DNA of 33,160 nt from a virus. The stretch spans positions 1 to 33,160 of the IMG/VR virus record IMGVR_UViG_3300018424_004126. One strand, written 5' to 3'. The notes under the pieces were generated by a model. The model did no database searches and had not been told where the DNA came from. It was given only the letters and a program-made list of their open reading frames with translations. Below are positions 1 through 33,160 of the stretch, in pieces (position 1 is the stretch's first letter; each line of letters begins with the position of its first letter). A program made the translations under genes and the position numbers.

Positions 1-969
1 AACACCTTTTTGCTTTTCTTCATTTACATTTTCGTATTGAGATTGCATTTCTTCTGGTAGTGATGTAAAGCGAACTTTGCCGCATTCAGAACATACTGAT
101 TCGTTTGTTCTTTGTAGTGCTTTTTGAACACCTGGATGTTTTGATAAGCCCTTAGCAATTTTTTCGATAGTAGCAACAGCACCTGTCATATTGCCACCTT
201 TGTATCTTGGATCGTTTAAAACACCGTAAGCCATTTTAATTTCTTTGTCAGAAAATCCCATGTTATCATGCGATTCTTCTGTTCTGTCTCCATCAACATC
301 TGGAACATTGATTTCGTTTTCAAGATAGTGTTTAGCTTTGCTAATCATTGAAAGACTGTTAACAACCTTAGCCTGCCACCAGTGGGGGAAATCACTGTCC
401 GCAGGTAATTTTTCTAACATTGTAAACATCTCTTTAGCATAGGTAGCCATTTGATAAAGTTCTTTACGAATCATATTACGTTCATCATCTACATGACCGA
501 TAGGGGTTGTCTCGGTTGCAATTGACTCTTCTTTTTCATCGTCATCATCTTTTGATGGCTCAGGATCTTTTACTTTTGATAGGGTATCGTCTTTTTGTTG
601 CGTAGCCCATTTCATTAGTTTTAGAATTTTTTCTTTCGGTAGTTTAGTTTTCTTTTCAAGCTCTTCTATCGAAGATGCACCTCCTGCTTCACCGTACATA
701 GTAAGTTCACTACCTACTCTTGACATTACATTTGATAATGCATCGTCTTTGGTTGTAATTGCTTTGTCCATCAAGATTCTACCGATTCTTGATAGTTCAC
801 TACCGGCTGGATGTGTATAGATGGATTCGTCCATTGTTTTCCCCTTATGTTTTTCGTATCCGTATTTTTGTTCTTTCTTCTTATCTCGATGAGCACCCAT
901 AGCACCACTCTGACGAATGTCTTGCATAGTTTTCCAACTAGGGTCTCTACTCTTGATCGTCTTCGGCAT
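1..969 (-). CDS. Probable virion-associated protein, 3' end cut by window edge
   Basis: The frame is open from 981 down to base 1 with no stop, so the C-terminus is missing. Three in-frame starts are possible: 981, 969 (chosen; begins MPKTIKSRDPSW) and 834 (MDESIYTHPAGSE, which has the best ribosome site, AAGGGG, six bases upstream). From 969 there are 323 visible residues. The N-terminus is very basic (RDKKKEQK) and an acidic linker of Asp/Glu (KDDDDEKEE) lies in the middle. The next part is hydrophobic and helical (MATYAKEMFTMLEKL, HWWQAKVVNSL), and a CSECGK knuckle near the visible end could bind zinc. I recognise the general look of proteins from marine T4-like phages but cannot assign a function. 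It is the last visible gene of a minus-strand run of suspected virion genes and overlaps the nucleotidyltransferase gene by 23 bases. Confidence 0.75.
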   Translation of the reverse strand, partial: MPKTIKSRDPSWKTMQDIRQSGAMGAHRDKKKEQKYGYEKHKGKTMDESIYTHPAGSELSRIGRILMDKAITTKDDALSNVMSRVGSELTMYGEAGGASSIEELEKKTKLPKEKILKLMKWATQQKDDTLSKVKDPEPSKDDDDEKEESIATETTPIGHVDDERNMIRKELYQMATYAKEMFTMLEKLPADSDFPHWWQAKVVNSLSMISKAKHYLENEINVPDVDGDRTEESHDNMGFSDKEIKMAYGVLNDPRYKGGNMTGAVATIEKIAKGLSKHPGVQKALQRTNESVCSECGKVRFTSLPEEMQSQYENVNEEKQKGV

Positions 970-1579
970 CTGTTTTTTCATCTTGAAGTCCCATTCCTTT
1001 TCTAACTGCTAGAAAAAGTTCGTCTGCGTGTTCACCTGCACCTGTATGTTTTACAAAACTTTTTAAGTCGTTGTTTGCTGCATCTTCACGTGCTTGTGTT
1101 CCGCTAATTCCTTCTACACCTTCTGCGCCATCTTCTCTTTCACCACTTGAAACAAATTCCATTGTTTCAAATTTAAAAGGATGTGCAACAGGTCCTCTTT
1201 TACCTTCAGTCTTACCATTGTAATCTTTAATAAGATTTCTCATAGAATCTAATCTATCACTACCTGCAACAAATGTGATGTGATTGTATCCTTGATCATT
1301 TAAGTACTCACATACTTTGTCAATGGTGTTTAGATTTTTGTTATCTTCTATTTGATCAGCGTAGTTAGGATGTATCTTTCTAATAAAGTCAATTTTTGTG
1401 TCATAGTCTAACGGATTCTTTTTCCCGTCTTGGCTAACACTTGTAAAAATTTTCATTTCTCCACCTTGGTCAGCCATTGCATCAAAAACTTTTTTATGGC
1501 CAAGTGTAGGGGGATTGAATCTTCCGAAACAAAATGTAACGTGTCTATCTTGTGCTTCGAAGAGTTCTCTAATCTTCAT
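947..1579 (-). CDS. Nucleotidyltransferase with capsid-targeting-like N-terminus
   Basis: A 210-residue protein of the HxGH (cytidylyl/adenylyltransferase) superfamily, which transfers a nucleotide onto a phosphorylated or small substrate. Residues 19-28 are GRFNPPTLGH, the nucleotide-binding signature, and a distal ISGTQAR motif matches the ISxTxxR signature. The substrate cannot be told; NMN, phosphopantetheine and glycerol-phosphate are all used by relatives. ATG at 1579 was chosen because GAGGCG lies 4-5 bases upstream and it overlaps the previous stop by 11 bases; an in-frame ATG at 1618 would add 13 residues inside the upstream gene. The N-terminus MKIRELFE|A resembles a T4 capsid-targeting peptide ending in a prohead-protease site (LxE), which is unusual for an enzyme. 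Flanking genes look virion-related, so it may be packaged in the head; that part is inference. Confidence 0.85.
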   Translation of the reverse strand: MKIRELFEAQDRHVTFCFGRFNPPTLGHKKVFDAMADQGGEMKIFTSVSQDGKKNPLDYDTKIDFIRKIHPNYADQIEDNKNLNTIDKVCEYLNDQGYNHITFVAGSDRLDSMRNLIKDYNGKTEGKRGPVAHPFKFETMEFVSSGEREDGAEGVEGISGTQAREDAANNDLKSFVKHTGAGEHADELFLAVRKGMGLQDEKTDAEDDQE

Positions 1580-1904
1580 AATCGCCTCGTTTAATAAAAC
1601 TATCTTGCTCTGAGGCAATACGTCTCGCTAAAGCAATTATTTGTTCTTTTGGAAACTTTTGATCAGCGTCATCTACTTGAAATTTATTGCAGTACATTTC
1701 TTTACAAGCATTGACAGGCTTGATATAAATTTTATAAGCATCAGGGTGTCCTGGATAATTTTTATGTTTCTTTATGGCCGGAAACATTACATTACTAAGG
1801 ACTTGGTTATCATTGTCGATGAAGATTTTTAAATCTTCAACCCAATTGATATCTTCGTTATCGTCAGGTGCGCCTATAGGTGAGAATAATTCGTTGAGTT
1901 TCAT
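1569..1904 (-). CDS. Hypothetical protein, MKLNELF N-terminus
   Basis: A 111-residue acidic protein with no domain that I recognise. It begins MKLNELFSPIG, a short amphipathic helix like that of the next gene (MKIRELFEAQ), which suggests a shared sorting signal. The middle carries two Cys (NACKEMYC) and the C-terminal part (PKEQIIALARRIASEQ) is predicted helical. ATG at 1904 directly follows the stop of the upstream gene, with AGGAAG seven bases ahead, so translation is probably coupled. The gene lies between a suspected virion protein and a nucleotidyltransferase. A small structural or internal head protein is possible but unproven. Confidence 0.75.
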   Translation of the reverse strand: MKLNELFSPIGAPDDNEDINWVEDLKIFIDNDNQVLSNVMFPAIKKHKNYPGHPDAYKIYIKPVNACKEMYCNKFQVDDADQKFPKEQIIALARRIASEQDSFIKRGDYED

Positions 1905-2543
1905 TTACCACTTCCTGCATGACCAGTAACGAGCTTTTGTTCTCGGACCTGGGTTTGAACAATTATGTCTAGCTCTAAATGACTTTCTACGTGCCGGATT
2001 AGATTTTTTAATTCTCATATTAGGATCACCAAAGTTTACTTTCTTAATATTTTTTGTTTTCGGATCTCTAACGTATACTTTAAACTTCTTGACATCACCT
2101 TGCATAGGTTTGCCTAGTGGAACTTTACGACCTCTATATTCTGCTTCTTCTACAGGTACATCTTCGTGCCATGGTAGGAAACCGTAATAGTTATAAAACT
2201 CTTCACCTTCAAATGTTTGTTCATCGTTGATTTCTTCAAACTTTGACATCATTCTTCTTACAGCTTCTTCGTAGTCTTCTTGTGCTGCATCCATTGCATA
2301 TTCGTGATCTAATGCTCCTGGCTGGACAACTGCTGTTGCTAGTTCATCATCTAGTTTATTGTTACCATCGCCCTCTGCTTCACCTCTTAGTGATTTAGGG
2401 TCAACTTTTCCGTTAACTGCTGTATAATAAAGTGTGCCTTCGCCGGTTTCGCCATCATCTCCGGTGAATTCAAAGCCGTCAACTTCACCTTGATATGTGT
2501 CGACATCTTCGTATAATTTTAATTTGTCCAATAGATCACGCAT
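1905..2543 (-). CDS. Probable virion protein with basic Cys-containing C-terminus
   Basis: A 212-residue protein. It starts MRDLLDKLKLYE|DV, a helical N-terminus ending in an LxE site like T4 prohead-protease targets. The middle is strongly acidic (GDDGETGEG, VEEAEY). The last 60 residues switch to a basic module: KVYVRDPKTK, FGDPNMRIKK, PARRKSFRARHNC and KARYWSCRKW. From memory this module recurs at the C-terminus of proteins in marine T4-like phages; its function is unknown to me, and the charge suggests nucleic-acid or capsid contact. ATG at 2543 has AAAGGA eight bases upstream and a late-promoter core at 2573-2578. The acid-to-base split may mean that the targeting peptide is removed on maturation, an inference. 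Confidence 0.75.
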   Translation of the reverse strand: MRDLLDKLKLYEDVDTYQGEVDGFEFTGDDGETGEGTLYYTAVNGKVDPKSLRGEAEGDGNNKLDDELATAVVQPGALDHEYAMDAAQEDYEEAVRRMMSKFEEINDEQTFEGEEFYNYYGFLPWHEDVPVEEAEYRGRKVPLGKPMQGDVKKFKVYVRDPKTKNIKKVNFGDPNMRIKKSNPARRKSFRARHNCSNPGPRTKARYWSCRKW

Positions 2544-2572
2544 CGTATAATTCCTTTGATAGATTTATACAG

Positions 2573-2578
2573 TATTTA
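2573..2578 (-). promoter_or_regulatory. T4-type late promoter core (CTAAATAC)
   Basis: On the minus strand the sequence reads CTAAATACTG, matching the T4 late consensus TATAAATA at six of eight positions. A second AT-rich box, TATAAATC, follows seven bases downstream. The start codon of the 212-residue virion-like gene is 30 bases away with a normal ribosome site between, so a short leader is predicted. Confidence 0.55.
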
Positions 2579-2593
2579 GCGTAAAACGCAAGA

Positions 2594-2953
2594 TTAATAA
2601 TTATAAAGGATACGTGTAATAGTGCCGTTTTGTAGGTTGTATGCAGCTCTAACCCACACAAACTTGCCAGTAAATGTAACTGCTTTGGAATTTGTTAAGA
2701 AAATAGTACTATCGTAACCTAAACCTACTTCAGTATCTTCTATATCGATCCAGTCTGAATCTCCTGGTTCTTGTGCTAAAGTACCTTGTATTTTCATAGA
2801 ACCTATAAAATCTGCGGTTTGATACACTGCTGTGTGTACTCCATTACCATTTTTATAGTATCCTGCACCTTTTTGTTTTGTGCCGTACGAATATGTGGAA
2901 TCTGTTGATTCCGTAGTAATATTTTCTAACAATGTGATGTTTTCTGTGGACAT
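2594..2953 (-). CDS. Hypothetical small beta-rich protein, possibly virion
   Basis: A 119-residue protein rich in Gly, Thr, Ser and Tyr with alternating hydrophobics, which suggests an all-beta fold. Segments such as GAGYYKNGNGVHTAVYQ and FVWVRAAYNLQNGTITRI look like strands of a small decoration or tail protein. I do not recognise a family. The start at 2953 has no Shine-Dalgarno sequence, but a late-promoter core (ATAAATA) ends only four bases upstream, overlapping the stop codon of the preceding gene; the mRNA may be leaderless. The gene sits between the 221-residue hypothetical gene and the acidic/basic virion-like gene. Confidence 0.7.
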   Translation of the reverse strand: MSTENITLLENITTESTDSTYSYGTKQKGAGYYKNGNGVHTAVYQTADFIGSMKIQGTLAQEPGDSDWIDIEDTEVGLGYDSTIFLTNSKAVTFTGKFVWVRAAYNLQNGTITRILYNY

Positions 2954-2957
2954 ACTG

Positions 2958-2963
2958 TATTTA
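2958..2963 (-). promoter_or_regulatory. T4-type late promoter core, 4 bases before ATG
   Basis: The minus strand reads CATAAATACAGTATG. The TAAATA core ends four bases before the ATG at 2953 and shares its TAA with the stop codon of the upstream gene. T4 late transcription starts about six bases after this core, so the mRNA would begin at or next to ATG. Confidence 0.55.
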
Positions 2964-3626
2964 TGTAATTACAACATAACGATGTACTGCACCAATAAGC
3001 TCAGGAGACCTTAATTTAAGCATTAGTAAAGTTTTATCGTTATCAACTAATATATACCTTCTATCCCAGTTCTGTGATGTTCTTCTAATCCACTTTACAA
3101 TGCTAGGACTGATTGAAGTATGTTCAGTTTGCTTTTCGTACCAATCTGCAATACTATGCCTATCATATTTTAACTTATGAGGTAAAAGGTATACTTTATA
3201 TTCGTACTTTTCGTGTGGTAGTTTTTTTACAAAAATCTTCTTATGACTATCTAGTAATTCATCTTCTAATCCTGCAGGTGGTTCCCATCTTCTAATTACA
3301 TTACTTTCAAACTCTTTTAAGAATTCACGATATATAGTATCTTCATTAGTATAGATATCCACCCAGTCACCTTCAACTCGAATACGCATAGAGTCTTTGT
3401 AAGACTCTAGCATAAACGAAAGTTTTAGAAGATTTTCTTTATTACTATCAACTTTATCACTTAGACGTTCGCTACCGAATTGACTTTTAAAAGGTAGATT
3501 ACCGCTGTTTTTAAATTGATCAAACTTATAATGCCTAAGAGCAAATGCTCCTAGCATTTCTAAGTTAATTTTATAAATGTACTGATTATAAAATTTCTGT
3601 TTTGTTTTCTTCGGTGTCGGTAGCAT
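2961..3626 (-). CDS. Hypothetical protein
   Basis: A 221-residue basic protein, rich in Lys, Arg, Tyr and Trp, with no family I recognise. Features seen are a basic N-terminus (PTPKKTKQKFYNQYIYKI), a central GDWVDIYTNED stretch, a repeated aromatic pattern (WVDIY, WEPPAG, WYEKQ) and a C-terminus ending LIGAVHRYVVIT. No Cys clusters, no membrane segment. ATG at 3626 lies inside the end of clpA, a 41-base overlap, and has AGGA six bases upstream; an internal ATG at 3557 would shorten it by 23 residues. Being the next gene after dnaJ-def-clpA, it might be an adaptor or substrate of that system, but position is the only argument. Confidence 0.65.
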   Translation of the reverse strand: MLPTPKKTKQKFYNQYIYKINLEMLGAFALRHYKFDQFKNSGNLPFKSQFGSERLSDKVDSNKENLLKLSFMLESYKDSMRIRVEGDWVDIYTNEDTIYREFLKEFESNVIRRWEPPAGLEDELLDSHKKIFVKKLPHEKYEYKVYLLPHKLKYDRHSIADWYEKQTEHTSISPSIVKWIRRTSQNWDRRYILVDNDKTLLMLKLRSPELIGAVHRYVVIT

Positions 3627-5940
3627 TTTGTTCCTGCTTCAGCTTTGCTTTTAATGCTTTTCTTTCTGCTTTTGTAAGTGGCTTAGGCATTGGAGTAATT
3701 TCAAATGCTGGTTCATTCTCAACAATAGAAATTGTAACTTTACCACCATCGATCAAATCTCCGAACAATACTCTTTTACTTAATGGAGTTTTAATTTTAT
3801 TATCAATAACTCGACCTAATGGTCTTGCTCCAAGTTTAGGACTATAACCTTTATCAGCTAACCATTCAACTGCACTATCATCAGGTTGAATTAGAATGTT
3901 TTTATCTTTAAGTTGTGAATTTAGTTCTGCTATAAACTTATGAACAATACTACATACTACTTCTTTAGATAGTTTACCAAACTTAATAGTTGCATCTAAA
4001 CGATTTCGAAATTCTGGAGCAAAGAATTTTTTAACAGCTTTGTCATCTTCACCATCTTTTTCTAAATCGTCAAAGCCAATATTATTTCTTTCATTGTCGG
4101 CAGCACCTAAGTTACTTGTCATAATAAGAATAGTATTACGTCCGTCTGCTTGTTTACCGTTAGATCCTGTTACAAATCCGTTATCCATAAACTGTAAAAG
4201 AATATTTGATACATCTGGGTGTGCTTTTTCAATCTCATCTAACAGCAATATACAGTTAGGTGTTTCTTGAAGTTTAGTAATTAACTGTCCTGCGTTTTCG
4301 TCATAACCTACATATCCTGGAGGCGCACCAATCAAACGTGCTACTGAATGTTTCTCTTGATATTCACTCATATCAAAACGTACAAGAGTCATACCCATTT
4401 TTTCCGCTAGTTGTTTAGCAGTTTCAGTTTTACCACATCCTGTTGGTCCTAGGAACAAGAATGATCCTACAGGTTTGTTAGGAGTTTTTAATCCTGCCTG
4501 TGCTACAAAGATTTTGTCAAGTAAAACATCTACAGCATTGTCTTGACCAAATACTGACTGTTTCATAGATTGTTCTAATCCAGAAAGATTCTTGCTTTCC
4601 TTTTGTGCAACAGTTTCCAATGGCATATTGATCATCTTACTTAATTCATAAGTAATCTGCTCGATATCAACAATTTGTTGTACATCTTCTTCTAACGGAT
4701 CGTCATTAAGTTTATACCTAGCAGAAGCACAATCGATAATATCAATCGCCTTGTCAGGCAGTTTTTTATCAGCCATATACTTAACTGAAAGTTTCACTGC
4801 CTGTACAATAGCTTCCTCGGTAATAGCAACGTTATGGTGTTTCTCGTAATATCTTTTAAGGCCTTTAATAATTTTAATAGTTAATTCTTCAGTAGGTTCG
4901 TCAATAGTTACACGCTGGAATCGACGCATTAAAGCACGATCCTTTTCAAAGTACTTGCGATATTCTTCCCAAGTAGTTGAAGCAATAACTTTTAAGTTGC
5001 CTTTACTTAGAGCAGGCTTCAACATATTTGCAAGATCGTTTGAACCTTGACTTGCTGACCCTGCACCACTCATCATATGAGCTTCGTCTATGAAAAGAAT
5101 AACCTTTCCTTTTCTTTCAATAGCAGTTAGAACTGCTTTAATTCTTTCTTCAAAGTCACCTCTGTATTTTGACCCTGCAACTAGAGAACCTATATCTAAA
5201 CTATAAACAATATGGTCTTGAATAAACTTAGGTACTTTTTTCTCAAAAATTCTTTTTGCTAATCCTTCTGCAATAGCAGTTTTACCTACACCTGGATCAC
5301 CTACCATTAGTACATTTGATTTGCTACGTCTAGCCAGTGTTAAGATAATGTTTTCAAGTTCTTCATCTCTTCCAATAACTGGATCAATAACTTTTTGTTT
5401 TGCTCGTAATGATAAATTTGTACAAAATTGTGAAATAATTTTTTCTAATTGATCCTTTGTAAGTGCCACTTCGTTTTCGTCCATTCCTAGTTCATCATCT
5501 GCAAATATAAATTGTTGGAAATGTTCTACAAATTTTTCTTTAATAATACCGCCTTTGGTTAGGAAATAGAAGGCAAAACTATTCTTTTCTGAAAGTACAC
5601 TAATAATAACATCAGCTACTTCCATTTGATTTCTACCACTAAACAATACTTGTGTAAAACAGCGATTTAAAACACGTTCTACAGCATTGGTTTTTTTAGG
5701 TATAACATTAGTTTCACCTTCAACTTTAATATCATTTAAATTGTTTTTTAAATAATGTTCTAGGTTACTTCTAATAAATTCAACATCTGCTCCGTATGCT
5801 TTTAAGCCATCACTTGCAGCTTCATCAGAAAAGATGGAATATACTAGATGCTCAACAGTAATAAATCTATGTTCAAACTGTTTTGCAATAGTAATTGATT
5901 TATCGAAAATGTTTTGTAAGTTCTTACTTGGCTCTATCAT
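3586..5940 (-). CDS. clpA: ClpA-like AAA+ unfoldase (Hsp100)
   Basis: A 784-residue homologue of ClpA, the ATP-driven unfoldase that feeds proteins into the ClpP peptidase. The order is complete: an N-domain of about 145 residues with the ClpA-type VEHLVYSIFSDE repeat, a first AAA+ module with Walker A GDPGVGKT (214-221) and Walker B ILFIDEA, and a second with GPTGCGKT (498-505) and ILLLDEIE (564-571). There is no long ClpB-type coiled-coil middle domain. Residues 621-623 are IGF, at the position of the ClpP-docking IGL/IGF loop, followed by the expected FAPEFRNRLD. No clpP gene is seen in the window, so it probably docks on host ClpP. The C-terminus carries an extra basic tail (KAERKALKAKLKQEQ) beyond usual ClpA. 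The start overlaps peptide deformylase by 17 bases, in one operon with dnaJ. Confidence 0.95.
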   Translation of the reverse strand: MIEPSKNLQNIFDKSITIAKQFEHRFITVEHLVYSIFSDEAASDGLKAYGADVEFIRSNLEHYLKNNLNDIKVEGETNVIPKKTNAVERVLNRCFTQVLFSGRNQMEVADVIISVLSEKNSFAFYFLTKGGIIKEKFVEHFQQFIFADDELGMDENEVALTKDQLEKIISQFCTNLSLRAKQKVIDPVIGRDEELENIILTLARRSKSNVLMVGDPGVGKTAIAEGLAKRIFEKKVPKFIQDHIVYSLDIGSLVAGSKYRGDFEERIKAVLTAIERKGKVILFIDEAHMMSGAGSASQGSNDLANMLKPALSKGNLKVIASTTWEEYRKYFEKDRALMRRFQRVTIDEPTEELTIKIIKGLKRYYEKHHNVAITEEAIVQAVKLSVKYMADKKLPDKAIDIIDCASARYKLNDDPLEEDVQQIVDIEQITYELSKMINMPLETVAQKESKNLSGLEQSMKQSVFGQDNAVDVLLDKIFVAQAGLKTPNKPVGSFLFLGPTGCGKTETAKQLAEKMGMTLVRFDMSEYQEKHSVARLIGAPPGYVGYDENAGQLITKLQETPNCILLLDEIEKAHPDVSNILLQFMDNGFVTGSNGKQADGRNTILIMTSNLGAADNERNNIGFDDLEKDGEDDKAVKKFFAPEFRNRLDATIKFGKLSKEVVCSIVHKFIAELNSQLKDKNILIQPDDSAVEWLADKGYSPKLGARPLGRVIDNKIKTPLSKRVLFGDLIDGGKVTISIVENEPAFEITPMPKPLTKAERKALKAKLKQEQNATDTEENKTEIL

Positions 5941-6457
5941 TTTTTAATCTTTTCCTTAATTTTTTAACTGCTAAATCTAGCTTTAACTTACTTACTCTGT
6001 TTGTAAAACAAACGCCGTTAATGTGATCAAACTCATGTTGGAAACACTTTGCAAGATAGCCTTCAATCTTGCCTTCTTTAGTTTCGCCTTTTGAATTTTG
6101 CCACTGAGCTACTATCCAAGCAGGACGCGAAACTTTTAAGAACAATCCTGGGAAACTTAAACAGCCTTCTAAGTCTAAAACTTTTTCAGTGCTGGCTTCA
6201 ATAATTGCAGGATTAAAAACAGCGAATGGTTTTGGAAAATTTGGAACAGTGGTTGAGCCCATTACAAATACTCTTTTCTTTAAGTCTATTTGATTTGCTG
6301 CCAACCCTATTCCTCTGTGCTCTATCATGAAATTGCACATATCCCATTCTAGTTTTTCTGGATCATATTTTTCGTTTGAAAAATCCCATACTTCGCTGTT
6401 TTGATCAAGTGCTTCATGCAAGCCTAACTTGTAGTCTATGTCTAATTTATATTCCAT
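5924..6457 (-). CDS. def: Peptide deformylase
   Basis: A 177-residue peptide deformylase, the metalloenzyme that removes the formyl group from nascent N-terminal Met at the ribosome exit. All three signatures are intact: GIGLAANQ (49-56), EGCLS (97-101, Cys a metal ligand) and QHEFDH (140-145, two His ligands and the catalytic Glu). Marine phages are known to carry deformylases, often shorter than the bacterial enzyme; this one is of bacterial length and has a longer N-terminal part (about 40 residues before motif 1). ATG at 6457 overlaps the dnaJ end by 11 bases and its own end overlaps clpA. In this operon it likely speeds maturation of phage-era proteins. Confidence 0.95.
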   Translation of the reverse strand: MEYKLDIDYKLGLHEALDQNSEVWDFSNEKYDPEKLEWDMCNFMIEHRGIGLAANQIDLKKRVFVMGSTTVPNFPKPFAVFNPAIIEASTEKVLDLEGCLSFPGLFLKVSRPAWIVAQWQNSKGETKEGKIEGYLAKCFQHEFDHINGVCFTNRVSKLKLDLAVKKLRKRLKNDRAK

Positions 6458-7277
6458 ATCTTATTTTTCTTATTTCCTCAAGTTGCTGTGGACTAAGGTC
6501 TTTAGGTATTAATGCTTTAATTTTAACATATAAATTACCTCGTTGCCTTGTTCTACTATTTGGCAAACCTTCTCCTTTACAACTTAGTACCGTATCAGGT
6601 TGTGTACCTGAAGGTATGTTAATTTCTAATGATTTACCATCAAGTGTCCTAATAGAAGTTTTACTTCCTAACATAAGATTAAACACATCAATTGCAGTTT
6701 CGAATTGAATGTTATCACCTATGCGTTTAAACACTGGATGATTTCTAACACGTACTTGTATTATAAGGTCACCAGGCCTGATTTGTCTATAGGAATCATC
6801 ACCCATTCCTTGATATCGGACAGATTGTCCATGTTCAACACCTGGAGGAATATCAATAGTTACGACTTTAGTTCTACCATTGGCTAATTGTATTTCAATA
6901 CCAATTGTTTTACCTTGTAGTACATCTTCGAGAGAAATGTCTACAGCAATATTGATGTTATTATTTCTTTGTCTATTCTGAAAACCGAAACCGAACTGTC
7001 TAAAAAGATCTCCCATACCGAACGGATCTTGATCAAAGTCGTATTGAAAATCACCACTTCGGTATTGACGCTGTCTTGGATCTACTGATCCAAACTGGTC
7101 ATACATTTTTCTTGTTTCAGGATTTTTTAAAGCTTCGTATGCTTCGGTAACATTTTTAAATGAGGTTTCATCACCACCACGATCAGGATGATGCTTCATC
7201 GCCATTTTGCGATATGCATCTTTTATTTCTGAATCAGAAGCATTTCTGTTTATACCTAATGTAGCGTAATAGTCCAT
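6447..7277 (-). CDS. dnaJ: DnaJ/CbpA-type Hsp40 co-chaperone
   Basis: A 276-residue J-protein that would stimulate host DnaK (no dnaK or grpE is seen here). The J-domain covers residues 1-67 with the essential HPD at 30-32. A Gly/Phe-rich linker follows (DPFGMGDLFRQFGFGF), then two substrate-binding C-terminal beta domains with PGVEHGQSVRYQGMG and PSGTQPDTVL. No CxxCxGxG repeats are present, so it is a type II (CbpA-like) protein. ATG at 7277 lies immediately after a 13-bp hairpin whose loop holds AAGGAGG, which suggests translational control. It is the first gene of a dnaJ-def-clpA operon, a protein-quality set. Confidence 0.95.
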   Translation of the reverse strand: MDYYATLGINRNASDSEIKDAYRKMAMKHHPDRGGDETSFKNVTEAYEALKNPETRKMYDQFGSVDPRQRQYRSGDFQYDFDQDPFGMGDLFRQFGFGFQNRQRNNNINIAVDISLEDVLQGKTIGIEIQLANGRTKVVTIDIPPGVEHGQSVRYQGMGDDSYRQIRPGDLIIQVRVRNHPVFKRIGDNIQFETAIDVFNLMLGSKTSIRTLDGKSLEINIPSGTQPDTVLSCKGEGLPNSRTRQRGNLYVKIKALIPKDLSPQQLEEIRKIRYGI

Positions 7278-7315
7278 AATAATAAAGGATCCTCCTTAAG
7301 CAATCCTTTATTATT
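7278..7315 (-). promoter_or_regulatory. 13-bp RBS hairpin with embedded late promoter, dnaJ leader
   Basis: Bases 7278-7290 and 7303-7315 are perfect inverted repeats (AATAATAAAGGAT), with a 12-base loop. On the minus strand the loop contains the strong Shine-Dalgarno AAGGAGG and the right arm abuts the dnaJ ATG at 7277, so the stem occupies the whole SD-to-ATG spacer. A late-promoter core TTAAATA (7312-7317) overlaps the left arm; its predicted start at about 7306 would yield an mRNA keeping only four of the 13 pairs. This resembles T4 e and soc, where read-through mRNA is blocked and late mRNA is open. No U-run follows, so a terminator is unlikely. Confidence 0.75.
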
Positions 7316-7317
7316 TA
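7312..7317 (-). promoter_or_regulatory. T4-type late promoter core inside dnaJ hairpin
   Basis: The minus strand reads GGTTAAATAATAAAGG; TAAATA runs from 7317 to 7312. With the T4 spacing the transcript would start near 7306, inside the left arm of the hairpin described above. Confidence 0.5.
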
Positions 7318-7345
7318 ACCTAGATGTTAAGGGGATAAAAAATTT

Positions 7346-7675
7346 TTATTTGTCAATTTTCTTGCTGGATCCAGTATATAAACCAAACCAAGCCGCACCA
7401 GCACCTACAACGATACTGACCAAACCTGATTGCTCCATGGTCGGATTTGGAAGAGCCATATACCAAACTACAACTTTGTATAATAATATAATATAGGTTG
7501 TAATGAATACCCTTGGAAAGATTCTCCAACTATCCACGGCTCTTGCTAGATGAATTAATCTAGCGTATGGGTTAGGGCCTAAATCTTTAACTGAAGTATC
7601 TACTTCTAATTCGACACTTACTTTTTTAGATGCAGAATCTTTATCTGCAGGCACTACAATTTTATCGTCTGCCAT
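7346..7675 (-). CDS. Small membrane protein, candidate holin
   Basis: A 109-residue protein with a charged N-terminal half (DKDSASKKVSVELEVD) and two likely membrane segments: FITTYIILLYKVVVWYMAL and GLVSIVVGAGAAWFGLYTG. It ends in a short basic tail (SSKKIDK). Size, topology and position, downstream of endolysin and spanins, suit a holin, which would form the inner-membrane pore that releases the endolysin. No family-specific motif proves this. ATG at 7675 shares TAATG with the stop of the Cys-rich gene and has AAGGAG nine bases upstream. It is the last gene before the dnaJ leader hairpin. The 94-residue membrane protein upstream is the competing holin candidate. Confidence 0.7.
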   Translation of the reverse strand: MADDKIVVPADKDSASKKVSVELEVDTSVKDLGPNPYARLIHLARAVDSWRIFPRVFITTYIILLYKVVVWYMALPNPTMEQSGLVSIVVGAGAAWFGLYTGSSKKIDK

Positions 7676-7794
7676 TATTCGCTCTCCTTACAATGTTCAC
7701 ATTCGCACTTGTAGCAAACATCGTTTGCACAAGTATTGCATTCTGTACCGCAATGATGATTGCATCCACATTTCTTACATTTACAATCGGTCAC
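7675..7794 (-). CDS. Metallothionein-like Cys-rich mini-protein
   Basis: A 39-residue reading frame from GTG at 7794 to TAA at 7675. It contains 11 Cys and 3 His, arranged as CKCKKCGC, HHC, CNTC, CYKCECEHC, mostly CxC and CxxC pairs, which is the composition of metallothioneins and zinc knuckles. Coding status is supported by tight packing: GTG overlaps the TGA of the upstream gene (GTGA), the stop overlaps the next ATG (TAATG), and GAGGGC lies eight bases before GTG. It is probably a metal-binding cytosolic protein, but function within a lysis region is unknown. It resembles no family I can name exactly. Confidence 0.7.
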   Translation of the reverse strand: MTDCKCKKCGCNHHCGTECNTCANDVCYKCECEHCKESE

Positions 7795-8075
7795 TTTTTC
7801 TTGCCCTCTAATTTTTTAATACGATCTTCTAGTTCGTCAATCTTAGCGGTTATCTTAGGATACTTTACACGCCATGCATTTGGATCATTTTGGAACCAAG
7901 TCCAGCCCCAACGTATTGCTAGATATTCTAGTGTACGATCGAACTTGCCCACCGCCCATATTGCCATTTTTGTATCTTTAAACCAGAATAAAAATGCGGC
8001 GCCAAATAGAGAACCAGCTATACCTGTGTAAATCCATAGACGATCGCTCGCCATATTTTGTATCATTTCCCACAT
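7791..8075 (-). CDS. Single-pass membrane protein with coiled-coil tail
   Basis: A 94-residue protein. Residues 14-32 (YTGIAGSLFGAAFLFWF) form one membrane segment, a Trp-rich amphipathic middle follows (AIRWGWTWFQNDPNAW), and the C-terminus is a Lys/Glu coiled coil (KIDELEDRIKKLEGKKK). ATG at 8075 has AAGGAG five bases upstream, and a late-promoter core at 8095-8100 lies 19 bases upstream. It sits in the lysis region between a lipoprotein and the Cys-rich gene. It could be a holin, antiholin or membrane anchor; there is not enough to choose. Confidence 0.75.
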   Translation of the reverse strand: MWEMIQNMASDRLWIYTGIAGSLFGAAFLFWFKDTKMAIWAVGKFDRTLEYLAIRWGWTWFQNDPNAWRVKYPKITAKIDELEDRIKKLEGKKK

Positions 8076-8094
8076 AACATCTCCTTGCTATGTG

Positions 8095-8100
8095 TATTTA
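8095..8100 (-). promoter_or_regulatory. T4-type late promoter core (AATAAATAC)
   Basis: The minus strand reads AATAAATACACATAGC, with the start site predicted about 13 bases before the ATG at 8075 and an AAGGAG ribosome site in the resulting short leader. It would drive the last part of the lysis region. Confidence 0.6.
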
Positions 8101-8301
8101 TTAAAAGTCACAGGTCATTTTACCACCGGGCTGCACTCCATCTCTTATACTATCTATAATGTCGGAGTCGCTTTTAGTGGGGTCTTTGACTTTACTTGTG
8201 TCTATTTCGACGTTAGGTTTAACTGAGCAATTTTTGATAGAGGACGCACACGAAGATAAGAATAGGGTAGAAATGAGTAATATGATCGCCCACTTAAACA
8301 T
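8101..8301 (-). CDS. Small lipoprotein
   Basis: A 66-residue lipoprotein. A lysine, a hydrophobic stretch (WAIILLISTLFL) and the lipobox LSSC give a mature protein of about 49 residues anchored to the outer membrane through the Cys at 18. The mature part is hydrophilic, with two more Cys (NCSV and MTCDF) that could form a disulfide. It lies four bases downstream of the larger o-spanin candidate, so it may be a second outer-membrane spanin subunit, or a superinfection-exclusion lipoprotein. Its ribosome site is weak. Confidence 0.75.
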   Translation of the reverse strand: MFKWAIILLISTLFLSSCASSIKNCSVKPNVEIDTSKVKDPTKSDSDIIDSIRDGVQPGGKMTCDF

Positions 8302-8304
8302 CGA

Positions 8305-8706
8305 TTACTTATTCTGTTCAGTGGAAGAAGTTTCCTTCTTCTTTTCCCCTTCGTAATAATCTCTGTATTGATCTAATGTAAGTCCTTGCTTGATCATATA
8401 AGCACGTATTTGTGCAAAGTTTTTAGCAAGTAATTCGTAGTTGTCATCATCTAAACCAAAAAGCACTGGATCTTTACCTTGTTCTTTCAGTTTAGCAAAT
8501 ACTTCTTCTGCATTATCTGAAGTAATAATAACCCATTGTAGTTGCTCCATTTTAGGAGTCTCTGGGTTAGGAAGGTTAAGAGGCTGACGTTCTACCTCTG
8601 TGCTAAAAATCTTTAGTTCCTTAACTGTACTACAACTAGTGAGGAACGTAGTTAGGATTAGCAAGGCTAGGACATTCAGAATTGATTTCTGAGTTCTTAG
8701 TAGCAT
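8305..8706 (-). CDS. Lipoprotein, probable o-spanin
   Basis: A 133-residue lipoprotein with signal peptide (SILNVLALLILTTFL) and lipobox TSC near residue 25. The mature part begins with a Pro-rich stretch (RQPLNLPNPETPKMEQ) followed by helical sequence and a charged C-terminus. Its first 71 bases are embedded, in another frame, in the end of the upstream i-spanin-like gene, the classical Rz/Rz1 arrangement. The role would be the outer-membrane half of the spanin that fuses the membranes at lysis. It is longer than most Rz1 proteins, and T4-like phages use separate designs, so the spanin call rests on gene arrangement plus lipobox. Confidence 0.75.
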   Translation of the reverse strand: MLLRTQKSILNVLALLILTTFLTSCSTVKELKIFSTEVERQPLNLPNPETPKMEQLQWVIITSDNAEEVFAKLKEQGKDPVLFGLDDDNYELLAKNFAQIRAYMIKQGLTLDQYRDYYEGEKKKETSSTEQNK

Positions 8707-9121
8707 TTCTCTCTGCCTCCGTTAATGGTGATCCCATAGCAATTTCAACGCAACGTAATGCATTCTTACTTGCATTATTAATTATCTTTTCTACGGGTTT
8801 TGTTCTTTTAACAGCAAGATCCCCAATATCACGCTTCTTACCTGAAGAATTGATCTTGTTAAATTTATCATCTAAATTTTTAAGTTCTGCTGTTAACACT
8901 CTTTGTTTATCTTCGAGTTCTTGTTTTGCTTTATTAATTGACTCGAAATCTTTTTGCATCTGCATAATAAGTGTTTTTTGATCTTCAATGCCTGATTCTA
9001 GTTTTGCATTGTTGGCTTTAGAAATTTCTAAATCAGATTTAAGTGTTTTTACATACACAAATCCACCAGCACCGCCGGCGAGCATTACTAGTACTAAGGC
9101 AATTTTAATTGAACTAAACAT
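8636..9121 (-). CDS. Probable i-spanin (Rz-like)
   Basis: A 161-residue protein with an N-terminal membrane anchor (IKIALVLVMLAGGAGGFVYV) and a long periplasmic coiled coil (KSDLEISKANNAKLE through TAELKNLDDKFNKI), the pattern of inner-membrane spanins. Two Cys follow in the C-terminal part (RCVEI, ECPS). ATG at 9121 is chosen over the upstream 9175 because it overlaps the previous stop by only eight bases and starts directly at the anchor; a GAGGA site is 10-11 bases upstream. The downstream lipoprotein gene begins within it. Together they would span the periplasm after endolysin has cut the peptidoglycan. Confidence 0.8.
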   Translation of the reverse strand: MFSSIKIALVLVMLAGGAGGFVYVKTLKSDLEISKANNAKLESGIEDQKTLIMQMQKDFESINKAKQELEDKQRVLTAELKNLDDKFNKINSSGKKRDIGDLAVKRTKPVEKIINNASKNALRCVEIAMGSPLTEAERNATKNSEINSECPSLANPNYVPH

Positions 9122-9323
9122 CTCTCTTATATTCCTCTGGAACTCTGCCGTAACCAACAGTCCTATCCCATTCACGTTGGGTATAGGTATTTTCTTGCTT
9201 TACTTCTTTATATCTTGGATATTCGCAAACAACTATCTCTATTGCTCGACCGTCACCGTCAGTAAAAGTTTCTACTAATCTACCTTCGTGCTGCCTACCA
9301 CAATTTTGACAGTATTCGATCAT
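9114..9323 (-). CDS. Small hypothetical protein with Cys pair
   Basis: A 69-residue hydrophilic protein beginning MIEYCQNCGRQHEG, a CxxC that could be half a zinc knuckle, with one further Cys (VVCEYPRY). No membrane segment. ATG at 9323 overlaps the endolysin stop (ATGA), so it is probably translationally coupled, and its end overlaps the i-spanin start by eight bases. It sits between endolysin and spanin, so it may be a lysis regulator, but nothing in the sequence shows this. Confidence 0.7.
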   Translation of the reverse strand: MIEYCQNCGRQHEGRLVETFTDGDGRAIEIVVCEYPRYKEVKQENTYTQREWDRTVGYGRVPEEYKRDV

Positions 9324-9832
9324 ACCATTTTTAGTGCTGCTTCGGTAGTTTCTTCAACTCTTCGAGTCCAACCTCTACCGAATGTTTCAAATGTGCTTAA
9401 ACTTTCGTAATATGATTGTCTTGCTTCTTGGAAGTTCTTAATAGCAGTCTCGATGCCTTCTGATTCGATGTAATTGCCTAATGCTCTTAGTGTATTAGGT
9501 CCAATACCACCATCAGCAACTGTACCAATCATTGTTTGTAAGTATTTTGCTGAACGACCTGTACCAGCATTGACACCAAAGTCAAATACACATAAATCTA
9601 ATCCACTAGGAATGTCATCGCACTTTAAACGTCCCCAGTAGTTCTTTTCATAGATCGGCGCAACGTCTTCGACAGTTAAATCTTTCATGTCTTTAGTGCC
9701 GCCAAAATCTTCGTAAACTCTTTTAGTAACGCCCAAGTTAGTTTCACCACCTGGGTCTTTGGGATGGTTTACATATCCACCTTCGTGGTGTAGAATCATT
9801 TCTAAACACGCTTGATAGTTTTCTTTTGCCAT
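9320..9832 (-). CDS. Endolysin, glycoside hydrolase family 108
   Basis: A 170-residue lysozyme-like endolysin. Residues 16-36 carry the GH108 signature HEGGYVNHPKDPGG followed by ETNLGVT; Glu17 is the expected catalytic acid. The C-terminal half (GVNAGTGRSAKYLQ, GIGPNTLRAL) matches the peptidoglycan-binding region that follows in this family. It would cleave the glycan strands of host peptidoglycan. No signal peptide is visible, so export needs a holin, for which two candidates lie downstream. ATG at 9832 has AAAGG seven bases upstream. T4 itself uses an unrelated lysozyme (gene e). Confidence 0.93.
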   Translation of the reverse strand: MAKENYQACLEMILHHEGGYVNHPKDPGGETNLGVTKRVYEDFGGTKDMKDLTVEDVAPIYEKNYWGRLKCDDIPSGLDLCVFDFGVNAGTGRSAKYLQTMIGTVADGGIGPNTLRALGNYIESEGIETAIKNFQEARQSYYESLSTFETFGRGWTRRVEETTEAALKMV

Positions 9833-9833
9833 G

Positions 9834-10586
9834 TTATAACCTTTGTAAAATTAGTGTTTTATTAGTATTCGAAAATACTAAATTGTCGCCATGCTTTTCA
9901 ATATCATAGTCACCAAAAACTTTGGTTAACCAAAATACTTCAGCGATATCTTCTTGTCCAACGCCAGCTGTAGTATTTACTTCTTCAATCAGTTTATCAT
10001 CACCTTCCTGGATTAGTTTGAATTTATACACATTATCAAAAGGTTTATAAATTGTAATAACATCGCCTTCTAGTGTAAAGTTATCCATTAGTGTTTTATT
10101 GAAGAAACTTTTTACTTCGTTGGTTCTAAAATTTTGCATTGCTTGTTCGTAAACTTTAGCAGAATCTGGAACTACTTTTTTTAGGTTTTCGGTGGTTGCA
10201 TTTAATTCTTTTTTATCTTTATAGTAGCTAAACTTCCAATCATTAATATTAGTAAGTCTTTCTAAACCGTAAAGCATTTCCATAATATTCTCTGCAACTT
10301 TACTGCTTCTTTCAATTTCTACAAAAATACTATATTCACCTTTTTCGTTTTCGCCAGCACTAACGTCTGCATCTAAAACAAAAGGATATCCTCTTTCAAT
10401 AAACTCCATAAAGTCTTTCGCAGGATATCTGTCCTTGGCTTGGAAAGTAACTACGACAACATCTTTGTCTTCACCCATTTTAGAACGGAAAGAGTCTACT
10501 TCAAACATAGGATAAAGGCAATCTTCTAGGTCGCCTCTTCTTAGGCCTTCTTCTAAAATATTATTGTGCGACTTCTTCTGTTCCAT
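9834..10586 (-). CDS. Hypothetical protein, possibly virion
   Basis: A 250-residue acidic protein with no recognised motifs. It starts MEQKKSHNNILEEG; a GTG at 10637 would add 17 residues but lies deep in the preceding gene, so 10586 is preferred although its AGGA site is 11 bases away. Sequence such as VVVVTFQAKDRYPAKDFMEFIERGYPF and GEYSIFVEIERS looks alpha/beta, and the second half (FFNKTLMDNFTLEGDVITIYKP) looks beta-rich. It overlaps the 175-residue gene by 26 bases, and the pair likely work together. The pair looks like conserved structural genes of marine T4-like phages, from memory only. Confidence 0.75.
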   Translation of the reverse strand: MEQKKSHNNILEEGLRRGDLEDCLYPMFEVDSFRSKMGEDKDVVVVTFQAKDRYPAKDFMEFIERGYPFVLDADVSAGENEKGEYSIFVEIERSSKVAENIMEMLYGLERLTNINDWKFSYYKDKKELNATTENLKKVVPDSAKVYEQAMQNFRTNEVKSFFNKTLMDNFTLEGDVITIYKPFDNVYKFKLIQEGDDKLIEEVNTTAGVGQEDIAEVFWLTKVFGDYDIEKHGDNLVFSNTNKTLILQRL

Positions 10587-11088
10587 CTTGTGCTGTATCC
10601 TGTTGTTGTGCTGGTTCAATTGCTTTTTGTGGTACACTGGCTAGTAAATCTTCTACTTTGTTTCTGTCTAGATTGGTGTAACCTCTATCAACGTTTTTCA
10701 TTAAACGTTTAGGCATTTTAATCTTAACCATCCAAACAGGTTCATGATCAATTTTACCTTTTCTTGTACCTGGTCTAATATCATCTGGTGATTCAATTGT
10801 TCTTACTTTTTTAAGTACGCTTTCACCGTATGCTACTTTACACCCGTATTCTAACAAACGTTTACCGCCGGCAGGGTCGGGCATATTTTCTTTAGGCCAA
10901 AGAAAAGTGCATTCAACGAAGTATCTATCTTCCTTAGGTCCAGCTAATAGTTCTCCGTCGATCCAGTTCTCGTAAACATAAAGATCTAGTTCGTCAACTA
11001 CACGTTCAAAGTCCTTTAAAAGGTTTAAACTGTTGTTTGACTCATAAATTTGTTCTATATTGCTAATAATGTCTTTTACGCTAGGCAT
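10561..11088 (-). CDS. Hypothetical protein, possibly virion
   Basis: A 175-residue protein beginning MPSVKDIISNIEQIYES, a helical N-terminus, followed by a beta-rich central domain (GPKEDRYFVECTFLWPKENMP, EPVWMVKIKMPKRLM) and a Gln-rich tail (PAQQQDTAQDGTEEVAQ). ATG at 11088 is preferred over 11100, because GGAG lies between the two, six bases before 11088. A late-promoter core at 11104-11109 would start the mRNA about ten bases before this ATG. No enzymatic motif. It is the first gene of the minus-strand run towards the endolysin. Confidence 0.75.
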   Translation of the reverse strand: MPSVKDIISNIEQIYESNNSLNLLKDFERVVDELDLYVYENWIDGELLAGPKEDRYFVECTFLWPKENMPDPAGGKRLLEYGCKVAYGESVLKKVRTIESPDDIRPGTRKGKIDHEPVWMVKIKMPKRLMKNVDRGYTNLDRNKVEDLLASVPQKAIEPAQQQDTAQDGTEEVAQ

Positions 11089-11103
11089 ATCTATCTCCAT
11101 ATG

Positions 11104-11109
11104 TATTTA
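11104..11109 (-). promoter_or_regulatory. T4-type late promoter core (AATAAATAC)
   Basis: The minus strand reads GAATAAATACATATGGAG. The predicted mRNA start at about 11098 falls exactly on the GGAG ribosome site of the gene starting at 11088. It likely drives the lysis-region genes. Confidence 0.6.
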
Positions 11110-11152
11110 TTCGTTTTAGATATGTTACAGTATTATTTTTTGGAAACAAGAG

Positions 11153-11158
11153 TAAATA
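11153..11158 (+). promoter_or_regulatory. T4-type late promoter core before phoH leader ORF
   Basis: The plus strand reads AGTAAATAATAGTATG; TAAATA is followed by five bases and then the ATG of the 29-codon ORF. With T4 spacing, transcription would start at that ATG. Together with 11104-11109 it forms a divergent promoter pair. Confidence 0.45.
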
Positions 11159-11163
11159 ATAGT

Positions 11164-11253
11164 ATGTTCGGGTACGGACGATATTACATTGTTGGTTATA
11201 TTAAGGCGTCTGTGCCAGAGCAAATCAAGCACGGAGGGTATTCCTTAATATGA
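11164..11253 (+). CDS. 29-residue leader ORF upstream of phoH
   Basis: An ATG-to-TGA frame of 29 residues (MFGYGRYYIVGYIK, then ASVPEQIKHGGYSLI). Its stop overlaps the phoH start as ATGA, which suggests translational coupling, and the phoH ribosome site (GGAGGG) lies inside it. It has no ribosome site of its own, but a late-promoter core ends five bases before ATG. It is rich in Gly and Tyr, with no known family. It could be a real mini-protein, a leader peptide that controls phoH, or chance. Confidence 0.45.
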   Translation: MFGYGRYYIVGYIKASVPEQIKHGGYSLI

Positions 11254-11957
11254 AGAAAAAACACAGAGAAAACTTGGCTTACAATAACGTAGTCAACATC
11301 AATTCACACAAAAACAAAAGACCACAAATTTCCCCCAAAAACCTAGCACAAAAAATATACGTAGATACGCTAAATGATGAACTAAAAAACATTGTTTTTG
11401 CTATCGGTCCTGCAGGAACGGGTAAAACTCTTTTGGGTGTGCAATGGGCTATCGACGAATTCAAAGAAGGTAGAGTTGACAAGATTGTAATCACAAGACC
11501 TGCTGTGTCAGTAGACGAGCAGCATGGTTTTTTACCGGGCGATTTAAATGAAAAAATGGCTCCTTGGACCAGACCAATATTTGACGTATTTTCAGAAAAT
11601 TTCTGTCAAAGGGAAGTGGAGCGACAAATTAGAGAAGGAATTTTAGAAATTGCACCGTTAGCATATATGCGCGGTAGAACGTTTAAAAAGTCTGCAATCA
11701 TTGCGGATGAAATGCAAAACGCAACACCCAATCAAATGAAGATGTTGCTGACAAGACTTGGTGAAGGAAGCAAGATGGTTGTAACTGGTGATCTGCATCA
11801 GGCTGACAGGCCTAGCAGTAACGGGTTATTGGATTTCCTTAAACTGTATAACGGTTTTGAAAATCATCACTTTGTGACAGTTTGTAGATTTAGTAAACAA
11901 GATATTGAAAGGCATGAAGCAGTAAAAGAAATTTTAAAGATTTATGGTGACGAATAA
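11250..11957 (+). CDS. phoH: PhoH-like ATPase
   Basis: A 235-residue PhoH-family P-loop protein. Walker A is GPAGTGKT (53-60), Walker B is AIIADEMQN (around 149-157), and the conserved ITRPAVSVDEQHGFLPGDL and MRGRTF segments are present. The biochemical role is not settled; PhoH is one of the commonest genes in marine phages and is sometimes linked to phosphate stress or RNA metabolism. It stands alone on the plus strand among minus-strand genes. GGAGGG lies nine to ten bases before ATG. It converges with dCMP deaminase with only two bases between the stops, so antisense interference is possible. Confidence 0.95.
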   Translation: MKKKHRENLAYNNVVNINSHKNKRPQISPKNLAQKIYVDTLNDELKNIVFAIGPAGTGKTLLGVQWAIDEFKEGRVDKIVITRPAVSVDEQHGFLPGDLNEKMAPWTRPIFDVFSENFCQREVERQIREGILEIAPLAYMRGRTFKKSAIIADEMQNATPNQMKMLLTRLGEGSKMVVTGDLHQADRPSSNGLLDFLKLYNGFENHHFVTVCRFSKQDIERHEAVKEILKIYGDE

Positions 11958-11959
11958 GT

Positions 11960-12391
11960 CTATACTTGTTCGATTGAAACACCACTAGCTTTTAAAAAGT
12001 CAATACCTTCAGTACTTCGATAGTCATGTCGATAGTATACAGTATTGACGCCTGATTGAAATATCAGTTTTGCACACTCCATACAAGGAGAATGTGTGCA
12101 GAACATAATGCTATTGTCTCCGCTTTCGGTAGACTTTGCTAATTTAGTAATGGCATTTGATTCTGCGTGTAGTACCTGAGGTTTAGTTTTTAACGTCGGT
12201 GCTCCAACATCATCGATGTGTGTGCATATTTCACACTCGTTATCCCAGCCACTAGGCATACCATTGTAACCAATACTAATAATACGATCATCCTTTACAA
12301 CAATCGCACCTACCTGCAATCTCTTTGCATGAGATAGTTTTGCAAATCTTTCGGCTACATCCATGTATGCTTGTACAAATCTAAATTTCAT
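11960..12391 (-). CDS. dCMP deaminase
   Basis: A 143-residue zinc-dependent deoxycytidylate deaminase, which converts dCMP to dUMP and so feeds dTMP synthesis. Zinc ligands and the catalytic Glu are in HAE (75-77) and PCMEC (102-106). The N-terminal YMDVAERFAKLSHAKRLQVGAIVV and GYNGMPSGWDNECE are typical. T4 and many relatives carry this enzyme. ATG at 12391 shares one base with the ferredoxin stop. It is the last gene of the minus-strand metabolism operon. Confidence 0.95.
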   Translation of the reverse strand: MKFRFVQAYMDVAERFAKLSHAKRLQVGAIVVKDDRIISIGYNGMPSGWDNECEICTHIDDVGAPTLKTKPQVLHAESNAITKLAKSTESGDNSIMFCTHSPCMECAKLIFQSGVNTVYYRHDYRSTEGIDFLKASGVSIEQV

Positions 12392-12711
12392 TATTTTGCT
12401 CTAAATAGTTTTGTCTTGTCTTCTGTACTATTTGAATACTGTTCGTATTCAGGCATAGGATCTTTCATTTGAACAATATTAGGCCATTCATTTGAAAAAT
12501 ATTCATTGTGCTTGTACCAAGGATTTTCTTTGTCGTCTGATTGAAAAATTGCTTCTTCAGGACATTCAGGAACGCATACTCCGCAATCAATACACTCTTC
12601 AGGATTGATTACAAGCATATTTGGTCCTTCGTAAAAACAATCAACCGGGCAAACTTCTACACAGGTTGTGTGTTTACAATTAATACATTTATCATCTACT
12701 AAGTATGCCAT
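12391..12711 (-). CDS. fdxA: 7Fe ferredoxin (FdxA type)
   Basis: A 106-residue bacterial ferredoxin with a [3Fe-4S] and a [4Fe-4S] cluster. The Cys pattern [17 protein letters not shown] and [12 protein letters not shown] matches Azotobacter FdI-type proteins, and the long C-terminal tail with [13 protein letters not shown] is also typical. It would carry electrons in the cytoplasm. Cyanophages usually carry plant-type 2Fe ferredoxin, so this is a different lineage, and likely taken from a proteobacterial host. ATG at 12711 has AGGA eight bases upstream. It lies between a membrane protein and dCMP deaminase; its reductase partner is not in the window. Confidence 0.93.
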
Positions 12712-12712
12712 T

Positions 12713-12961
12713 TTATTGTCCTATCCAGTTATAGATACCTCTAATTGCTAATAATAGATAAAATAATTCCATTAATGCTCTTGGTGTATCTTTATCTTTT
12801 ACTCCCATCCATATCCATATACTACAACTTACAGAGGCTATTGCCCATCCTAACCATTGTAATTTTGGATCACCACCACTTAATAAAAAAGCGCCGATCA
12901 TAGCTAGAACAAATCCTAGCCATCGCCAGCCATCTATCTTATGGTAATATCTTATTTTCAA
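12713..12961 (-). CDS. Small three-TM membrane protein
   Basis: An 82-residue membrane protein with three likely spans: [35 protein letters not shown] and [18 protein letters not shown]. Its start is TTG at 12961, overlapping the clamp-loader stop (TTGA), with AGGAAG just upstream inside the clamp-loader end. The arrangement of Trp-ended short spans loosely resembles the C-terminal half of PnuC- or SWEET-like transporters, but it is too short to assign. Neighbours are replication and redox genes. Confidence 0.7.
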
Positions 12962-13872
12962 AGTCTTCCTAACTTGATCAATACAGCCGCTAGATTAATT
13001 TCTGCATCGGCAACAAGTGTGTGATCAACTAATCCTTGTTTAATAATTAGTACCGCAGTGTCTTGTTTCTCTTCAGATCCGAAAATTTCTAAGTTGTCGT
13101 ATAGCCAACGATATACTTCTTCCATCTCTTCTGCTTTAAGTTTTCCGCAAAGTAATTTACGTGCTTCGGCAATCTTTCCTTCTTTAAAAAGTTCGACCAT
13201 GTCAAACTTCCAATCTGCTGCACCTTCATCACCTTTGCTAGGTGCTTGTAGTTTGCCTTCTGTTACGTTTTGTTGTACCATATTGATACATTTACGTAAG
13301 TCTGGATAAGTTGCTTTTACATAACTGTCAAGTGTTTCTAATTCTACATCAACATTTTCAGAAACTAATATAGTTGCGACTCTTGCCGTAAATTCTGTTT
13401 GATCAATACGTTCAATATGATAACCTTGACAACGTGAATGTAGTGCAGGAATGATTCTGTTAGGGTAGTTACAAGTAAGAATAAAACGTGCTGTGCTATG
13501 ATATTCTTCCATAACACCACGAAGTGCGGCTTGTGCGTTCGGCGACAAGTAATCAGCCTCGTCTAGCAGTACAACTTTAAAAGGACCAAATGGAATCATT
13601 TGCACAAAGTTAGTAATCTTGTTTCTAACTTCGTCAACTGAGTTTGTACGACTTGCGTTAATTTCTAGTACGTCATACTCCGGAATTTCTAATTCATTAA
13701 TAAGAATTTTTGCCATAGTTGTTTTGCCAATGCCTGCTGCACCACTAAACAACAAATGCGGAATAGACTTATCTTTAATCCAGCTCTGTGCTTGTTTTCT
13801 TTGATTATCATCTCTAAATACATAGCCATCTAATGACTTAGGACGATATTTTTCTACCCAAAGTTCTTTCAT
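12958..13872 (-). CDS. 44: Sliding-clamp loader large subunit (T4 gp44-like)
   Basis: A 304-residue AAA+ clamp-loader ATPase of the RFC/gp44 type, which opens the sliding clamp and places it on primed DNA. Walker A is GAAGIGKT (44-51), Walker B is LLDEAD (101-106), the sensor segment is RFILTCNYP, and the SRC arginine finger is at 145-147. This supports T4-like replication. ATG at 13872 has GAGGC five bases upstream and overlaps the previous stop as ATGA. A perfect sigma70-type promoter lies about 50 bases upstream inside the cytidylyltransferase gene. The partner gp62 and the clamp gp45 are not in the window. Confidence 0.95.
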   Translation of the reverse strand: MKELWVEKYRPKSLDGYVFRDDNQRKQAQSWIKDKSIPHLLFSGAAGIGKTTMAKILINELEIPEYDVLEINASRTNSVDEVRNKITNFVQMIPFGPFKVVLLDEADYLSPNAQAALRGVMEEYHSTARFILTCNYPNRIIPALHSRCQGYHIERIDQTEFTARVATILVSENVDVELETLDSYVKATYPDLRKCINMVQQNVTEGKLQAPSKGDEGAADWKFDMVELFKEGKIAEARKLLCGKLKAEEMEEVYRWLYDNLEIFGSEEKQDTAVLIIKQGLVDHTLVADAEINLAAVLIKLGRL

Positions 13873-14279
13873 TTTGCCTCACTTATCCTTTTACGTAAAC
13901 CGCTCGTACTGAACGAATGTTGTCTACTATTATAGTATATTTCTATGCCCTTGTCAAGACATAATTGTTTTCCGGTAAAATCTTTGGTTTTATATTCTTC
14001 ACCAATAAATCGAACATCAATTTTATAGGTTAAAAATATATCTATTAGGTCTTGTTCTGTGGCGTAAGGTATAATTTCGTCAATGTACTTGCAACCTTCC
14101 AATTGAACATATCTTTCAAAAACACTTTGGACAGGCTTATTCTTTTCTGGACGGTCAATGGTAGGATCTGTTTGTAATCCAACTATCATATAATCACAGT
14201 TTGCTCTTGCCTCTTTAAGCATAGCAACGTGTCCACTATGAAAAAGATCAAAAGAAGATGCTGTGAATCCTATTCTCAT
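13869..14279 (-). CDS. Cytidylyltransferase-like protein (TagD type)
   Basis: A 136-residue nucleotidyltransferase. The start MRIGFTASSFDLFHSGH carries the HxGH motif (residues 14-17), and the end STSGLRKRI resembles the ISTT/R signature. Size and layout match glycerol-3-phosphate cytidylyltransferases (TagD), which make CDP-linked precursors, though related HxGH enzymes use other substrates. The second such enzyme in this window (947-1579) is only distantly similar. It overlaps the upstream 36-residue ORF and the downstream clamp loader by four bases each. A sigma70 promoter lies in its 3' part. Confidence 0.88.
   Translation of the reverse strand: MRIGFTASSFDLFHSGHVAMLKEARANCDYMIVGLQTDPTIDRPEKNKPVQSVFERYVQLEGCKYIDEIIPYATEQDLIDIFLTYKIDVRFIGEEYKTKDFTGKQLCLDKGIEIYYNSRQHSFSTSGLRKRISEAK
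13929..13957 (-). promoter_or_regulatory. Consensus sigma70 promoter within cytidylyltransferase gene
   Basis: On the minus strand TTGACA (13957-13952) is followed by exactly 17 bases and TATAAT (13934-13929), a perfect match to the sigma70 consensus. Transcription would start near 13922, 50 bases before the clamp-loader ATG. It is located inside the upstream coding sequence, so it gives the clamp loader and the genes behind it separate early expression by unmodified host polymerase. Confidence 0.85.
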
Positions 14280-14386
14280 TTACGTTCCATTCTTTTTTGA
14301 GCAAGGGTATTTGCTAGTTTGCAAGGACCCCAATCACAACTAGGGTTAAAAATTTTTTTACATATAACACATATTCTGTCATCCAT
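14276..14386 (-). CDS. 36-residue Cys-containing mini-protein
   Basis: A frame from ATG at 14386 to TGA at 14276. It begins MDDRICVICKKIFNPSC and continues CDWGPCKLANTLAQKRME; four Cys in CxxC, C and C spacing suggest a single zinc knuckle. Support for coding comes from packing: the start overlaps the nuclease stop by eight bases, GGGAG lies seven bases before ATG, and the stop overlaps the next ATG as ATGA. Function unknown. Confidence 0.65.
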   Translation of the reverse strand: MDDRICVICKKIFNPSCDWGPCKLANTLAQKRMERK

Positions 14387-15026
14387 TCAGTTCTCCCAAT
14401 TTTTCATTTAAATTATATCTCCATGTTTCTGGATCATACCAAAAGCAACCAATACAACTATTTTCGTATGTTTCTTTACCGCTATAAAAATATTCTATTC
14501 CATCTTTGCTAGGCTGTCGAATGCCTGTTCTTTCACACTTTTCACAATTACGTGATTTTAAAAGATTGTTACTTCTGTTAAGAAGCATATACTTTGATGC
14601 TATCTCATCGTCTGATATTGTTGCTTCGTTGATGATTTCATTACCGTTAACTTTAAATCTTAAAAAAGGTTCTCTATGATCAACTTCTAACTGCGAAGGA
14701 TTTAGTTGACGTCTTTCTATCGGATCATAACAATCTAAAACTTTTAATATACGTTTTCTAAATGTAGAACTAAAGTTAAAACGTTGAGCAGATTGATTTA
14801 CAGGTTCTTTGTTCAATAGTTTTCTGTGTGGAGTTTTCTTTTTACAGGTATCGCAATACAATCTTGTTTCGTATTTGTTTCCGTATTTTTCAAAAGCATA
14901 TCCCATGTTTCGTAGATTCATTGCTCTCGCTGCTGGTTGATTAGATCCTACTTTAACACCTACACAGTTATCACAATGTACTTCAAGGTCTTGATATATT
15001 TCAAGATAATGCTTAGTTACACTCAT
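14379..15026 (-). CDS. HNH-like endonuclease with four CxxC pairs
   Basis: A 215-residue probable nuclease. Four CxxC pairs (CDNC, CDTC, CEKC, CIGC) could hold two structural zincs. The core LEVDHREPFLRF followed by LLNRSNNLLKSRNCEKC fits an HNH/beta-beta-alpha metal site, as in some type II restriction enzymes (DH as metal-binding His, N in the middle). Target and role are unknown; it may degrade host DNA, act in recombination or be a free-standing homing nuclease. ATG at 15026 (residue 5 of a longer frame from 15038) is chosen for its ATGA overlap with the upstream stop. It lies in the operon with MazG. Confidence 0.75.
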   Translation of the reverse strand: MSVTKHYLEIYQDLEVHCDNCVGVKVGSNQPAARAMNLRNMGYAFEKYGNKYETRLYCDTCKKKTPHRKLLNKEPVNQSAQRFNFSSTFRKRILKVLDCYDPIERRQLNPSQLEVDHREPFLRFKVNGNEIINEATISDDEIASKYMLLNRSNNLLKSRNCEKCERTGIRQPSKDGIEYFYSGKETYENSCIGCFWYDPETWRYNLNEKLGELNG

Positions 15027-15427
15027 TGTCTTTCCCACACACAGTCTGCGCTATAACGAAAACTTCCAATAAAGTTTGTTTTGTATGCTGGCCAATCTTC
15101 TGGTTCTATTAAAGATAAGAATGGCTTTCCGTCGGCACCGTAATACAAATAATATACCTTTCCTATAATCGGAATGAAATTATACTTTGCATTATACACT
15201 AGTTCTGTATCTTCTGCAAGAGAAACTAATTCGAAATATTTCTTTTTTAGTTCGTCGAATCTAGTTTGTAAATGATGTGTAGCAGTTGATCCTCGATCTT
15301 TTTTATTACCTAATACGTCAGGAATCGTGAATGCCGGAGCACCTACGTTAGTAGGATAAGGCATTGCATTAGGATGATCTGCTACATTATCCGGCTTCTT
15401 AAAGATCGCCTTCTTTTCTGTTTTCAC
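15023..15427 (-). CDS. DUF2452-like protein
   Basis: A 134-residue protein when started at GTG 15427; the start is uncertain. Alternatives are ATG 15481 and TTG 15490, which lengthen the overlap with MazG from 29 to over 80 bases, and ATG 15364. The conserved part is PYPTNVGAPAF, then helix DELKKKYFELVSLAEDTELVY, then FIPIIGKVYYLYY and SLIEPEDW, which resemble the DUF2452 family (bacterial proteins and vertebrate C1orf50), known by the NF-x4-G-x-x-YHLY and PEEW patterns. Function is unknown. It shares an operon with MazG upstream and the HNH-like gene downstream. Confidence 0.75.
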   Translation of the reverse strand: MKTEKKAIFKKPDNVADHPNAMPYPTNVGAPAFTIPDVLGNKKDRGSTATHHLQTRFDELKKKYFELVSLAEDTELVYNAKYNFIPIIGKVYYLYYGADGKPFLSLIEPEDWPAYKTNFIGSFRYSADCVWERQ

Positions 15428-15815
15428 TGTAATGAACGTCAAATTTTCCGCCGGGGTATCTACTCTCGAGTTTATGTACATTCTCTTCAATTACTTCGTT
15501 TGGATCTAAACCGAGAGAGCGACAAGTATTAACCCAATACCACATAATATCACCAAGTTCTCTTTTAAGATGGAATTTGGTGTCCTCGTCCCAAGGCTTT
15601 CCTTGAAAAAGGACTTTTTTAATAATTTCATTAAGCTCTCCAGTTTCAGACGAAAGTCCAATACCGCCTGTAACAAGTAGTGCAATATTAACCGGGCATC
15701 CATGCGATTCTCCATTTAAATAGCCCATACGACCGTATAAGCGATTATTATCGTTTGATTCTTCAGATGTAACTTGTTCTACAAAGTCTTTATATTTGTT
15801 TAAATCTACTGACAA
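15399..15815 (-). CDS. mazG: MazG-like nucleotide pyrophosphohydrolase
   Basis: A 138-residue all-alpha NTP pyrophosphohydrolase. The metal-binding ExxE...ExxD pattern is seen in ETGE (57-60) and ELGD (86-89), within SSETGELNEIIKK and LKRELGDIMWYW. MazG hydrolyses NTPs or dNTPs and may lower non-canonical nucleotides or alarmone signalling; marine phages commonly carry it. The start is TTG at 15815, with AGGAG eight bases ahead. Its operon (MazG, DUF2452-like, nuclease, cytidylyltransferase, clamp loader, ferredoxin, dCMP deaminase) has a sigma70-type promoter at 15845-15873. Confidence 0.9.
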   Translation of the reverse strand: MSVDLNKYKDFVEQVTSEESNDNNRLYGRMGYLNGESHGCPVNIALLVTGGIGLSSETGELNEIIKKVLFQGKPWDEDTKFHLKRELGDIMWYWVNTCRSLGLDPNEVIEENVHKLESRYPGGKFDVHYSENRKEGDL

Positions 15816-15844
15816 TGTTTGTACTCCTTTTACTGTGTTTATAT

Positions 15845-15873
15845 ATTTTATACTATCTGTTAATGCTTGTCAA
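15845..15873 (-). promoter_or_regulatory. Sigma70-type promoter of the mazG operon
   Basis: On the minus strand TTGACA (15873-15868) is followed by 17 bases and TAAAAT (15850-15845), five of six to the -10 consensus; TATAAA overlaps it at 15 bases spacing. The start would be near 15838, leaving a leader of about 20 bases before the TTG start of mazG. Confidence 0.75.
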
Positions 15874-15882
15874 CAGTTCTGG

Positions 15883-15888
15883 TAAATA
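15883..15888 (+). promoter_or_regulatory. T4-type late promoter core before 62-residue gene
   Basis: The plus strand reads TGGTAAATATTTTTAC. The predicted start at about 15894 lies at the edge of a small hairpin, 30 bases before the ATG at 15924. It is divergent from the mazG promoter, so early and late transcription leave this gap in opposite directions. Confidence 0.45.
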
Positions 15889-15892
15889 TTTT

Positions 15893-15908
15893 TACAACAA
15901 TCGTTGTA
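15893..15908 (+). promoter_or_regulatory. Small leader hairpin next to ribosome site
   Basis: TACAAC-AATC-GTTGTA is a perfect 6-bp stem with a 4-base loop. It would be the very 5' end of a late transcript and lies three bases before the AAAGGAG ribosome site of the gene starting at 15924. It may protect the mRNA 5' end. Confidence 0.5.
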
Positions 15909-15923
15909 GCAAAGGAGAATCCC

Positions 15924-16112
15924 ATGATCAAGAATATTTCATTAAACTTAGAAGTTGGACAAGAAATCCTAGTAGGAAAGCATAACGATAAAGCTCGAAT
16001 TACTAAAATCGAGTTTCATCCAAAATCGGGGGAGGTCTCTATTAATACCACACGTGGACCGAGAAAGGCACTAACATTTAGATTGTGCCCTGAAAAAGAA
16101 TTGTGTTATTGA
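15924..16112 (+). CDS. Small conserved-looking hypothetical protein
   Basis: A 62-residue basic protein beginning MIKNISLNLEVGQEILVG. A strand-turn pattern (ARITKIEFHPKSGEVSINTTRG) and a basic RGPRKALTFRL near the end suggest a small beta barrel, perhaps SH3-like, that binds nucleic acid; this is inference. ATG at 15924 was chosen over 15867 because AAGGAG lies six bases upstream. It stands alone on the plus strand, converging on groES with five bases between stops. Confidence 0.8.
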   Translation: MIKNISLNLEVGQEILVGKHNDKARITKIEFHPKSGEVSINTTRGPRKALTFRLCPEKELCY

Positions 16113-16117
16113 TGTAA

Positions 16118-16507
16118 CTATTGTGCGCCAAACATACCGGCGTCAAACGTTGCTGTAGCACCGTCGTTGAACTCTTTTGATATGTAGTTAGTATCAGGCT
16201 GAACATCTTGCCAAGCAAGAATTGATTCTACTTCAACTTTTTGTATTTCGATATGTTCGCCTAGTTCGTTCTCTATTTTAACTTTTCGGGTCCAACGACC
16301 GTGCTCAATTAGAACCCAATCGCCAACCTCATAAGGATCGGTATTTTCTGGACCTTTGGCATATACTTTGGCCCAACGAGGTTTAACTCCGTGTGCCTTG
16401 GCATCATCCGACGGAATATATAAACCGCTTTTAGTTCTCATTTCTCCGAAGTGCATATCGGTTACGATAACATCACCATGGATAGGTCGTACTTTTCCTT
16501 TAATCAT
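16118..16507 (-). CDS. groES: GroES-like co-chaperonin (T4 gp31 role)
   Basis: A 129-residue GroES-fold protein. RPIHGDVIV and GDWVLIEHGRW match the start and the roof/core strands of GroES, and MRTKSGLYIP holds the mobile loop with the hydrophobic tripeptide that docks onto GroEL. It is about 30 residues longer than bacterial GroES, with a C-terminal tail (DVQPDTNYISKEF to MFGAQ). In T4, gp31 replaces GroES so that the major capsid protein folds in GroEL; the same job is likely here. No groEL is in the window. AAAGG lies six bases before ATG. Confidence 0.92.
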   Translation of the reverse strand: MIKGKVRPIHGDVIVTDMHFGEMRTKSGLYIPSDDAKAHGVKPRWAKVYAKGPENTDPYEVGDWVLIEHGRWTRKVKIENELGEHIEIQKVEVESILAWQDVQPDTNYISKEFNDGATATFDAGMFGAQ

Positions 16508-16516
16508 TTTGCACCT

Positions 16517-16747
16517 TTACTGTTTGTTGCCGCGTTGAACGATTTCTTCTTTTACTGCTCTTGGATTCTTTTTGTAATAGTCTTGTAATACTTCTTCGCG
16601 AGTGCGAATAATTTTACCACCCTTGCCAATTTCGTCACCACGAGCATTTACTTTTGCATTTCCGACTGCTGGTAACAACTCATTTTTAAGATTGAGTTTT
16701 TCCATATCAATCTCTTTACCACGCATACTTCTGATTGTTCTAGCCAT
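16517..16747 (-). CDS. Small basic hypothetical protein
   Basis: A 76-residue basic protein, MARTIRSMRGKEIDME followed by ARGDEIGKGGKIIRT and a helical REEVLQDYYKKNP. It looks like a conserved small protein of marine T4-like phages, but I cannot name its function. AAAGGAG lies six bases before ATG at 16747. It lies nine bases upstream of groES in the same operon; a structural role is possible because groES serves capsid folding, but this is weak. Confidence 0.75.
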   Translation of the reverse strand: MARTIRSMRGKEIDMEKLNLKNELLPAVGNAKVNARGDEIGKGGKIIRTREEVLQDYYKKNPRAVKEEIVQRGNKQ

Positions 16748-16748
16748 A

Positions 16749-17210
16749 TTATTCTCCTTTAAAGAATTCTGTTATTGGTATATTGTATTTAACACTGTCC
16801 ACCCTATGGACCCCTATCAAATAGAGTACATAACTTGCAACACTACTTCCTCTACCAATACCCCATAAAACATTATTCTTTCTTAATGTATCTACTATAT
16901 ATTTCATTTGTTTTAGTAATGAAATTAAATCATTCTTTTTATACAGTTCTAGTTCTAGTTCTACTCTGTCTAGATTATCTTTTGGACAAATTTCTTTAAT
17001 CCATTTTTCAATTTCCATATTTCTATAAGAGTCTGGCATAAACCAGTTGTCTTTGTTAATATCGGATTTTACTTTTGGATAGTTAAGAAATTCGGAATCT
17101 ATTCTTTGATTGTATTTTGTTAAATCAGCAGAGGTAACACAATGTTCCAGTATATCAGGACCGTGTTTTAGTATACCTTTGATTAATTGATTTTCTGTAT
17201 TAGTCCACAT
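16749..17210 (-). CDS. Stand-alone fragment resembling DNA polymerase III alpha (DnaE)
   Basis: A 153-residue protein. Residues 118-150 (GIGRGSSVASYVLYLIG, then HRVDSVKYNIPITEFF) match the DnaE palm segment that reads GPGRGSAAGSLVAY.LGI..VDPLKY.LLFERF in bacteria; the helix before it (LKQMKYIVDTLRKNNV) also fits. The protein ends directly before the point where DnaE has its catalytic Asp residues, so it cannot be a polymerase alone. It is probably a captured, repurposed piece; roles such as nucleotide or primer binding are speculation. ATG at 17210 overlaps the previous gene by 11 bases. Confidence 0.75.
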   Translation of the reverse strand: MWTNTENQLIKGILKHGPDILEHCVTSADLTKYNQRIDSEFLNYPKVKSDINKDNWFMPDSYRNMEIEKWIKEICPKDNLDRVELELELYKKNDLISLLKQMKYIVDTLRKNNVLWGIGRGSSVASYVLYLIGVHRVDSVKYNIPITEFFKGE

Positions 17211-17439
17211 TTATAAGTTGATCCAAATCCTTGTCTTGATCATTTGTTTTCAATTTGTCTTGTAAAGCACGTCTACGAACTTCATCTCTATATATTGTAA
17301 CAAATGTTTGGATTTGTGTCAACATATTATTTTTACCTAAACGTTGAGCGGCAAAATACTTTCTGTTGAGTTCACTAATACGCTCCTGTAACTCAGTGTC
17401 TGAGAGTTGTTCAACTGGTTCGGAGAATGGGTGAAACAT
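17200..17439 (-). CDS. Small helical hypothetical protein
   Basis: A 79-residue, mostly helical protein (SDTELQERISELNRKYFAAQ, IYRDEVRRRALQDKL). It has no Cys and no membrane segment. The start shares TAATG with the stop of the fibre-like gene, and its end overlaps the DnaE-like gene. It may be a small chaperone or dimerising structural protein; no family recognised. Confidence 0.7.
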   Translation of the reverse strand: MFHPFSEPVEQLSDTELQERISELNRKYFAAQRLGKNNMLTQIQTFVTIYRDEVRRRALQDKLKTNDQDKDLDQLINVD

Positions 17440-18026
17440 TAGCTATACTGTCCGAGATAACGCATAAAGATCGTGTCTGCACTATGTCTCCAAACTTCAA
17501 CAAAAACTGGATCAGTTGTTGATGAAAGTGTAACTAGTCCAGGAAAGTCTGGATCTTTTTTAATAACGGTACCACCGGAAGTAATAAATGTAATTGTATG
17601 ATTTTCTGAGCCTGAATTGTAAAGTTCTAAAGTAACTTTACCCATTCCAATCGGAGTCACTTCACCAGTAAATACAGGATCTCCTGGGAAGTTCAAAAAG
17701 TCAACAGTGACGTTGGCAGCAACACTGAAGATTTGATATGAACCGTTTTCGTAATCAATAGTCGTAGGACTTGCAGAAATAGTTCCGCCGTTAAATTTTT
17801 GCATTCTAATATTCTGCATTAACGCTCTTTGAATTTTATTAAGTTCAAAGTCGTTGTCTAAATTTAACTTTGCTGTGTTATCTTGTAGATCTGTAATTTC
17901 AGTTTTAGCACTGCTAAGACTAGTCTTAATAGTGTCAAAGTTATCTCTGAAAACTTGTGTATCGTTGTCCGCACCGGCAACTGGGAAGTTTTCATTGATA
18001 CTTAAATAATTTATTGTACTTGCCAC
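17439..18026 (-). CDS. Fibre-like virion protein
   Basis: A 195-residue protein with a start (NENFPVAGADNDTQVFRDNFDTIKT) that weakly repeats the N-terminal module of the four larger fibre-like genes (NDGTGD...F.K.N.NF). A coiled-coil stretch (KTEITDLQDNTAKLNLDNDFELNKIQ) is followed by a beta-rich domain ending FVEVWRHSADTIFMRYLGQYS. It is probably a short fibre or baseplate protein. Its start codon is GTG at 18026 with GGAG nine bases upstream, behind a late promoter at 18055-18060. Confidence 0.8.
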   Translation of the reverse strand: MASTINYLSINENFPVAGADNDTQVFRDNFDTIKTSLSSAKTEITDLQDNTAKLNLDNDFELNKIQRALMQNIRMQKFNGGTISASPTTIDYENGSYQIFSVAANVTVDFLNFPGDPVFTGEVTPIGMGKVTLELYNSGSENHTITFITSGGTVIKKDPDFPGLVTLSSTTDPVFVEVWRHSADTIFMRYLGQYS

Positions 18027-18054
18027 GTTTTTAATCTCCGATATTGTTATACAT

Positions 18055-18060
18055 TATTTA
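18055..18060 (-). promoter_or_regulatory. T4-type late promoter core (GATAAATAA)
   Basis: The minus strand reads GATAAATAATGTATAAC. It sits between the 830-residue and the 195-residue fibre-like genes and would start the mRNA about 23 bases before the GTG start at 18026. Confidence 0.55.
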
Positions 18061-18072
18061 TCTATCTTCGTT

Positions 18073-20565
18073 TTACGCAGTTATATCCTGAGTAACTCCG
18101 CTGGAATTTCGGTGATTTACAATCGTTTCCTGCGGAAATTTAAGGTATGTATCCTGTATATTACCATTAATTATATCAATTATATATCGATCTGCTGTAA
18201 AATCTAGTGTTTTAAAGTCATAATTGCTTTGTTTTATTCTTGCTAATACACTATCTCCTCTATCAGGTTTACAGTAGCATAGCACTAATGCTTTTACATA
18301 ACCTGTTTCAGACTGTGCATCATCTTGAATACTGCGCATCCATAATGGTAAAAATTCGCGATCTCTTACACCTAGCTCTTTAATTCTGCTTCTCATATTC
18401 TTAACAGAATTTGGAAAAACTCTTTGTACATCGCTATCACTTACAAGCGGAATATCGCTGTCAATTCTAATTCCAGCATAGCTAACTAATACTTTGCTGT
18501 TTATATCATCAGCCAATTCAACTGTATGACTTATTGTTTTTCCGTTTTTCTCTAAATTGTCTACAAGTTCTACATATATTACTTCGTAAATTGTTTCTTG
18601 AGTGTCTGGATCTTTTCCTTTGGCTTTTTTAAGATTACCAAAAGTAAAACGTTTTCTGTAATGATTTCTGCTTATAGCTTGAACATAACTTACTGCTTCT
18701 ACGCTTTCTATACCGGCAAACACTAGCATTTTCATTTCAGCCTGTGTGCCAAAGTTACCATCACCGTATCTGTAAATATCTGCTGGAGCAAATATAGTTG
18801 CGTCTGTAATAAAATTAAACCAATCTAATCTTTTAGATTTAACTTGTAAAGGTTTAACATATAGGTTAGCAAAAGTTAATTCTGTATCTGATACAACTGT
18901 AATTGAAAACTCTCTAATAGATTCTGCAAAGTTAGCACCGTCTTGTGCTTTAATTGAGAATCTAAAAGTTTTATCAAAACTAGTTGAACGATTATCAAAT
19001 GTAGTTGAAAAAGTTTTTTCACCACTAACTAGATCATAATAACGTGTAAGTCCTAAACTAGTATCGTCAGCAAATTGTTTTACTTTGCCTTCTATGTTTC
19101 CGTTAGGTAAGAAACTTAATCCCGGAGGCAATGTTCCAGACTCTAAACTATAATTAATTCTTCCACCATAGAGCAATGCTTTTGCTTCTACGTACAATCT
19201 ACTAGGTTGATTAGGTTTAATAGTTCCTCTGTCACTCGGAGTAATCCATTCGATAGCACTTTCGATTTCTCCGATAATATCAACTGTAAATGTTTTTTCT
19301 GCTGTGCTAACACCTAATTCCCATGTGTCTGGATCTTCTGTAGGCACAACAAATTGATTATCTTTTAGAGCAACATATATAAATCCGTCATATCTAACAG
19401 CTTCGTTAGTTCTATAAATTACTGTAGAAGACCAATCTCCTACAAGTGTATAAGTTGTTTCAGCAAGAATCGCAGGGAAGTTTACAGCCTGCATTGTAAA
19501 TTGATAGGTCTTTGTTACAGCAGCTTGATAAGGTACCTTTCCAGCAATGTCTCCTGTGTTGTTATCTAAAACTAATCCTGGAGGAAGTTGACTTATACTT
19601 CCGTCTGGGTTTGTGTCTAGTTGGAAATGTGTTATAGTTCCGCCTAATGAAGGAGGATCATAAACATCTAACGCGATTGTAACATAATTGTTTGCTCTAT
19701 ATTTTCCAAGGTATGAATCTGTAATCCATAAAGGTTGTCTATCACGTGAACTATCTGCTTGGAAAAGATTTGTGTCTACTTGAACTAGAGTATTATCTGC
19801 TTGTAAAAATTCTTCAGTTACAACATAAATTTTAAACACTCTACTAATAGCATTTACACCGTCGCTAACAGCTACACTAAATGTATAAATTCTTGATAAA
19901 CTTTTAGGTGTTCTTGCTGCTTCGCTGTAGTCATAGTTTTGATTATCATAGAAATATGTATCAAAACCTGTTGAACTATTTTTAGCAATATCCAACGGTA
20001 CAGTATCAAAAGATGCTGTATCATATGCACCGCTAGGTGTTGTATTATTTTCTAATGCAGGTATAGGACTGGTGAATCCAGATATTCTTCCTGTTTTAGA
20101 TAATGTTAATCCTGGTGGCAATTCTCCTGAATTAGGAATCACATAGTATTCTAAAGTATCGCCGGCAACAACATCATTGTCACGTGCTTCAAGTTGAAAG
20201 TCAACTTGAGCATCATCAAGAACAAAGTATGCTTCGCCTGGACCTACATTTAGAAAACCTTCTGCTGTAACCCATTCAGGAATATCAGAACCGTCAACTG
20301 AAAGTTTAAATGTTCTGTCTTTTTCGTCATTGCTGTCTTGAGCTCTAACTACAAATCTTGATTCTGTAAATTTTCTAACTTCGGCAGGTGTTCCTTTTAT
20401 TACACCAGTATTAGATTCTACATATAGACCTCTAGGTAAAGAGCCAGCAATAACTTTATATTGTAAACCTGTTGTGTCTGAGGTTGCTGTTAACGGAATA
20501 TTAACAGTAATTCTTTCTTCAAGTATTCCAAGGTCCCCTGCTGGCGTTGTCCAGTTTACAGCCAT
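18073..20565 (-). CDS. Fibre or adhesin with Ig-like (He_PIG) repeats
   Basis: An 830-residue virion protein. At least four copies of a putative-Ig motif of the He_PIG type are visible, each of the form LPxGLxxxxxTGxIxG: LPRGLYVESNTGVIKG, LPPGLTLSKTGRISG, LPPGLVLDNNTGDIAG and LPPGLSFLPNGNIEG. Ig-like repeats on phage tails bind surface sugars weakly and help adsorption. The last 250 residues lack repeats. It lacks the N-terminal module of its neighbours. AGGAGG lies six bases before ATG at 20565. It is part of the five-gene fibre block. Confidence 0.85.
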   Translation of the reverse strand: MAVNWTTPAGDLGILEERITVNIPLTATSDTTGLQYKVIAGSLPRGLYVESNTGVIKGTPAEVRKFTESRFVVRAQDSNDEKDRTFKLSVDGSDIPEWVTAEGFLNVGPGEAYFVLDDAQVDFQLEARDNDVVAGDTLEYYVIPNSGELPPGLTLSKTGRISGFTSPIPALENNTTPSGAYDTASFDTVPLDIAKNSSTGFDTYFYDNQNYDYSEAARTPKSLSRIYTFSVAVSDGVNAISRVFKIYVVTEEFLQADNTLVQVDTNLFQADSSRDRQPLWITDSYLGKYRANNYVTIALDVYDPPSLGGTITHFQLDTNPDGSISQLPPGLVLDNNTGDIAGKVPYQAAVTKTYQFTMQAVNFPAILAETTYTLVGDWSSTVIYRTNEAVRYDGFIYVALKDNQFVVPTEDPDTWELGVSTAEKTFTVDIIGEIESAIEWITPSDRGTIKPNQPSRLYVEAKALLYGGRINYSLESGTLPPGLSFLPNGNIEGKVKQFADDTSLGLTRYYDLVSGEKTFSTTFDNRSTSFDKTFRFSIKAQDGANFAESIREFSITVVSDTELTFANLYVKPLQVKSKRLDWFNFITDATIFAPADIYRYGDGNFGTQAEMKMLVFAGIESVEAVSYVQAISRNHYRKRFTFGNLKKAKGKDPDTQETIYEVIYVELVDNLEKNGKTISHTVELADDINSKVLVSYAGIRIDSDIPLVSDSDVQRVFPNSVKNMRSRIKELGVRDREFLPLWMRSIQDDAQSETGYVKALVLCYCKPDRGDSVLARIKQSNYDFKTLDFTADRYIIDIINGNIQDTYLKFPQETIVNHRNSSGVTQDITA

Positions 20566-20575
20566 TAGTTACCTC

Positions 20576-21154
20576 CTACGTTAGACCGCCACAGTCTAAT
20601 TCCAAATCTGAGCTGAATGTTAAAGTTCCGAATTCAATGTTTCCTGCTTGAAGTGCAAGTTGTATTGCGTTATCATATGTTGGATTAATATATCCGAAAT
20701 CATATGTAGTAAGGTATTCTGTAACAGGAATAATAGTTTTAAAGTTTAAACTACTACCTACGGCAGTTACTTCAATGTCTTTAACACCAGTTTCTGAACC
20801 CGGAGCAGCAATACCCTGTGCAGTTATTTGTGTATGTGTGTTAGCATATATACTACCACTGTCACTGTCAATTCTGATAAACGCATCTGGAGCAGTATTA
20901 TTAACTGTAATAGAATCAACGTTTTCATCTAGAATCATTTTTGTGCCGGCTACTAGTTTCTTAAACTGTAAATCAGCACCAACTTTTTCTTTAAAGATAC
21001 CCACACCAGTGGTTCCAATATTAGAAGCAGTTGTTGTAAGTTCTGAATTTAATGAAGCAAAGTTAGCATTGACCTTTAGGAACGCGGTTCTTAGATCATC
21101 ACCAAGACCATCGTTTACCAAGTTTCCTACATTAATTGTTTGTATCGTTGCCAT
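20576..21154 (-). CDS. Fibre-like virion protein with shared N-module
   Basis: A 192-residue protein. Residues 8-40 contain NVGNLVNDGLGDDLRTAF followed by LKVNANFASLN, the same N-terminal module found in three neighbours. The remainder is beta-rich with coiled-coil-free strands (KMILDENVDSITVNNT, FIRIDSDSGSIY). AGGAAG lies five bases before ATG at 21154, and the late promoter at 21172-21177 predicts a leader of only about 13 bases. The module probably attaches the protein to the baseplate or tail. Confidence 0.83.
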   Translation of the reverse strand: MATIQTINVGNLVNDGLGDDLRTAFLKVNANFASLNSELTTTASNIGTTGVGIFKEKVGADLQFKKLVAGTKMILDENVDSITVNNTAPDAFIRIDSDSGSIYANTHTQITAQGIAAPGSETGVKDIEVTAVGSSLNFKTIIPVTEYLTTYDFGYINPTYDNAIQLALQAGNIEFGTLTFSSDLELDCGGLT

Positions 21155-21171
21155 TTCGCTTCCTATATCTA

Positions 21172-21177
21172 TATTTA
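21172..21177 (-). promoter_or_regulatory. T4-type late promoter core (CTAAATAT)
   Basis: The minus strand reads ACTAAATATAGATATAGG. The core overlaps the stop codon of the upstream 84-residue gene. The predicted start leaves a 12-13-base leader with an AGGAAG ribosome site before the ATG at 21154. Confidence 0.6.
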
Positions 21178-21429
21178 GTGGAGATCAGCCCATCCTGCTG
21201 TGCTGTCATTGTTCGCATCCGCAGCATATCCTTGAAATTTTCCTGTTGTTGTATTGTAAACCATCATACCAAAAACTGGTGTGAGTGCATCTATTTCAGC
21301 CTGCGTAAGTTGTGGAGGTCCAATATATAACTCATCAAAGTTTTGGTTAATCTTGTTAAACGCTGTGCGTAGATTGTCTCCTGTTCTGTCGTTTGCGGAA
21401 GTTCCAATGTTTACTGTTAGTTTTGCCAT
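21175..21429 (-). CDS. Mini fibre protein, N-module plus short tail
   Basis: An 84-residue protein made almost only of the shared module: NIGTSANDRTGDNLRTAF then NKINQNFDELY, followed by a 45-residue tail (GMMVYNTTTGKFQGYAAD) that looks like the start of a collar or fibre domain. ATG at 21429 is chosen over the GTG at 21447 because GGGAG lies six bases ahead and the overlap with the upstream gene falls away. It could be an attachment adaptor or a remnant of a longer fibre. Confidence 0.8.
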   Translation of the reverse strand: MAKLTVNIGTSANDRTGDNLRTAFNKINQNFDELYIGPPQLTQAEIDALTPVFGMMVYNTTTGKFQGYAADANNDSTAGWADLH

Positions 21430-21430
21430 C

Positions 21431-23353
21431 TTACGCTCCCGTTCCACCGTTCAATGATTTGACCAGTGTGGCCAATCTATCAATTGCTTCACCTATATTA
21501 ACCGGAGCAGTTCCATTCCAGTCTCCAGGAGTAGTTGCTGTATAGGTTATTTCTCCTAGTTCGTTGATTATTAAACTAGAGTCATCAGCAAATACAGTTC
21601 CAATAAACGATCCTCTAATATTATCTGAAAGAATAGGACCAACAATCTTTCCATCAACAGCATCAACTAACAGTGTTGAATCTTGTGCAAACACACTTCC
21701 TGTTACATCTCCTGTATGATAGCCTGTTGAATTTCCTGTAAGGTTTCCTGTAACATTCCCTCCAACGTTACCTGTAACATTTCCAGTTAAGTTTCCAACA
21801 ACGTTACCTGTAACATCTCCAGTTATATTACCGAAGAACTCTGCGTAAACTTTATTTTCGACAGCATCAACAATTTTAGTTGAATCGTCACCGAACACAC
21901 TACCTACCAAGTCACCTGTGATTCCAGCCTGTGCATTAATGTTACTAGTTGCATTAATGTTGTAAGAACTTCCTGCTGAAAGATCTAAATTTGCAGAAGC
22001 AACAATTTGAATAGGTCCAGGACCAGTTGCACCACCGTTTGCAATAGTTAAGTAACTGTCACTGACTGCTTGCCAGTTTGTACTCTTAATAGTTCCATAA
22101 AGTTCATTGTTTATGGCGTCAACCATAACAGATGAATCGTCAGCAAATACTGAACCTATAATATCAATTCTATTATCTACATCAAAAGTAATCTTATCAT
22201 TTGCTGCATCAGTGGTTAGTCTAATACCGTAACCCTCGACAAACTCAATTGTGTCAGCTGTGTTATCTGGACTTACACCTGGTTGTCCTTGTACTGCAAA
22301 TGTTTGGAATGTAGGAACAGCAGGTGCATTGTTTGTAATTGTACTTTCACCTGTTGCAGTATCAGTAAACACTGTGATACCAAATCCTGCTAGGTTGGAA
22401 ACAATACCTGTGTTAGTAATAGAAATATTACCAGCAGCTGAACTTACAGAAATACCTGTTCCTGCTGACAGTCCTGATGGTAAACTTGTGCTGTTAGTAA
22501 GGCTAACAACACCGGTGTTAGTTACTGTTACGTTTCCTGTTGCAGAACTTACTGATATACCAGTACCAGCTATATTTTGTGTAACACCTGTGTTTGTAAT
22601 TGTAATTGCTTCAGCACCACTATCTGCTGTAAGTTGGATAGCAGTACCACTTATTAAGTTGATAGTATCAACGAATTCGTCAGCAACAATTCTATCACCG
22701 TTATCAATTTCAACACTCTTAAAGAATGTCCAGTCAGGGTTAATAATTAATTTTCCATCAACTGTTGAACCTAACGGTAAATCTACAATTGTGCCTATAC
22801 CTTGTACTTTTGCAAGTCCTAACCATAAGCCATTGTTTTCTGATCCTGGCACAACTGATGCTTCAGAAATATGTAGTTCTTTAAATTCTTTTGCAAATGT
22901 ACCTAAAACTAAATCTCCAGTATCTGCTGGAATAATATTGTGTCTAAAGTTTTCGTAGTCTACACTTGCGAACGGAGAGAAGCCTTGTATTTCTCCACCG
23001 CCGGATGGATAAACATCGTATGCAGTTCCATCAACAGCAGCAGTTAAATCTGCATCAGAGTAAAGTAATACTTCATTATCACTGTCTACTCTAACATAAT
23101 AGGTATTACCATCTAGTTGGCTAACACCTGTTAAGTTAATAGTAACTTCTTGACCTGATGTTAATGAATGAGCTTCAGTACAACTTACTTTTACTGGATT
23201 ACTTTGATCGATATTACTAATAGTTGTTTTCGCATATTGAGCAAGTGATGATCCTAGTAAACTAAAGTTTTCATTGATTTGGTCAAGAGCTGTTTTTAAT
23301 TTGCCCCAATTAAGCGGTGGATTGCCTGGACTTACATTACTTGAATATGCCAT
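21431..23353 (-). CDS. Fibre-like virion protein with internal repeats
   Basis: A 640-residue protein. The N-module is divergent (NWGKLKTALDQINENFSLLG). The body has two repeats of GTGISVSSAxGN ending in TNTG, a run of tetrapeptides (GNVTGNVGGNLTG type), and four copies of a (S/T)VFADDSS unit followed by VDAxxxKxYG. Such low-complexity beta repeats suit a trimeric fibre shaft. AGGGAG lies seven bases before ATG at 23353, which shares TAATG with the 2229-residue gene. Large simple repeats make this a likely site of slippage. Confidence 0.85.
   Translation of the reverse strand: MAYSSNVSPGNPPLNWGKLKTALDQINENFSLLGSSLAQYAKTTISNIDQSNPVKVSCTEAHSLTSGQEVTINLTGVSQLDGNTYYVRVDSDNEVLLYSDADLTAAVDGTAYDVYPSGGGEIQGFSPFASVDYENFRHNIIPADTGDLVLGTFAKEFKELHISEASVVPGSENNGLWLGLAKVQGIGTIVDLPLGSTVDGKLIINPDWTFFKSVEIDNGDRIVADEFVDTINLISGTAIQLTADSGAEAITITNTGVTQNIAGTGISVSSATGNVTVTNTGVVSLTNSTSLPSGLSAGTGISVSSAAGNISITNTGIVSNLAGFGITVFTDTATGESTITNNAPAVPTFQTFAVQGQPGVSPDNTADTIEFVEGYGIRLTTDAANDKITFDVDNRIDIIGSVFADDSSVMVDAINNELYGTIKSTNWQAVSDSYLTIANGGATGPGPIQIVASANLDLSAGSSYNINATSNINAQAGITGDLVGSVFGDDSTKIVDAVENKVYAEFFGNITGDVTGNVVGNLTGNVTGNVGGNVTGNLTGNSTGYHTGDVTGSVFAQDSTLLVDAVDGKIVGPILSDNIRGSFIGTVFADDSSLIINELGEITYTATTPGDWNGTAPVNIGEAIDRLATLVKSLNGGTGA
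21699..21832 (-). repeat. 12-base periodic repeats coding GNxT tetrapeptides
   Basis: About ten tandem, imperfect 12-base units (on the plus strand of the type cctgtaacattt, cctgtaacgtta) encode tetrapeptides GNVT, GNLT, GNVG in the 640-residue fibre protein. Such arrays change length by slippage and may lengthen or shorten a fibre. Confidence 0.7.
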
Positions 23354-26300
23354 TAGTTTCTCCCTACCGCTACTTCAATTTTACCAATATGGTCGCTGTC
23401 ATAATTTTCTATAGCCTTACCTACAATGGTTCCTGGTTTAGGATCTTTAGATGCTATTGCAACTCCATGTATTCCTGAGTTAACTAATATATCACCTTTG
23501 TTAATTTTACCAACAACTTTACATGGAACTCTTCCTGTTAGTGCTACTAGATTTTTTAATCCAGGACAAGCTGAGTACATAACGTATGCTGCTGTATTTG
23601 AAACAACACCTGCTACTCTAGTATCACCTTGTTTGTTTGAAGTTGTAACTTCTTTATCACCACCAAATACTAGAACTGTTCCTACTTCGTATTCCTTATC
23701 GCCTTCGTAGTATTCCGCAACGTCCGCTGAGTATGTTGCTTCAAATCTTGATTCGTTAGGTGTGCTACCCGTTAGTGTCCATCTACCAGTTACTGTTCCA
23801 GCAGTGGTATTACCACCTGTTGTTAGTGCAAGTGTTTGTACTACTGATGAAACAATAGGAGCGTTTGCCAAACCATTTTGAGTTTTAAATATGTGTTGGT
23901 CGTTCCAATATTCTGATCTCTTGTCCGCAGCCAATGAACCATCATTTAGATAGATACCACCACTTCCTGAACCGCCTGGTCCACCATAAGTATGAACTCT
24001 TAAGAAGCCAGCACTACCACTTGTAGTACCACTGTCAACTGCTTCCATACCGTCTAGGTTAAGTTGTTGTAAGTCACCAATTCTTGCAGCGAAGTCACCA
24101 TTACTATCACGTTGGATCAGTTTATTGTTATCGCCTGCACCTGTATACGCAGCACTTGCTTCGATAATTCCGTAGTCAACATCTGCTGTATTACTTGCAG
24201 CATTTGTTCTTCTTAAGAAACCTGTTCCTGTGTATTGTGATTTTTTAACTGCACCGCCTGCATCTACTAATGTTGTAAATGTTACATCAGCAGCATTGGC
24301 TGTTGTAAGTCCAGCATTACCAAGTACACTTTGAGGACCAACTTGTGCAAGTGCAGTTTTAGGAACGCCATTAGTCGATAGTGTTACCCATCCATTACTT
24401 ACTGTAAACTGAGCATTATCAAAACTTGCTAAACCACTAGCAGCTTGAATTGTAGCAGCATCACCAGTTGGTGCAGCAGCAGCCGTAACTGCAAGTTGCA
24501 TATCTAGTTTGCTTTGTTCAATACCAGCTGCACTGTTGATGTCAGCGTTTATAATAACATCAGGTTCAATCTGTGCATCAATTGTGTTTGCTGTTGAATC
24601 AATATTAAATGTAATATCGCCTACGATGGTAGCATTGATAGCTTCTCTATCTACACCAGTAAACACAAGAATCTGATTTGCTTCTAAATCTGTAAATGTA
24701 AAGTTCTGTAAGTTATCAAATGTTAAACTTCTTAAGTTAAGTGCATCTTGTGGATTAACTGGATCAGTCACATTAATAATTTTGTGTTGATCCATGTCCA
24801 TAATACCTTTCATAGCCAGCTGGCCACTTAGTGCCATATAGCCGCCTGTGATAGGTGGAATTAATTGTGTATCTGTTACAATTGCGCCGTTGTGTGTTAC
24901 ACCAAGACGTCTTTCGAGATAAATTCTTGTTGCGTTTTCTGTTGGAACTGTATCAACAGCGTTATCTGTAAAACCAGAGTCTGTTGAGAATTCAGCAATC
25001 GGAACACCACGTTTAAATCCTAAACCGTCCAAGTTACTCAATGCAATCGCAGCAGAGAATGTAACCTGACCTGTACCTTGGTCAACACTAAAGTAAGGAC
25101 CAACTCTAAAGTTACCATATTGGTCAGTGGTAACATAGAACACACGTCCTACATCTCTTTCTTCTGTTTCATTTGCATCGTTCAATGGATTAACAGCAGG
25201 TCCAAAAATTTCGTTTGGATAGTTGGTATCTGCATACGAACCTGTACCAATGTCAAGTAAATCGTGTGATGTAACACGAGTCAATGAAATTCTAATAGTC
25301 AATGAACCTGCAGCACCTGTAGTTCTAATAGGTACCGCACTTCTTATAGTATAAGTAGCACCGTAAGCAATTACAGAATCTACCAATGGTCTGTCAAGAG
25401 TAATTCTACCAAAAGGTTGACCTGTGTCAGCTTCTGATTCATATGTGTCAACAATGTATTCTTCACCATTGAATACAAATCTAGTTCCTGGAACTCTTGC
25501 TCTTTCTTGAGGAGCAACTGGAACAACAGCAAAATTATCATCGCCTACTCTACCAGTTACTAAACTGTAACTATGGTTTCCACTTTGAGGATTTTGAGTA
25601 TCAACTTCAATAGCCGCTGCTAGTGTAGGATATTCAGTACTGACTGTAAAGGTTGTTGATGAACCTACAGTGTGTACAAAGTAGTGTACTTGTGAAGATA
25701 ATGGTGTAGGTAATGTTCCGTCAGTTTCAAATCTAATAACATCACCTTGAGATAACCCATGAGCTGAACCGGTTGTAAATACGCCTGGTGTTGCAATACT
25801 AATTGTAACATTAGTAGGAGATCCTATTTTTTCTCCTGGTTTATAAACAGTTAAGTCTACATAGTTGTAGTTTTCTCTTAGAGTGGTTTTTGCTAGACCT
25901 TCCTGAACGGCAATAATTGTTCCAGTACCTGTTGTTGTATTAGCAATTGGTGATGATACAGGGGACAATGCAATGTTAAATTTCTCAGCAGTTAGTCCAC
26001 TTTCTAATACAAAATATCTTTCACCTAGTGTAATACCATCTGGTAGGTCACCAGTTGATTCAAAAGATACAATATAATTTCTAAGATTTTTATGTTTAAT
26101 ATAACCTTTGATACTTAATCCAGTACCATTTACTAGGGCGTGTGTTGCACCGCCTGGAGATGTTGAAAGTTCTAACTGATTGTACTTAGGAACATCAATT
26201 GCATAGTATCTAACTCCTGAAGTAAATCCATTTGCTGTAGAAGTTGCTTCAAACCAGTCTCCAACTCTAATGTTGTGAGGCATTGCTGTGGTAACAATGT

Positions 26301-29300
26301 TAGATGCAATATCAGTTACTTCTACTAGATAACGAATTTCTGTTGGATCAGAAGCAGTAAATTCTACTTCATAATATCCTCTGCTGTCTTGGAAGTCTTC
26401 AAATTGTAAAACACGATAAACATCTGAACTTTCTGCTAGACGTAAACCTGTCGATGGTCTAGTTGCTACTTCAACAATATCACCTGTTAGAATAACCTGT
26501 GAGTTTGAACGCAATGACATCTTTGTGCCATCTGGAATAACTGCAAACAATCCATCGAAGTTACCAGTTGTATCACTAGTTAAATTTAAACGTGCTACAC
26601 CTGCCGGTAAATCTTGTGTAGTTACAGAAGTAACTGGATATCTAAAAATCAAGTTTCCATGATCAACTTCAAGTTCTGAATTGTTAAGTGGAGTATAATC
26701 ATAATTTGTTACATAAACAAATAGTCCTGCTGCACTGTTAGCATAGGTCGGTGATGGATAATAACAATCAACTCTCTGAGCTAGATCATAATACACTGTA
26801 ACTGGTGTTGGAACTTCTAATGGATCTGAACCTTCTGCTACAAGAGCATAGTTACCATGAGCTGATGAACCGCCCACTGAACGTATCTGAGCACCATTTA
26901 ATGAGTAGTATGATATGTGGTTGTAGTAGGTAAACATCGAAACGGCTTCTGTTAATCCGCCGTTGGTTGCTACTACACCATAACCTAAGTCGTTAACCTG
27001 TGTAAAGTCGTTTGAAAGCATTGATCTGTTACCAGGCATCAATACTTCGTATAATCTTGTTACGCTGTGTGTTCCACTTCCAGCGCCTGTAGTAGCAACC
27101 GGAATTGTTCCTTCGAATGTTGCGGTAACTCTAAAAGTATCTGTTGTGAGACCGTCTTCCATTACATAGTATTCTCTTCCTGCAACTAATCCTGTAGGAA
27201 GTGTACCAGTAGTAGTAAATTTTACACTGGCATTTGCTTGTATACCATGCCCTGCTAATGTAAACACAGCAGGATCAGCAACACTAATAGATGTTAATGT
27301 TTGTGCTCCAGCTGATTTAGTAAATGGTGTAGTTTCATCTAGTACAAAAGTAGCAGTACTACCGCTTGGACTAAAGACAAAATCTCTAACATAGTTAATT
27401 CTATATACGTTATCATCAACAATAAACGATGCTGGCAGTTGAGGGAATCTATCTAATCCACCAACACCTATTCTGGTTGTTGTAGTTGATGACAGATGTT
27501 CGAACTGTAAGTTACCAGCAAAACCGTCAACAAACAATCCGCCTGCAAATACGTGTTTGTTTTTTGATCTTGCAAAACAGGCACTTTCTTGACAGTACGG
27601 TGACTTGGCTAAAATTTGTCCTTCAGGATCAAGCACCATCATAAATCCACCGTGACCTTGACAGGTTACAGCTCTAATGATGTTTGCATCATTACAAAGG
27701 AACACATCCATCTCTTGGTTTTCTTTAGGATAGTTAACACTACCTGAACCATCAATAACATCGATCAAAGTATTTGTAAGAGCGGTTACAACAGTTTCTG
27801 TTCCGTCTTCTCTTTGATATGCGCTGTCTATAATTTGAGGATATAAAGTATTATCAGGATCAACAATGGCTACGTTATTAACAACATTGTTGATTAAATA
27901 TTCTAATCTTCGTAAACCTTCAATAGTTTGAGATAACTGAGTAGTGATAGCAATTCTAGCACTAGCACTTTGATAATATTTCAAACCTGCTGATATTGTT
28001 CTGTTGTAAAGACCATACTTAAGGTCAAATACCATTGCATCAACAATAAGACCGTAATCTCTTTTACAGAGTGTTTCATCATATGTAAAGCCGTTCCATA
28101 TTCCTGTTCCGGCTGCAATTTGTGCATTTTGCCATGCAACAACTTCATTTTGTAAGAATAATTTGTTTAATGCTATAAGTTCAGCAGCTTTTTTGTATCC
28201 GCCACCGTTATTAATTTTTGGATAAACAGGTTGTGTGCTATCGTGTAGGTAATGATATCCAAACAGTTGAGAAGCAGTTTCTAATCCATCAATTGATACA
28301 TCTCTTCTAAACTTACCAAATGCCCAAGGAGAACTTGAAGTTCCTGCTCTTGGTTTAATTAACACACGTCTGAATTCGTCACCAATAACTGCAACGTTCT
28401 GCGGAACCTTCAACGGATAGTTTTCTTCATAGATACCTGTTTCAACCATAACACTAATTTGTGTTTGGTTAGTGATGTCACCATAAGAAATAACTTCACC
28501 AAGGATAAATGAACCTTCTTTGATGTCTACATCAAATATTTCATTTCCTTCTGAGTCAAGAGCACCTTCGTGTGCAACAATCTGTGCTAATGCACCTGAG
28601 TCTTCACCTTTAAGGAATAGTCCTTCTCTAATATCTCTTGTTCTAAATGCAACAGGTGTATCTGTTAATACATCACCTGTAAAGTCTGTGCGATAACCGT
28701 CAGTCTTTAATAAGAATCTTGGAAGGTCTGCTTGAATAGTCGGAACTGATGTAAATCCTTCACCTGGTGAAACAATATCAATAGAAACAATTTCTCCAGC
28801 AGTAACAACAGCAGTACCAAACGCTCCTTTAGTTTCGCCACCACCTTCAATTCTAATAGAAACTAAACTATATCCTGAACCTCCACTTACAATCGAAATA
28901 CCGTTAACATTATAAGTAAGATCAAAGGTTGCTCCGCTACCAAACGCACTGTCAGTGGTAGTTGCTACTGCGGTCGCTCCAGGCAACGCTGTGTAAGAAC
29001 CTGAACTAATTTGTCTTACAGATAAAATTGCACCCGGGTTAGTTACAGTTGAAAGAACTTCGAATATCGCAGCACTTCCTGATCCGCCTAGTATAGTGAG
29101 TTTGTCACCGACTTGGTAGTTAGTACCTACACCTGATAGTATTGCAGTGTCAACACTTAAAGTTACATTACCTGCAAAACCTGCACCGCTTGTAGGAGAA
29201 GTTTCAATCTTTGCTAGTGTTACATCTTCAGTACCACCATTGTATGTTAAAATCTTTTTGTAAGGACCGATATCATCATTTGATTCTAAAAGAATTTCTT

Positions 29301-30042
29301 CAGCACGTTTAAGTGCAGCCTCGATTGTTCTATAAGCATACGCTAAAGCTCGACCTTGTAGTTGATCACTTACACCTGGTCTTTCATCTTGTCCTGATGT
29401 AGCAACATATAAGTTAACAGTACTACCAAATGCAGAACTATCAACATAGCGTTTTGTTGCAGCAATTAATCCACCAAATACTTCGTCATCATCTGGTGTA
29501 GGATCTCTTGAAAGAACTAATGGACCTGACATGGTTCCAAATGATGGTTCTACTGCTCCTGTTTCAGGATTGATACTATTTGTTCCTGCTAATGAAACTT
29601 TTCTGTCTGTATACTCTTTATTTGCCGCTTCATCATCAGTAATTGGTATTGTTAAATCTTGAATTCTATATTGGTTACCGCCTGATACAGCAGATAAGTC
29701 GCCACCTAATTGTGGACTAGTATCTCCTGAAATTTCACTGAATTCTGTGGAAATACTTATTTGGTTTGGGTTACTTGTTGTGTCAACAATAACACCAACA
29801 CCTGCTGTAATTTGCTTAAATTGTAAACCGTCTGTGGTTTGGTTAACTGCTAGAACAGCATTTTCTTGTCCTAGGTATGAAGTAGGCGAGTCATCTAAGC
29901 CAATAAAAGTAAGTCTTTCACCTAAGCCTAGTGAACTATATAGTTCGCGAAAGTTTTCATTAACTTTGCGAAAGGAATCTCTAATACTATCACCAGTACC
30001 GTCGTTTCCTACTGCACCGATATCAATAACTCTTCTTGCCAT
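23353..30042 (-). CDS. Giant fibre-like virion protein
   Basis: A 2229-residue protein, the largest in the window. It opens with the clearest N-module (DIGAVGNDGTGDSIRDSF, then RKVNENFRELY). Between about 200 and 900 lies a region with YVATSGQDERPGVSD and a beta-helix-like stretch (NDANIIRAVTCQGHGG, SKNKHVFAGGLFVDG) as in phage-bound pectate-lyase-like folds. Then come many repeats of Thr/Gly-rich units with LPTGL or LPDGI turns, and a C-terminal domain (DVAEYYEGDKEYEVGTVLVF, ALTGRVPCKVVGKINKGDI, GKAIENYDS) seen at the ends of many phage fibres. Related proteins of marine T4-like phages are structural. It probably forms a long tail fibre or large baseplate protein. AGGGG lies five bases before ATG. 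Confidence 0.85.
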   Translation of the reverse strand: MARRVIDIGAVGNDGTGDSIRDSFRKVNENFRELYSSLGLGERLTFIGLDDSPTSYLGQENAVLAVNQTTDGLQFKQITAGVGVIVDTTSNPNQISISTEFSEISGDTSPQLGGDLSAVSGGNQYRIQDLTIPITDDEAANKEYTDRKVSLAGTNSINPETGAVEPSFGTMSGPLVLSRDPTPDDDEVFGGLIAATKRYVDSSAFGSTVNLYVATSGQDERPGVSDQLQGRALAYAYRTIEAALKRAEEILLESNDDIGPYKKILTYNGGTEDVTLAKIETSPTSGAGFAGNVTLSVDTAILSGVGTNYQVGDKLTILGGSGSAAIFEVLSTVTNPGAILSVRQISSGSYTALPGATAVATTTDSAFGSGATFDLTYNVNGISIVSGGSGYSLVSIRIEGGGETKGAFGTAVVTAGEIVSIDIVSPGEGFTSVPTIQADLPRFLLKTDGYRTDFTGDVLTDTPVAFRTRDIREGLFLKGEDSGALAQIVAHEGALDSEGNEIFDVDIKEGSFILGEVISYGDITNQTQISVMVETGIYEENYPLKVPQNVAVIGDEFRRVLIKPRAGTSSSPWAFGKFRRDVSIDGLETASQLFGYHYLHDSTQPVYPKINNGGGYKKAAELIALNKLFLQNEVVAWQNAQIAAGTGIWNGFTYDETLCKRDYGLIVDAMVFDLKYGLYNRTISAGLKYYQSASARIAITTQLSQTIEGLRRLEYLINNVVNNVAIVDPDNTLYPQIIDSAYQREDGTETVVTALTNTLIDVIDGSGSVNYPKENQEMDVFLCNDANIIRAVTCQGHGGFMMVLDPEGQILAKSPYCQESACFARSKNKHVFAGGLFVDGFAGNLQFEHLSSTTTTRIGVGGLDRFPQLPASFIVDDNVYRINYVRDFVFSPSGSTATFVLDETTPFTKSAGAQTLTSISVADPAVFTLAGHGIQANASVKFTTTGTLPTGLVAGREYYVMEDGLTTDTFRVTATFEGTIPVATTGAGSGTHSVTRLYEVLMPGNRSMLSNDFTQVNDLGYGVVATNGGLTEAVSMFTYYNHISYYSLNGAQIRSVGGSSAHGNYALVAEGSDPLEVPTPVTVYYDLAQRVDCYYPSPTYANSAAGLFVYVTNYDYTPLNNSELEVDHGNLIFRYPVTSVTTQDLPAGVARLNLTSDTTGNFDGLFAVIPDGTKMSLRSNSQVILTGDIVEVATRPSTGLRLAESSDVYRVLQFEDFQDSRGYYEVEFTASDPTEIRYLVEVTDIASNIVTTAMPHNIRVGDWFEATSTANGFTSGVRYYAIDVPKYNQLELSTSPGGATHALVNGTGLSIKGYIKHKNLRNYIVSFESTGDLPDGITLGERYFVLESGLTAEKFNIALSPVSSPIANTTTGTGTIIAVQEGLAKTTLRENYNYVDLTVYKPGEKIGSPTNVTISIATPGVFTTGSAHGLSQGDVIRFETDGTLPTPLSSQVHYFVHTVGSSTTFTVSTEYPTLAAAIEVDTQNPQSGNHSYSLVTGRVGDDNFAVVPVAPQERARVPGTRFVFNGEEYIVDTYESEADTGQPFGRITLDRPLVDSVIAYGATYTIRSAVPIRTTGAAGSLTIRISLTRVTSHDLLDIGTGSYADTNYPNEIFGPAVNPLNDANETEERDVGRVFYVTTDQYGNFRVGPYFSVDQGTGQVTFSAAIALSNLDGLGFKRGVPIAEFSTDSGFTDNAVDTVPTENATRIYLERRLGVTHNGAIVTDTQLIPPITGGYMALSGQLAMKGIMDMDQHKIINVTDPVNPQDALNLRSLTFDNLQNFTFTDLEANQILVFTGVDREAINATIVGDITFNIDSTANTIDAQIEPDVIINADINSAAGIEQSKLDMQLAVTAAAAPTGDAATIQAASGLASFDNAQFTVSNGWVTLSTNGVPKTALAQVGPQSVLGNAGLTTANAADVTFTTLVDAGGAVKKSQYTGTGFLRRTNAASNTADVDYGIIEASAAYTGAGDNNKLIQRDSNGDFAARIGDLQQLNLDGMEAVDSGTTSGSAGFLRVHTYGGPGGSGSGGIYLNDGSLAADKRSEYWNDQHIFKTQNGLANAPIVSSVVQTLALTTGGNTTAGTVTGRWTLTGSTPNESRFEATYSADVAEYYEGDKEYEVGTVLVFGGDKEVTTSNKQGDTRVAGVVSNTAAYVMYSACPGLKNLVALTGRVPCKVVGKINKGDILVNSGIHGVAIASKDPKPGTIVGKAIENYDSDHIGKIEVAVGRN

Positions 30043-30073
30043 TTTATCCCCTGAGATTATCTGTTCTCATCAA

Positions 30074-30079
30074 TATTTA
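30074..30079 (-). promoter_or_regulatory. T4-type late promoter core of the fibre block
   Basis: The minus strand reads TTGATAAATATTGATG. The predicted start lies at the edge of a 5-bp hairpin (TGAGA-ACAGATAA-TCTCA, 30052-30069), before the AGGGG ribosome site of the giant fibre gene at 30042. Confidence 0.6.
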
Positions 30080-30113
30080 TCAAAGAATTCTAAAAGCCTA
30101 ATGTAAATAATGT

Positions 30114-30119
30114 TAAATA
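30114..30119 (+). promoter_or_regulatory. T4-type late promoter core, tandem, before 95-residue gene
   Basis: The plus strand reads TGTTAAATACATTTATG; TAAATA is followed by five bases and ATG at 30125. A second core, TAAATA at 30104-30109, lies ten bases upstream. It is divergent from the fibre promoter. Confidence 0.5.
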
Positions 30120-30124
30120 CATTT

Positions 30125-30412
30125 ATGTTTATAGGAACCCTTAGAGTAACAACCAAGCACACACGTAAGAGTAAACTGGGTAAAAAACACGCATATAAAC
30201 GTGTTAAGACTGTAGTTCAATTACGCTGTGATCAATGTGACACTGTATTTACACGAGATCTAAAAAACATCAATAAAAACCGTTTGAACAACAATTACTT
30301 TCATGTGTGTTCAGATTGTGAACCTAAAAAGTTCGCTCAACGAAAGGGTGTTGAAAATAAGAAATTGTGGGATTTATCAGCAGATAGTGAAATTACTATT
30401 TCTAAGAACTAA
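30125..30412 (+). CDS. Small zinc-knuckle-like protein
   Basis: A 95-residue basic protein with CDQC and CSDC pairs spaced by about 30 residues, typical of a zinc-binding knuckle, plus a basic N-terminus (KHTRKSKLGKKHAYKRVK). ATG at 30125 is chosen over 30110, because the upstream ATG lies within the promoter. Neither has a ribosome site, so a leaderless mRNA is likely. It may bind nucleic acid or be a nuclease adaptor; I do not recognise a family. It converges with the Fe-S carrier gene, overlapping it by four bases. Confidence 0.7.
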   Translation: MFIGTLRVTTKHTRKSKLGKKHAYKRVKTVVQLRCDQCDTVFTRDLKNINKNRLNNNYFHVCSDCEPKKFAQRKGVENKKLWDLSADSEITISKN

Positions 30413-30735
30413 AACCCTACGCTTTCTCCACACCCGCACGATGAAGTTGAATTAGGATTCTTGATCTGAAAATAGGAACCAAATGTTTCTTCTACATAGT
30501 CTATGGTAGTTCCTATCAAGTACATTAAACTTAATGAATCAATAGCAAACTCCCCATTAGAAAGTTTTACAATTTCATCGTCAAGTTCTTTGGAGTCAGT
30601 CATACCCCAGTCATATGAAAATCCGGCACAGCCGCCACCTTTAATTTTTAATCTGACAACAGGCTGGCCGGTTCTTTCAATAAGGCGTTCCATATGCGCC
30701 TTTGCAGAATCTGTTAAGATAACTGCGTCGGACAT
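30409..30735 (-). CDS. A-type Fe-S carrier (IscA/ErpA/SufA family)
   Basis: A 108-residue A-type carrier that hands Fe-S clusters to apo-proteins. The three invariant Cys are present: Cys36 in GGGCAGFSYDW, and Cys100 and Cys102 in SSCGCG. It lies downstream of an AT-hook mini-gene and a small membrane gene, not in an isc or suf operon. Together with the phage's own 7Fe ferredoxin it hints that the phage looks after Fe-S supply. ATG at 30735 directly follows the stop of the 57-residue gene (TAAATG), suggesting coupling. Confidence 0.93.
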   Translation of the reverse strand: MSDAVILTDSAKAHMERLIERTGQPVVRLKIKGGGCAGFSYDWGMTDSKELDDEIVKLSNGEFAIDSLSLMYLIGTTIDYVEETFGSYFQIKNPNSTSSCGCGESVGF

Positions 30736-30909
30736 TTACTCTGACTTCCAAATTGTCCATGCACCGTATACAATTGCTGCATAGGCTAGTAATCCTGCAA
30801 TAGGTTTTGCAATCAATACCAATACTCCGAGAAGAATAAGCATTGCGCCATCCCAAGAAGTTCTTTCAGTAAAACGATCGCTTACCCAAGATTTAAATTT
30901 ACTTAACAT
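30736..30909 (-). CDS. 57-residue membrane protein
   Basis: An ATG-to-TAA frame with a polar start (MLSKFKSWVSDRFTERTSW) and one to two membrane segments (GAMLILLGVLVLIA, GLLAYAAIVYGAWTIW). AGGAG lies eight to nine bases before ATG at 30909, and it sits tightly between the AT-hook gene and the Fe-S carrier gene, so it is likely a real gene. Function unknown. Confidence 0.7.
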   Translation of the reverse strand: MLSKFKSWVSDRFTERTSWDGAMLILLGVLVLIAKPIAGLLAYAAIVYGAWTIWKSE

Positions 30910-30921
30910 AGTTGTTTCTCC

Positions 30922-31068
30922 TTATTTAGAAGTTTTCTTAGGTCTACCTCTTTTAGCAGCAGGCTTTTTAGCCGGTGCTTTCTTCGCGGTAGACTTTTTA
31001 GCAGCAGCAGGTTTTGATTCTGCTACAGGTTTTGCTGGTGCGAAGAGATTCTTTAACCAATTTAACAT
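30922..31068 (-). CDS. 48-residue AT-hook/H1-like basic protein
   Basis: An ATG-to-TAA frame. The protein begins MLNWLKNLFAPAKPV and continues as a Lys/Ala/Pro-rich tail with KKSTAKKAPAKKPAAK and a final RGRPKK, the AT-hook core that binds the minor groove of AT-rich DNA. It looks like a histone H1 or HU-tail type protein and could compact or coat phage DNA. AGGAG lies seven bases before ATG at 31068. It is directly downstream of the superoxide dismutase gene. Confidence 0.75.
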   Translation of the reverse strand: MLNWLKNLFAPAKPVAESKPAAAKKSTAKKAPAKKPAAKRGRPKKTSK

Positions 31069-31069
31069 T

Positions 31070-31627
31070 TTATTCTCCTGTTAATCTATTATTGACTATC
31101 GACCAATTTATGATACGCCATATACTATCTAAGTATTTGTCTTTGGTAGTATCTAATAGGTATGAATGTTCCCACATATCTACTAGAAAAATTATTTCAG
31201 TACCTTTCTTGAAATCTTGATTGGCTATAGTATCAATTTTGCCATTGACATCCATATAACACCAACCACTACCTTTAATACCTTTGGCTTCGTCTTTGAA
31301 TTTTTCTTTGAATTTTTCGAACGTTTCGAATTTCTTTTCGATTAGTTCTAGTGATGCGTCTTTAGGTTTGTTTGAAGAGCTTGGAGGTTGCAGCATTTCC
31401 CACCACAAGTTATGTAGGTGTGCGCCACCGAAATTAAATGTATCATCACCTTCTTTTTTGTTATAGCGATCTACATATCCTTTTGATAGAACACTATAAT
31501 GAAGATCAACAGTTTCTTTGCTCATTACAGGTTCCAAAGCATCTCGAGCATAAGGTAACTTGTTAAGAACAAGAACTGGTCTGCTTTTTTCAGACTCTAC
31601 AATTAAATCCTTCAATTCTTTTAACAT
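31070..31627 (-). CDS. sod: Fe/Mn superoxide dismutase homologue
   Basis: A 185-residue homologue of Fe/Mn superoxide dismutases, which turn superoxide into oxygen and peroxide. All four metal ligands are found: His43 (VDLHYSV), His72 (HLHNLWW), and Asp150 and His154 (VDMWEHSY). LPYARDALEP, FNFGG and KGSGWCYM match the family. Gln137 in ANQD matches the MnSOD-type outer-sphere Gln, so manganese or cambialistic use is plausible. The sequence has short deletions and one fewer His in the active-site approach, so activity is unproven. ATG at 31627 has no ribosome site, and a late-promoter core ends five bases upstream. SOD genes are rare in phages. Confidence 0.85.
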   Translation of the reverse strand: MLKELKDLIVESEKSRPVLVLNKLPYARDALEPVMSKETVDLHYSVLSKGYVDRYNKKEGDDTFNFGGAHLHNLWWEMLQPPSSSNKPKDASLELIEKKFETFEKFKEKFKDEAKGIKGSGWCYMDVNGKIDTIANQDFKKGTEIIFLVDMWEHSYLLDTTKDKYLDSIWRIINWSIVNNRLTGE

Positions 31628-31632
31628 CAATA

Positions 31633-31638
31633 TATTTA
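31633..31638 (-). promoter_or_regulatory. T4-type late promoter core before sod
   Basis: The minus strand reads CTAAATATATTGATG: the TAAATA core, then exactly five bases, then ATG at 31627. Late transcription should begin at the start codon. Confidence 0.55.
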
Positions 31639-31642
31639 GTAA

Positions 31643-31648
31643 TAAATA
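31643..31648 (+). promoter_or_regulatory. T4-type late promoter core before HNH gene
   Basis: The plus strand reads AATAAATATTAAC. It lies five bases from the opposite-strand core for sod, so the two promoters are divergent. It predicts a 19-base leader with AGGAG before the ATG at 31673. Confidence 0.5.
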
Positions 31649-31672
31649 TTAACAGTCCAGGAGAAATACGAA

Positions 31673-32188
31673 ATGGCTGATACGTTAGTTCTTAACGCAG
31701 ATGCAAAACCCTACAGTATTCTACCTTTAAGTACAATTAGTTGGCAAGAATCTATTAAGTACCTAGTTTTAAATAGAGTTACGGTGCTAGAATGGTACGA
31801 TGATTGGGTAGTTAGTTCCCAGAATTGGGAAACCCGTGTCCCTGCGGTTGTAATGGTAAAAGAATATATTAGAAAGAACAGTTCTGTTCGTTTATCAAAA
31901 TATAATATATTTTTAAGAGATCAATTTACCTGTCAATATTGTGATGATCAATTACCTCATAAAAACAAATGTACTGTAGATCATGTTGTTCCTATTAGTC
32001 GGGGAGGCCGTACTACTTGGGAAAATTGTGTAACAGCCTGCGGACCTTGTAATGTAGCAAAAGGTAATAAATTAAATCCAAAACCCAGGCGACTGCCTTA
32101 TAAACCTACCTACTACGATCTCATCAAAAATAAAGAATTACTCCAATTAAAACTCAAACATTCTAGCTGGATCAATTACATTAAATAG
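31673..32188 (+). CDS. HNH endonuclease
   Basis: A 171-residue HNH endonuclease. The C-terminal half has the classical McrA-like site: CQYC (87-90), VDHVVPISRGG (His104) and WENCVTACGPCNVAKGN (Asn118, Cys123, Cys126). The first half (LVLNADAKPYSILPL, VLEWYDDWVV) is the N-terminal domain common to this phage family. The target is unknown; it may act in host DNA degradation, packaging or homing. AGGAG lies nine bases before ATG at 31673. Its stop (TAG) shares a TAAATA core with the next gene. Confidence 0.9.
   Translation: MADTLVLNADAKPYSILPLSTISWQESIKYLVLNRVTVLEWYDDWVVSSQNWETRVPAVVMVKEYIRKNSSVRLSKYNIFLRDQFTCQYCDDQLPHKNKCTVDHVVPISRGGRTTWENCVTACGPCNVAKGNKLNPKPRRLPYKPTYYDLIKNKELLQLKLKHSSWINYIK
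32182..32187 (+). promoter_or_regulatory. T4-type late promoter core before serine hydrolase
   Basis: The plus strand reads CATTAAATAGTAATCATG. The TAAATA core shares bases with the HNH stop TAG and lies six bases before ATG at 32194, which has no ribosome site. Confidence 0.45.
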
Positions 32189-32193
32189 TAATC

Positions 32194-32781
32194 ATGAAGT
32201 ACGTTTATATCCATGGCGCCACTGCCAGTCAAAGATCATTTGCTTATATTCAAAAATGTCTTCGAGCAAAAGATTGTATATATTTAAATTACGAAAAAGA
32301 CCGACCTGCTGAAGATAATCTCATTGATATGATCAACACATTATCTAATGAAGACGGTCCGTTCTTTTATATTTCGCACAGTCTGGGAGGAATATATGCA
32401 ACCTATTTACAGAAAGAATTTTTTGATGTTAGCAAGGGCAGTGTATCACTGTCAACTCCTTTTAACGGTAGTGAAATTGCAACGTGGGGGAGTGTATTAA
32501 ATCCTCACTATACATTGTTTAAAGATATCACTCCGTATAGCGATTTTATTTCAAAGAGTAGAACTACTGAAATTAAAATACCCTGGTTACAAATTGTTTC
32601 TGTATCAGGAGAGGTTCCGTGGTTAGCAGGAAAAAATGATGGTATTTGCACTATGAACAGTATGACATATAGAAAAGATGTTGAATACGAATACGTAGAA
32701 AGAAACCATTACGAAATAGTTCTTAGTAAACGTGTTGTTGAACTTATTAAGAAGTTTGTGAAATCGATTCAAACAACTTAG
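32194..32781 (+). CDS. Alpha/beta-hydrolase, putative serine esterase/lipase
   Basis: A 195-residue alpha/beta-hydrolase. The nucleophile elbow is SHSLGG (Ser63), an N-terminal YIHG carries the oxyanion turn, Asp149 in GKNDGICT and His172 in RNHYEIV complete a plausible triad in the right order. Substrate is unknown: lipid, ester or peptide. No signal peptide. The gene has no ribosome site and a late-promoter core six bases before ATG. Its last 35 bases overlap, in antisense, the end of the UV-endonuclease gene. A phage lipase could help membrane breakdown or remodel host lipids; this is inference. Confidence 0.85.
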   Translation: MKYVYIHGATASQRSFAYIQKCLRAKDCIYLNYEKDRPAEDNLIDMINTLSNEDGPFFYISHSLGGIYATYLQKEFFDVSKGSVSLSTPFNGSEIATWGSVLNPHYTLFKDITPYSDFISKSRTTEIKIPWLQIVSVSGEVPWLAGKNDGICTMNSMTYRKDVEYEYVERNHYEIVLSKRVVELIKKFVKSIQTT

Positions 32782-33160
32782 CACTTGCTAAGTTTTTAGC
32801 TTTGCTCTCTACCATAATGTCAGCATGGTCACGGAATGATAATGCCCATTCATTAACTGAGTTATTCCACATAAAGTCACTGTGAGCACGTAGTTTGGCT
32901 TTCTTATAACCTTGCTCTAACAGTTTGTTCATATCTGGCATTATGTTAGGATCGTGATCTACAAGAACATCTTCACGTGATACTGAATAATGAATAACAG
33001 GACGCACACCACGCCAACTGTCAATTATGCGACTAAATCTATCGTCGGTGGGTTGAATGTATTCTCCACTATTGACCCAGTGATGGTGTATGTCAAGCAC
33101 GAGTGCGACGTGTTCGGCAAGTTCCAAACTGGCGTCGATGCCCCAGGACATTTCGTCATT
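32747..33160 (-). CDS. uvsE: UV damage endonuclease UvsE/UVDE, 5' end cut by window edge
   Basis: The C-terminal 138 or so residues of a UvdE-type TIM-barrel nuclease that nicks DNA 5' of UV lesions. NDEMSWG at the window edge, LDIHHHW (residues 22-28 of the visible part), VIHYSVSRED and AHSDFMW are the family's metal-site segments. The coding frame runs on past base 33160, so the N-terminus and true start are outside. Repair of UV damage would suit a surface-ocean phage, where T4 uses DenV instead. The stop lies 35 bases inside the end of the opposite-strand hydrolase gene. Confidence 0.9.
   Translation of the reverse strand, partial: NDEMSWGIDASLELAEHVALVLDIHHHWVNSGEYIQPTDDRFSRIIDSWRGVRPVIHYSVSREDVLVDHDPNIMPDMNKLLEQGYKKAKLRAHSDFMWNNSVNEWALSFRDHADIMVESKAKNLASAKLFESISQTS

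Follow-up and report, generated by a model that had tools for sequence, protein, structure and literature searches.

A compact Fe/Mn superoxide dismutase of T4-like phages that is probably carried in the particle and injected with the DNA

The window, by which we mean the whole 33,160-nucleotide stretch of IMG/VR record IMGVR_UViG_3300018424_004126 that was analysed, encodes on its minus strand a compact, 185-residue homologue of the Fe/Mn superoxide dismutases (SODs) with an N-terminal leader (31070..31627; ATG at 31627..31625, stop codon at 31072..31070). Both Pfam domains of the family were identified, Sod_Fe_C with an E-value of 7.6e-21 (74.5 bits; curated cut-off 20.9) and Sod_Fe_N with an E-value of 8.4e-12 (45.8 bits; curated cut-off 27). 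The protein matched 158 PDB sequences (best E 5e-28), and the best 60 of the 158 are all SODs. A preliminary description of the locus had proposed a phage-encoded Fe/Mn SOD homologue with complete metal ligands, and the Pfam domains, the PDB matches, the predicted fold and the viral relatives all agree with this assignment. The strand was left unstated there, and three features described below went unnoticed: (i) the leader; (ii) the loss of His30 and Tyr166; and (iii) the His found in most relatives at the water-coordinating position. A PHROGs profile search with the SOD protein gave no convincing match (best E 0.029); the family is apparently absent from PHROGs or unrecognised there. A near-identity search with the window returned no match among isolated phages, and the nearest isolates according to its clamp loader are the PA5oct-like phages (54%). 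Neither Rfam nor tRNA scans found anything in the window.

The SOD gene is followed by genes encoding a 48-residue basic protein, a small membrane-type protein and an A-type Fe-S carrier. The basic protein (30922..31068, minus strand), which starts 1 nt past the SOD stop codon, is rich in Lys, Ala and Pro, resembles AT-hook and H1-like proteins and has an AT-hook-like end, KRGRPKK; it is possibly another head-internal DNA-binding protein. Lys/Ala-rich counterparts lie directly downstream of the SOD in contigs L003, L004, L005, L007, L020, L021 and L072, and an alternative gene at this place in close relatives encodes a small protein of 69–75 residues, named SAP-like by eye. The Fe-S carrier (30409..30735, minus strand; IscA/ErpA-like; Pfam Fe-S_biosyn, 2e-16) has counterparts in many distant relatives that lie at the SOD stop codon or overlap it. 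In L264, L273, L254 and L271, genes that by eye are IscU-like or encode the ribonucleotide reductase beta subunit come after the SOD. Such neighbours appear to fit the protection of Fe-S and radical enzymes. They would also suit an ordinary auxiliary metabolic SOD acting unpackaged in the cytosol of the infected cell, with an incidental N-terminal helix, and an intact fold and metal site would be expected of such an enzyme too; we regard this explanation as unlikely in view of the leader, promoter and mass-spectrometry data presented below.

The four metal ligands named in the preliminary description are present and invariant in the alignments, being conserved in 39/39 compact phage representatives: His43 (His26; 31499..31501), His72 (His74; 31412..31414), Asp150 (Asp159; 31178..31180) and His154 (His163; 31166..31168), all on the minus strand. 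The MnSOD-like Gln that it also named is Gln137 (31217..31219, minus strand), which lies within an NQD motif and aligns with the water-coordinating Gln143 of human MnSOD. The window SOD belongs to a minority in this respect, the water-coordinating residue being Gln in 4 and His in 35 of the 39 representatives. Tyr34, Trp161 and Glu162 are likewise retained in all 39. Two positions ahead of the Asp ligand, 37/39 have a Leu, a feature shared with the cambialistic SodM of S. aureus (PMC10172142), and we draw from this, cautiously, that the compact phage SODs may be flexible in their use of Fe and Mn.

Structural prediction with AlphaFold2 yielded a confident model of the window SOD (mean pLDDT 92.1, pTM 0.85), which aligned with solved Fe/Mn SODs over about 167 residues with Z-scores of 23–24 and an rmsd of about 1.9; the structure prediction proposed in the preliminary description thus shows an SOD fold. 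Comparison with the bacterial SODs revealed that (i) the hairpin between Asn56 and Asn65 is shortened to 8 residues (residues 57–64; 31436..31459, minus strand), compared with 26–38 in the bacterial proteins, which is the deletion around the second helix already noticed from the sequence; (ii) position 30 is Leu in 39/39 compact phage SODs and His in 31/31 bacterial SODs; (iii) position 166 is never Tyr in the same 39 and Tyr in 31/31 bacterial SODs; and (iv) the HxxxHH motif, in a comparison with SodFM 1–5, is reduced to HxxxL. His30 and Tyr166 meet across the SOD dimer interface, and their joint loss is therefore coherent. Solved structures of human H30 and Y166 SOD mutants are among the rows of the structure search.

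The doubt about activity that the deletion had originally raised is not borne out, given that the short hairpin is fixed throughout a large clade in which no ligand has been lost and that the model is confident and SOD-like. Activity could still be low, since the pair His30/Tyr166, by which catalysis is tuned in cellular SODs, has disappeared. In close relatives, the dN/dS ratio was 0.085 for the SOD core and 0.153 for the leader, which indicates purifying selection. Judging from this core ratio, and because 109 viral stretches encode relatives, the shortened gene is not decaying. The same observations bear on the idea that an SOD fold without catalytic activity now serves the head as a structural or scaffolding protein. 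The loss of His30 and Tyr166, the shortened hairpin and the head-targeting leader are all compatible with such a role. However, a pure scaffold would need no metal site, and the ligands, Tyr34, Trp161, Glu162 and the water-site Gln/His are kept in 39/39 under strong purifying selection on the core, which makes a dead fold highly improbable.

The 109 stretches came from a first scan of viral contigs, in which the leader-bearing homologues showed 70–82% and about 50% identity; a second scan, started from a distant clade member, found at least 572 relatives. The earlier statement that SODs are rare in phages therefore holds for annotated phage genomes, where the convincing cases are the PA5oct-like Pseudomonas phages and Vibrio phage 2.275.O, and fails for viral contigs, where one member alone has these 572 or more relatives. 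A tree with bacterial and phage SODs, also proposed in the preliminary description, united the 39 compact phage SODs with 100/100 support and set them apart from the bacterial sequences. This maximum-likelihood tree comprised 72 rows; its cellular SODs were 31 bacterial ones chosen as best matches. PA5oct and Vibrio phage 2.275.O have long branches, and their position inside the compact clade is uncertain.

Several other hits were set aside. Seven "phage" records (OR844989, OR850395, OR846937, OR846594, OR851122, MW462191 and CAKLQF020000002) carry bacterial-looking SODs with, where inspected, bacterial-looking neighbours, and are probably host DNA. Contig IMGVR_UViG_3300032288_004815 (L046, L047; 118 kb) carries the SOD twice, the copies being identical and oppositely oriented, and has at least one further doubled gene; the doubling is probably a palindromic assembly artefact. 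A separate group of normal-length phage SODs (L051–L064, L067, L068, L073–L075) keeps His30 and Tyr166, and several of its members are fused behind a HEWxHE zincin-like domain; in the tree, the normal-length group clusters with SODs of Bacteroidota/Chlorobiota.

The segment ahead of the SOD fold, MLKELKDLIVESEKSRP, is a low-confidence portion of the model, and in most alignments to solved SODs the fold begins at about residues 14–18. Codons 1–11 (31595..31627, minus strand) encode MLKELKDLIVE, a leader that resembles the capsid-targeting sequences of T4 and lies outside the SOD fold. In T4, the gp21 protease recognises L/I-x-E in head proteins and cuts behind it, and a stretch of IPIII as short as its first 10 residues is enough to bring foreign proteins into the head and then into the host (PMC9026906). 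By the same rule, a prohead-protease cut is predicted after Glu11 and before Ser12 (IVE/S, the slash marking the cut here and below).

Conservation of the site among relatives argues for this prediction. When the compact SODs were reduced to less than 80% identity, 48 non-redundant sequences remained, and [LIVF]xE closes the leader in 48/48 of them at a leader length of 9–14 residues. The stricter [LIV]xE[AGS] occurs in 38/48 leaders, whereas 500 shuffling trials gave 3.0 on average and never more than 9. Of the 48 leaders, 45 have L or I at P3, and 39 are followed by A, S or G at P1'. The leader bodies diverge, as in MLKELKDIIVE/A, MKVNDFLTE/A, MRATEFLTE/S, MSEIRNLINLVE/A and MTYNFIQKFIVE/G, and some, such as MKVNDFLTE/A, MKLNDFLIE/A and MRATEFLTE/S, resemble the T4 leaders. 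The motif is short, and in whole genomes near-N-terminal motifs of the L/I-x-E type are only about 1.5–3 times commoner than elsewhere. The long SODs L050–L079 were not counted in support of the leader because their site, IE/S or IE/T, has a variable P3 and they represent a separate acquisition.

An incidental N-terminal extension on a cytosolic SOD would not be expected to retain [LIVF]xE in 48/48 lineages amid such turnover. The SOD of Vibrio phage 2.275.O has no N-terminal leader, as a cytosolic enzyme would not. This protein (L096:5968-6537) carries a C-terminal tail, MLDE/SVNIRHLINFISK, in which the part after the LDE site resembles the leader bodies of relatives; the tail is possibly the targeting sequence shifted to the C-terminus. 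It is also conceivable that the leader serves another purpose, namely oligomerisation, membrane association or export from the host, and the model does show a short helix at residues 2–14. However, model confidence over the leader is low, conservation falls on the positions of the protease site, and the leader has neither a hydrophobic core nor a signal-peptidase-like site, unlike a few bacterial relatives; we find such a purpose hardly credible. Most bacterial relatives have 2–10 residues ahead of the fold, and the longer N-termini among them are mostly export-signal-like.

A T4-type late-promoter-like motif, CTAAATA, lies 5 nt upstream of the SOD start codon (31633..31639, minus strand). T4 late promoters have the form TATAAATA, and related forms serve marine T4-like phages. 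In 50/78 distinct upstream regions, TAAATA lies no more than 22 nt from the SOD start, as against a mean of 2.0 and a maximum of 7 after shuffling; the background in four phage sequences is only 10–14% of ORFs with TAAATA within 25 nt. The strict TATAAAT showed no clear enrichment upstream of the SOD (4/82, shuffled mean 1.9). A late-promoter-type motif upstream of the gene argues against a purely cytosolic enzyme. Late synthesis is easier to reconcile with the filling of new heads than with early protection in the same infection.

Head machinery of the T4 type accompanies the SOD in larger contigs. The gp21 protease (PF03420) and the gp23 capsid protein (PF07068) are encoded alongside a compact SOD in G015, G027 (355 kb), G028 (340 kb) and G032 (189 kb), and a gp21-type protease and gp23-type capsid protein are also found in the long-SOD phages. 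We found neither gene in the 33-kb window fragment or in the larger contigs of its close clade. The head clusters of SOD-bearing relatives show, at the expected cut sites, AL[LT]E/G in the capsid protein and [IL]xE/AWE in the scaffold, and their prohead proteases have L/I-x-E near the N-terminus.

Leaders of the same kind are found on other genes. A tight T4-like leader pattern, defined after examples had been seen, matched 17/790 ORF starts near SOD loci, an SOD among them, compared with 1/2270 internal Met codons. Leaders with the strict motif were not enriched within 1 kb of the SOD (4/175, compared with 2–4 in controls). In L217 (2247-6513), a run of genes around the SOD bears the leaders MRARDFLIE, MRANEFIIE, MKSNEFLSE, that of the SOD itself (MRATEFLTE) and then MRARDFILE; several of these leader-bearing genes encode basic-tailed proteins. 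The window itself encodes a basic-tailed protein (1905..2543, minus strand; PHROG match phrog_7595) with the leader MRDLLDKLKLYE/D, and in some phages the same C-terminal tail occurs near the SOD on proteins with leaders such as MKSTEFLSE/A. A second candidate for head targeting is the cytidylyltransferase-like enzyme of the window (947..1579, minus strand; CTP_transf_like; PHROG cytidyltransferase), whose leader reads MKIRELFE/A. The pattern R[ED]LFE is preserved in 10 relatives. Leader variants in the relatives L327–L336 include MKIRDLFE/Q and MLLRELFE/G, and the PA5oct counterpart has no leader.

A possible sign of packaging comes from the homologue in PA5oct. PA5oct gp223, annotated as a hypothetical protein, has the leader MNDSIKKYISIAE/A, which ends in ISIAE/A, and carries an ESI-MS/MS note in both deposited records. 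Exactly 93 PA5oct genes, that of the SOD homologue included, bear this note; the PA5oct genome paper of Lood et al. (2020) reportedly counts 93 virion-associated proteins. The tagged set also holds ribonucleotide reductase and thymidylate synthase, and abundant enzymes of this kind may be carry-over. An N-terminal [LIV]xE[AGS] is present in 13/93 tagged proteins and in 6/162 untagged ones (a subset of the other genes), with a p value of 0.003 that depends on the span of residues chosen; with strict [LI], the counts are 9 and 5 and the difference is weaker (p 0.03). The presence of the homologue among mass-spectrometry-tagged proteins is a further point against an unpackaged SOD. The SODs of PA5oct and of MIJ3, Callisto and the Paride-like Pseudomonas phages share the compact clade, on a long branch, and the leader end SIAE/A; they differ from the window SOD, with which PA5oct gp223 and its kin are 32% identical, by a His at the water-coordinating site. 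In the papers describing MIJ3, Callisto and Paride, we found no mention of superoxide.

On this evidence, we consider it likely that the protein is a late-made compact SOD that is loaded into the head through its leader, cleaved and delivered at infection. Large T4-like phages would synthesise it late, and the leader would bring it into the prohead core, where a gp21-type prohead protease would cut after Glu11 and release a mature SOD that stays next to the DNA inside the head. The SOD would then be ejected with the genome into the host in the manner of the T4 internal proteins, dismutate superoxide ahead of all phage gene expression, and guard the incoming DNA as well as the Fe-S and radical enzymes on which take-over depends. 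For the phage of the window, we infer encapsidation, cleavage, ejection, activity and benefit. The preliminary description named either the infected cell or new virions as what is protected; the leader, the late motif and the mass-spectrometry tag on PA5oct gp223 favour a protein that travels in the virion. Because of the analogy with the T4 internal proteins, a benefit in the host at entry is favoured over a benefit in the particle.

One of the closest known systems is that of IPI, IPII, IPIII and Alt of T4 (PMC9026906), with which the SOD shares a short N-terminal leader and L/I-x-E before a small residue, a gp21 protease and a gp23 capsid protein in relatives, a late-promoter-type motif and, in some relatives, basic-tailed leader-bearing neighbours. 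Unlike these basic internal proteins and the ADP-ribosyltransferase, the cargo here is a metalloenzyme of cellular descent, and its packaging and cleavage are predicted. The closest precedent is chlorovirus PBCV-1, whose Cu/Zn SOD (A245R) is the product of a late gene and is packaged in the virion (PMC7019647); infection is there accompanied by less superoxide than with a virus that has no SOD gene. That enzyme is unrelated and belongs to a eukaryotic virus, and the passages on it describe no prohead-protease leader. With the cellular SodFM1–5 (PMC10172142), the phage protein shares the fold, the four ligands, Tyr34, Trp161, Glu162 and the water-coordinating Gln/His; it differs in its separate clade, the hairpin of 8 rather than 26–38 residues, Leu30, a non-Tyr166 and the 11-residue leader. 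The main text of PMC10172142 mentions no virus or phage. In the open-access literature, we found no paper linking a capsid-targeting sequence with superoxide dismutase, and a report that we have not seen may exist.

Phage SODs would usually be filed as auxiliary metabolic genes, and a head-targeting leader would turn this one into a virion payload. It appears somewhat more probable than the opposite that a sizeable and widespread group of T4-like phages inject a ready-made SOD and that this SOD is a new compact branch in which the His30/Tyr166 gate has been replaced and the hairpin tip lost, perhaps to fit head loading and ejection. If this is true, oxidative conditions at entry or in the stored particle select strongly enough for an enzyme to be packed, and the phage SOD would be to prokaryotic hosts what the packaged chlorovirus enzyme is to eukaryotic ones. 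A simple sequence test based on the leader rule could reveal further enzymes that large phages package, the cytidylyltransferase of the window being one candidate, and the clade with Leu30 and a non-Tyr166 would be a natural experiment on the pair that has been mutagenised in human MnSOD.
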